Shown here: positions 1-37,178 of the stretch, piece by piece
How the letters are laid out: each line of letters starts with the position of its first letter
Numbering within the stretch: position 1 is the stretch's first letter
IMG/VR virus record: IMGVR_UViG_3300042465_004627
Span: 1-37,178 of that record
Direction: 5' to 3' (one strand)
DNA length: 37,178 nt
Source: a virus
The notes under the pieces: model-generated
Seen by the model: only the letters and a program-made list of their open reading frames with translations
What the model was told of the DNA's origin: nothing
Database searches by the model: none
Program-made: the position numbers and the translations under genes

Positions 1-1395
1 CGTCTGCTGTTCGTAACCAAGTAGTTTCTTGCTTAGCTGCTTCAAGCCGAAGCTAAACTCGTTCTCATTCCAGTAGTTGGCTGCAATTCTGGAGTCCACC
101 ATGTTTGGCATGAAACCACGCCACCCATTAGACTTCCAGAGTTCTCCAAACTCCGTAAACAGAACAGGAATTTCAAAGCCTGCGGCGTTGTGGGCTACGC
201 AGAGCTTGTTAGGGTCCAGTGCAGCATACATATCGGCAAACTGCTCTTTAGTAACATTGTCACTGTTTGCATGTTCCACAGTAATATAGTAGCAATACTG
301 CATGTTGCTACCAAATGTAATAGAGCCACCTGTAATACGGCTATCAATTACATCCACGTTTAACCCGCTTTGTGCAAGCCACTCGTCTGACTCTTCTGAT
401 GTTGACGTTTCCAAATCTACTACAAAGTAAGGAGACTCATGCACTTTAGCTTTTAGAAAAGCTAGGGCTTTGCTGTAGTTTTCTGAGGTCACCAACCTAG
501 AAGCCGCACCCCAATGCCTCAAACGCTCGTCTGTGCCTCGATAAGTGACCATTCCGGGCATCCAGACAAGGGGTTCACTTAGTCTGTTAACCCATTCAGG
601 GTGTAGGGATGCCAAGCGCCAAGAGTTCAGGAACTGCTCACGCCCGTCATAGATTTTCTTGACAAGCTTGTTAACAGCGGCGTCTTCTTCGAGTTCCTGC
701 AAAGAGCCGAGTTTGGCAAGTCGAACCATCTCAGCCATGCCGTCTTCGCCGAACTGTGCATGGAAGTCTTTCCATGCAGCGTCACCGAAGCCTGTAATGC
801 CTTTGATGTTGTCGCCGCTGTCGCCCACCAAAGCCTTGTAGAGCGTCACGTACTGCAGAGGAAACAAGCCGTACTTGTTATAGTTCTCTTCACCGCCAAT
901 ACGCGCAGTAATCACTGCACCGTGCTCGTTCTTGCCTGCCAGTGCAAGCAGGTCGTTGTCATTGGACATGATAACCAAGTCCTCACGGCTGTTCTGCGCC
1001 AACCACGCAAGCATGTCGTCAGCCTCTACAGCATCCTGCTTGACTGCAATTGCGCCCAAAGACTTGAAGGTTTCCAGCAGCAAGTCCTTGAGTTTGGCGA
1101 ACTCTTCGTAAGACTCATTAGGGCGTTTTCCGCGATTGGCCTTGTAGTCCTTGTTGATGAACAAGCGCTGGGCCTTGCTGTTCATACCTTCAACCACCAA
1201 GATCATGTCACTTGGGGTCAGGTTGTATGTGTCAAGCGCACTCTTGATCGAGTTGACGGCAAACTCGTAGGCATACATATGAGTATTCACCCAATGTACT
1301 TTACCCATTTCGTCTTGCGCTTCTCTGCCTTCGATGTCCTTACCTGTGAGCAAGCAAGTCCACATTGTTGAGGATAGGTCTACTGCGAGTCTCAT
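1..1395 (-). CDS. polA: DNA polymerase I family protein, N-terminal 465 residues (cut by left window edge)
   Basis: This is the N-terminal part of a family A DNA polymerase, the likely phage replicase. Residues 1-270 form a 5'-nuclease domain. It shows an AVDLSS start, DYKANRGKRP near residue 83, VEADD near 123, SNDNDLL near 144 and GDSGDNIKGITGFG near 191, which match the metal-binding and helix-hairpin-helix motifs of PolI 5'-exonucleases. A proofreading 3'-5' exonuclease domain begins at VVDLETS near residue 322, and HNAAGFE near 401 fits Exo II with Glu in place of the usual Asp. The polymerase palm lies beyond the window, so the family A call rests on the domain order. The start codon overlaps the stop of the upstream gene (ATGA), so the two are translationally coupled. 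A stand-alone two-nuclease protein is possible but less likely. Confidence 0.88.
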   Translation of the reverse strand, partial: MRLAVDLSSTMWTCLLTGKDIEGREAQDEMGKVHWVNTHMYAYEFAVNSIKSALDTYNLTPSDMILVVEGMNSKAQRLFINKDYKANRGKRPNESYEEFAKLKDLLLETFKSLGAIAVKQDAVEADDMLAWLAQNSREDLVIMSNDNDLLALAGKNEHGAVITARIGGEENYNKYGLFPLQYVTLYKALVGDSGDNIKGITGFGDAAWKDFHAQFGEDGMAEMVRLAKLGSLQELEEDAAVNKLVKKIYDGREQFLNSWRLASLHPEWVNRLSEPLVWMPGMVTYRGTDERLRHWGAASRLVTSENYSKALAFLKAKVHESPYFVVDLETSTSEESDEWLAQSGLNVDVIDSRITGGSITFGSNMQYCYYITVEHANSDNVTKEQFADMYAALDPNKLCVAHNAAGFEIPVLFTEFGELWKSNGWRGFMPNMVDSRIAANYWNENEFSFGLKQLSKKLLGYEQQT

Positions 1396-1592
1396 GATCC
1401 GTTCACCTTTTTCCTTTTCTGTTCATGTTCCCAATCGTCTCTGCAATGGCTGTCGCAGAAACTTGCTTTGGTCGGTTCGCCACACCAGTGACAGTCACCT
1501 GACGGCTGTGGGCCGTCAGGTTTCTTCGCCGCCCGGATTAAGTAGGCTTCTTCGCGCTCTTGCCTTTCGGCTGTGCGATCTGCGTCATCCAT
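1392..1592 (-). CDS. small Cys-rich putative zinc-binding protein
   Basis: A 66-residue protein with a charged N-terminus and a cluster CHWCGEP...FCDSHC, compatible with one zinc site. The MDDADRTAERQEREE start loosely resembles TraR/DksA-type phage proteins, but the canonical C4 spacing is not complete, so I do not name the family. It lies between the nucleotide kinase gene (8-nt overlap) and the polymerase gene (ATGA overlap), so it belongs to the replication operon. An AAGGAAG ribosome-binding site precedes the ATG. Confidence 0.75.
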   Translation of the reverse strand: MDDADRTAERQEREEAYLIRAAKKPDGPQPSGDCHWCGEPTKASFCDSHCRDDWEHEQKRKKVNGS

Positions 1593-2187
1593 GTCGCTTC
1601 TTCCTTAGCAAAGTTTGCACAGCCTCTGTCAGGTCTGAAATGCTGCCGGAGTTGTCCAGTTGGAAGTCTCCAGACTTCACTTCAACTGCGTTTTCACTTG
1701 CGTGTTTTGCAGCATCACCGGTTACCGTTGTGGCTCTTCCGTGAATGTGCCAGATAACCCCACCTTGCTTGCGCACCCACTCAGCTTCGTTATCAAAACG
1801 AACATCCGTAAATACCACTCGAAGCATGTGTCGAGTCTTTTCTTCTGCCAGATTCAACCAGAAGTCAGGGTCAAGGTTTCTCGCCCACTCTGTTCCAAGT
1901 GTTTGCGCAGCCTTGCGGTAGGAGAATGGTTTCCCACCTAGCAAGGCTTCTTTTGCTGCCCTGTCTGCGGGTTCGTTAATCCCAAGGACTGAAAGAGCTT
2001 GCTTCAACGGCTTTGCAAAAGCGTAGAGTTTGTAGTTGGATGACAACAACATTCCGACTGTGTCTTTCCCAACTCCAGCCGGTCCAGTCAGGCCAATGAC
2101 GCTGTGTTCGTCAAGATGGCTCTGACTGTGTATGTTCGGGTTCCACCCGAACAGTTGCCCCGTGACGGTATCGTTGTCGTCCGTCAT
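1585..2187 (-). CDS. deoxynucleoside monophosphate kinase (T4 gp1-like)
   Basis: A 200-residue P-loop kinase that would phosphorylate dNMPs to dNDPs for phage DNA synthesis. Walker A GPAGVGKDT lies at residues 35-43. It is followed by AFAKPLKQAL, then LGTEWARNLDPDFW and VFTDVRFDNEAEW, and a GG-V-W-I-H stretch, which is the motif order of phage dNMP kinases. The start is placed at the ATG one base after the TGA of the upstream MazG-like gene; a longer in-frame reading starts inside that gene and is unlikely. It sits between a pyrophosphohydrolase and the polymerase, consistent with nucleotide supply. Confidence 0.85.
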   Translation of the reverse strand: MTDDNDTVTGQLFGWNPNIHSQSHLDEHSVIGLTGPAGVGKDTVGMLLSSNYKLYAFAKPLKQALSVLGINEPADRAAKEALLGGKPFSYRKAAQTLGTEWARNLDPDFWLNLAEEKTRHMLRVVFTDVRFDNEAEWVRKQGGVIWHIHGRATTVTGDAAKHASENAVEVKSGDFQLDNSGSISDLTEAVQTLLRKKRHG

Positions 2188-2188
2188 T

Positions 2189-2632
2189 TCAGTACAGCCC
2201 TTCCAAATCTGCCTTCTTGTACGTGGCAAGGTTCTTTGCGACCTTGCCGTTCTCGTCAAAGATAGGGAAGCCGTTTGCGTCGAACTTGCTGAAGTTGGAT
2301 GTGTTGACCTTGTTCAAGGCTTCTGGCACATTCATTCCTGCCATGTGACCACAGCCTGTAGCCGTCACGATTTGATCGGCAAGGCTGTCGAGGAACTCTT
2401 TGCGATCTGAGATGTAGACCCGAATGTTCTTCGTCTTCAGTGCCTTTGCAATGAGCTTGACTTCAGCTTCAAGGTTTCGGATCATGTGTTCGTCAACCCC
2501 GCCTTGACCCTTTAGGTTTTCCAGCATCTCCCCAAACTCTTCTGCGTGGCAACCTAGCTGGACTTGCAGGTTGTCGTCTGTTGGTGTTGGTACTGCGCGT
2601 TTGAACCACAGTTCTGTAATATCCAAGCTCAT
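2189..2632 (-). CDS. MazG-like all-alpha NTP pyrophosphohydrolase
   Basis: A 147-residue protein. An acidic helix pair (HAEEFGEMLE near residue 29) and a later LDSLADQIVTATGCGHMAGM segment supply the Glu and Asp side chains expected of the MazG/HisE all-alpha NTP-PPase fold. The C-terminus SKFDANGFPIFDENGKVAKN is typical of phage phosphoribosyl-ATP-pyrophosphohydrolase-like proteins. Such enzymes hydrolyse nucleoside triphosphates to monophosphate and pyrophosphate. That is known for the family; the substrate here cannot be read. Beside the dNMP kinase it suggests nucleotide-pool control or sanitation. Confidence 0.75.
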   Translation of the reverse strand: MSLDITELWFKRAVPTPTDDNLQVQLGCHAEEFGEMLENLKGQGGVDEHMIRNLEAEVKLIAKALKTKNIRVYISDRKEFLDSLADQIVTATGCGHMAGMNVPEALNKVNTSNFSKFDANGFPIFDENGKVAKNLATYKKADLEGLY

Positions 2633-2633
2633 G

Positions 2634-3278
2634 CTAAATCTCCTTCAGTCTTTCTAAAGTGAAACGCAAATCTGCGTCAATTTCTTGAGTCAGCAACCAA
2701 GCCCGATAATCCGGTGCAATGTTTGCGATGACTCGGCCTTTGTGTTTGCCAAACGGCATTGTGTGAAGCAACTTTGGAATGACCAGTCTTGCTGCCACTG
2801 CCTCCAATGTTACCCCGTGCTTCTCTCTCAGGTAGAGTAGCAGGTCTCGACAGGTGCAGACATCTCCGAGTGCAGAGTGTGAGTTCTGCACAGGCAGGTT
2901 CAACTCCTTTTGCAGGACTTCAAGCTTGTGGTTTGTCGTGTGTTTGACGTACTCCCTTGCAAGCTTCAGCGTACAGATCAGTGTTTCGATCTGTACAGCG
3001 TCTTTGATCATTCGTTTATCGAATGCGCTGTTATGACCGACCATTTGAATAGGTCCGTTAAAGCAAGCTGTCACTTCTGACAGTGTGGGCTTTCCACGTA
3101 CATCGTCCTCTGTTATTCCGTGAATGCGCATAGCACCTTCTTCAATCGGAACTTCAGGATTCACGAGGGAGCAAAACTCGCTGACGATGTTGAGGTCTTT
3201 GTCTACCTCAAGCCATGCGATTTCACAGACCCCGCCGCGTAAGCTTGCGGTTTCAGTATCCAGAATGTGGTAGTTCAT
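2634..3278 (-). CDS. exoX: exodeoxyribonuclease X (DEDDh exonuclease with C-terminal DUF3820-like region)
   Basis: A 214-residue DnaQ-fold 3'-5' exonuclease. The catalytic motifs are complete: DTET at residues 7-10, HNSAFD at 82-87 and HSALGD at 134-139. The C-terminal MPFGKHKGRVIANIAPDYRAWL matches the short module (DUF3820) that ends Escherichia coli ExoX, and the length and overall pattern fit that enzyme closely. It probably degrades DNA 3' ends during replication or recombination. The stop lies just upstream of the MazG-like gene start, and its ATG overlaps the stop of the preceding 65-residue gene. Confidence 0.85.
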   Translation of the reverse strand: MNYHILDTETASLRGGVCEIAWLEVDKDLNIVSEFCSLVNPEVPIEEGAMRIHGITEDDVRGKPTLSEVTACFNGPIQMVGHNSAFDKRMIKDAVQIETLICTLKLAREYVKHTTNHKLEVLQKELNLPVQNSHSALGDVCTCRDLLLYLREKHGVTLEAVAARLVIPKLLHTMPFGKHKGRVIANIAPDYRAWLLTQEIDADLRFTLERLKEI

Positions 3279-3472
3279 GTGTTTCTTTCGTGAATCCTGC
3301 CTTGCTGAAATGCAAGGTTAATCAGGTTCTTCAGCTCTGGTAGGCAATTAAGGTCACTGACCGGCATTGCGAAGGGGTACGGAGTTCCCTTGAAACCCGG
3401 AGAGTTCGTCCCCATCTGCCCTGCCAGAAAGCCAGACTCCCGGATCATGTCGAGCATTTCAGCTTCGCTCAT
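3275..3472 (-). CDS. small phage protein of unknown function
   Basis: A 65-residue protein that I do not recognise. It has an N-terminal acidic helix (MSEAEMLDMIRESG), a Gly/Pro-rich middle and a C-terminal helix (LINLAFQQGRIHERN). ATGA overlaps link it to exoX downstream and to the 84-residue gene upstream, so it is co-translated with the exonuclease. No membrane segment or metal motif is visible. Confidence 0.7.
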   Translation of the reverse strand: MSEAEMLDMIRESGFLAGQMGTNSPGFKGTPYPFAMPVSDLNCLPELKNLINLAFQQGRIHERNT

Positions 3473-3723
3473 TTGTAAGCTGGTGCTGCGGGTCCAAAGC
3501 CGGGGGTCGTACCGTTGTCAAGCACAACCTGACCCTCTGACGCTTGACGCATGAGTCTTTGCTCGTCCATCCACGCGCCGTCACGCTGCTTACCATCTGC
3601 ATCAACTTTAGGTGTCAGAAAAACCTGATTACAACCTGTGATGTAACGTACATGACCAGTTGCTACACCAGTGAAGCCTGTGATGCGGTCCACGTATGTG
3701 AAACCTAATTCAAAATTTGCCAT
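3469..3723 (-). CDS. conserved small phage protein (MANFELG type)
   Basis: An 84-residue protein starting MANFELGFTYVDRITGFTGVATG, with a central GCNQVFLTPKVDADG. Proteins of this appearance recur in tailed phages of proteobacteria but have no known function. The composition suggests a small beta-rich fold. A good ribosome-binding site (TAGGAGAG) precedes the ATG. It lies downstream of a strong hairpin with a UUCG loop, so expression may be lower than that of the upstream 236-residue gene. Confidence 0.75.
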   Translation of the reverse strand: MANFELGFTYVDRITGFTGVATGHVRYITGCNQVFLTPKVDADGKQRDGAWMDEQRLMRQASEGQVVLDNGTTPGFGPAAPAYK

Positions 3724-3746
3724 TGTTCTCTCCTAGTTAAACGTAA

Positions 3747-3770
3747 ACAAGGAGGCCGAAGCCTCCTTGT
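3747..3770 (-). terminator. hairpin terminator with UUCG loop
   Basis: A perfect 10-bp stem ACAAGGAGGC / GCCTCCTTGT encloses TTCG on the minus strand and is followed by TTTACGTTT. It lies 16 bases after the stop of the Thr-rich 236-residue gene. The tail is only moderately U-rich, so partial termination is likely. Confidence 0.65.
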
Positions 3771-3786
3771 CTCAAAACACAGCCAA

Positions 3787-4497
3787 TTACTTGGCTGTAC
3801 TAAACTGCACCTGCGTGAAGGTGTTGGTGCCCTTTTGCTTCAGGGCAGTCTCAGCCTTCACACGATTCACCTTGTCTGCGGTCACAGTACCGATGCTCAG
3901 GCCGTATGCCACGTTGGCCATGTAGCGCTTCCACATGGTACGTGACGAGGGTGACAAGTCCAGCTGCACCAGTTGGCCGTTGAATTTGTCTGTCTTCGCA
4001 GCAGACTCGACAGCAGCAACCACGACAGCGCGCTCTTTCAAGCCTGCTTTGGGGAAGCCGTTCTCTTTCAGGAACGCCAAATGCTGCTGGACAGATGTGC
4101 CGTCAGAGCATGTGACTCCGTCATCCGAGTAACGGACAACTTCGTCGGGAGCGTTGTCGTCGTTGGGGGATACAACATAACTGTCTTGGAAAGACAGCAG
4201 GGTAAACACAACAGTGTCACCCAACACAGTGTTACTCTCGCGGTCCATGAAGTTGCCATTGGTCGCAATGATCTGATCGAGCGTGTTGTACTCAACCTTC
4301 ATCGCGTCTTTGTACGAATTCATGACGTGCAGGTCAACCTTGTTCGCCACAGCGACAGCCGAGGTTTTGGTCTCGGTCAAGGTGCTGGACTTGACGTTGT
4401 CGTCAGTTGCAGTACCAGTTGCAGTATCTCCGTCTTCAAAAGTTGGAGTTGTAGTTGTAGTTGTAGTTGTAGTTTCAGTTTTCTTCAAAAGTGACAT
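3787..4497 (-). CDS. phage protein with N-terminal polythreonine tract, possibly nucleic-acid binding
   Basis: A 236-residue protein. Residues 8-17 are nine Thr and a Pro, encoded by an alternating ACT/ACA repeat, followed by a Thr/Asp-rich linker to about residue 45. The rest looks like a folded domain (GDTVVFTLLSFQDSYVVSP, RYSDDGVTCSDG, QLDLSPSSRTMWKRY). Similar domains occur in phage replication modules without a proven function. A single-stranded DNA-binding role is only a guess, from the location just after the primase-helicase and from the private promoter-like and terminator signals that suggest high expression. Confidence 0.8.
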   Translation of the reverse strand: MSLLKKTETTTTTTTTTPTFEDGDTATGTATDDNVKSSTLTETKTSAVAVANKVDLHVMNSYKDAMKVEYNTLDQIIATNGNFMDRESNTVLGDTVVFTLLSFQDSYVVSPNDDNAPDEVVRYSDDGVTCSDGTSVQQHLAFLKENGFPKAGLKERAVVVAAVESAAKTDKFNGQLVQLDLSPSSRTMWKRYMANVAYGLSIGTVTADKVNRVKAETALKQKGTNTFTQVQFSTAK

Positions 4498-4562
4498 ATC
4501 ATTCTCATTTCAGTATTCTGGTCTTTTCCCAGATGGCACTGCCGACATGGCAGAGAGGCTGT

Positions 4563-4592
4563 ATTGTAACAGACTTTCCCTGTTTTGGCAGG
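4563..4592 (-). promoter_or_regulatory. candidate sigma70 promoter for the polythreonine gene
   Basis: The minus strand carries TGTTACAAT, an extended -10 box, in the gap after the primase-helicase gene. The -35 region is poor. The predicted start would be about 60 bases before the ATG at 4497, leaving a leader that can form CTGCC-GACAT-GGCAG (4543-4557). Confidence 0.4.
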
Positions 4593-4594
4593 GA
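4577..4594 (-). terminator. hairpin immediately after the primase-helicase stop codon
   Basis: A TCCCTG / CAGGGA stem with a 6-nt loop abuts the TGA of the primase-helicase gene. On the minus strand it is followed by AAAGTCTG rather than a U-run, so it may be a weak terminator or an RNA-stability element. It overlaps the -35 side of the candidate promoter. Confidence 0.3.
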
Positions 4595-7483
4595 TCATAA
4601 GTCCAATTCGACCGCTTTCCCGTGCCACTTTGTAACGGCGGCGCGGTAAAGAGCCTCAAGGTCAAATACACTCGTAGGAGCTTCCAAACGCTTAGTCCCA
4701 TACCCTGTCTTTACGAACTGAGGTATTTCACGCATAGCAATCTGGAAGGACTCTTCCGAGGGGTATAGCGGATCAGTGTTAGTGTGTTTCGAGTAAACCC
4801 GATACTTCATGTAACACTGACGATGTGCAAGCACAAGCAGGGGTCTGCCACCTTGCTCTGTCAAGTTGTAGTCCATGCCTTCAACAAGTTTAAAGCTGTC
4901 AGTTTCTGGTAACTTGCTCATGTCGGACAAGGTGGAGAGAATCTTGACATACTCAGGCAGAGTTGCCTCAGCCAGAGAGTCCATGCCAATAAAGCAGCAA
5001 CGACTCATTTCAGAGAGTCGCTCTCCGAAGTGCTCGTTGTACTCGTCTGCACCCAGATAGCGAACCAGAATCTTCTTCAACACTGACAGTCCAAAGAACG
5101 AAACCGTGCTGCTGAACACGCTACGAGGTCGCATTATTGCGCGAATCCTTGCGTCTTCCTGTGTCATCTCTCCGGCTTCAACTTTCGTCCAGTCATCAGG
5201 GTCTGACAGAAAACGCTTATAGGCTCTCTCAAGACTGTTGTTGAAGTGACTCATGTTGTCTTCAATGCTGGTCTCTACAACCTCATTAGCGATCACCAAT
5301 CCAAGACTTGCCAGCGGTTCCGGGTCACGTTGAAAGCTGATAGCATTCCTGAAGCAGTCAGCTTGCTCTTTACCAGCCAACCTCTTGAATGAGACTGTCA
5401 CAGCCCGTTCAACAATCGCAGTCTCAGTCTCTGGAGCTTCAGCCACAAACACAATAGGGGCTGACATCACAAGTGCTGACAAGGCGTTAAAGTTGTCCTT
5501 CACTTGTTTGTTTCCTCCGCCTCGCTGAATCCCTTTACCGTTGTACGCAGAACGCAAAACAGATCGGAATTGCTCAAGCTTCTCTCGACCCATCTTGTGA
5601 GGCTTGTACTCGTCAAGTAGTAGAGGGATGCTTGCAGAACCTGACACCATTTGCTGAAAGGCAAAGATTGAAGAGTCTGGTGTACTCTCCTTCACTTCTT
5701 CCTTAAAATAAAAGTGGTGCAGCATGGCTCGCACGGTACTTGTCTTACCGTTACCAGCAGGGCCGTAAACGTGAAGCAGAGGGAACTGCCCGTTTTTCTT
5801 CTGAAAGATGGGCGCGTAAAAACAGGCAACAACCCAACCCAAAAGCTTCCCCATGACTTCGGGAGTGTGCGAGTTCATCATGGCCTTCACACAACTGATG
5901 AACCTTTCTTTGCCTTCGGCTGTTTCCAGCAACTCGTGCAAAGGCGGGGCCAGTGTCAAGTCCGTCTTGAACAAGCCTTCCTTCTCAGGGTAGCCTTGGA
6001 ACCTGACGTTGATCTTGGCCTCTTGCAGGGCTCCTGTGTCAGCAACGCCGTATCTGTCAGCCCAGACTAGGAATTCCTGTTTGGGTCCTCCGTCTTCAGC
6101 TGAAGCCTGAAACAGGTTGACCCCCTCACTGTCAAGTATCAGCTCGTTTTTTCCGTGCTTTAACATAGCTTGATAAATTCCTCTTGAGTGTACATCTGTA
6201 CCCGAAAATGAACCTCCAAAACTGGCTATTACGTTTTGAAACGATGAACCACCGGTAAAGCAGGTTGGAGGTAATGCTGTTCGTTCCTCTCTGCCTCGGA
6301 TTTTTGCTTTGGCTGCCACGCTGAGAATCGAACCATCCCTTATGTTCTTGGAGACTGTAATCTCATTGAACACAAAGTTAGTGATCTTGACATCGCCGTC
6401 TTCCCCTTTCGAGGCCATGTAGCAATTAGTGCCAGCGTAAACCCCTGCGAAGTCTCCTTCTTCTTCCTCAGGCTCTTCCCCTGAGTGGTAGTCGGGTTCT
6501 GAGACCTGAGACTTAGCAAGGCTCTTCAACCCTGCGGAGCTGTAGTCAAACCCTGAGTTGTCCTCAAGGTAGACAAACATTCTTCGCAGTTCCCGTTCTC
6601 TGCGGGTAGGTGAGTTGTAGCGGGAACCGTCAGAGTTGTGGTTCGCAACCACACCTGCGCATCGTGCGATGAAGTCGTCTTCTGTCCACTTCATCTCCCT
6701 TGCGTACAGGCTCAACTGCATTGCCAACACGTTGAACCCTGCGTCTGTCTGGACTTCACCATTTGCCACTTTGGTAAAAATCGGCAACTGCTGCTTCAAA
6801 ATTTCAGGTGGCACAGGCTTGGAGACTTTGGGCTTGAGCTTGCTGACCTTCTGCAAGGCAGCGTCATAGGCCAAAGAAAACTTACCTCGCCACTTGGGGT
6901 CGTGTCCACTAACTACTCGTGGCTGTTTGCACAACTCAGAGTAAGTTTCCGGTGTCAGGCTCTGTAATTCGGCCAGAGTAATGGGAACCTTGTAGTTCCC
7001 ATTCTCTCTGACGTTGTAGCAGGTTCGGAATTGACGCCCCTTCTTCGCTGTGTACACCCGGAAATCCAAGGTGTCAACTGCGAACTTGTGTGCAATCTCT
7101 TTGTAGATTGCTGGCAGACCTTGTACTGGTCCCGGCTTTGTGTTGAAGCACACTTCAGGAATTAGGATGTGCAAACCCTTCTTCCCTGAGAGGTAGATTT
7201 GCAGGTCTGCTGCTGTGAGGTCCTGCTCCTGTAGAAGCTTTACCAGCTGTTTAGCCCCTTCAATTGACTCTGAGATGTCTTCAGCGTCAAGGTCAAAGTA
7301 CATCGGACCTGAGTACTTAACTTTTGCTTTGACTTCTTTTGGTGTGTCGTCTTCGATCAGTGTGTCGAGTGACAGCACTGTAATGAAGGTAGGGCGAATC
7401 TCGTCAAGTGGAAGGTGTGCTTGAATAGGGGTCCAAGGTTCGGTTCCCCCGATGCGTTGATAGAACTTGTACATGGTAGACAC
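4595..7483 (-). CDS. bifunctional primase-helicase: archaeo-eukaryotic primase domain plus SF3/AAA+ helicase
   Basis: A 962-residue protein. The N-terminal 220 residues hold the three motifs of the archaeo-eukaryotic primase superfamily: YFDLDAED at 63-69 (metal-binding acidic pair), SGKKGLHI at 99-106 (S-x-H motif) and DFRVYTAKKGRQFR at 140-153. A helical linker (about 230-330) precedes a long middle region. Near residue 573 a Walker A GPAGNGKTS starts a helicase domain, with LLLDEYKP as Walker B and the AEAPETETAIVERAV segment as sensor/arginine-finger region, as in SF3-like replicative helicases. It probably primes and unwinds at the phage replication fork. The start is taken as GTG, 7 bases after AAGGTGG; an ATG three codons in is the alternative. 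Confidence 0.87.
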   Translation of the reverse strand: MSTMYKFYQRIGGTEPWTPIQAHLPLDEIRPTFITVLSLDTLIEDDTPKEVKAKVKYSGPMYFDLDAEDISESIEGAKQLVKLLQEQDLTAADLQIYLSGKKGLHILIPEVCFNTKPGPVQGLPAIYKEIAHKFAVDTLDFRVYTAKKGRQFRTCYNVRENGNYKVPITLAELQSLTPETYSELCKQPRVVSGHDPKWRGKFSLAYDAALQKVSKLKPKVSKPVPPEILKQQLPIFTKVANGEVQTDAGFNVLAMQLSLYAREMKWTEDDFIARCAGVVANHNSDGSRYNSPTRRERELRRMFVYLEDNSGFDYSSAGLKSLAKSQVSEPDYHSGEEPEEEEGDFAGVYAGTNCYMASKGEDGDVKITNFVFNEITVSKNIRDGSILSVAAKAKIRGREERTALPPTCFTGGSSFQNVIASFGGSFSGTDVHSRGIYQAMLKHGKNELILDSEGVNLFQASAEDGGPKQEFLVWADRYGVADTGALQEAKINVRFQGYPEKEGLFKTDLTLAPPLHELLETAEGKERFISCVKAMMNSHTPEVMGKLLGWVVACFYAPIFQKKNGQFPLLHVYGPAGNGKTSTVRAMLHHFYFKEEVKESTPDSSIFAFQQMVSGSASIPLLLDEYKPHKMGREKLEQFRSVLRSAYNGKGIQRGGGNKQVKDNFNALSALVMSAPIVFVAEAPETETAIVERAVTVSFKRLAGKEQADCFRNAISFQRDPEPLASLGLVIANEVVETSIEDNMSHFNNSLERAYKRFLSDPDDWTKVEAGEMTQEDARIRAIMRPRSVFSSTVSFFGLSVLKKILVRYLGADEYNEHFGERLSEMSRCCFIGMDSLAEATLPEYVKILSTLSDMSKLPETDSFKLVEGMDYNLTEQGGRPLLVLAHRQCYMKYRVYSKHTNTDPLYPSEESFQIAMREIPQFVKTGYGTKRLEAPTSVFDLEALYRAAVTKWHGKAVELDL

Positions 7484-7485
7484 TG

Positions 7486-7971
7486 TTAATCCACCTTGTT
7501 AAATGTTGTGTGATCGAACACTGCTTTTTCCAACAGATAAAAAACCCCATCAACCCTCACTTCAGGGTTTATTGCTGTCTTGTAGGCCAGCGGGAACCTT
7601 AGGCTCTTCTGCCCCTTGTGGGTTGTCATTTCAAGACTCGAGCGTTGAAGCATCCAGAGAAAGCAACTAGGTGCTACCTCCACTGGAACTTCACTAACGG
7701 TTATCAGTTGCTTGCTAGACCTGCTTTCCCATGTGGAGACAAGGCCACTCGTAAGCGAAACGTCAAGTTCCCTGCATGTGAGGATATCCGTAATTTCAGG
7801 AACGAGAAACATTAGCCTGTAGGCGATCAACTGCTTTCCACGAAAGGCTTGGAACCGGTGCGAGCTTTTTGCTGCTTCCCAGCGGTTCCGTTGAGGTCTG
7901 TCAAGTGTTGCTGCATTGCCGTCTGCTGCGTTGCGTTCGATACGCAATCGGTCTGAAACGATGTCATTCAT
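7486..7971 (-). CDS. phage protein of unknown function
   Basis: A 161-residue protein that I do not recognise. The N-terminus is charged (RLRIERNAADGN), and the remainder is mixed alpha/beta with few motifs (FRGKQLIAYRLMFLVPEI, SCFLWMLQRSSLEM). It ends two bases before the primase-helicase GTG, so the genes are coupled, and the AAGGTGG ribosome-binding site of the primase lies in its last codons. No convincing Shine-Dalgarno precedes its own ATG. The preceding gap (7972-8071) holds a CCTCC-AAATC-GGAGG hairpin at 8049-8063. Confidence 0.65.
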   Translation of the reverse strand: MNDIVSDRLRIERNAADGNAATLDRPQRNRWEAAKSSHRFQAFRGKQLIAYRLMFLVPEITDILTCRELDVSLTSGLVSTWESRSSKQLITVSEVPVEVAPSCFLWMLQRSSLEMTTHKGQKSLRFPLAYKTAINPEVRVDGVFYLLEKAVFDHTTFNKVD

Positions 7972-8071
7972 AGAGTTTTAGGGTTTTGTCAGGACTTGGT
8001 AGCCCTGACGGCCCGTAAGAAAGGGTTGATGGGTGAGGCTGGAGTATACCTCCAAATCGGAGGGTTTGTGG

Positions 8072-9490
8072 CTAAATTTCTCCCAAGAGCATGGCCCGGA
8101 TACTTGTCTTTGTTGGTGCAACTTTTTGCATTAAGTCGTCTCCGTTTAACAAACTTGCTAATAACCCTGTCTGGACGGTCTTGTTGGCTACTGCAAACTT
8201 AAACCTAGGCACACGAGTCTGGCCCACTCGATCTATCCGTCCCATACTTTGGTGCATATACAGTGGAACTGTACTCATTTCCAGAAACAGAGCTTCACTG
8301 CACACATGCTGAGGGTTCAGTCCTGCCCCACAAGACTGAGGGTTGCCGACAAGGATTCGGGTCTTGTCGTCTTCCAGAAAAGCTTGCACACTTTTTTCAG
8401 TGTCAGCTTCGCTGTACGCCGCCACAGTCTTAATCCCCAATTTGTTGCAGTAGTCAAGCACTGATCTTGCTGAGCGCTTATATTGCACCCAAATAATCAG
8501 CTTAGACTTGTCAAGTCTGCTCACTTCAATCTCTTCCAGCGTTTGGTCTATGACATCGTATGCCGCAGACTTTTTGCTAGGGTCGTTTGAGAAGTAGTCC
8601 CAATTGACCACCACTTGTTGCAAAGCCTGCCGCAACTTTTGAGAAGTTGTTGCGTCAATAACTGAGCCATCGTCAAAAGACAATAGCTGTTCATCGACAA
8701 GCTTTGCGTACAATCGGTAGTGCTCTGGGTCTAGGTCGTAACTGCAATCAGGGGCTAGAGGCTTCAGGCTGTACCCGTGCATCTCTTCCTTGTTTGCGCT
8801 TACCGTCTGCATGTTCAAATTACTTGCAAGCAGGTCAAGGTTGCAGAAAGCGGTCGGCTTCTTGAAGAAGTCTCTCTCTGCAACGTGCATGGCCTCAAAG
8901 TGGCCGTAACTTCGGTAAACCTTTGGGTGCTTCAACTTCACATAGCTGTAAGCGTCCAAAGGTTTACTGACAGGTGTTCCTGTTAAGAGTTGACAGCCTA
9001 TATCACCGGCTGTCAAAAGTTGTGTCTTTTTAAAAAGCACTGACTGTGGGTTTTTCAAAGCATGAGCTTCGTCAACTATGAGTTCATAGTCTCTGTCTTT
9101 GACCGCTTCTTTCAAAGTCTCAAAGTCTGTTCTGTAGATTGCGTGGCTACAGATAATCCACCTTGCTGTCTTTAACAGTGGTACAAGTTTTCCTCGTTCT
9201 CTCGGGTCACCTCGATAAACTACCACCCCGCTTGAGACTTTGTTTAGCCACTTAGCCCATCCAGTAATCAGAATCGGTGGCACGGTAATCAGAGTTACCT
9301 GATAATCTTGCATAAGGCTATTCACAGTACTCATAGCACTTTTGCCACACCCCACTTCGGACTTATTTAGTGACTTCTTCCACTCTGTTGTTTGCTCTAC
9401 TAAGCGCATCTGCATCTCAGTTAACTGAAAGCCTGCTTTCTTTGCAAAGCCGTAAGCCTCGTCAAAGTCTTTGTAAGTTTTGTATTGCAT
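8072..9490 (-). CDS. SNF2-family DNA helicase/translocase
   Basis: A 472-residue superfamily 2 ATPase. Visible motifs are SEVGCGKS (motif I) at 44-51, IVDEAHALKN (motif II, DEAH) at 138-147, LLTGTPVSKP (motif III) at 168-177 and MHQSMGRIDRVGQTR (motif VI) near residue 415. The order and the QxxGRIxRxGQ box are those of SNF2/Rad54-like enzymes, which translocate on duplex DNA and often remodel replication forks or displace proteins. The gene is at the lower end of the usual length and lacks insertions. Its ATG lies inside the 3' end of the upstream gene (29-nt overlap). Confidence 0.85.
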   Translation of the reverse strand: MQYKTYKDFDEAYGFAKKAGFQLTEMQMRLVEQTTEWKKSLNKSEVGCGKSAMSTVNSLMQDYQVTLITVPPILITGWAKWLNKVSSGVVVYRGDPRERGKLVPLLKTARWIICSHAIYRTDFETLKEAVKDRDYELIVDEAHALKNPQSVLFKKTQLLTAGDIGCQLLTGTPVSKPLDAYSYVKLKHPKVYRSYGHFEAMHVAERDFFKKPTAFCNLDLLASNLNMQTVSANKEEMHGYSLKPLAPDCSYDLDPEHYRLYAKLVDEQLLSFDDGSVIDATTSQKLRQALQQVVVNWDYFSNDPSKKSAAYDVIDQTLEEIEVSRLDKSKLIIWVQYKRSARSVLDYCNKLGIKTVAAYSEADTEKSVQAFLEDDKTRILVGNPQSCGAGLNPQHVCSEALFLEMSTVPLYMHQSMGRIDRVGQTRVPRFKFAVANKTVQTGLLASLLNGDDLMQKVAPTKTSIRAMLLGEI

Positions 9491-9839
9491 ACAAAGCCTT
9501 TACGATGTTGACTCTTGAATGTGAATTGACGTAGTTTGCGTTTCTCGTGTACCAGTGGGCAAATTCTTGAGGATTCATCAACGTCAACCAGTCAGAGAGG
9601 GGCACTCTCTTGACGATCTGAGTTGAGTGAACACGTTGCAAGGAGAAAGCTGAAATAGCTTTCAAGTGGTCTTCCCTTGTCTCAAGAGGGTGTGTAGTCC
9701 AAATCAAGTTAAAAGAGCCGTAGCAGCTATGGGCGATGCTGCCTAAGCCCTTGCCTTGTGCGGTTACGTAGGCTTCTGGTGGCTTTGGTGACCAGTGAAA
9801 TTTTGAAAGTCTGTCACAGAGTTCTTTTACATCAAGCAT
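9462..9839 (-). CDS. phage protein of unknown function downstream of the IS element
   Basis: A 125-residue protein starting MLDVKELCDRLSKFHWSP, chosen because AAAGGA lies 6 bases upstream. An in-frame ATG further up at 9887 falls inside the transposon end and is an artefact of the insertion. The product has no family I recognise; it is mixed alpha/beta with aromatic-rich stretches (SCYGSFNLIWTTHP, FAHWYTRNANYVNS). It overlaps the SNF2 gene, so the pair are probably co-expressed. Its start overlaps the stop of the gene that the IS interrupts. Confidence 0.7.
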   Translation of the reverse strand: MLDVKELCDRLSKFHWSPKPPEAYVTAQGKGLGSIAHSCYGSFNLIWTTHPLETREDHLKAISAFSLQRVHSTQIVKRVPLSDWLTLMNPQEFAHWYTRNANYVNSHSRVNIVKALYAIQNLQRL

Positions 9840-9880
9840 GGATTTTCCTTTTTGGGTGCTTTTGTAGGGTACAGGCGCAT
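9827..9880 (-). pseudogene. 3' tail of the phage gene interrupted by the IS element
   Basis: Reading on from the inferred transposon edge gives ATG CGC CTG TAC, then a Lys/Pro-rich tail ending PCLM and a TAA. This frame continues exactly the frame of the fragment on the other side of the element (11199-11458), as if the IS were removed. The TAA overlaps the start of the next gene (ATGCTTGATGTAA), a normal phage gene junction. Confidence 0.6.
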
Positions 9881-9916
9881 TTGACATCCTCCCCGGCCTG
9901 AAGGCCGAGGATTCCC
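9881..9916 (-). ncRNA. right-end hairpin, probable 3' part of the omega RNA scaffold
   Basis: After the tnpB stop, the minus strand folds as TCCTCGGCC-TTCA-GGCCGGGGA and ends GGATGTCAA. In studied TnpB elements the guide RNA is made from the 3' end of tnpB plus this terminal hairpin, with the guide read from the flank. By that rule the guide here would begin at 9880 and read into the phage gene tail. Transcription and processing are inferred, not seen. Confidence 0.5.
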
Positions 9917-10999
9917 TTAGTGCGTTGCATAGCTTGCACCTCCGGTGGTTCCCGCTAACGGACCCGTTTGCCCACGGGCGAGAATGTTCATAGCCGCATT
10001 TACGTCCCGCATATGATGCGATCCGCAGTCAGGGCAGTCCCATTCTCTTACAACAAGTTGCTTTAGACCCTTGGGACCGGAAACCGATCCACAATTCGAG
10101 CAAACTTGCGTTGTATATCTTTCGCTGACGACTTCCACAATGCGACCTGCATTATTGCCTTTATACTGAAGCATTGCTTTGAGCATTCCCCAACCAGAAT
10201 CAAGAACAGCTTTTGCCATCTTGGTCTTGACCAGCTTTTTGCTCGATACATCACCGATATAAATTGCACCGTATTGTTCAACCATCGCTGTGCTGAACTT
10301 GTGCAGTGCGTCCTTGCGGCAGTTGGCCGCTTTCTTGTGCAATCGCTTTGCTTGGCGTTTGTGTGCCCGGCGTTGCGCTTGCCCAATCTTTTGCTCAAGG
10401 TTGCGATAGAACTTGGCGGCAGGCAGAACTTGCCCATCACTTGTTGTTGCTACATCCTTGAGTCCCAAGTCAATACCAATACCCCTTGTTGGCAGTTCCG
10501 TTTTTGTTTGCTCTGTGTTGACTGCGATGTTGAGATACCAATTCCCAAGACTGTCTTGGCTGAATGACCCGCCGCGCAAATCGAATTTGTCCAGCCCGTA
10601 GCTGTCAAACACCCGGAAGCGTTGACCTGCAAACACAATGCCGCCGTTCTTGCACTTGACTTGGCCACGCTTGAACGGAATCCAACCCAAAGATTTCTTT
10701 GAGCCTTTGCTTACCCGCCAGCGAAGTTTTGTTTTCTTGAACTGCACACGGCGTGTGGCGAATTCTGTTGCCACTTGCTGCATAGATGCCGACGGCAAAA
10801 ACTCAAGACCGTTCTTTGTTGCACCGGCAAGCAAGGTACACAGGTCGTAGCCGGAAAGCCATTTACTTTTACCAACATACGGTTTTGCTGCTTTGGCTGA
10901 CACTTCGTTGCAGTAATTGAACACTTGGTTGACTTCAACGGCGCAAGCGTTGAGCCACGTGTAGCTGTCTGGCCTGACTTTTACTTTAAGTGTTTTCAT
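9917..10999 (-). CDS. tnpB: TnpB RNA-guided nuclease, variant RuvC site
   Basis: A 360-residue OrfB/TnpB protein, near the usual compact length. The N-terminal half is the REC/wedge region. RuvC-I is GIDLGLKD with Asp177. A zinc ribbon holds C300, C303, C322 and C325, and RuvC-III is HMRDVNAAMN with Asp332. At the RuvC-II position, where the canonical Glu precedes Asp-Leu, this protein has IYIGDVSS (Gly249). A Glu occurs instead at 293 (VSERYTTQVC), a position that could take over metal binding. TnpB proteins normally cut DNA next to a TAM using an omega RNA. Activity of this variant is uncertain. The ATG overlaps the stop of the small upstream gene. Confidence 0.9.
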   Translation of the reverse strand: MKTLKVKVRPDSYTWLNACAVEVNQVFNYCNEVSAKAAKPYVGKSKWLSGYDLCTLLAGATKNGLEFLPSASMQQVATEFATRRVQFKKTKLRWRVSKGSKKSLGWIPFKRGQVKCKNGGIVFAGQRFRVFDSYGLDKFDLRGGSFSQDSLGNWYLNIAVNTEQTKTELPTRGIGIDLGLKDVATTSDGQVLPAAKFYRNLEQKIGQAQRRAHKRQAKRLHKKAANCRKDALHKFSTAMVEQYGAIYIGDVSSKKLVKTKMAKAVLDSGWGMLKAMLQYKGNNAGRIVEVVSERYTTQVCSNCGSVSGPKGLKQLVVREWDCPDCGSHHMRDVNAAMNILARGQTGPLAGTTGGASYATH

Positions 11000-11118
11000 T
11001 TCAAAAACCTTTCAAGTGCCTGACGCACAAGTTCGCTAGCGGAATAGCCACTTTCTTTTGCCTTGGCTTTGAGCCGTTGCAAGAGTTGGATCGGAATATA
11101 AAAGTTGGTGCGTTGCAT
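10996..11118 (-). CDS. ribbon-helix-helix (CopG-like) regulator encoded with tnpB
   Basis: A 40-residue protein: MQRTNFYIPIQLLQRLKAKA, then KESGYSASELVRQALERFLK. A short beta strand followed by two helices with SASELVRQAL is the ribbon-helix-helix pattern; such proteins bind palindromic operators as dimers. The stop overlaps the tnpB ATG (ATGA), so it is coupled to tnpB. A palindrome lies over its own -10 box, so autoregulation of the tnpB operon is the natural inference. Confidence 0.75.
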   Translation of the reverse strand: MQRTNFYIPIQLLQRLKAKAKESGYSASELVRQALERFLK

Positions 11119-11153
11119 GATGTATATTATACACAAAGAATCAGAGGATGCAA
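11119..11153 (-). promoter_or_regulatory. near-leaderless sigma70 promoter and palindromic operator of the tnpB operon
   Basis: On the minus strand TTGCAT (11148-11153), a 16-base spacer and a consensus TATAAT (11126-11131) stand 7 bases before the ATG at 11118. The mRNA would therefore begin at or next to the start codon. TGTATA-T-TATACA (11121-11133) is a perfect palindrome covering the -10 box and is a good operator candidate for the adjacent ribbon-helix-helix protein. Confidence 0.65.
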
Positions 11154-11166
11154 GAACTATTTTTGT

Positions 11167-11186
11167 CCTCCCCTTGAACGGGGAGG
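11167..11186. repeat. left-end hairpin of the IS element
   Basis: A perfect 7-bp inverted repeat CCTCCCC / GGGGAGG with a 6-base loop, placed 12 bases inside the inferred left boundary. Subterminal hairpins of this kind are recognised as single-stranded structures by TnpA in IS200/IS605 elements. Confidence 0.65.
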
Positions 11187-11198
11187 CTTATCCTGTCG

Positions 11199-11458
11199 GT
11201 CAAGTTTGTGAGCATCTGGCACTTCGCCTCGCACAAACTCAAACTCAAACTCAAACTTGTAACCCTCTTCCCAAAGGCTTTTTACCTTCAGTCCACAAAA
11301 ATAAGTCGGGATTATTAGACTTACTTTAACCCATTTCGCAAAGTTCTTTGGGTAGCCTTCGGCGTTACAACTTGAACCGGTTGCGTCAATGTTTAAGGGT
11401 CTGCAAAGTCTCCACTCAAAACTTCGTCTTCTTGACCAAGAATGAGAACTGGTGTCAT
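11199..11458 (-). pseudogene. 5' part of a phage gene broken by a frameshift and by the IS element
   Basis: An ATG at 11458 overlaps the stop of the upstream gene (ATGA) and reads MTPVLILGQEDEVLSGDFAD-P before a stop. One frame over, without a usable start codon, an open frame reads LNIDATGSSCNAEGYPKNFA and continues through VKSLWEEGYKFEFEFEF to the IS boundary. The two read as one protein if a single base is missing in the C-run GACCCTTAAAC. A hexamer repeat (CTCAAA units, 11235-11257) encodes the Glu-Phe run. The 3' tail lies at 9827-9880. Family unknown. A sequencing error at the C-run is an alternative to a true frameshift. Confidence 0.55.
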
Positions 11459-11790
11459 AAAGTTTCTTTCATTGTTATTTGAACTAAGTTTATGCAGAAA
11501 GGTCTGACAGAGTTCCGTAGCAACACTGCGTAGTCTATAGCCTTGTCTAACTGCGCTACATTTTTAGTGTCCCACCGATCTGAGTAGATCAAGTTTTGCA
11601 ATACGGGTATGCTTTTGCGAAGCTCAAGCAACCTGTAATCAGTCTTGAGGATAGAGGGGTCCAGTTCTGCGGCTTGACCAATGATTGCAAATTTCACAGC
11701 TGTGTTTTCTATGAAGTCTGCACATGCCTCACCTTCTTCCAGCATGTAAACCCTGATTCTCTGCTCCAATCCCCAAGTTTTCAGATGCAT
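11455..11790 (-). CDS. phage protein of unknown function
   Basis: A 111-residue mostly helical protein starting MHLKTWGLEQRIRVYMLEEG. This ATG is chosen because it overlaps the TGA of the small upstream gene (TGATG); a longer reading would begin at TTG. Features include a helical stretch CADFIENTAVKFAIIGQAAE and a C-terminal hydrophobic RPFCINLVQITM. No family is recognised. It ends at an ATGA junction with the broken gene downstream, showing the original operon order. Confidence 0.65.
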   Translation of the reverse strand: MHLKTWGLEQRIRVYMLEEGEACADFIENTAVKFAIIGQAAELDPSILKTDYRLLELRKSIPVLQNLIYSDRWDTKNVAQLDKAIDYAVLLRNSVRPFCINLVQITMKETL

Positions 11791-11966
11791 CACTTTCTCC
11801 CGCAAGGTGCTTTTTTGAGTGCAGCTGACTCTTCTCCAGTATTCCAATTGAATACGTTATCGGTAGATTTGATTGTTCCATCTTTCCATTTCTGAATTCG
11901 AGGTTTCCTAGTCTTTAAACTTCGGGAGTCCTGCGTAGTGTGTGAACTGGTTGTTTTCTTTTTCAT
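11790..11966 (-). CDS. small basic phage protein overlapping its upstream neighbour
   Basis: A 58-residue Lys/Arg-rich protein (MKKKTTSSHTTQDSRSLKTR then KPRIQKWKDGTIKSTDNVFN). The first 59 bases overlap the 3' end of the 67-residue gene in another frame, and its TGA overlaps the next ATG (TGATG). The segment beyond the overlap reads like a real protein, and the stop-start coupling supports it. There is no strong Shine-Dalgarno, so translation may depend on the upstream gene. Function unknown; the basic composition would suit nucleic-acid binding. Confidence 0.5.
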   Translation of the reverse strand: MKKKTTSSHTTQDSRSLKTRKPRIQKWKDGTIKSTDNVFNWNTGEESAALKKAPCGRK

Positions 11967-12111
11967 AATAGCCGTATGTAGCTGATCCGAGGTTTTTGTT
12001 TATCAGCTGAAGTTTAACATTCGGCGGTGGAGGTGCAACAGAGATTTCGACCCAATGGCAGTCGTGATCGACAAGTGTTGAGCCGTCAGAGGAGAGTCGG
12101 ATATCGCTCAT
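11908..12111 (-). CDS. small phage protein of unknown function
   Basis: A 67-residue protein starting MSDIRLSSDGSTLVDHDCHW with a Pro-rich APPPPNVKLQL stretch and ending HYAGLPKFKD. The ending resembles short phage proteins that close with a Trp/His-x-LP segment, but I do not assign a family. Its start overlaps the stop of the 65-residue gene (ATGA). Confidence 0.65.
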   Translation of the reverse strand: MSDIRLSSDGSTLVDHDCHWVEISVAPPPPNVKLQLINKNLGSATYGYYEKENNQFTHYAGLPKFKD

Positions 12112-12305
12112 AGACGGGCCTCACGAACCGCCCTGAGGTAGATTTCCTTGGCGCTCTGGTATTCTCGCATTGCGTAAGTTTCTGCATCAAGGTCTGCTTG
12201 GCAGTTTCGAACTTGGTGCGTTGGGCGCTTGCAAACTTGTACTTTCTGCCAAGCTTGGTCCATCTTGCTTGCAAGTTCCTGAAGCTGTTCGCTGGTTTTG
12301 GCCAT
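12108..12305 (-). CDS. small helical phage protein
   Basis: A 65-residue, highly charged, probably coiled-coil protein (MAKTSEQLQELASKMDQAWQ; YAMREYQSAKEIYLRAVREA). A GGGAGA ribosome-binding site precedes the ATG and overlaps the end of the DNA ligase gene. Function unknown. Confidence 0.65.
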   Translation of the reverse strand: MAKTSEQLQELASKMDQAWQKVQVCKRPTHQVRNCQADLDAETYAMREYQSAKEIYLRAVREARL

Positions 12306-12307
12306 GT

Positions 12308-13195
12308 TTAATCTCCCATGTCGAATTTCTCACGCCACCCGATGAATCTGGGGAAGCGAGGTTTATCCTTAACCCCGACTGTCATGTGTCGGTACTTTCC
12401 AAACTTTCCAGCAAGCTCAGAACGCTTTTCCCAAACTTGTCTGCGCTGCTCATGGTTCAAAGTACCGGCAGCTACCCGAAACTCCACGCCAGTCTTGCAG
12501 TCTCGAGCTTCAAAACCTCCAGCCATCCCGTTGCCAGTCAAGTTCTCTTGGTGGCTGCTGCGGTCTGTCCTGCCAAGCTCGTTTGTAAAAGCCTCATTGT
12601 TGTTGTGCATTGCTTCATAGACACTGAGGACTTCAAAGTCACTGTCAGCAAATGGTTTAAGCTTTAAGCTGTCTTGCGATGCCAGCGTTGCTCTTCCAAA
12701 CTTGTACATACTTTGTGGGTTGCGAACAATCAATCCTTCGTAGCCGTCTGCGAGAACTGTCTCGTAAAAGCTTGCTAACTCTTCGGTCGAGTTTACAAGT
12801 CTCTGAGGGAGTACCCGAATAAAGTCAGGCAAGTCTCGCGCCTGTAAGGTAGCCAACCTCTGCTCAAAAGGCTTCTTCAAGGACTCTGCTGAGATGTCGT
12901 CAAAGACATAGAACACAAAGTTGGGTGTTCCAGCTTCAGACCGAACTGCGGAACTCGTTACTCGGTACACATCTTCTGCATTTGCAGGACCAACGATCAG
13001 CTCACCATCAAGGTCTTGATACGGTGCCAGCAGTTCCTGAATGTGCTGATTCGGAATTGTCTTGAGGCTTCGACTTAATAGATTGCCATACCGTGTGACT
13101 GCTCGAATGCCGTCTAACTTAATAGACGCAAACTTGCCGAAAGTCATAGGGAACTTCAGATTCACCGCGTCTTCTGACAATTGAGGTTTAAACAT
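12308..13195 (-). CDS. ATP-dependent DNA ligase
   Basis: A 295-residue ligase that would seal nicks during phage replication. Motif I is SIKLDGIR with the adenylated Lys26; DLDGELIVG (61-69), DGYEGLIVRNP (about 165) and SLKLKPF (about 190) are motifs III, IV and V. The region after 200 fits an OB-fold. This is a compact phage-type enzyme without N-terminal DNA-binding domain. The start MFKPQLSED is chosen because it follows the upstream stop by one base with GAGA before it; a longer reading at 13276 would lie inside the upstream small gene. Confidence 0.87.
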   Translation of the reverse strand: MFKPQLSEDAVNLKFPMTFGKFASIKLDGIRAVTRYGNLLSRSLKTIPNQHIQELLAPYQDLDGELIVGPANAEDVYRVTSSAVRSEAGTPNFVFYVFDDISAESLKKPFEQRLATLQARDLPDFIRVLPQRLVNSTEELASFYETVLADGYEGLIVRNPQSMYKFGRATLASQDSLKLKPFADSDFEVLSVYEAMHNNNEAFTNELGRTDRSSHQENLTGNGMAGGFEARDCKTGVEFRVAAGTLNHEQRRQVWEKRSELAGKFGKYRHMTVGVKDKPRFPRFIGWREKFDMGD

Positions 13196-13196
13196 A

Positions 13197-13343
13197 TCAT
13201 TTCTCTGGGTTTTGGTTGTAGTTGCGAACTTCTTCAATGAGTTCCGCAGTGGCTGGCTGGTCAAGAAGCCAGACACCTAGTTGCTTTCTGCCGTGGTACA
13301 GTGCAACAAGGTTTCCGTGTAGGAGTACGAGTTTTTGCGGCAT
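13197..13343 (-). CDS. 48-residue phage protein upstream of the ligase
   Basis: MPQKLVLLHGNLVALYHGRK, then QLGVWLLDQPATAELIEEVR and a short tail. It fills the gap between the P-loop gene and the ligase gene, starting one base after the upstream stop and ending two bases before the ligase ATG. The composition (beta strands, then a helix) looks like a folded microprotein. Function unknown. Confidence 0.6.
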   Translation of the reverse strand: MPQKLVLLHGNLVALYHGRKQLGVWLLDQPATAELIEEVRNYNQNPEK

Positions 13344-13344
13344 G

Positions 13345-13686
13345 TCAGTCGTATGTCAGTCGGATGATCTGTGCGAAGTCGTTTTGTACCATGCAGGCTT
13401 TCAGGATTTCCTCAACCACACCTTGTTCGTGTTTGTCGCTTAAGCCGCAATGATCAACTACGGCAAGGTTTAGAGGCCCTAAGCCTCTGCCTTTCCCTGC
13501 CACAACGTCATAGTAAGTGAGCCCCAGAACACTTGTCCCTGTTGCTTTTATGTGTCTGAGGTCTCTGGCTGTTGGCACAACGTAGGCAACATTCCTGTTG
13601 CCTAGGTTCGCATACTCTAGCAGGTCAAGTGCTAGAGTAGTCCGTCCTGACCGTCTGTCACCTTGTAGGTCAAGGAAGTAGATCAT
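13345..13686 (-). CDS. small P-loop-like protein
   Basis: A 113-residue protein with LQGDRRSGRTTLALDLLEYA at its N-terminus, a Walker A-like loop in which Arg replaces the usual Lys (GDRRSGRTT, residues 9-17), and LNLAVVDH as a possible Walker B. It is much shorter than a normal AAA+ or RecA ATPase, so it may be a minimal nucleotide-binding domain or a decayed one. It is packed tightly between the 191-residue gene and the small gene before the ligase. Confidence 0.65.
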   Translation of the reverse strand: MIYFLDLQGDRRSGRTTLALDLLEYANLGNRNVAYVVPTARDLRHIKATGTSVLGLTYYDVVAGKGRGLGPLNLAVVDHCGLSDKHEQGVVEEILKACMVQNDFAQIIRLTYD

Positions 13687-13688
13687 GC

Positions 13689-14264
13689 TCAGTCCCGTGT
13701 GTTGAGTTCAGCCACGGCCAAGAGAATCGCAGCTTCAGCTTCTGCAATGCGCTTTGCGGAGAACTTGTTCTCTGGCAGAGCCTTGTGCGTGGAGATTTCA
13801 CCTTGCGCTCGGTTTAGGCTGCTGATCAGGTAGTCAGTTGTTGCCGACTTGACTGGTTGGCCGTACAGGTATGTGATCGTCTCTGTAGGGACTTGTTTGC
13901 TTGTGTTTGCGTTGAGGAGGCTCATTTCAGTTTCTTCCGTTGATGTTGATGTTGGTGTTGGTGCTGTGCATGTCGCGTAGTTGTAGTTGTTTCGAACTCT
14001 CAATCCATGCCCTGACAGATAGTAACTGTAGTTGTTTGCTGACCAAACCAGCAAATTACGCTCTTCGAGCTTTGGCAGGATTCCCCCTGAAGACCTTTGC
14101 AACTCTTTGCAGAGGTCTTCCAGCGTTGCGCCTTGCGCGAATCGCTCTTCGAGGATTTGGAGGTCTGCGGCCTTCCACAGTTTTCCGTGGTTTTCGTAGT
14201 GACCGCCTGAAAGTCTCATACTCTCACTGCGATTGCTGAACAGTGTTGCTTTGTTATCGCTCAT
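13689..14264 (-). CDS. phage protein with possible N-terminal helix-turn-helix
   Basis: A 191-residue protein. Residues 28-65 (KLWKAADLQILEERFAQGAT, then EDLCKELQRSSGGIL) have the pattern of a Myb/HTH-like DNA-binding segment. A Thr/Ser/Pro-rich linker (near 100-112) leads to a helical C-terminus (SAKRIAEAEAAILLAVAELN). An AGGACT site precedes the ATG. The gene follows a hairpin terminator. A regulatory role is a guess. Confidence 0.65.
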   Translation of the reverse strand: MSDNKATLFSNRSESMRLSGGHYENHGKLWKAADLQILEERFAQGATLEDLCKELQRSSGGILPKLEERNLLVWSANNYSYYLSGHGLRVRNNYNYATCTAPTPTSTSTEETEMSLLNANTSKQVPTETITYLYGQPVKSATTDYLISSLNRAQGEISTHKALPENKFSAKRIAEAEAAILLAVAELNTRD

Positions 14265-14290
14265 TTTTGAGTCCTGTTAAGCCAGAGACA

Positions 14291-14316
14291 AGAAAACCTG
14301 CCGAAGCAGGTTTTCT
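14291..14316 (-). terminator. hairpin terminator with UUCG loop
   Basis: A perfect 11-bp stem AGAAAACCTGC / GCAGGTTTTCT closes a TTCG loop on the minus strand, 19 bases after the stop of the 101-residue gene. The stem's 3' side ends in a T-rich stretch. Confidence 0.65.
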
Positions 14317-14334
14317 TTGACTCAAGGCAACTGA

Positions 14335-14640
14335 TTACTCAGCAGCGGTGTCTGCGCCTTCAGAGATTTTCCACAGACCAACTTTGGTCTTCTCCACACC
14401 GTCTTCGTTCACAGTGAACGAACGGATGCTGAACTTGGCCTTGCTGCCGGTGGCTTTGCGGAAGTTTGCGACAGCAGACGACAGCTTGCTGTGGTCTTTC
14501 TTGCTGTCCAAGCCTTCCAGCACGATGGCGTCATCGGTGCCAGCACGAAGATCGGCCAGAGGGTACTTGGAGCCGCGCTTGCCGATCACGGCGTTGACGG
14601 TACGGGCAGGCATTGCGAAGGTTTTGATTGCGATGGACAT
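14335..14640 (-). CDS. small basic phage protein, probably well expressed
   Basis: A 101-residue protein starting MSIAIKTFAMPARTVNAVIG, with KRGSKYPLADLRAGTDDAIV and KATGSKAKFSIRSFTVNEDG. The YPLxDLxxGxD...F.IR...G..VW pattern resembles a short phage family found beside replication genes, without known function. It has a GGAG ribosome-binding site and its own downstream terminator, which suggests a separate transcription unit or high output. Confidence 0.7.
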   Translation of the reverse strand: MSIAIKTFAMPARTVNAVIGKRGSKYPLADLRAGTDDAIVLEGLDSKKDHSKLSSAVANFRKATGSKAKFSIRSFTVNEDGVEKTKVGLWKISEGADTAAE

Positions 14641-14676
14641 TTGGGTTCTCCGAGAGATTGATTTGAAAGGTTGAGC

Positions 14677-14784
14677 TTAAAGCTTGGAATCAGTCCTGAA
14701 CTTCAGAACTTGTGTGCAGTGTATCACAGGAATTTGTTTGGGTGGTCCTGTTGCCCAATTTATTTTGCAAAATTTGTGGTGCAT
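14677..14784 (-). CDS. possible 35-residue microprotein
   Basis: MHHKFCKINWATGPPKQIPV, then IHCTQVLKFRTDSKL, in the gap between the winged-helix gene and the 101-residue gene. It starts three bases after the upstream stop. The ribosome-binding site is weak (AAAGTG). The protein-like composition and position are the only support. Confidence 0.35.
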   Translation of the reverse strand: MHHKFCKINWATGPPKQIPVIHCTQVLKFRTDSKL

Positions 14785-14786
14785 GT

Positions 14787-15233
14787 TTACAACACTTTGG
14801 GTTCGAAGTAGGTCTTCAACCTGCGGTAAAGATGAAAGGCAGTGTCTAGCGATACGCTCTCCAAAAGTTCTTCCGCCAGTTCCTCTGGTGTTTTAACCTT
14901 CTGCTCATAAGCTAGGCCAGCAGCTTTAGGCTTTTTCTGTTCAGGACCAACAGCCTTAACTTTTGGCAGCAGTTCGTACGCTTTGAGACCTTGAGTAACA
15001 GACCACTCAAGAGGACCTTTTGCGTTGTGGCGGCTCACGACCATCTGTCTTTGCCGCAACACGTTCAAGGTTGCGCTGACCCTCTGGTGCGGCTCTTTCA
15101 TTGAATCCGCTATATGTGTGGCTGTCTTATCCGGGTGATCTTTCAGCCAGTTCCAGACGCGCTCTATCAAAGGCTTCCTCAAATTTGGTTTTTCGTTTAC
15201 CACTTTTTGCATTTCTGATTTCAGGTCCGGCAT
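14787..15233 (-). CDS. winged-helix DNA-binding protein
   Basis: A 148-residue protein. Residues 20-80 (PLIERVWNWLKDHPDKTATH, SMKEPHQRVSATLNVLRQRQ, then MVVSRHNAKGPLEWSV) show the helix-turn-helix plus wing order of MarR-like domains. The C-terminal TPEELAEELLESVSLDTAFH and YRRLKTYF form a helical tail seen on other phage winged-helix proteins. It may regulate transcription or handle DNA at replication sites. A strong AAGGAG precedes the ATG although that start lies 107 bases inside the upstream gene. Confidence 0.7.
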   Translation of the reverse strand: MPDLKSEMQKVVNEKPNLRKPLIERVWNWLKDHPDKTATHIADSMKEPHQRVSATLNVLRQRQMVVSRHNAKGPLEWSVTQGLKAYELLPKVKAVGPEQKKPKAAGLAYEQKVKTPEELAEELLESVSLDTAFHLYRRLKTYFEPKVL

Positions 15234-15423
15234 TGCTGACTCCTTTTAAACTGTGAGCTTTAACCTGCACAAGTCCGATTCTCACATCTTTGTAGACTAC
15301 GTGCCATCTGCGATTTCCGCAGTCTTCCAGACCTTGTGCAGCGACTGCAAGCAAGGTTCGGATAGTCACACCGATGTCGTTTATGTAGATTTCTTTTTTC
15401 TCGGTGTTGAAAGTTACTGACAT
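15127..15423 (-). CDS. phage protein of unknown function with a long overlap with the winged-helix gene
   Basis: A 98-residue protein: beta-rich N-terminus (MSVTFNTEKKEIYINDIGVT), middle RRWHVVYKDVRIGLVQVKAH and basic helical C-terminus. AGGAATCT precedes the ATG, which abuts the peptidase stop. Its last 36 codons overlap the start of the winged-helix gene in another frame. Both starts have good ribosome-binding sites, so the overlap appears real. Function unknown. Confidence 0.6.
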   Translation of the reverse strand: MSVTFNTEKKEIYINDIGVTIRTLLAVAAQGLEDCGNRRWHVVYKDVRIGLVQVKAHSLKGVSNAGPEIRNAKSGKRKTKFEEAFDRARLELAERSPG

Positions 15424-16719
15424 TTAGATTCCTAGCATGGTTTTGGCTCCATCAAGTTCTGCTTCCATCGCTTTGACTTTGAGCGTGAGTTGCACGAGTG
15501 CAGATGCGGCAGCATCTGGGTTTTCAAGCACGAAGTCTGTGAAGTCGTTAAGGCCGAAAGCGTCCAACTCTTCGAGAAGAGTCAACTCAGGGTCTGCCGG
15601 TATTTGTGGCTTTGGCTGCGGTGGTGGAATCTGACCCTTGAACTTCTTGCCTTTGTTCGCAGGCTCTGTATCACCGCCGTGCCACATACCGGCGTAAAAA
15701 CCACGATCATCACCAAACAGACCTTCCGATCTTGGTGGCGGTGTCAGCGGATTGCGGATGATTGGAAGCTTGTTCCACTCGACCTGAATCGCGGCATTCA
15801 CGAGTCGTTCGAGGCCGACGACATCAACGTATTCGTTGGGGCCGTGTTGGTGTTGGTAAAAACAGCCGATGTTCACACACTCAGGAACAAGGTTCCGGTA
15901 AACCTTGCTGTCTGTGAAGGAACCTTTGTGGCTGACGATGTAAGGAAAGTCGAACTCAACCTTGTTCAAGGCCTTGCACAAGGCTTCGCCAAATTCCAGA
16001 GAAGCGCAGGCTTGTCCACCTTGAGTCAAGATGACTTCTGGGTTTTCGTTTGTGCGAACAGCGCGGTCGAACGCTACAACCATTTCGATGTCTTCGCAAA
16101 ACTGCTTTCGAGTCATGACAAAGGCTCTTGAGCCGATGCCCCCACACTCTTCGCCAACGTGGAAGATGAACTTGCCTTTGACGCCTGCCTTCAGCATCTT
16201 CAGCATGATATACACGCCGCAGCCGTCATCACCACCCAGACAACCTGCGTCAGCCTTGTTAGACAGAAACAGGTGACCAAACGAAGGGTCGAATGCCAGT
16301 TGTTGAGGTTTGCCGTCAGACTCGGCCTTGCTGTGTACGGTGTCCACATGGCAGCTAAACAGCACAGTAGACTTAGGGTCTGTCTGCACCAGAATGTTAC
16401 CTTCCACTTCGATAGTGGGGGATAACTTCAGTGTTGACTTGATGTAGTTGAACAACCAGAGACGGAAGTTCTTGTCACCTTGCGAGCCGTGACTTCTGCG
16501 TGTGCTCAAAATTTGGACCAGCAGAGGGTCTGCAGTCAACTCGTCTGCCGGTTCAGGGGGAGCCTTCACGATAGCGCCCTTTGCCTCAACAACCTTGTCG
16601 TTCTTGGTCGGAACCTTGTCGTTCTTGGTCGGAGCCTTGTCGTCTTCGGTCAGCAGGCCTGCAACAGCCTTTGCGAACTCTGACTGTGGGCCTTGCGCTC
16701 CGTTGAGTGTATCTGTCAT
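15424..16719 (-). CDS. M20/M28-like zinc metallopeptidase
   Basis: A 431-residue putative di-zinc aminopeptidase or deacylase. After a linker with a repeated TKNDKVP (about 31-42), the catalytic core shows FSCHVDTVH (His124, Asp126), CLGGDDGCG (bridging Asp near 164), HVGEECGG (Glu190, Glu191), VAFDRA (Asp218) and QHQHGPNE (His near 286). This is the metal-ligand order of M20/M28/M42 peptidases. Pro-rich and helical regions follow after 300. Phage-encoded members are uncommon; the substrate cannot be inferred. The start is set at MTDTLNG because AGGAAAC precedes it and an earlier ATG lies within the upstream gene. Confidence 0.78.
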   Translation of the reverse strand: MTDTLNGAQGPQSEFAKAVAGLLTEDDKAPTKNDKVPTKNDKVVEAKGAIVKAPPEPADELTADPLLVQILSTRRSHGSQGDKNFRLWLFNYIKSTLKLSPTIEVEGNILVQTDPKSTVLFSCHVDTVHSKAESDGKPQQLAFDPSFGHLFLSNKADAGCLGGDDGCGVYIMLKMLKAGVKGKFIFHVGEECGGIGSRAFVMTRKQFCEDIEMVVAFDRAVRTNENPEVILTQGGQACASLEFGEALCKALNKVEFDFPYIVSHKGSFTDSKVYRNLVPECVNIGCFYQHQHGPNEYVDVVGLERLVNAAIQVEWNKLPIIRNPLTPPPRSEGLFGDDRGFYAGMWHGGDTEPANKGKKFKGQIPPPQPKPQIPADPELTLLEELDAFGLNDFTDFVLENPDAAASALVQLTLKVKAMEAELDGAKTMLGI

Positions 16720-16751
16720 TTTGTGTTTCCTGTTAAGTGTTAATTTCTGTG

Positions 16752-18695
16752 TCATGCTGCAAGTGCGAACCTCTCAGCAATAACAACTTCTGGAGTTTCC
16801 AGAGTTGTAGGTTGCTGCACAGGCTCTTCGCCATTCACAGCTTCCATCTCGGCAATCGCAAGTCTTGCGTAGTATACAGTGGCCTCGTGCTCTACGTTGC
16901 CTTTTCGGGCCTTTGCAAAGTCTTCCAAGTACTCTTTGAACTTGTCAAGGTTCATCTCTCGGACACTGTCTCCTGCTCCGTAAACTTGGCGCAAGAAAAA
17001 CTTGTTACCTTCACTTGGGTAGATGTAGCCGACACTCGTGTTTGACCGTTGAGCTGTGTAGTTGAATTGCTGCTGAACGGTCCAATCTGCCGTAGCCTTG
17101 AAATGAGTCTCAGCGTAGGCTTTAGCCTTGTCGGCTATGTACTGCTGAAACTCAGGGAGGCTTCTCTCGGCCCTGCGGCAGTAGACATGATCGGCAAAGA
17201 CATCTACTCGGAACTGTAAATTCCGCGAATAGTCCCAGCCTTTCCAACCTGCTCTGATGTCGTGAATGCCAACTACAACCTTAGCCTTTGAGGGTGTGCG
17301 CAGAATCTCCACCTCTTCAGTGACGTAGTATTTGTTGCCGCCATGATCCGCAACTCGTGTGTGCGCCTTCGTGAGCTGGTCCTTGTGCATCCACAAGAGT
17401 TCTGAACCATCGTACACTCTGACACCGTCATCTTCCTTGATGTAAATCCAATCTGAGCTGTCCGGGTCTTTCATGCGGATTGCATTGGTATGAACCCAAC
17501 CAGACTCAGTATAGAACTTTGGCGACAACTTGAAGTAACCTTCGTTTTCTCGCTCATAGTCTCCGTCAAAGTATACTTCACTGTAGCGACCGATGAAGGT
17601 CAATGTTCGCAGCATCCACGCGCTCTCCCACCGATCCACCTCACGCTTGCGGGCTTTGACGAACACTTGTGTGTCTATGTTGTCGGTCTTCGTAACTCCG
17701 TACTCGCCTCCGTGGTATGCACATTGAAGTTTGTCAAAGAGCGCGTTTACAAGGTCACCTGTGACAAGGTCCTTCTTCAGGAAGTCTTGGCTGTTGACTG
17801 GTCGTAGCGTCACATAGCCTGCTGTGGCTGGCATAGCAACTGTGATACCTGCCTCTTTCATCTTCCGAATGTTTTCGGGCTTGACGCCTTGCAGCACCCC
17901 GTCAATGAGGGCCAGAGTGCATTCGCTCTCCCGTGCGGGGCCGTTCATGCAGTCAAGGTAGGGGATAGCGACCTTGACGAAGCCTTCGCGCCCAGTAGGG
18001 GTCGTAATAGTCCGAAACTGGACACCTTGCCACCCGCCAAAGTTGTAGCCAAGTCGTGTCAGTCGTTTCAACAGTCGGCCATCGCCGTAATTGCGGATCA
18101 AGCGCTTGTCTTCTCCGTTTTCGTACACCACGCAGCGAGCGTTGATGTCGCCCTCAGAGTCACGCAGCACTGCCATCTTGATGCCGGGTGCGTCATAGGC
18201 CAAGGCGGGGTTTGCCATTTCCCAAGTTTTGTTCGTCATGCAGGAGCTGACTCGGGTTACGGCATATACGTTGGCGATTTCTGGTCCTTCGATCCACTCG
18301 ACTTCGTCTGACAGGTCTGCTGTGTGGCTTTCTGTGAGCTGCTTGACGTATTCGTCGCTTGCAAAGGGGATCACACGTTGGACCATCTTGCCAAAGTTCA
18401 TCGTCAACTGCGCGTCACGCTCACCAAATGCCTTGTCAGGTGTGAATGCGACCTTGGTTTTGTCAACCAGAGAGACGTGTGCAAAGACTTTTGCGTGTCT
18501 GTTAACTTCCTGAAGTGCTTCTGTGATTTGGTAGACTCCTCGACGAATGCGAACATTTTCTCTGACTGCCCACCACGACGGCTCGATTGCATGGACGTCC
18601 TGCAGGCGTCTGAACTCCTCCCCGTATACTAGTCCTGCAGCGTAGAGTGCTACATGCAGTTCTCCCTTTGTTGCGATCTTGTCTTTGATGTTCAT
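16752..18695 (-). CDS. large phage protein of unknown function
   Basis: A 647-residue protein with an AAGGAAG ribosome-binding site. The middle contains VSSCMTNKTWEMANPALAYD followed by GIKMAVLRDSEGDINARCVV and YNFGGWQGVQF, a pattern (SCM... then ARxVV) seen in large uncharacterised proteins of siphophage replication regions. A C-terminal segment (YTAQRSNTSVGYIYPSEGNK) is followed by charged helices and a Thr/Glu-rich tail. No catalytic motif is recognised. It lies downstream of a terminator that follows the H1-like gene. Confidence 0.7.
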   Translation of the reverse strand: MNIKDKIATKGELHVALYAAGLVYGEEFRRLQDVHAIEPSWWAVRENVRIRRGVYQITEALQEVNRHAKVFAHVSLVDKTKVAFTPDKAFGERDAQLTMNFGKMVQRVIPFASDEYVKQLTESHTADLSDEVEWIEGPEIANVYAVTRVSSCMTNKTWEMANPALAYDAPGIKMAVLRDSEGDINARCVVYENGEDKRLIRNYGDGRLLKRLTRLGYNFGGWQGVQFRTITTPTGREGFVKVAIPYLDCMNGPARESECTLALIDGVLQGVKPENIRKMKEAGITVAMPATAGYVTLRPVNSQDFLKKDLVTGDLVNALFDKLQCAYHGGEYGVTKTDNIDTQVFVKARKREVDRWESAWMLRTLTFIGRYSEVYFDGDYERENEGYFKLSPKFYTESGWVHTNAIRMKDPDSSDWIYIKEDDGVRVYDGSELLWMHKDQLTKAHTRVADHGGNKYYVTEEVEILRTPSKAKVVVGIHDIRAGWKGWDYSRNLQFRVDVFADHVYCRRAERSLPEFQQYIADKAKAYAETHFKATADWTVQQQFNYTAQRSNTSVGYIYPSEGNKFFLRQVYGAGDSVREMNLDKFKEYLEDFAKARKGNVEHEATVYYARLAIAEMEAVNGEEPVQQPTTLETPEVVIAERFALAA

Positions 18696-18714
18696 ACGGC
18701 TTCCTTTTAAAATT

Positions 18715-18739
18715 GGAGACGGTCACAGCGACCGTCTCC
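18715..18739 (-). terminator. hairpin terminator after the H1-like gene
   Basis: A perfect 10-bp stem GGAGACGGTC / GACCGTCTCC with a 5-base loop is followed on the minus strand by AATTTTAAAAGG. It lies 12 bases after the stop of the repeat protein gene. Confidence 0.65.
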
Positions 18740-18751
18740 TTCGGTTACAGC

Positions 18752-19306
18752 TTAGGCGTTAGCCTTCTTGTAGGCTGCAATCAGCTTCTTTTCGTGTGCT
18801 GCATCCTTTGCCTTGCCAAGCCGGACTCGGGTTCCACCGACACTGATGCGAACGTCTTTGGGGTAGCCTGTCGCAGCGGCTTTGGCAGGCACAACCTTCT
18901 TGGTCACTGCTTTGGCAGGCACAACCTTCTTGGTCACTGCTTTGGCAGGCACAGCCTTCTTGGTCACTGCTTTGGCAGGCACAGCCTTCTTGGTCACTGC
19001 TTTGGCAGGCACAGCCTTCTTGGTCACTGCTTTGGCAGCTGGAGATTGCGCCACCACTGGTGCTTTTGCGGCTTCTTGCACACCGTTATCCAGAGGCAAG
19101 CGGCTGCGTTTGTCACGAATCACACGGTAGAGTTCGTTGGCAGGGTTCTCGATGCACAGGACGATCTTGGTGCTGCGAGGGATACCGTGCTCGGCCTTGA
19201 TGGCTGAAAAGATTCCTTTCTTTTTGGCTTTTCTGGCGTATGTGCTCAGTTTGCGAGCTGACAAGAGGGCTTGAGCTTGTTGCTCAGTGATTTTCATGAT
19301 TGCCAT
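18752..19306 (-). CDS. histone-H1-like repeat protein
   Basis: A 184-residue, very basic protein. The N-terminus (1-80) includes SARKLSTYARKAKKKGIFSA, and the centre consists of five copies of a ten-residue unit of the type AVTKKAVPAK (Ala/Lys/Pro-rich, like histone H1 tails and bacterial AlgP or Hc1 proteins). The C-terminus has RISVGGTRVRLGKAKDAAHE. It probably binds DNA non-specifically. The gene stands between two terminators. AAGGAAAC precedes the ATG. Copy number of the unit could change by slippage or recombination. Confidence 0.75.
   Translation of the reverse strand: MAIMKITEQQAQALLSARKLSTYARKAKKKGIFSAIKAEHGIPRSTKIVLCIENPANELYRVIRDKRSRLPLDNGVQEAAKAPVVAQSPAAKAVTKKAVPAKAVTKKAVPAKAVTKKAVPAKAVTKKVVPAKAVTKKVVPAKAAATGYPKDVRISVGGTRVRLGKAKDAAHEKKLIAAYKKANA
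18881..19038. repeat. 30-bp in-frame tandem repeat, five full copies
   Basis: The unit starts TTTGGCAGGCACA(A/G)CCTTCT and recurs at 18881, 18911, 18941, 18971 and 19001, with eight bases of a sixth copy. Copies 1-2 carry A and copies 3-5 carry G at one position, giving Val or Ala in the encoded unit. Otherwise the copies are identical, which indicates recent duplication or gene conversion. Confidence 0.9.
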
Positions 19307-19331
19307 GGTAGTTTCCTTTTAAAGTAGGATG

Positions 19332-19367
19332 AAAAAAGCCCCTACAAATTTACCAGTCTGTAGGGGC
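19332..19367 (-). terminator. strong rho-independent terminator after the RecD-like helicase
   Basis: A 9-bp stem GCCCCTACA / TGTAGGGGC with a 12-base loop is followed by six T on the minus strand. It lies between the helicase gene and the H1-like gene, so the latter depends on read-through or an internal promoter not identified here. Confidence 0.8.
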
Positions 19368-19392
19368 GTGGGTACTCCCTTTCGGGAATTCT

Positions 19393-20496
19393 TTAAATTA
19401 ACACAGTAACTTTTTCAGAAGCCCGAGTGATTGCTGTGTACAGGTGCTTCGCAGCATCTTGTTTAAAAACTTTTGACTGATCTAAGACCAGCAGATTTTG
19501 CCATTGCGAACCTTGGCTTTTGTGTACTGATATCGCATACCCAAACGCGAGTTCATCGCAGTCTTTACGGACACGCCAATCAAGGCTTGCTTCTGTGCCT
19601 TGAAAGTACTCAATCGGTGTACTGACCTTCACAGGGAGTGTTTCAGGGCAGTCCTGAGGCTTTACCATGCACTGAACATCTCTGCCGTCTGAGTTCGACT
19701 CTTCGACTACAAAGAACTGCCCATTCAGAAAGCCCCTGTCTCTGTTGTTACGGAGACAGATAAGGCGTTCGCCTTCTGTAGGTTCCCAACCTACAAGTCC
19801 TTTGGCTTTTCTGTATGCTCCATTCAAAAAATGTCGCGTATCGTTCTTCCCACACAACACTTGATCTACCTCAAGCATCATCTGCGGGTCAAACTTCTTC
19901 GCAGAAATCACACGACTTTCACCGTAGTTTCCCACCTTCAGAGTTCCTCCACTTCGCACCAGAGTCGCAAGTGCAATAATGGGGTTGTCTGCGGCTTGTC
20001 TGTGTATTTCGGTCAACAAGAAGTCTGGTTCCCGCACTCCGAAGTAGGCCTCGCTGTTGACAGGTGGCAATTGGTGCTTGTCGCCCAAAGCAAGAACTTT
20101 GACTCCGCAGTATAGCAAGTCTTCTGCTATGTCTTTCCCGAGCATAGGAGCTTCATCCAGCACCACCAACTTGACTCCAAGTTCCTTCAGAGCGTAGCGG
20201 TCAAGGTTGAACGACCAGCTTCCTGTCTGTTCGTTTTGACTGGCCTTGTAAATTGCCCCATGCACTGTACTTGAGGGTGTACAACCCTTTTGTGAGAGTA
20301 CGAGAGCCGCTTTTCCTGTAAAGGCGCAGTACAGGACTTCGTTGTCTCTGAGGTCCAGCTCTTCAGTGATGTACTTGGCAAGTGTGGTCTTGCCTGTACC
20401 TGCTGGCCCACTCAGCTCAAATACTCTGGACTTGGTTTTGAACCAAGTTTTAGCTGCCTCTACGGCTCGGCCTTGTTCTTCAGACAGTTGCAGCAT
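19393..20496 (-). CDS. RecD/Dda-like SF1B helicase
   Basis: A 367-residue ATPase. Walker A is LSGPAGTGKTTLAK (28-41), motif II LVVLDEAPML (about 107-116), motif III LGDKHQLPPV, and the C-terminal UvrD-like part has FGYAISVHKSQGSQW and LYTAITRASEKV (motifs V and VI). This is the 5'-3' SF1B helicase pattern of RecD2 and T4 Dda, which help replication initiation and recombination. The start MLQLSEEQG is preceded by a GAGGAG run that is also coding sequence of the upstream gene (17-nt overlap). Confidence 0.86.
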   Translation of the reverse strand: MLQLSEEQGRAVEAAKTWFKTKSRVFELSGPAGTGKTTLAKYITEELDLRDNEVLYCAFTGKAALVLSQKGCTPSSTVHGAIYKASQNEQTGSWSFNLDRYALKELGVKLVVLDEAPMLGKDIAEDLLYCGVKVLALGDKHQLPPVNSEAYFGVREPDFLLTEIHRQAADNPIIALATLVRSGGTLKVGNYGESRVISAKKFDPQMMLEVDQVLCGKNDTRHFLNGAYRKAKGLVGWEPTEGERLICLRNNRDRGFLNGQFFVVEESNSDGRDVQCMVKPQDCPETLPVKVSTPIEYFQGTEASLDWRVRKDCDELAFGYAISVHKSQGSQWQNLLVLDQSKVFKQDAAKHLYTAITRASEKVTVLI

Positions 20497-20701
20497 CTTG
20501 CTCCTCCTCCTCCTCCTCAACAAGTTCGTAGCGCCAGAGTTCTGGGTGTTGCTTATTCCAAGCCTTGATCCAGTTCTCAGCTGTCTGTTTCACCTTGTCT
20601 TTTGACATGACGTTGTAGTAGCCGAAGCACTCGTCAGGGGACTCAGTGAAGTTGAATGTCTGGACTGTGCCAGTTGGAACGTGTTCTCGTTTGAATTTCA
20701 T
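20480..20701 (-). CDS. small phage protein with C-terminal polyglutamate
   Basis: A 73-residue protein beginning MKFKREHVPTGTVQTFNFTE and ending in six Glu codons (GAG repeated, 20501-20518) plus QDAATV. An AAGGAG site precedes its ATG. The GAG run sits four bases before the helicase start, so it doubles as that gene's ribosome-binding site. Function unknown. Confidence 0.7.
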   Translation of the reverse strand: MKFKREHVPTGTVQTFNFTESPDECFGYYNVMSKDKVKQTAENWIKAWNKQHPELWRYELVEEEEEEQDAATV

Positions 20702-20713
20702 TTGGGTTTCTCC

Positions 20714-20899
20714 TTATCCGTACCTTTTCTTGTGCCTTGCGAGGGCTTCACTGAAGCTCAATTTACTGATGAAGTACCAGTGAGTCATTCTCCCTGCTCT
20801 CAGCTGTCTGCGAATCCAAGTTCTGCATTCCGAAGCTGTTCCGGCAAAGCACTCTTGCAACGTACACGGAAATGCTTTCGCGTAAACATGGTGTGTCAT
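20714..20899 (-). CDS. small Cys-containing phage protein
   Basis: A 61-residue basic protein (MTHHVYAKAFPCTLQECFAG, C-terminus SEALARHKKRYG). Its ATG overlaps the stop of the cell-wall hydrolase gene. No family recognised. Confidence 0.6.
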   Translation of the reverse strand: MTHHVYAKAFPCTLQECFAGTASECRTWIRRQLRAGRMTHWYFISKLSFSEALARHKKRYG

Positions 20900-21333
20900 T
20901 TGACGCCTTTCAAAAACTTGTGGTCGCCTATCACAATTCCCGTACCAGTCCAGTAAGGGCTGACGTAGGTTGCATGAAAGAACTTGTACTCTTTTGAAAG
21001 TACGACTTCAGAAGACAGCGCAGCTTTCTTGGATTCTTCCCATGCCTTGGCTTCACGACTGTTCAGCTGAGGTTTGTCGAGCAGGAAACTCTCTATTTTA
21101 GCCCACCTTTGCTGACTTGTCCAGCTAAACTGCTTTCTGGCAAACACAGTTTTACATACGTTCCCGCCTCGATTTAGGGTCACATCTTTGACTGCAAGTT
21201 TTCCTCTCCAAGGTTGGTTGCCTGCCTCAAAATATACGTTCGCCTCAAGGCAGAGCAAGGTTTGGGTCGGCAGCTCAGGCGTCAGGGCAAGCAGGGGCCA
21301 GAGCAAGGTTGGCAGCAAAAGAAAATTAAACAC
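20896..21333 (-). CDS. SleB/CwlJ-type cell-wall hydrolase with N-terminal membrane or signal segment
   Basis: A 145-residue protein. Residues 1-18 (MFNFLLLPTLLWPLLALT) are a hydrophobic export or signal-anchor segment. The Hydrolase_2 domain follows: CLEANVYFEAGNQPWRGKLA with the conserved Glu, VKDVTLNRGG, and near the C-terminus FFHATYVSPYW and IGDHKFLK. Such enzymes cut peptidoglycan, so this is a lysis or DNA-entry candidate. The GTG start is chosen because GGAG lies 8 bases upstream; a longer TTG start lacks this. The tiny membrane protein upstream would be a natural partner. Confidence 0.78.
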   Translation of the reverse strand: MFNFLLLPTLLWPLLALTPELPTQTLLCLEANVYFEAGNQPWRGKLAVKDVTLNRGGNVCKTVFARKQFSWTSQQRWAKIESFLLDKPQLNSREAKAWEESKKAALSSEVVLSKEYKFFHATYVSPYWTGTGIVIGDHKFLKGVK

Positions 21334-21444
21334 GGGTTTCTCCAAAATTGAAGGAGTAGAAATTGTTGAGAAAATTGAAATCAACTCCCCGACGATCAAT
21401 CTGCAAAACCGTACTACACTCTAGTTGACGCACGACAAGCAGCA

Positions 21445-21480
21445 GAAACCGACCAACTTAGCGTTGGTCGGTTTTCTTTT
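21445..21480. terminator. possible bidirectional terminator containing a stop codon
   Basis: AGAAACCGACCAAC-TTAGC-GTTGGTCGGTTTTCT is a 12-14-bp hairpin. On the plus strand it runs into TTTTCTTTTT, a good terminator tail. On the minus strand the TAA of the 59-residue membrane gene falls in the loop. No plus-strand gene leads into it, so the minus-strand role is more likely. Confidence 0.5.
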
Positions 21481-21637
21481 TGCGGTCATGCCAGCACCGA
21501 AGGCTCCAAGACTTGTCTTTGACCCACGTTACGGCCTCTTCAAGGATGGCGACAATCACGAACGCAAAGGCAAGGATTCCGGCGAGTGCTGCCAGCAGCG
21601 CGGCTAAGAGCCACAGCGGTTCCAGTAATTCAAACAT
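21458..21637 (-). CDS. 59-residue single-pass membrane protein (holin-like size)
   Basis: MFELLEPLWLLAALLAALAG, then ILAFAFVIVAILEE, gives one transmembrane helix (about residues 8-32), followed by a positively charged C-terminus ending DRKKKTDQR, expected to face the cytoplasm. The ATG overlaps the stop of the upstream gene by 8 bases. Its place directly before the cell-wall hydrolase gene suggests a lysis accessory or holin-like role, but single-pass proteins of this size have many functions. Confidence 0.65.
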   Translation of the reverse strand: MFELLEPLWLLAALLAALAGILAFAFVIVAILEEAVTWVKDKSWSLRCWHDRKKKTDQR

Positions 21638-22208
21638 TTTGAGTCTCCGTTTCGGTTTTCACAACTTCAAGGCATGGTAACCAGTATCGCCAAAAGCTTT
21701 GGTCGTCAATGCGCGGTCCAAGGTAAGAGGCCAGCAGCGCTGCTTCGTAAGGGTCACTAGGCTCCACTACGATCTGCTTGCCGTGGCGGGTGTCTCGCAC
21801 TGTAGCCCACATGCTTGTGTCGTGGACCGACCTTTCCGACTCTCCTGTGTCAAGGTTTGTCTTCACAACTACGTTCTCAAGTCTGGCGTAACAGACTTGA
21901 GGGTACACCATTCCGTAGTTCTCTCGCTCGACAACTTTGTCGGTATCTGCCAAAGCGTAACCCCAATAAATACCTGCTGGGCCTTTCGGCTTTACTTTGA
22001 GATTCACTCTGTAGCGGTCTCCCGCTTTAGGGGTAAAGAACACTTCCTCTCTCATACGCTCTTTGTGGAAGATTTGGCCAAGTCTCAGGAGTTCAGTGGT
22101 GTTTGCCCACGTCATGGCGTGATGCTCTGCGTACCGTTCGTGTGTCAGATAGTCATTGACGAACTCAAGGTAAGCATCAGCGAGTTGTGTTTTGATGTTT
22201 TGTGCCAT
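21630..22208 (-). CDS. phage protein of unknown function
   Basis: A 192-residue protein. The N-terminus is helical (MAQNIKTQLADAYLEFVNDY); the middle is beta-rich (GDRYRVNLKVKPKGPAGIYW and YPQVCYARLENVVV). No family recognised. The start lies inside the 3' end of the upstream gene (32-nt overlap), preceded by GAGA. It overlaps the membrane gene downstream. Confidence 0.65.
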   Translation of the reverse strand: MAQNIKTQLADAYLEFVNDYLTHERYAEHHAMTWANTTELLRLGQIFHKERMREEVFFTPKAGDRYRVNLKVKPKGPAGIYWGYALADTDKVVERENYGMVYPQVCYARLENVVVKTNLDTGESERSVHDTSMWATVRDTRHGKQIVVEPSDPYEAALLASYLGPRIDDQSFWRYWLPCLEVVKTETETQNV

Positions 22209-22539
22209 TTTTCTCTTTCAATTTACCTGAAAACATCAGGCAGTTTGTGTACTTTGCAATACTCACTTTGTGAGTTAGCGTCCTTGCCAGACGTGCTTGA
22301 GCTTCTTCAACCATCTTTTCAATGGCTGTCAGTTGCGCGACTGTGTTCGGTTTTGGGACCGCAACTTCTGGACCTTCATGGGCTTTGATTATGAGGTCAA
22401 GCTCTGCCATGAGCAGTTTGAAGACGTGTTCCAGAAGTTCTGGGTGTGTGCTTGCGTCTACTGAGGTCTGCCCTATAGCCTCTGTGCCGTTTGGCAAGAC
22501 ATAGCTGACCCTGATTTCGTAGTGTCCGAGTCTACTCAT
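22177..22539 (-). CDS. phage protein of unknown function, helical C-terminal half
   Basis: A 120-residue protein starting MSRLGHYEIRVSYVLPNGTE with a long helical region (LLEHVFKLLMAELDLIIKAH; AIEKMVEEAQARLART). The start is taken two bases after the upstream stop; longer readings intrude into the upstream gene. Function unknown. Confidence 0.62.
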   Translation of the reverse strand: MSRLGHYEIRVSYVLPNGTEAIGQTSVDASTHPELLEHVFKLLMAELDLIIKAHEGPEVAVPKPNTVAQLTAIEKMVEEAQARLARTLTHKVSIAKYTNCLMFSGKLKEKNGTKHQNTTR

Positions 22540-22540
22540 A

Positions 22541-22771
22541 CTACCCCCACATTCCTGCTTGGAATCCGAAGCCTTCAATCTTCGCTTCTCCACTCATTCC
22601 AACGAGGATGTGAATCTTTCCAGCGTCCGTGTTGTCTTCACGTAAAGCAGTCTTGAACTCTTTCTTGGCTTTCTTCCCCGCTTCCTGAGTTGTTGAGGCT
22701 TCTACAGTGGCGGTGTAGCTGTCATCAGGACTTTGCTTCTCCCCCCGCATCACAACATAGAACTTTGTCAT
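22541..22771 (-). CDS. small phage protein with beta-beta-alpha pattern
   Basis: A 76-residue protein (MTKFYVVMRGEKQSPDDSYT, then ATVEASTTQEAGKKAKKEF). The V-x-A-s-s-x-x-E-A-x-x-x-A signature resembles small DpnD/PcfM-like proteins, and two neighbouring genes (23043-23213, 23224-23406) share the layout. Its ATG overlaps the stop of the upstream gene. Confidence 0.62.
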   Translation of the reverse strand: MTKFYVVMRGEKQSPDDSYTATVEASTTQEAGKKAKKEFKTALREDNTDAGKIHILVGMSGEAKIEGFGFQAGMWG

Positions 22772-23016
22772 GTTGACTCCTCCGCAGCCTCCTGCACCTC
22801 AATCTCCCGAAACTTGGCTAACCAAAATTCGGTCCCTTGTTCTGAGTCTTCCCACATGAACAAGTTTAGCAAGGCGTTGCTCTTACTGGTCTGTTTGGAG
22901 ATTGTGTAGCAGGCCCCATCCCTGTCATTGATATTCTCTGCGATCAGTTGCGCGTCTTCTTCACTAAAGCCTTTGTCAGTTAGGCTTTTTACGATTTTGC
23001 TTACCGTGTCTATCAT
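22768..23016 (-). CDS. small phage protein of unknown function
   Basis: An 82-residue acidic protein (MIDTVSKIVKSLTDKGFSEE; LFMWEDSEQGTEFWLAKFRE). A strong AAGGAG site lies 7 bases before the ATG. No family recognised. Confidence 0.65.
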   Translation of the reverse strand: MIDTVSKIVKSLTDKGFSEEDAQLIAENINDRDGACYTISKQTSKSNALLNLFMWEDSEQGTEFWLAKFREIEVQEAAEEST

Positions 23017-23042
23017 GGCTTTCTCCTTTTAAGGTTGATTGT

Positions 23043-23213
23043 TCAATCTTCATCTTTTTCAACGGTTGTCTGAGAAGACTTGTCTTCCAGATGGCCAAGT
23101 TCCATCTTCCAGTCGATGTCTTCACCCTTCTCAACAGCTTCTTTCTTGGAACGGGCTTTGACTTGCTTTGTGATGTAGCCTTGGACTTTGGTTGTGACTG
23201 TGTAGGTTTTCAC
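23043..23213 (-). CDS. 56-residue small protein with GTG start
   Basis: MKTYTVTTKVQGYITKQVKA, then RSKKEAVEKGEDIDWKMELG and an acidic tail. The GTG is preceded by a near-perfect AAGGAGAT. The fold pattern (two strands, then A-R-S-K-K-E-A helix) matches its neighbours at 22541 and 23224, so the three may be divergent duplicates. Function unknown. Confidence 0.65.
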   Translation of the reverse strand: MKTYTVTTKVQGYITKQVKARSKKEAVEKGEDIDWKMELGHLEDKSSQTTVEKDED

Positions 23214-23223
23214 TGTATCTCCT

Positions 23224-23406
23224 TCAAGTGAGAGTTGGCCACCCCATAGACACCGTTGTAGGGGTTATGCCCAAATTAGGGTTTTGCTTGATAGCAATTG
23301 CTGAAGCCTCTGCAAGGCTTGTCGCCTTGATGCCTCTAACCCACTTCAGATTGAAGGTCCTGTATGTGTGTCTTAACGACTTCAGCAAAATGTCGTAGGT
23401 TTTCAT
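23224..23406 (-). CDS. 60-residue small protein, MKTY family layout
   Basis: Starts MKTYDILLKSLRHTYRTFNL and contains GIKATSLAEASAIAIKQNPN. The start is placed just after the upstream TGA (TGAAATG); a longer reading lies within the neighbouring gene. Similar arrangement to the 56- and 76-residue genes nearby. Confidence 0.6.
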   Translation of the reverse strand: MKTYDILLKSLRHTYRTFNLKWVRGIKATSLAEASAIAIKQNPNLGITPTTVSMGWPTLT

Positions 23407-23407
23407 T

Positions 23408-23803
23408 TCAACCATCCTGTTGACAGAGTTCATCTGGCACCTCCACTTCTTCACCGTAGTGGCTGGCGACATGGCACCGCATAGCGGCGATCAAGGGTGT
23501 GGGGCCGAAGGCAATCCAGTCCCCGTCGTAGTTGTGAATCTCGGCTTGACACTGGCCTTCTCGATTTGATTCAAGCCCTTGCTTAAACAGAAACCCTTTG
23601 ATGCGCTCAATGATCGGCCCGCCTTGGGCCCAGTCAGTTGAGTAGCCAAAGTCCTCGACGTAGCAGTGCGGTGTGTGTGCAGAGTCTGGGTGACAGTGCT
23701 TGAGCATCAGCACACCATTGACCTCCGTGGGTTTCCATCCTTCGCATCTGGCCACCGCCCAGTCAAGTGCTCGATCTTTCAGTGTGCTAGTCTTGACTTT
23801 CAT
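23408..23803 (-). CDS. DUF2591 protein (NinX-like)
   Basis: A 131-residue protein starting MKVKTSTLKDRALDWAVARC, with STDWAQGGPIIERI in the middle and WIAFGPTPLIAAMRCHVASH near the C-terminus, followed by EVEVPDEL. These are the hallmark segments of the DUF2591 family, found in lambdoid nin regions and other phages. The role is not established. The start at MKVKT is chosen by homology; it lies 17 bases inside the upstream gene. Confidence 0.8.
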   Translation of the reverse strand: MKVKTSTLKDRALDWAVARCEGWKPTEVNGVLMLKHCHPDSAHTPHCYVEDFGYSTDWAQGGPIIERIKGFLFKQGLESNREGQCQAEIHNYDGDWIAFGPTPLIAAMRCHVASHYGEEVEVPDELCQQDG

Positions 23804-23975
23804 TGCCACTCTCCGGTTTAACACCTAACAACTGTTTCCAGTTACCGGCTGTAGTAATCAAAATCTCAGTGTCTGCTTTTCGCAGCTCGACTGTCGTTAT
23901 TGTCTTTCCACAGCGAAACGTCTGAGACGTTTCGCTGTGAACTGTATAGACATGCTCGTTGATGGAAACTTGCAT
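23787..23975 (-). CDS. small phage protein of unknown function
   Basis: A 62-residue beta-rich protein (MQVSINEHVYTVHSETSQTF, then CGKTITTVELRKADTEILIT). It begins 10 bases after the stop of the 132-residue gene and overlaps the DUF2591 gene start. No family recognised. Confidence 0.6.
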   Translation of the reverse strand: MQVSINEHVYTVHSETSQTFRCGKTITTVELRKADTEILITTAGNWKQLLGVKPESGNESQD

Positions 23976-23984
23976 GTCCGTTTG

Positions 23985-24383
23985 TCAGCTCAGTGCTGCC
24001 AACTGCGCCTGAATCTCTTCAGGCGACAGACCTTCCAGTGCTTCGTCTTGCTTCTTCTCCAAGACTGCCAGCAACTTCTGACGCTTCTCAGCCTTGGCGG
24101 CTGCGTCCAAGGCGTCCTTGCGCTCTTGCAACTTGACTGCGATGATGTGCTTGATGATTTCCATCTTCAAGGTCAGTTCAGCTTTCAAGGGGTGGTCAGC
24201 AGTAACCACGAAGCTTTCGTCAGTCACTGCCTTCAGGGCTGCGTTGTGGTCCTTGGCGATGTTGTCAAGGTCGAAGCCGGATTTACTCTGCAAGGGTATA
24301 GTCCACAGGTCTTCAGTTTTGATGTACCCTCGCGCTGAAGAAAAGCCCAGAGCTTTGCGAGAGGCTTGTTCGAAAATGTTCAT
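23985..24383 (-). CDS. conserved phage protein (MNIFEQA type)
   Basis: A 132-residue protein: MNIFEQASRKALGFSSARGY, an EDLWTIPL segment, and a C-terminal helical region with KQDEALEGLSPEEIQAQLAA. Proteins of this form are widespread in phages of proteobacteria and firmicutes, without known function. AAGGAG lies 5 bases before the ATG; an upstream GTG overlaps that site and is unlikely. Confidence 0.75.
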   Translation of the reverse strand: MNIFEQASRKALGFSSARGYIKTEDLWTIPLQSKSGFDLDNIAKDHNAALKAVTDESFVVTADHPLKAELTLKMEIIKHIIAVKLQERKDALDAAAKAEKRQKLLAVLEKKQDEALEGLSPEEIQAQLAALS

Positions 24384-24392
24384 GTTCACTCC

Positions 24393-26450
24393 TTAAAATT
24401 TGACGTTGAATGTTTTGTGCACATCACCAGTCACACGGACTGTGACGGTATCATTGCGGGTTGATGAAAACCCCACACCGCTGAGTTGTTCTTCAGCGGC
24501 TGGGCACTTGATCTTACTTCCCAAGACTTCAAACACCTTGCGGTGCTCTTCGAGTTGCGAGTGCAAGAACTCGTTGTAGATTCCTCGTGTCGTGTCAGGT
24601 GACTTGCAACCTTTCAAGATAAAGAACCAGTGTTTGTTTCCGACCTTGTTGTCGTCCCAATGGTTTGGCGACAACAGGACTGTCTCCACCGGAACGAAAG
24701 TTTCAGTGTTCACGCCCCAGACGGGTTTTGACGTTGCCCCTGACTTCAGTTTGTGCTCAATGCTGAACTTTCCGTCCTGCAAAGTCACATTGGCAACTTC
24801 CACCCACTGCTTGTTGCTGAGGGGTTCTGGGCGATCGTACTGGAACACTTCTCCAGCAAACTCAATCTCCGCTTTGAATCCCCCCATTGTAGGGTGACGG
24901 AAACTCCAGTTATGGATTGCGCACTTGTACACACCGTTGGGCATCTTACCCAAGTCAGGGAACGTGATGTTCTCCACTGGAATGTAGCCTTCAGGTGCTG
25001 CATTTGTGTAGTCAACATCCTGATTTGCCCCTGTTTGGTAGTCGTTTCTTCGATTCCAGCCAACTCTGTTACCAGAGCCGTACTCGGCATTGCAGCCCTT
25101 CAGGTCGTGACCTTTCCATCCTGGAAAGAAGACATGCAAGTCCATCAAAGATGCGTTGCGCTTGTCGTGATTCCACGAGTGCGAAAAACGGAAAGCGCCA
25201 TCAACTCGTCCACCTTTTGCCTGCACAGCCGCACGGATGTCTGAGTCTGCCATCTGCCCGTTGTACGACCAAGCAAAGTCGTTGCCCCACTTGAACAGAT
25301 TTACGTCACTGCCAGCGTGAACAGGTGCAGTGATGGAGACAAGGTTTCCTACTTGATTGTTCTTCAACAACACTTCAACTGTTGTAGATACCGGCAAAAC
25401 GCTTGCCAAAAAGTCTTCAACGCTGATATCTTCGGCTTTGCTCTCGTCAACAACCTTTGGCTTCACAGCCGTCATCAACAGAGATTCCAGACCACCCTTC
25501 ATCTTTGATGATGCTTCACGATTGACCCACAGCACGTTGTTGACGGTCACATCTGAAATCTTGGCATAGCGGCGCTCAAGTGCCTGCTCAATCCCCAACT
25601 CAGCAATTTTTGCCATTGCAGACTTGACCATGCCTTCGGTAATCAAAGCTGTGGGGCGCTTGTAGTTGGCAGGGGCAACCTTGGCTTCAAACGACTTGAC
25701 AGCTTTTTCCAGTTCAACACCTTCTGACAAGTCTTGAATCAAGGTGCCGATCACTGTGTTGCGGAACCGGGCCGCAGGACTTGATGCGTTGACCCAAGCA
25801 AAGGTTTCGCGGTCGGCTTCAGACAGGCCGTTGAACGTTTGCTTGGCTTCACGGAATATCTTGATGGCTGTCAAGTGCTCTTCACCTCGGTACAGCGCCT
25901 TGCTGTTGATCAAATCCACCACAGTGTCAAGTGCTGCGTCAGTCAGCTCTGTCAGGCCTCGCTTGAAGACTTGAACAGTTGTGCGGAAGTCGCCACGGGC
26001 TTTGTCTGGTGTGCTTGTGCGCTGCTTGGCTGGTACATCGCCGTAGAAGTGGTTCCAGTTCTTGACCTTGCCACCATCTAGCAGCTGCTTTGTGCTTTCC
26101 GCACCGTACTTTGTTTCGCTTGTGCGCCACAAGTCTGTGATCTGGGAGTCAGTGACGAGCTTGTGCAGCGCTTCTGCGACTTCCTTGTATGGGCTTTCTG
26201 CCTTGACGTTCCAGATGGAGTCTGGCTTGCCGTCAATGATGGCAACAACATTGCCCATGCCACGGATGAAGTTCCGGCAGCAAGAGCAGTCGTGCTCTGT
26301 GCGCTCCAGGTAGATTGGGTTGCTGCCTTCAGGAAAGGCCGCGAGGTAGTTTGACCACACATCGTCAGGTGCTGCTGTCACATACAGTTCTTTGCCTGCG
26401 AATGAGTTGAGTTTCTGGTTAACCAGTTCTGCAAATTGTTTGAATTCCAC
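24393..26450 (-). CDS. large phage protein of unknown function with C-terminal beta-sandwich-like region
   Basis: A 685-residue protein with a GTG start 6 bases after GGAGAA. The N-terminus holds a Cys cluster (TEHDCSCCRNFIRGMGNVVA, about residues 52-71) that could bind metal. The middle is helical. A region near residues 440-560 (NASLMDLHVFFPGWKGHD, DVDYTNAAPEGYIPVENITF, PNGVYKCAIHNWSFR) has the DLHV...DVD...VENI...GxY layout of DUF2135-type beta domains. That assignment is tentative. The 132-residue gene starts 10 bases after its stop and is probably co-expressed. Confidence 0.7.
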   Translation of the reverse strand: MEFKQFAELVNQKLNSFAGKELYVTAAPDDVWSNYLAAFPEGSNPIYLERTEHDCSCCRNFIRGMGNVVAIIDGKPDSIWNVKAESPYKEVAEALHKLVTDSQITDLWRTSETKYGAESTKQLLDGGKVKNWNHFYGDVPAKQRTSTPDKARGDFRTTVQVFKRGLTELTDAALDTVVDLINSKALYRGEEHLTAIKIFREAKQTFNGLSEADRETFAWVNASSPAARFRNTVIGTLIQDLSEGVELEKAVKSFEAKVAPANYKRPTALITEGMVKSAMAKIAELGIEQALERRYAKISDVTVNNVLWVNREASSKMKGGLESLLMTAVKPKVVDESKAEDISVEDFLASVLPVSTTVEVLLKNNQVGNLVSITAPVHAGSDVNLFKWGNDFAWSYNGQMADSDIRAAVQAKGGRVDGAFRFSHSWNHDKRNASLMDLHVFFPGWKGHDLKGCNAEYGSGNRVGWNRRNDYQTGANQDVDYTNAAPEGYIPVENITFPDLGKMPNGVYKCAIHNWSFRHPTMGGFKAEIEFAGEVFQYDRPEPLSNKQWVEVANVTLQDGKFSIEHKLKSGATSKPVWGVNTETFVPVETVLLSPNHWDDNKVGNKHWFFILKGCKSPDTTRGIYNEFLHSQLEEHRKVFEVLGSKIKCPAAEEQLSGVGFSSTRNDTVTVRVTGDVHKTFNVKF

Positions 26451-26461
26451 GATTTTCTCCT

Positions 26462-26575
26462 TTAATTTGCTTGCCACAGGACGTGGACAAGTCTGTGAAA
26501 ACCCCAGATGGGGTCCCATTCTTTGACAACTCGGACAACCCAAGTTGAAGATTTATTTTGGATTACTGTGAGCAT
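26462..26575 (-). CDS. possible 37-residue microprotein
   Basis: MLTVIQNKSSTWVVRVVKEW, then DPIWGFHRLVHVLWQAN. It begins 10 bases after the upstream stop with GAGAGACGG before it, and ends just before the AGGAGA site of the 685-residue gene. The aromatic-rich composition could be amphipathic or membrane-associated. No family. Confidence 0.45.
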   Translation of the reverse strand: MLTVIQNKSSTWVVRVVKEWDPIWGFHRLVHVLWQAN

Positions 26576-26585
26576 CTGCCGTCTC

Positions 26586-26945
26586 TCAGTAAGTAATCTG
26601 ACCTAGCCTGTCTTGGGCTGTCAAATTTCTGGCTTTTGCTAGTAGATAGGCTACAGACTTCTTCTTGTACCTGCCGTCTTTAATGTGCTCTTCTTTCACA
26701 TGGCCATTATCTGCCCAGATTTCTTTTTTGTAATCTTGACGCAGCTCTTCTAAAGACAAGAGCTCCTCTCCGTCGTTCCGCCTCGCCCTTGACAGAAATA
26801 CATATTCATCAAAAGTTAACTTTACGAGTTCGCTTTCGGCCACCTCTCCTACACTATTCCAGTCATTTACTGCCCCGTTAAACAAAAGTATTTCAGGGTT
26901 TCCTTTGAGCCTTTGCAAACACTTTATCAGTTCATTTTTTCGCAT
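26586..26945 (-). CDS. phage protein of unknown function
   Basis: A 119-residue protein. The start MRKNELIKCLQRLKGNPEIL resembles a common phage N-terminal module (a helix, then PEIL and a strand). Later parts are acidic and then basic (EEHIKDGRYKKKSVAYLLAK). AAGGAG lies 7 bases before the ATG. Function unknown. Confidence 0.68.
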   Translation of the reverse strand: MRKNELIKCLQRLKGNPEILLFNGAVNDWNSVGEVAESELVKLTFDEYVFLSRARRNDGEELLSLEELRQDYKKEIWADNGHVKEEHIKDGRYKKKSVAYLLAKARNLTAQDRLGQITY

Positions 26946-26957
26946 CTGTGCACTCCT

Positions 26958-27104
26958 TTACCACAAGTCCTGCTGTGCAGCGGGTGTGTTTAGCGCCATT
27001 TGCAGCTTGATTTCACGCCCTTGCATTTGCATGAGTTGTGCTTCTAGTTCTTCAATCCTCCGCTGTGCTGCGACCCAATCTTCCTTTTGCTTTGCTGTCA
27101 GCAT
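26958..27104 (-). CDS. 48-residue coiled-coil microprotein
   Basis: MLTAKQKEDWVAAQRRIEEL, then EAQLMQMQGREIKLQMALNT and a short tail. A clear heptad pattern predicts a coiled coil. GGAGG precedes the ATG, and the gene overlaps the upstream stop by 7 bases, so it is coupled. Function unknown. Confidence 0.6.
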   Translation of the reverse strand: MLTAKQKEDWVAAQRRIEELEAQLMQMQGREIKLQMALNTPAAQQDLW

Positions 27105-27844
27105 ACTTTGCCTCCACTTAATGTGATAAGTGCTTCTGCGTGTTTGAGTGCTGCCGCCTCAGTCAAGTGACAGAAGCCTCGTTGTAGCCAGTCTCGATTG
27201 TCTTCTCTGTTAGCCCAACGAAACCAGTCCACAGGACTAGACAGTCCGGTTGAGAATATCACCCAAACTTCTGTCCCTGTTGCCGGGGCTTCTCGCAGCG
27301 GTTCTGGGACTTCGATGTCCCCGATTTTGATTGTGCGGGGTTTTCTGCGGTAGTAAAGTTCAGGAGCCCACTCCGGGACGACACTGCAATCCCGCCACAC
27401 TCCTTCGGGTGGACGACAGAACTGCCACCGTGCCCAAGGTCTGTCAGTCTCTTTCGCGTCTGCATCCATCGCTTTTAATTCTTCGGCCAAACCTGAGTGC
27501 TTGGCAATGATGTCTGCGAACAAAGGCTTTTGCTGCACAGGTGCTGCGGGTGGGGTGGCATCAATTAACTTTGCACTTGGATCACGCATTGCTTTTTCAG
27601 CTTCAATCTTTGTGTTAAATGGACCTTTGATTGCGCAAAACTCATTTGGAGAGGTTTCTTCGTATACAAAATAACCTTCAGAATTAAAGTTAAATCCAAC
27701 CCTTACACATCCATCAAAATGCTCTTGCACAGGTGCTGCAAGGGCTTGCTTGATGGCTGCTATCACTGTTTTGTCGGAATCCGAATATTCCAAATCCTCA
27801 AGCCATTGCTCAACTTTGACCCGCGATACAGTTATATTTTTCAT
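27098..27844 (-). CDS. mosaic phage accessory protein
   Basis: A 248-residue protein. The first third ends in AIKQALAAPVQ, the middle carries PPAAPVQQKP, and the rest (IKIGDIEVPEPLREAPATGT then EVWVIF, ending EAAALKHAEALITLSGG) resembles C-terminal modules of accessory phage proteins that follow a G-D-x-x-V-P-E-P signature. These look like shuffled modules joined by Ala/Pro linkers. The role is unknown. Its neighbour upstream shares the AAPVQ linker. Confidence 0.68.
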   Translation of the reverse strand: MKNITVSRVKVEQWLEDLEYSDSDKTVIAAIKQALAAPVQEHFDGCVRVGFNFNSEGYFVYEETSPNEFCAIKGPFNTKIEAEKAMRDPSAKLIDATPPAAPVQQKPLFADIIAKHSGLAEELKAMDADAKETDRPWARWQFCRPPEGVWRDCSVVPEWAPELYYRRKPRTIKIGDIEVPEPLREAPATGTEVWVIFSTGLSSPVDWFRWANREDNRDWLQRGFCHLTEAAALKHAEALITLSGGKVC

Positions 27845-28272
27845 ACGTTGCGCTCCTTTAATTTAGCGTCGATCATCTCAGCCAGCATCACATCCGACTT
27901 GCCGCCCATGCACTCAATGTGCAGCTTGTCTTCATCCGTCAGCCCAACCCATTGCCGCTGTGCTGCGGGTGGGGTAGTTAGAGCCATGCAAATTTCGTCA
28001 GCAACCAATTTGGGCGTGTTGTTTTGGACGTACCGCACAGCAGCAGCCAAAGCCAAAGACCGATCTTCCAAGTGGCATTGCTGGCAAAATTCTGGCCCTG
28101 CCTCGCAATGCGCCACAGGCTGCACAGGTGCTGCAATGGCTTGCTCGATGGCAGCAATGGCTTTTAAGTGCCTGACAACACCGTCTTTCCCCAGCATGTA
28201 GTTACCTTCGTGCTCTACCAGCGCCTCCAGCGCTAGCTTCAGTTTTTCTTGTTCAATTGTGATGTGTGTCAT
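27841..28272 (-). CDS. mosaic phage accessory protein with AAPVQ linker
   Basis: A 143-residue protein: helical N-terminus (QEKLKLALEALVEHEGNYML), then AIEQAIAAPVQPVAHC, a Cys segment (CEAGPEFCQQCH) and a C-terminal module starting QWVGLTDEDKLHIE. The N-terminal helix and linker recur in the gene downstream, suggesting duplication of that module. ATGA overlap with the next gene. Confidence 0.66.
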   Translation of the reverse strand: MTHITIEQEKLKLALEALVEHEGNYMLGKDGVVRHLKAIAAIEQAIAAPVQPVAHCEAGPEFCQQCHLEDRSLALAAAVRYVQNNTPKLVADEICMALTTPPAAQRQWVGLTDEDKLHIECMGGKSDVMLAEMIDAKLKERNV

Positions 28273-28408
28273 GGCTGGCCTTTCGTGATGCCGTGGGCGG
28301 CTGCAAAGGCTGCACGCATGCGCTTCTCTTTCTCAGACTCTTGAGCAAGGTTTCCCAACCTGGGCTGCAAGGTGATTTGGCTCGAGTTGCGCTCAGTGTG
28401 GTTTTCAT
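28253..28408 (-). CDS. small protein, possibly a shortened member of a C-x-x-GW-xxLL family
   Basis: MKTTLSATRAKSPCSPGWET, then LLKSLRKRSACVQPLQPPTA and a His-rich tail, 51 residues. AAGGAG lies 6 bases before the ATG. The SPCSPGWETLLKSL segment resembles the start of longer proteins, so this may be a truncated form. A second frame in the same DNA reads a plausible MRAAFAAAHGITKGQP ending at the next ATG, hinting at an old frameshift. It overlaps the start of the 143-residue gene by 20 bases. Confidence 0.45.
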   Translation of the reverse strand: MKTTLSATRAKSPCSPGWETLLKSLRKRSACVQPLQPPTASRKASHDTHHN

Positions 28409-28418
28409 GATGCGCTCC

Positions 28419-29411
28419 TTAAAAATCAAGTTCGTCTAGGAAGCCGCCTAGCAAGGTGTTCGGCTTCACTGTTGGGGTTTGGGGTTCTTCCACCTCAGGT
28501 TGGTGGGTTTGTTTTTGGGGTTCAGGCAAGGTTTGAGATTCCAAGCGTTCAACCGCAAGGTGTCTGCCTAGCTCTTGCAGCACCATTCTGGCGGTCGCCC
28601 CATCTGGCCTTTCCGGCCCTGCTATCCAGCCATCTGGTGTCTGCCAGAGGCTGATTGGGGCGAAGGCGCTTGGCGGCTCTACAAGTCTCCCCGGCAACGG
28701 CGCTGCCGTGATCGCCACCGCCTTTGCGATTTTCGCGCAGTTCCCGCAAGGTTGCGCAACTCTGGAGTAGTTGAACCGTGCAATTGTGTGCCCACAAGCC
28801 CTGCACATTGCCTTGTAGTACAGCGGCTTTGAGGTTCTTTCGTCTTCGCTTACACACTCCATCAACAACCAGTCTCTGTAGGTGTTCCCTACTTTAGACT
28901 TGAACTTTCGACCAATGCTGTGGTTTGTTGGTGCAATGTGCTTGTAGTTGAGTGGGTAGAGTTGCTGAACTTTGTCATTGCCCAAGGCTCTGAGCCATTC
29001 GTTCAGGAACCAATATTCGTAGAAGTCAAGGTATTCCGGTATGGATTTCGACTGCCTCCAAGCTCTATACCGGACTTGTGTTTGAGTTTCTGCGTGGATG
29101 TGTCGGCTGCTGTACTGCTTCACACCTGCTTGCCAAGTGTTGTAGACCTCAAGTTGAGCTTCCAACTCAGGGCTGGTTTTGGGGTAAAGCTCGTTGACCT
29201 CTCTCAAAGTCATCGGAGCCTTTCCAGACTGCCCTTGCAAGGCTGTGCTTCGCGTCTGGGCTCTGACAACGATAGGGCTAGGGAATCCCGGCTTGCCCTC
29301 TTGCCAAGCTCGCCAAGCCGCGCTGTGAAAGGGTTTCTCTCGGGGGGTGGCAAGTCTCATGATGTCCATAACCGTGGTCATGGAGAAGTCTTTGACGGTG
29401 ATTTCGAGCAT
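28419..29411 (-). CDS. phage protein with Cys4 zinc-finger-like motif
   Basis: A 330-residue protein. The first half is charged and aromatic (SIPEYLDFYEYWFLNEWLRA). A zinc-ribbon-like CRACGHTIARFNYSRVAQPC followed by GNC lies near residues 208-230. The C-terminus is Pro/Gln/Glu-rich and ends LGGFLDELDF, an acidic aromatic tail like those that bind partner proteins. Nucleic-acid binding is plausible. AAAGGA precedes the ATG. It is the first leftward gene after the AT-rich gap. Confidence 0.68.
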   Translation of the reverse strand: MLEITVKDFSMTTVMDIMRLATPREKPFHSAAWRAWQEGKPGFPSPIVVRAQTRSTALQGQSGKAPMTLREVNELYPKTSPELEAQLEVYNTWQAGVKQYSSRHIHAETQTQVRYRAWRQSKSIPEYLDFYEYWFLNEWLRALGNDKVQQLYPLNYKHIAPTNHSIGRKFKSKVGNTYRDWLLMECVSEDERTSKPLYYKAMCRACGHTIARFNYSRVAQPCGNCAKIAKAVAITAAPLPGRLVEPPSAFAPISLWQTPDGWIAGPERPDGATARMVLQELGRHLAVERLESQTLPEPQKQTHQPEVEEPQTPTVKPNTLLGGFLDELDF

Positions 29412-29934
29412 TTTCTGGTTCCTTTTGGTAGTCAGAGTCTACCATCTTCGGGTATAAACGGCGAGCTGTTGGAAAGCTATGTGGAAGATTTCTTTATAAC
29501 CTTTTAACGTACCGTTTTCCGTATAATCGGCCTGTTTTAAGCGATGCAAAACCTGCAAATTATAAAAAGCAGGGAGGCTATGTTGTGAATGCAAGTTTTC
29601 AATGTTCTGAAATTGGCTTCGGGAAGCCACAGGTTTCAGAAGACGAATTGCTCACATATTATAACATAATACTTTTTGATATTATTTCTGCAATGGGAGC
29701 CGCTTGTAAGTTGTTGATTTACAAGGGTTTCGGTGTCTGGGATTCTCTATAATTATAGAGACGTTGGGAGGTCGCTCCAGACCCCCCCCCACCCTGAAGA
29801 AAATTTTTGTTGAGGTGTTTTTTTAGAGAAAAATTTCTGCCCTATAGGTGTCCCCCGCTAGGACTTGCAGGTATATATAATAAAGATTTAGTTATATTTT
29901 AAGAGGGAAAGATTAGGGAAACCTTGTTAGGATT
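29412..29934. other. AT-rich intergenic region with promoter-like sites, palindrome and C9 tract
   Basis: This gap separates two leftward blocks. It holds a candidate leftward promoter (TTGCAT at 29544-29549, TATACG near 29520-29525), a perfect 18-bp palindrome TCTCTATAATTATAGAGA at 29744-29761 with TATAAT on both strands, a run of nine C at 29782-29790, and an AT-rich segment with GTATATATAATAAAG at 29871-29885. A short plus-strand gene is possible inside it (29585-29752). The AT-rich block near 29870-29900 could be a promoter or DNA-unwinding element. Confidence 0.5.
29585..29752 (+). CDS. possible 55-residue plus-strand gene
   Basis: GTG start with AGGGAGG 7 bases upstream: MNASFQCSEIGFGKPQVSED, then ELLTYYNIILFDIISAMGAA and CKLLIYKGFGVWDSL. 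It is the only plus-strand candidate in 35 kb of leftward genes. It ends inside the TCTCTATAATTATAGAGA palindrome. The helical hydrophobic middle could be membrane-associated. The ribosome-binding site is the main support. Confidence 0.4.
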   Translation: MNASFQCSEIGFGKPQVSEDELLTYYNIILFDIISAMGAACKLLIYKGFGVWDSL

Positions 29935-30258
29935 TCAAACCTTGTAGTGTTGCAGAACCTGACTCTCGATGCTTGACAGGTTCTGCAACACTTGATTGTG
30001 CTGAGCTTCGGCTACAGCTTGTGTAATCCTTGCAGGATTTGACTTTGCCTGCGTTGTGTAGAAGTCCTCAAAGACCTTGTGGGTGATGGAACGACCATCT
30101 TCAGATAGCCAGCCGATACTGGCCGCTGTTGTTAGCATCTTGTTGCTAGACTTGCTGGTGTGGATGGAAAGTTCTGCCTGCTTGCCGTTGAGGGTCAAGG
30201 TCTTGGTGGACTTGATATTTAACTGCTTGTAATGATCACGGTATATGCGAGTTTGCAT
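29935..30258 (-). CDS. phage protein of unknown function
   Basis: A 107-residue protein: MQTRIYRDHYKQLNIKSTKT, then a beta-rich middle (TLTLNGKQAELSIHTSKSSN) and a helical Gln-rich C-terminus. It is preceded by two perfect inverted repeats (30284-30304, 30333-30376) that may regulate or insulate it. No family recognised. Confidence 0.65.
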   Translation of the reverse strand: MQTRIYRDHYKQLNIKSTKTLTLNGKQAELSIHTSKSSNKMLTTAASIGWLSEDGRSITHKVFEDFYTTQAKSNPARITQAVAEAQHNQVLQNLSSIESQVLQHYKV

Positions 30259-30283
30259 GTTTTTGCCTTTGAGGGAATTTTGG

Positions 30284-30304
30284 CCACAATATTAAATATT
30301 GTGG
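30284..30304. promoter_or_regulatory. perfect palindrome, operator candidate
   Basis: CCACAATATT-A-AATATTGTGG, two 10-base arms around one base, 26 bases upstream of the gene at 29935-30258. Such tight AT-rich symmetry is typical of dimeric repressor sites. It could also form a hairpin in the leader. Confidence 0.5.
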
Positions 30305-30332
30305 AAAAGTGAAGTGAGCGCTAACTTTTTAT

Positions 30333-30376
30333 GATGTGAACACTAACTAACATAAAAGTTAGTTAGTGTTCACATC
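30333..30376. promoter_or_regulatory. 19-bp perfect inverted repeat containing ACACTAA/TTAGTGT
   Basis: GATGTGAACACTAACTAAC and its exact complement flank a 6-base loop. It lies 9 bases after the stop of the 95-residue gene. There is no U-run, so it may act as an operator or a very stable RNA hairpin rather than a standard terminator. The ACACTAAC core recurs at 34.6 and 35.6 kb. Confidence 0.55.
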
Positions 30377-30384
30377 AGCGTCGA

Positions 30385-30672
30385 TCAGATCAGGATTTTC
30401 AGCCGCTTGGGCTTTGGTGGCGGGTTGACATCCGCAAATGCCTCGTAGAGGTCCCAGAACAGGCCATAGACGCTTGGAAAGACTTCTTCAGTGCGTGTGC
30501 CTACCTTGACATGCACTCTGCCTGTAGAGCTGCTGTGCTGAGGTGCCTTGCCACCTTGTAAGATGCCACAATCAACCTTGGATGTGACCCAGAGACTTGT
30601 AGTCGCTGGCTGGTTGTTGGACTTTTGACGGAGAATGTAAACACCATCATGACCAACGGAAGTGATGTTCAT
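30385..30672 (-). CDS. small phage protein of unknown function
   Basis: A 95-residue protein (MNITSVGHDGVYILRQKSNN; VYGLFWDLYEAFADVNPPPK). GAGGAG lies 5 bases before the ATG, within the end of the zinc-ribbon microgene, whose stop overlaps this start. Function unknown. Confidence 0.62.
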   Translation of the reverse strand: MNITSVGHDGVYILRQKSNNQPATTSLWVTSKVDCGILQGGKAPQHSSSTGRVHVKVGTRTEEVFPSVYGLFWDLYEAFADVNPPPKPKRLKILI

Positions 30673-30779
30673 TGCAACTCCTCACAGTAAGCGCAAAATT
30701 TGCGCGGAGTTTTAACAACCTTGCAGTCAGAGCAAGGCTTGTCGAAGAGCTTATGGAAAAGGCGTTTGATGAAGTTCAT
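30669..30779 (-). CDS. 36-residue zinc-ribbon microprotein
   Basis: MNFIKRLFHKLFDKPCSDCK, then VVKTPRKFCAYCEELQ. Two CxxC pairs (15/18 and 29/32) spaced 10 residues apart fit a minimal zinc ribbon. Both ends overlap neighbours by ATGA junctions, so it is translated by coupling. No function known. Confidence 0.6.
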   Translation of the reverse strand: MNFIKRLFHKLFDKPCSDCKVVKTPRKFCAYCEELQ

Positions 30780-31087
30780 TTGATGCGGTCCTTGATTGAG
30801 TTGAAGTCCCAGAAGAAGACAGTGAGGTCGAGTGTGTAGAACTTGCTACCATGAAGTACTGAAACTTCATGCTTTGAATCGTGATAACACCAGCGGAGAA
30901 GGCTGATAGCAAGGTTAGACCAAGCAGCTGTATCTTCAACTTTCACGTAGTCAAGTTCGACACCTTTGGCAACTTGCTTGCCAATTCGGTGAAAGATTTT
31001 TCCGAGTTGGCCGGGAACATTGTTAGGCATACCACGCAAACCACGGCTGAAGGCTTTGCGCATTTGCTTTTTGTAGAGGGTTTTCAT
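30776..31087 (-). CDS. phage protein of unknown function
   Basis: A 103-residue basic protein: MKTLYKKQMRKAFSRGLRGM, a helical middle, and a C-terminal LDLTVFFWDFNSIKDRIK. ATGA overlaps on both sides. No family recognised. Confidence 0.62.
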   Translation of the reverse strand: MKTLYKKQMRKAFSRGLRGMPNNVPGQLGKIFHRIGKQVAKGVELDYVKVEDTAAWSNLAISLLRWCYHDSKHEVSVLHGSKFYTLDLTVFFWDFNSIKDRIK

Positions 31088-31305
31088 GCTACAAGCCCCA
31101 TCAGAACCAACTCTTCAGCACCGTAAACCTTGCTCTCTCCGCAAGACTCACACTCGTACTTTCGAGCATCAGGTTCAACACCGTCTTGAGTTTCACCGCA
31201 AGCGAGGCAGAAACCTTGATTGTTTTCGATCATTTCTTGCACATGGGCAAGTGTGGGCTTGTACTGAGTTTTGCCAGATTTGGCTCTGTACGTCACGGAA
31301 GTCAT
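31084..31305 (-). CDS. zinc-ribbon protein
   Basis: A 73-residue protein with CLACGE and CESCGE separated by 14 residues, a standard zinc ribbon, flanked by a helix (LAHVQEMIENNQ) and a C-terminal YGAEELVLMGLV. It is likely to be nucleic-acid or protein binding. GGGGTAATCAA precedes the ATG. The stop overlaps the next gene. Confidence 0.68.
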   Translation of the reverse strand: MTSVTYRAKSGKTQYKPTLAHVQEMIENNQGFCLACGETQDGVEPDARKYECESCGESKVYGAEELVLMGLVA

Positions 31306-31309
31306 TTGA

Positions 31310-31375
31310 TTACCCCAAGTAATGAGAGATTGAAGGGAGAAGGATGAAGCAGAGAACGATTGTGAGGTCTTGCAT
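31310..31375 (-). CDS. possible 21-residue membrane peptide
   Basis: MQDLTIVLCFILLPSISHYL plus G: a single hydrophobic span. Its ATG overlaps the TAA of the membrane gene upstream (TAATG), which is the main support. It fills the gap between two coupled genes. Confidence 0.35.
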   Translation of the reverse strand: MQDLTIVLCFILLPSISHYLG

Positions 31376-31566
31376 TAGAAGTACCCCAGAACAGCGCCAA
31401 GCGGAATGAAGAAGAATCCGACGATTCTCAGGCAGATCACCGCGAAGAGCCTGAGATACTCAAGCCACGTTAGGGTTTGTGTGAGCAGATCGGCAATGGC
31501 AAAGCCCAGAGCGATACCATTCAGAATGAAACCGATAACGACAATGATGCGGATTTTATTAGTCAT
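31375..31566 (-). CDS. 63-residue two-pass membrane protein
   Basis: MTNKIRIIVVIGFILNGIAL opens a first transmembrane helix (about 6-27) and RLFAVICLRIVGFFFIPLGA a second (about 39-60), ending VLGYF. The ATG overlaps the stop of the next membrane gene upstream. Possible roles include inner-membrane modification or superinfection exclusion; nothing in the sequence decides it. Confidence 0.6.
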   Translation of the reverse strand: MTNKIRIIVVIGFILNGIALGFAIADLLTQTLTWLEYLRLFAVICLRIVGFFFIPLGAVLGYF

Positions 31567-31736
31567 TTGATTTCCCAAGCACAGGTGAGTTTCTCGTACT
31601 TGGCGTTTACCCAAACATTGACAACACAAGCAACCACGATGCCTAACAAGTACAAACTTGCATTGGTGTAATTGCGGTCCATGAGAGAACCCGACACACA
31701 GAACAGCATTCCAACACTAACAAGGAAATTTTTCAT
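31563..31736 (-). CDS. 57-residue two-pass membrane protein
   Basis: MKNFLVSVGMLFCVSGSLMD, a short polar turn (RNYTNAS), then LYLLGIVVACVVNVWVNAKY: two likely transmembrane helices. ATGA overlaps on both sides place it in a tandem set of tiny membrane genes. Confidence 0.6.
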   Translation of the reverse strand: MKNFLVSVGMLFCVSGSLMDRNYTNASLYLLGIVVACVVNVWVNAKYEKLTCAWEIK

Positions 31737-31933
31737 TTGCTGGACTTTCCAAAATGTTCAAAACGTGCACCAGCATCTACAACTTGACTGATGAAGCCGA
31801 CACTGGACTTGGCGTAACCTGCGGGGCGATGACCGCCCATGCTTTGAGACTGCCATTGAGACTTGCGAGGCTGTAAGGGGGTCAAGCCGGGTGATTTTCT
31901 GGCTTTTGAGTGTAAGATATGTACTCTTGGCAT
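31733..31933 (-). CDS. small basic phage protein downstream of the tRNA
   Basis: A 66-residue protein beginning MPRVHILHSKARKSPGLTPL and ending RFEHFGKSSK, rich in Arg, Lys, Ser and Gly. AGGAACC precedes the ATG. A longer in-frame reading starting at 32050 would pass through the tRNA gene and is rejected. Confidence 0.6.
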   Translation of the reverse strand: MPRVHILHSKARKSPGLTPLQPRKSQWQSQSMGGHRPAGYAKSSVGFISQVVDAGARFEHFGKSSK

Positions 31934-31950
31934 GACGGTTCCTGATTTGA

Positions 31951-32026
31951 TGGTGCGCCGTACACGATTTGAACGTGTGACCAACAGCTTAGAAGGCTGC
32001 TGCTCTATCCGCTGAGCTAACGGCGC
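31951..32026 (-). tRNA. tRNA-Arg (anticodon UCU), CCA encoded
   Basis: A full cloverleaf of 76 bases can be drawn: acceptor GCGCCGT / ACGGCGC, D arm GCTC...GAGC, anticodon stem GCAGC / GCTGT around CTTCTAA (anticodon TCT), T arm ACACG-TTCAAAT-CGTGT, and a genomic ACCA end. It reads AGA (and possibly AGG) codons, which are rare in many hosts. It is alone, between small leftward genes. Confidence 0.93.
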
Positions 32027-32033
32027 GTGATTC

Positions 32034-32222
32034 TTAGAATGTGAAATCAACCCACACCATCTGTGTGGGCTTCAAAAACGATTCGTGATTGATGTCGTCA
32101 AACTTGAAGACTGAGTAAGACTTGTCTCCACGCATGTACTCACCCTTGACCCAAACAGGGCCACGTTCTGTACGTTTGAAGTAGTCACCGAGTTTGACTT
32201 CTTTGAGTTGAACTTGTTTCAT
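32034..32222 (-). CDS. small phage protein (VKLGDYF type)
   Basis: A 62-residue beta-rich protein: MKQVQLKEVKLGDYFKRTER, then GPVWVKGEYMRGDKSYSVFK and MVWVDFTF. The K-x-V-x-L-x-D/E-x-K-x-G-D-Y-F opening is common in short phage proteins of unknown role. The ATG is chosen because GGAGTAGTATC precedes it; a longer reading intrudes into the upstream gene. Confidence 0.65.
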   Translation of the reverse strand: MKQVQLKEVKLGDYFKRTERGPVWVKGEYMRGDKSYSVFKFDDINHESFLKPTQMVWVDFTF

Positions 32223-32226
32223 GATA

Positions 32227-32742
32227 CTACTCCGACTCTGCCGCAAACTCACGGCAAGCATTTTCCGCCTCAGAAGCCGCCTGATTCTGCGATCTGCAAG
32301 GCGAATCAAAAATTACCCTAGGGCCGTCCCCGCCACGAACAACAACCAGCGCAACGAACCTACCAGCAACTCCAACCCCATAATCAACTACAACGCCCTG
32401 AAACGTCCCCGCAAGGCGCTTAAAAGAGCAGACTGGCACGAGACTAGCACCCGGCGTCAAAAACGTCTCCAAGGCGGTCCTATCCGTTTCACAGGAATTC
32501 TCCGCAACGAAGTTGTTGACCGCTTTCGGGTCGAATGACTCGACAAGCGCCGCGAAATCGTTAACAACATTGGGAACCGCAGGGAAACGAGTCCACTCAG
32601 GTGGACTCTCATCGTCATCATCACCCCATTGACAGTACGAATAGGGGTGGTGCCCAAACCGGGCACGAGCTTCTTCAGGACTGTTAAAGCTGCCCATGAC
32701 CTCATAACCCTGAGAGGGGTTGTTTGTTGCGTAGTAGATCAT
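32227..32742 (-). CDS. phage protein of unknown function
   Basis: A 171-residue protein: MIYYATNNPSQGYEVMGSFN, an acidic stretch WGDDDDESPPEW near 39-50, and a Val/Gly-rich strand region (VVVDYGVGVAGRFVALVVVR). AAAGGTG precedes the ATG. No family recognised. Confidence 0.62.
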   Translation of the reverse strand: MIYYATNNPSQGYEVMGSFNSPEEARARFGHHPYSYCQWGDDDDESPPEWTRFPAVPNVVNDFAALVESFDPKAVNNFVAENSCETDRTALETFLTPGASLVPVCSFKRLAGTFQGVVVDYGVGVAGRFVALVVVRGGDGPRVIFDSPCRSQNQAASEAENACREFAAESE

Positions 32743-32954
32743 GACAACACCTTTGCCAATTCAACGGCTTTATCGTGACTGTCAACCGGGAAGACCCGGA
32801 ACTGTTTGTTGTTTTTGCGAACTTCCCTGAGGGCTTCGTAAGCAGTACACTCGTAAGCAGACCAGATAACCCGAGTGGTCACAGCATGAACACGGGCCTT
32901 GGTGAGGTCAGATTGAATTTCACGCTCGCTGGAAAAATTTGTGAATTTAGGCAT
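32739..32954 (-). CDS. small phage protein preceded by repeat element R1
   Basis: A 71-residue protein, MPKFTNFSSEREIQSDLTKA then RVHAVTTRVIWSAYECTAYE and a helical end. AGGATAACCAAA precedes this ATG. An upstream in-frame ATG (MACDFARF) lies inside the repeated leader element and may be a leader peptide or an alternative start. Function unknown. Confidence 0.62.
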   Translation of the reverse strand: MPKFTNFSSEREIQSDLTKARVHAVTTRVIWSAYECTAYEALREVRKNNKQFRVFPVDSHDKAVELAKVLS

Positions 32955-32973
32955 TTTGGTTATCCTAATGAAC

Positions 32974-33029
32974 CTTGCAAAATCGCAAGCCATAGGAACC
33001 CATTAAGAGTCCCTACAGTTTGAGATTTA
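32974..33029 (-). repeat. intergenic repeat element R1 (structured leader candidate)
   Basis: On the minus strand: TAAATCTCAAACTGTA, then the hairpin TAGGGACTC-TTAAT-GGGTTCCTA, then TATGGCTTGCGATTTTGCAA with a CTTGC/GCAAG mini-stem. It lies directly before the gene at 32739-32954. It shares its flanks with R2 and its hairpin with R3. The upstream microgene stop codon (TAA) is its first codon. Confidence 0.7.
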
Positions 33030-33146
33030 GGCAATCACAGATATCAAAGTCCGGGTTTCTCGGTCCCAAACTTCACAGCCACTGTGAATGGCCAGAATTT
33101 CAGCCTCGACCTGAGCGAGGAAGACCTTGTTAGCAATTGCGTTCAT
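33027..33146 (-). CDS. 39-residue microprotein between repeats R1 and R2
   Basis: MNAIANKVFLAQVEAEILAI, then HSGCEVWDRETRTLISVIA. A GGAGATAAGT Shine-Dalgarno is well spaced from the ATG. A helix followed by two short strands is likely. No family recognised. Confidence 0.62.
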   Translation of the reverse strand: MNAIANKVFLAQVEAEILAIHSGCEVWDRETRTLISVIA

Positions 33147-33166
33147 ACTTATCTCCGAGACACAAA

Positions 33167-33220
33167 CTTGCAAAATCGCAAGCCATATAACTCTGTCACA
33201 GTTATACAGTTTGAGATTTA
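33167..33220 (-). repeat. intergenic repeat element R2
   Basis: It shares TAAATCTCAAACTGTA and TATGGCTTGCGATTTTGCAA with R1, but the central hairpin is replaced by TATAACT-GTGACAG-AGTTATA, a different sequence forming an equivalent stem. It stands before the 39-residue gene. Confidence 0.7.
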
Positions 33221-33249
33221 CTCAACTCAGCGGGTTTCCCCGTGGCCAA

Positions 33250-33444
33250 TCACTTAGCCGTGTTCGGATACAACCAGGCCTGCAAAGCCTGCAAACAATC
33301 AGCCGCATGGGCCATTTTGCCCGTGTAAGTCGTGTTGTACTCACGACCATTGACCACCCAAGTGGTGGCTTTGCCCACACCGCTAGGGTGATAAGCAGTA
33401 ACTGACTTTCCACCGCTTTCGCTGGTGTTGACATCAATAATCAT
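33250..33444 (-). CDS. small phage protein of unknown function
   Basis: A 64-residue protein: MIIDVNTSESGGKSVTAYHP, then GKATTWVVNGREYNTTYTGK and a helical AADCLQALQAWLYPN. AAAGGTA precedes the ATG. Beta-rich followed by a helix. A competing overlapping frame (33222-33437) has poor composition. Function unknown. Confidence 0.62.
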   Translation of the reverse strand: MIIDVNTSESGGKSVTAYHPSGVGKATTWVVNGREYNTTYTGKMAHAADCLQALQAWLYPNTAK

Positions 33445-33529
33445 TTTTACCTTTCAAGTTGCACGGTTCAATCGGTTACTCAGAGGTTTTTAGTCTGAGT
33501 AATCACGATTAGTTGGGCAATCCGCAAGC

Positions 33530-33585
33530 CCCTATAAATCGCAAGCCATAGGAACCCATTAAGAGTCCCTACAGCTTGTAATCTA
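33530..33585 (-). repeat. intergenic repeat element R3
   Basis: It shares CTGTAGGGACTCTTAATGGG and TTCCTATGGCTTGCGATTT with R1 but diverges on both outer sides. It lies about 90 bases upstream of the 64-residue gene. The embedded ATG GCT TGC GAT is followed after one codon by a stop (MACDL). Confidence 0.65.
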
Positions 33586-33691
33586 ATGTCCTAAGACAAA
33601 AACACAAAAAGCCACAGTGAAGGGCGATGGTGGAGATTTAACGGCACTCCACACGTTGCCAACTATCGAAGTCTGCCTTATTCAAGCATGG

Positions 33692-33769
33692 TTACGGTGA
33701 CTGACCGCAAACAGGACATAGACCCGCAAGAGATTTTCGGCGGGGTTTTGTCGGTTGAAGTTGAATCAT
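33692..33769 (-). CDS. possible 25-residue single-knuckle peptide
   Basis: MIQLQPTKPRRKSLAGLCPV followed by CGQSP. It has one CPxCG knuckle and a basic N-terminal half. There is no strong ribosome-binding site. It is listed because a second frame of the same type occurs 0.7 kb away. Confidence 0.25.
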   Translation of the reverse strand: MIQLQPTKPRRKSLAGLCPVCGQSP

Positions 33770-34377
33770 TATTCCACGTTGATTATTTACGTGTCGGACT
33801 ATTCTTTCCGTCCGCTAGGTTTCTTGCTACACGCCGCAAGAACAGGCGTATATAACGGGTATTGTAAGTACCCGACCAGAAATCAACTAAACGCTTGAGA
33901 TTGCACAATGGTCAATACATCAACACCAATGACTGCGACACGACATTATGGCGCTATCGGGTATTATGTATTCAAGCCTTGCAAGGCTAAGTGCAATTGG
34001 TGGGCGTGTATGCATGGGGCTATTAACCGGTTCGCATACGTTATGGCCGATACCTGCAAAATGCCGCAGGGTATCGGTTTGTGTCTGGTGCACTGTAATG
34101 ATTAACTATGACAATTTATGATGATTTACAGAAGATATCCGCAATAGGTTTAGCCGTGCTATAGGCCGCGCCATGTTATGTGGTCAGTCATTCTGATATT
34201 CCGCAACGGTGCATTAAACGATATTCATGGGGTTAGGATTACCCGATAAACCGTGAAATTACTCAATCCGTATTGGTGCATTTATTGTCGCCATAATCAG
34301 CGACATTACATTAGATATATCAATTGGGTGATAATAATATCGGTGTCGGTTTATTCAACGTTAACGTCAATTGATTA

Positions 34378-34470
34378 TCAACGATACCCGCAAATAGGGC
34401 ATTTATTGATTTTAATCTGATATGGATTTTTAAAGAACACCCGCAAATTTGCAGGGGCTAAAAGTGGCAT
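34378..34470 (-). CDS. possible 30-residue single-knuckle peptide
   Basis: MPLLAPANLRVFFKNPYQIK followed by INKCPICGYR. It has a C-terminal CPICG knuckle, matching the layout of the 25-residue frame at 33692. No Shine-Dalgarno is seen. Low confidence. Confidence 0.25.
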   Translation of the reverse strand: MPLLAPANLRVFFKNPYQIKINKCPICGYR

Positions 34471-34500
34471 TAAATACAGTTTGCCGGTAGTTTAGATTAA

Positions 34501-34560
34501 GACCCCATAAAATGGCGGTGACAATCTAACAAGCAAAACAGACCCCATAAAATGGCGGTG
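34501..34560. repeat. two exact 20-bp direct repeats spaced 40 bp
   Basis: GACCCCATAAAATGGCGGTG occurs at 34501-34520 and 34541-34560 without a mismatch. The period of 40 bp is close to four helical turns, so a protein binding both copies would sit on the same face. This suits a regulator or replication initiator site. Confidence 0.85.
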
Positions 34561-34599
34561 GATTTTGCAAAACCCGCTAACTGTATCCCAATTAGCATT

Positions 34600-34663
34600 T
34601 TAGTGTAAAGACACTAATCAAAGGGCTAACCCTTTGATTAATGCCCCTTTGCAGGGCATTAAT
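34600..34663. promoter_or_regulatory. three consecutive perfect hairpins
   Basis: TTAGTGT-AAAG-ACACTAA (34600-34617), TAATCAAAGGG-CTAA-CCCTTTGATTA (34615-34640) and ATTAATGCCC-CTTTGCA-GGGCATTAAT (34637-34663) follow one another with shared bases. They lie just past the stop of the leftward gene at 34667. The last one may terminate that transcript; the first contains the recurring ACACTAA motif. Confidence 0.6.
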
Positions 34664-34666
34664 AGG

Positions 34667-35275
34667 TTAAGCAGCTATCGAAAATCCATTTTCGATAGCG
34701 GTTATTTTGGCTTTATGTTCGCTCATTTTCTGAGCTGAAAAATTTTCGAATTTTTCCCAAGCCAAAAGGCAGGATGCAGCATGAGCAGCGGCCGGGGTAG
34801 GCTTACCCACCTTATTGACTTTAGAGGCTTCGATCTGCATCCAGCCTTTAAGGTTGATCCAGTCTTTACGGGTTGCAAACCACTGACCATCGCGGCGCAA
34901 ACCCGGTTTGTAACCTTCACATTCGCCATAGGTCAATTTAAGGCTTAAAAGGGCTTGGAGTTCACAAATAGCCTCATAAGTTTTGAGGCTGCCGTCTTTG
35001 TTTATAGACAATGTAAGTGTCTGGAGTGCCTTTGCACTGGCGAAGGCTTTAGCCCCTTTGCCTGTAAGGGTTTCAATTAGGCCCCCATTGGCCCCCTGAC
35101 TTACAACGTGCATCGCACGTACAGTACCAATTTTAAGACCTTGCGCCTTGGCGACTCCGCCAAGGGCAAAGGCCACGGGCTTGGCATTATTAAAATGCCC
35201 CAGAACTTCACTACCATTTACCAAATTGGTATTGGCATTTTGCGCGATTTCCACGGTTTCGATGGAATTTGACAT
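34667..35275 (-). CDS. phage protein of unknown function from the intergenic control region
   Basis: A 202-residue protein starting MSNSIETVEIAQNANTNLVN. AAAGGTATCAAAA precedes this ATG; an earlier in-frame ATG at 35335 lacks a ribosome-binding site. The protein is Ala/Lys-rich with a Gly-rich middle (GANGGLIETLTGKGAKAFAS) and a helical C-terminus (AAAHAASCLLAWEKFENFSA). No family recognised. Its isolation among operator-like palindromes, with its own promoter and hairpin end, makes a regulatory or early takeover role worth considering. Confidence 0.65.
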   Translation of the reverse strand: MSNSIETVEIAQNANTNLVNGSEVLGHFNNAKPVAFALGGVAKAQGLKIGTVRAMHVVSQGANGGLIETLTGKGAKAFASAKALQTLTLSINKDGSLKTYEAICELQALLSLKLTYGECEGYKPGLRRDGQWFATRKDWINLKGWMQIEASKVNKVGKPTPAAAHAASCLLAWEKFENFSAQKMSEHKAKITAIENGFSIAA

Positions 35276-35585
35276 TTTTGATACCTTTGATGAATTTGCC
35301 GTATTTGGCGATTTTGTCATTTTAGCGTATGACATTGACGCATGAGAAAAGAACAGTAGGGTTAACCCTTAGCTCAACCCTTGCACAGTCCGATCACTGC
35401 ACCATGGGGTCAATTATACAGACATTTAAACGGGAATCTAGATATCTACTACCAAGAAATCTTAAACAATCTTAAATAGTCAAATTAAGGGACTGTAAAA
35501 AAGCACTGACTAAAAAACGCGCATACCTGCACGCGGATAACACAAATTTAGTTAGCTGTTTGTCACATATGCGACAAGGTATTTT
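35276..35585. other. leftward promoter and leader region
   Basis: On the minus strand a TATAAT at 35413-35418 would start a transcript near 35406 toward the 202-residue gene. The -35 is poor. Upstream are AT-rich segments and the near-palindrome TTGTCACATATGCGACAA at 35559-35576. No gene is seen in 35336-35585. Confidence 0.4.
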
Positions 35586-35665
35586 ACTAACATTGACACT
35601 AACCTTACACGGGTTTACTAACACATATAAACGTTAGTGTCAATGTTAGTAGTCACTTTTGTGAC
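35585..35665. promoter_or_regulatory. large inverted repeat with repeated ACTAAC units
   Basis: A 19-bp arm (TACTAACATTGACACTAAC, 35585-35603) is matched exactly by its complement at 35633-35651, with a 29-base centre. ACTAAC or its complement occurs five times. TTGACA appears in both arms facing inward. A second palindrome GTCAC-TTTT-GTGAC follows at 35652-35665. The layout fits iterons or a cooperative operator in the divergent control region. Confidence 0.6.
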
Positions 35666-35783
35666 AGTTAACCAGACGCATACGGTTTCACAATGCAAAA
35701 CGACGGCCTAGGCCAGTCTACCCCTTTCGCCAGCCAGGATTTTTTCTCAAACTTTGCCAACACTGAGATCAGGAACACGTAGA

Positions 35784-35831
35784 TTCCACAAACCGCAAAA
35801 CATGCTACAATCCTGCCAAATTCCCAAGGAT
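35784..35831 (+). promoter_or_regulatory. rightward promoter of the packaging operon
   Basis: An extended -10 TGCTACAAT (35803-35811) with a weak -35 region near 35784 precedes an AAGGA ribosome-binding site (about 35826) and the ATG at 35836. It is the only promoter-like signal before the rightward genes. Confidence 0.5.
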
Positions 35832-35835
35832 TCCC

Positions 35836-36252
35836 ATGCAAAATGACACAAACCCCGACTTCGAAGGCATCCTCAAAGCCCAAGCCCCCAAGCTAACCCT
35901 TGGCAGACGGGCTGAAGTGCCACTTCCACAGCTCCCAACGAAAACACAAGTCACCGCCAACACCCTCAACGACCTTGACCTCGACAAAGAGCTGCTTGAC
36001 CAGTACAAGGCAGCAAAAAGCGTCTTCGAAGATATCCAATACGCCGAAGACATCGCTCCAAACCAAAAAGCGCAAGTCATCAACACTATCACCAGCATCT
36101 TGCAGAACATTGTCAAAGTCCAGCAAGAGCTGCACAATGTTGAGAGAATGAAGCTGATTGAAAACGTCCTTATTGCCACCTTGCAAAATCACGAAACCTT
36201 GAAGGAAGCCTTCTTGATAGACTACGAAATAGCCTTGAGGAACAGCAAATGA
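35836..36252 (+). CDS. first gene of the rightward packaging operon, unknown function
   Basis: A 138-residue, acidic, mostly helical protein: MQNDTNPDFEGILKAQAPKL, then a Leu/Asp-rich region (NTLNDLDLDKELLDQYKAAK) and a long helix (QELHNVERMKLIENVLIATL). AAGGATTCCC precedes the ATG. It is followed by an ATGA overlap with an HTH protein and then the terminase, so it could be part of a small-terminase complex or a head protein. Confidence 0.7.
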   Translation: MQNDTNPDFEGILKAQAPKLTLGRRAEVPLPQLPTKTQVTANTLNDLDLDKELLDQYKAAKSVFEDIQYAEDIAPNQKAQVINTITSILQNIVKVQQELHNVERMKLIENVLIATLQNHETLKEAFLIDYEIALRNSK

Positions 36253-36545
36253 GAGTACACATTCGAGACAGGATGCCCAAAGACCTCTATAACGACCTCT
36301 ACACACGCAGAAAAACTGTCAGAGAAGTCGCAAGAGAAGTGAACGTCAGTGAGAATTACCTATCTCACGCAGTCCCAGAACGCGCACCCAAGCGAAACCC
36401 CAAACTCTTGAAGGTCACAAGACGCATGTATCAAGACCAAATCGCCAGAGAAACCTTGCAAGGCAAGCACACAGTCAAGCAAGGGGCAGACCTTGCTCAT
36501 GTGAGCGAGAGAACCTTTTACCGCAGACTGAAGGACTTAAAATGA
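36249..36545 (+). CDS. helix-turn-helix protein, putative terminase small subunit
   Basis: A 98-residue basic protein with two HTH-like segments: RKTVREVAREVNVSENYLSH (about 21-40) and HTVKQGADLAHVSERTFYRR (about 75-94). DNA recognition next to the large terminase is the expected job of a small terminase subunit, but the size is short and the family is not identified. It overlaps both neighbours by ATGA. Confidence 0.65.
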   Translation: MRVHIRDRMPKDLYNDLYTRRKTVREVAREVNVSENYLSHAVPERAPKRNPKLLKVTRRMYQDQIARETLQGKHTVKQGADLAHVSERTFYRRLKDLK

Positions 36546-37178
36546 AGAATGAGCACTTCGACAGGGTAAAAGAAGGCGCAAATAACGTCTACAACCTTCA
36601 AAACCTGAGCAAGTTCGTAGAAAAACACCTCTATCTGGAAGGAAAACGCTACGAATTTGGGGAAAAGTACGGCTTTCAGGCCACCATAATTGACGATACA
36701 AGCCGGGTTACCAACACGGTAAAGCCTGCGCAGATCGGTATGACTACGGCAACGATGGCCTACCTGCTATCAGCCGCTTGTACACAAAAGAAGTTCAACA
36801 GCATCTACGCGCTTCCGACCAGCAATGATGCGCAAAAGCTTGTCACAACAAAACTTGATCCGCTGATTCAAGGTAGTCCAGAGATTAAAAGACTACTAGA
36901 CTACAACGTAGACAACAGCGAACTCAAAAAGTTAGGTAACAATTTCATATTTGTTCGCGGATCAAAGTCGGAAACAGCAGCCTTGTCGATTAGTGCTGAC
37001 GCTTTAGTAGCCGACGAGATTGATCGTGCCGACGAAGATACGCTACGACAATTTCGAAGCCGCTTGCAGGCGTCAGAATTGCAAATCGTAAAACAGTTTA
37101 GTACACCTACTATCGAGGGGGTGGGAATTGCCAAAGAAGCCAAGTCAAGCAGGCGCTTCCGACACATGGCAAAGTGTG
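36542..37178 (+). CDS. terminase large subunit, N-terminal ATPase part (cut by right window edge)
   Basis: 212 codons are visible: MKNEHFDRVKEGANNVYNLQ onward. KPAQIGMTTATMAYLLSAAC near residue 61 is a divergent Walker A of the terminase type (Q-x-G-x-T-T), followed by FNSIYALPTSNDAQKL, a motif typical of terminases, and ISADALVADEIDRADEDT near 155 as Walker B with the catalytic Glu. IVKQFSTPTIEGVGIAKEA resembles the coupling motif. It powers DNA packaging into the head. The nuclease domain is off the window. The GpA-like versus TerL-like class is unresolved. Confidence 0.85.
   Translation, partial: MKNEHFDRVKEGANNVYNLQNLSKFVEKHLYLEGKRYEFGEKYGFQATIIDDTSRVTNTVKPAQIGMTTATMAYLLSAACTQKKFNSIYALPTSNDAQKLVTTKLDPLIQGSPEIKRLLDYNVDNSELKKLGNNFIFVRGSKSETAALSISADALVADEIDRADEDTLRQFRSRLQASELQIVKQFSTPTIEGVGIAKEAKSSRRFRHMAKC

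Follow-up and report, generated by a model that had tools for sequence, protein, structure and literature searches.

Three intergenic stretches in the early region of a phage genome are copies of one 54-56-nt element (R1-R3), lying on the minus strand, which is the coding strand there. The ends of the element are identical letter for letter, and the central hairpin has been swapped for unrelated sequence of the same shape. We suggest that the element acts in cis as a structured RNA leader between cistrons, with constant parts that would be read by a factor, and give this reading about an even chance. The arguments leading to it are the constant arms, the exchanged stems, the pairing on the sense strand, the uniform orientation and place, and the reshuffled neighbouring genes. 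The alternatives weighed below overlap with it and with each other, and the confidence placed in each is not mutually exclusive. The window, i.e., the whole stretch of DNA analysed, is the IMG/VR virus record IMGVR_UViG_3300042465_004627 (37,178 bases) and represents a phage without cultured close relatives. A sequence-only reading had reported three repeated elements at 32974-33585, and all features were found at that place on the minus strand. The genes around the elements are encoded on the same strand, on which the order is R3, gene A, R2, gene B, R1 and gene C (Table 1).

Table 1. Positions of the elements, the hairpins of R1 and the downstream genes in the window.
Feature	Position	Strand	Description
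Element R1	33029-32974	-	Left arm TAAATCTCAAAC; hairpin P1 of type A (loop TTAAT); hairpin P2 CTTGC-GATTTT-GCAAG
Element R2	33220-33167	-	Arms and P2 as in R1; P1 of type B, TATAACT-GTGACAG-AGTTATA
Element R3	33585-33530	-	P1 of type A; altered left arm TAGATTACAAGC; without P2
Hairpin P1 of R1	32990..33018	-	12 pairs
Hairpin P2 of R1	32974..32989	-	3' end is the limit of sequence conservation among copies
Gene A	33250..33444	-	64 aa; downstream of R3; relatives not found
Gene B	33027..33146	-	39 aa; downstream of R2; SD GGAG; without Pfam match
Gene C	32739..32954	-	71 aa (MPKFTNF...); downstream of R1; ribosome-binding site AGGA

The aligned unit consists of TAAATCTCAAACTGTA, an insert and TATGGCTTGCGATTTTGCAAG, and TATGGCTTGCGATTT occurs exactly three times within the window. 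R1 and R2 were said to share both flanks and to differ in their hairpins, which holds for a left flank of 16 nt and a right flank of 21 nt. R1 and R3 indeed have the hairpin in common, together with 15 nt to its right, but differ at four left-arm positions and in the stretch beyond GATTT. The second hairpin, CTTGC-GATTTT-GCAAG, had been overlooked; it is present in R1 and R2 and absent from R3. At the foot of P1, 5 bases per side are invariant across all copies. The element measures 53-56 letters across the window phage and its relatives.

Related phages provide additional copies. The contigs L123 and L125, which stand for one close relative, match the window at 82-93% identity across long aligned stretches, and the terminase of L123 is ~26% identical to those of Seuss, JWF and SHOU24, which are 77-85-kb phages. 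A 15-base pattern scan of viral contigs led to L100, with matches that were mostly chance or unrelated, including L124, L126, L132-L134 and almost all contigs from L004 to L122. L100 is a genuine relative with early genes in common and a terminase 76% identical to that of L123. Its copy E1 carries a third, unrelated insert, CCGTTACGTGTAGCGG, between the same arms, forming the hairpin CCGTTA-CGTG-TAGCGG. The 36 nt of the arms are unchanged between the window and E1, and alignable flanks longer than 100 nt are only 68-78% identical. Conservation of the stem despite sequence change had been proposed with related phages as the test, and it withstands this test, with a third stem between the same arms. 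The other L100 copy, E2, contains a variant of insert A and an altered second hairpin. L125 has one copy at the R3 position, which is 100% identical to R1 and not to R3. The contig ends exactly on the last base of this copy, as would be expected if the genome carried another identical copy. The set amounts to six copies, of which five are distinct, and comes from three related phages, and covariation therefore stems from few events.

Searches beyond these phages recovered no further element. The covariance model that had been called for was built from the copies and scores R1-R3 at 70-86 bits, having been trained on the same copies. No copy was found with it in the more distant relatives L129-L131 (fragments), Seuss, JWF or Lumi. 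The element had no match by blastn among cultured phages and plasmids, and matched no family in a covariance-model search of Rfam 15. The genome collection yielded neither a pattern match nor a terminase relative. The count of further copies is zero in the other viral contigs, phages, plasmids and genome records searched, in which strict patterns may miss divergent copies.

The exchanged inserts retain pairing beyond what their composition provides. The three P1 inserts pair inwards from the conserved foot over 7, 5 and 6 consecutive pairs, a result equalled by 0.4%, 1.1% and 1.1% of shuffles of the same letters (p about 0.004-0.011 each). The stability of P2 is equalled by 8-9 of 2000 random tails (p about 0.004). 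E2 has a different stem in its second hairpin, TGGC-ATTTTC-GCCA, with the loop letters ATTTT retained, and 42 of 2000 random tails equal it. RNA folding z-scores are -5.2 for R1, -1.2 for R2 and -5.0 for R3, and many shuffles fold as well as the R2 and E2 leaders. The arms themselves, AAATCTCAAACTGTA and TATGGCTTGCGATTT, can pair at 13 of 15 positions if G-U is counted, giving a long hairpin (P0) on top of which P1 stands. On the alignment, 98.9% of cells are paired in the P0+P1 structure versus 25-50% in slid controls, and three pairs are changed on both sides. The altered left arm of R3 pairs with the right arm to form one long hairpin of -27.9 kcal/mol, which 26 of 2000 random left arms equal. 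P0 is not above chance in R1, R2, E1 and E2, where 14-50% of random left arms do equally well. Pairing thus does not explain the conservation of the left arm.

Such a long hairpin could be an RNase III processing site as in T7. The arms and hairpin would then form an imperfect duplex of 18-22 pairs, cut to separate and stabilise small mRNAs. P0+P1 has 18-22 pairs and a 4-7-nt loop, is the predicted best or near-best fold in every copy except E2, and in R3 beats 98.7% of random left arms. The placement of copies between early genes would fit as well. However, P0 remains at chance level in most copies, and the tandem fold of P1 and P2 is equally stable. RNase III also has no need for identical sequence, and alone would not explain 36 unchanged letters. 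We consider processing by RNase III rather unlikely as the role of the element.

The strand on which the element folds is informative about the molecule involved. R1 reaches -22.0 kcal/mol as sense RNA versus -13.5 as antisense, and the advantage of sense over antisense RNA is large in R1, R3, E1 and E2. It arises because G-U pairs of the sense strand become mismatches on the opposite strand; each of the five distinct copies has 2-6 G-U pairs in its predicted sense fold. With DNA folding parameters, the strands differ little in R2, E1 and E2. The strand bias of folding, as modelled, thus moderately favours RNA. It also bears on whether the arms might be a DNA operator or recombination site bound by a repressor, activator or recombinase, as may be the case for stoperators, SPBRE or ESAS-like repeats. 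A DNA site would account for the near-perfect conservation of the arms and their imperfect inverted symmetry, and the ESAS of cluster K likewise combine inverted repeats and a variable spacer ahead of starts (PMC3203893). The sense-strand preference for G-U pairs and the occurrence in only one orientation speak against a DNA site, which also does not predict a spacer staying a hairpin in three different sequences. We regard this explanation as distinctly unlikely.

All six copies are in the sense of transcription, and most lie after a stop codon and before the ribosome-binding site of the following gene. R2, R1, E1 and E2 lie immediately 5' of the ribosome-binding site, and the TAA of R1 and of E2 is the stop codon of the preceding gene (gene B for R1). 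The description of each copy as standing upstream of a small gene is apt for R1 and R2, which end ~20 nt ahead of their start codons, but less so for R3, which is 86 nt from gene A. The interval from R3 to gene A (33442-33530, minus strand) contains a separate 9-pair hairpin, TTACTCAGA-CTAAAAACC-TCTGAGTAA, which perhaps replaces the second hairpin that R3 lacks. The proposal of a functional RNA leader gains indirect support from the sense-strand G-U pairs in the predicted folds, the uniform orientation and the place before the ribosome-binding site. The leader peptide (MACD...) proposed alongside it is not supported and was set aside. The short open reading frame continues differently in each of the five copies whose downstream sequence is known, i.e., MACDFARFIRITK (fused to gene C), MACDFASLCLGDKYERNC, MACDL, MACDFASF and MAWHFRHDGRGERDD, and no conserved SD. 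The change in E2 replaces two residues yet keeps a hairpin, and the changes in R3 also count against a peptide.

Promoters and terminators were likewise considered. A scan for sigma70 promoters gave 6 promoter-like sites, none of them in R1-R3 and their number equal to that in shuffles, and no terminator-like site for intrinsic termination was found in R1-R3. A promoter-plus-terminator cassette of the T4 type (PeSL) would share the setting of the element, an early hyperplastic region with small genes exchanged between copies. Yet a search in and at the elements revealed neither a sigma70-type promoter nor an intrinsic terminator, and the U run after the stem is just four long, so such a cassette has only a slight chance of being the explanation.

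Comparison of the phages shows genes and inserts exchanged among copies. The stretch from the first element to gene C encodes genes A and B in the window and genes D, E and F in L100, and the two sets do not evidently resemble each other. The type of insert is independent of position, as at the R3 position the window and L125 have type A and L100 has type C. The homologue of gene C in L100 (7870-8097) has no element ahead, hence gene C can do without one. The notion of a mobile regulatory cassette fits the unrelated genes between copies, gene C with or without a copy and the L125 copy matching R1. Homologous recombination at the conserved arms would be the simplest route of exchange. A selfish DNA repeat, palindromic like REP or attC and without function for the phage, might also explain the presence or absence of the element before gene C, the near-identical copies at different sites and the coincidence of the ends with hairpins. 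However, copies are always in sense and always between genes, the covariance model revealed no separate antisense or intragenic copy in the contigs searched, and no dedicated recombinase was seen adjoining the element. The DNA folding energy is also low and without strand bias in most copies. A selfish repeat is therefore very unlikely in our view.

Returning to the RNA leader, we infer that the element is transcribed as a structured RNA within the early polycistronic transcript, located after the stop codon of one small gene and before the ribosome-binding site of the next. The conserved 5' box AAAUCUCAAAC would be mostly unpaired, and the upper stem of P1 would need only to be a stem and thus be free in sequence. 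The second hairpin would present AUUUU, which is conserved, in its loop. The constant parts are probably recognised by a factor of the phage or host, such as an RNase or an RNA-binding protein, and recognition might set the processing, stability or translation of the downstream mRNA segment, with elongation as another conceivable target. The element may have spread by homologous recombination between copies. More speculatively, the copies could represent a new mobile family of phage RNA switches, a proposal that we consider rather unlikely. The constant 5' box and loop letters would serve a trans factor, the stem would be interchangeable, and the RNA might adopt alternative folds, namely one long hairpin, two hairpins in tandem or, by prediction in R2 and E2, a three-way junction that closes on the ribosome-binding site. 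If true, such a switch would govern the expression of any small early gene that is shuffled in behind it.

Three additional structures were evaluated and rejected. The letters of the left arm (AAAUC) and of the P2 loop (GAUUU) fit an H-type pseudoknot, in which a single loop base is unlikely on geometric grounds to span the helix. A bistable switch between P0 and P2 has folds within ~1.2 kcal/mol (R1, R2, E1 and the L125 copy), and 14-18% of random left arms are equal in R1, R2 and E1. Pairing of the left arm as an anti-SD is predicted for just two copies, R2 and E2, and overall is not above that at ordinary ribosome-binding sites of the window.

The surroundings of the elements include other features. 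A region of ~1.1 kb without evident genes is found in the window (33590-34660, minus strand), L100 (5920-7020) and L123 (10540-11620). It contains TTGCGG 7, 11 and 12 times, respectively, in sense only, compared to ~0.2 in shuffles. Some of these motifs are at the 3' side of hairpin loops (CCC-TTGC-GGG), in L100 not beyond other GG sites. L131 (terminase 65% identical) has two TTATCCACA boxes, which are DnaA-like, at 1410-1940 in place of the TTGCGG-rich region. The noncoding early region of the window also contains AGACCCCATAAAATGGCGGTG twice at 34500-34560, as exact 21-nt copies 40 nt apart. A tRNA-Arg (TCT) gene adjoins the early genes (31951-32026, minus strand). The replication gene block includes an IS605-type OrfB (TnpB) gene (9917-11136, minus strand) with a small ribbon-helix-helix gene adjacent to it.

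Early phage regions contain the small, fast-changing genes for host takeover. To our knowledge, how early genes swap yet stay controlled is largely unknown outside T4-type phages. Fixed recognition ends combined with a free stem would offer a second route, apparently without a promoter, to exchanging controlled genes. The conserved arms and the P2 loop would provide a direct handle on the factor reading the element.

The earlier statement that no described family resembles the element was too strong, because the PeSLs of T4-type phages and the ESAS of cluster K are close in kind. The element works like both yet misses a defining feature of each and is not a member of either. The RNase III sites of T7 are imperfect long hairpins between early genes; here, a duplex is possible in every copy and predicted above chance only in R3. 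The put RNA of HK022 acts in antitermination through the beta' zinc-binding domain, and an analogous put/nut-like RNA could modify RNA polymerase against termination. Two adjacent stem-loops (predicted in 5 of 6 copies), the location in the leader of early transcripts and the length of about 55-70 nt resemble put (PMC9378689). However, put occurs once per operon and a processive mechanism needs no copy per gene, no Rfam family was matched, and no sequence relation to the element was found. The sequence of P1 is free, whereas several single changes in put destroy its activity (PMC9378689). An antitermination function of this kind seems highly improbable.

The ESAS of cluster K mycobacteriophages lie directly ahead of the start in some of the genes and consist of 17-bp imperfect inverted repeats flanking a variable spacer (PMC3203893). 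Imperfect inverted repeats and a variable spacer upstream of starts are found in the element as well, but its spacer is itself a kept hairpin. ESAS are accompanied by a 13-bp SAS at the start site, and the element has none: conservation stops at GCAAG before the ribosome-binding site, and the sequences downstream of R1, R2, E1 and E2 differ from each other. The presence of ESAS follows the gene family, whereas gene C differs in this respect between phages. Promoter-early stem-loop (PeSL) cassettes were reportedly described in T4-type phages by Arbiol in 2010 and Comeau in 2014. PeSLs are repeated intergenic stem-loop cassettes among small early genes that mediate shuffling (PMC4503421). The gene content between copies is shuffled in a similar way here, with genes A and B replaced by D, E and F. 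PeSLs combine a sigma70 promoter and a terminator, both of which were not found in the element, and the element differs from them in having constant arms around an exchanged stem.
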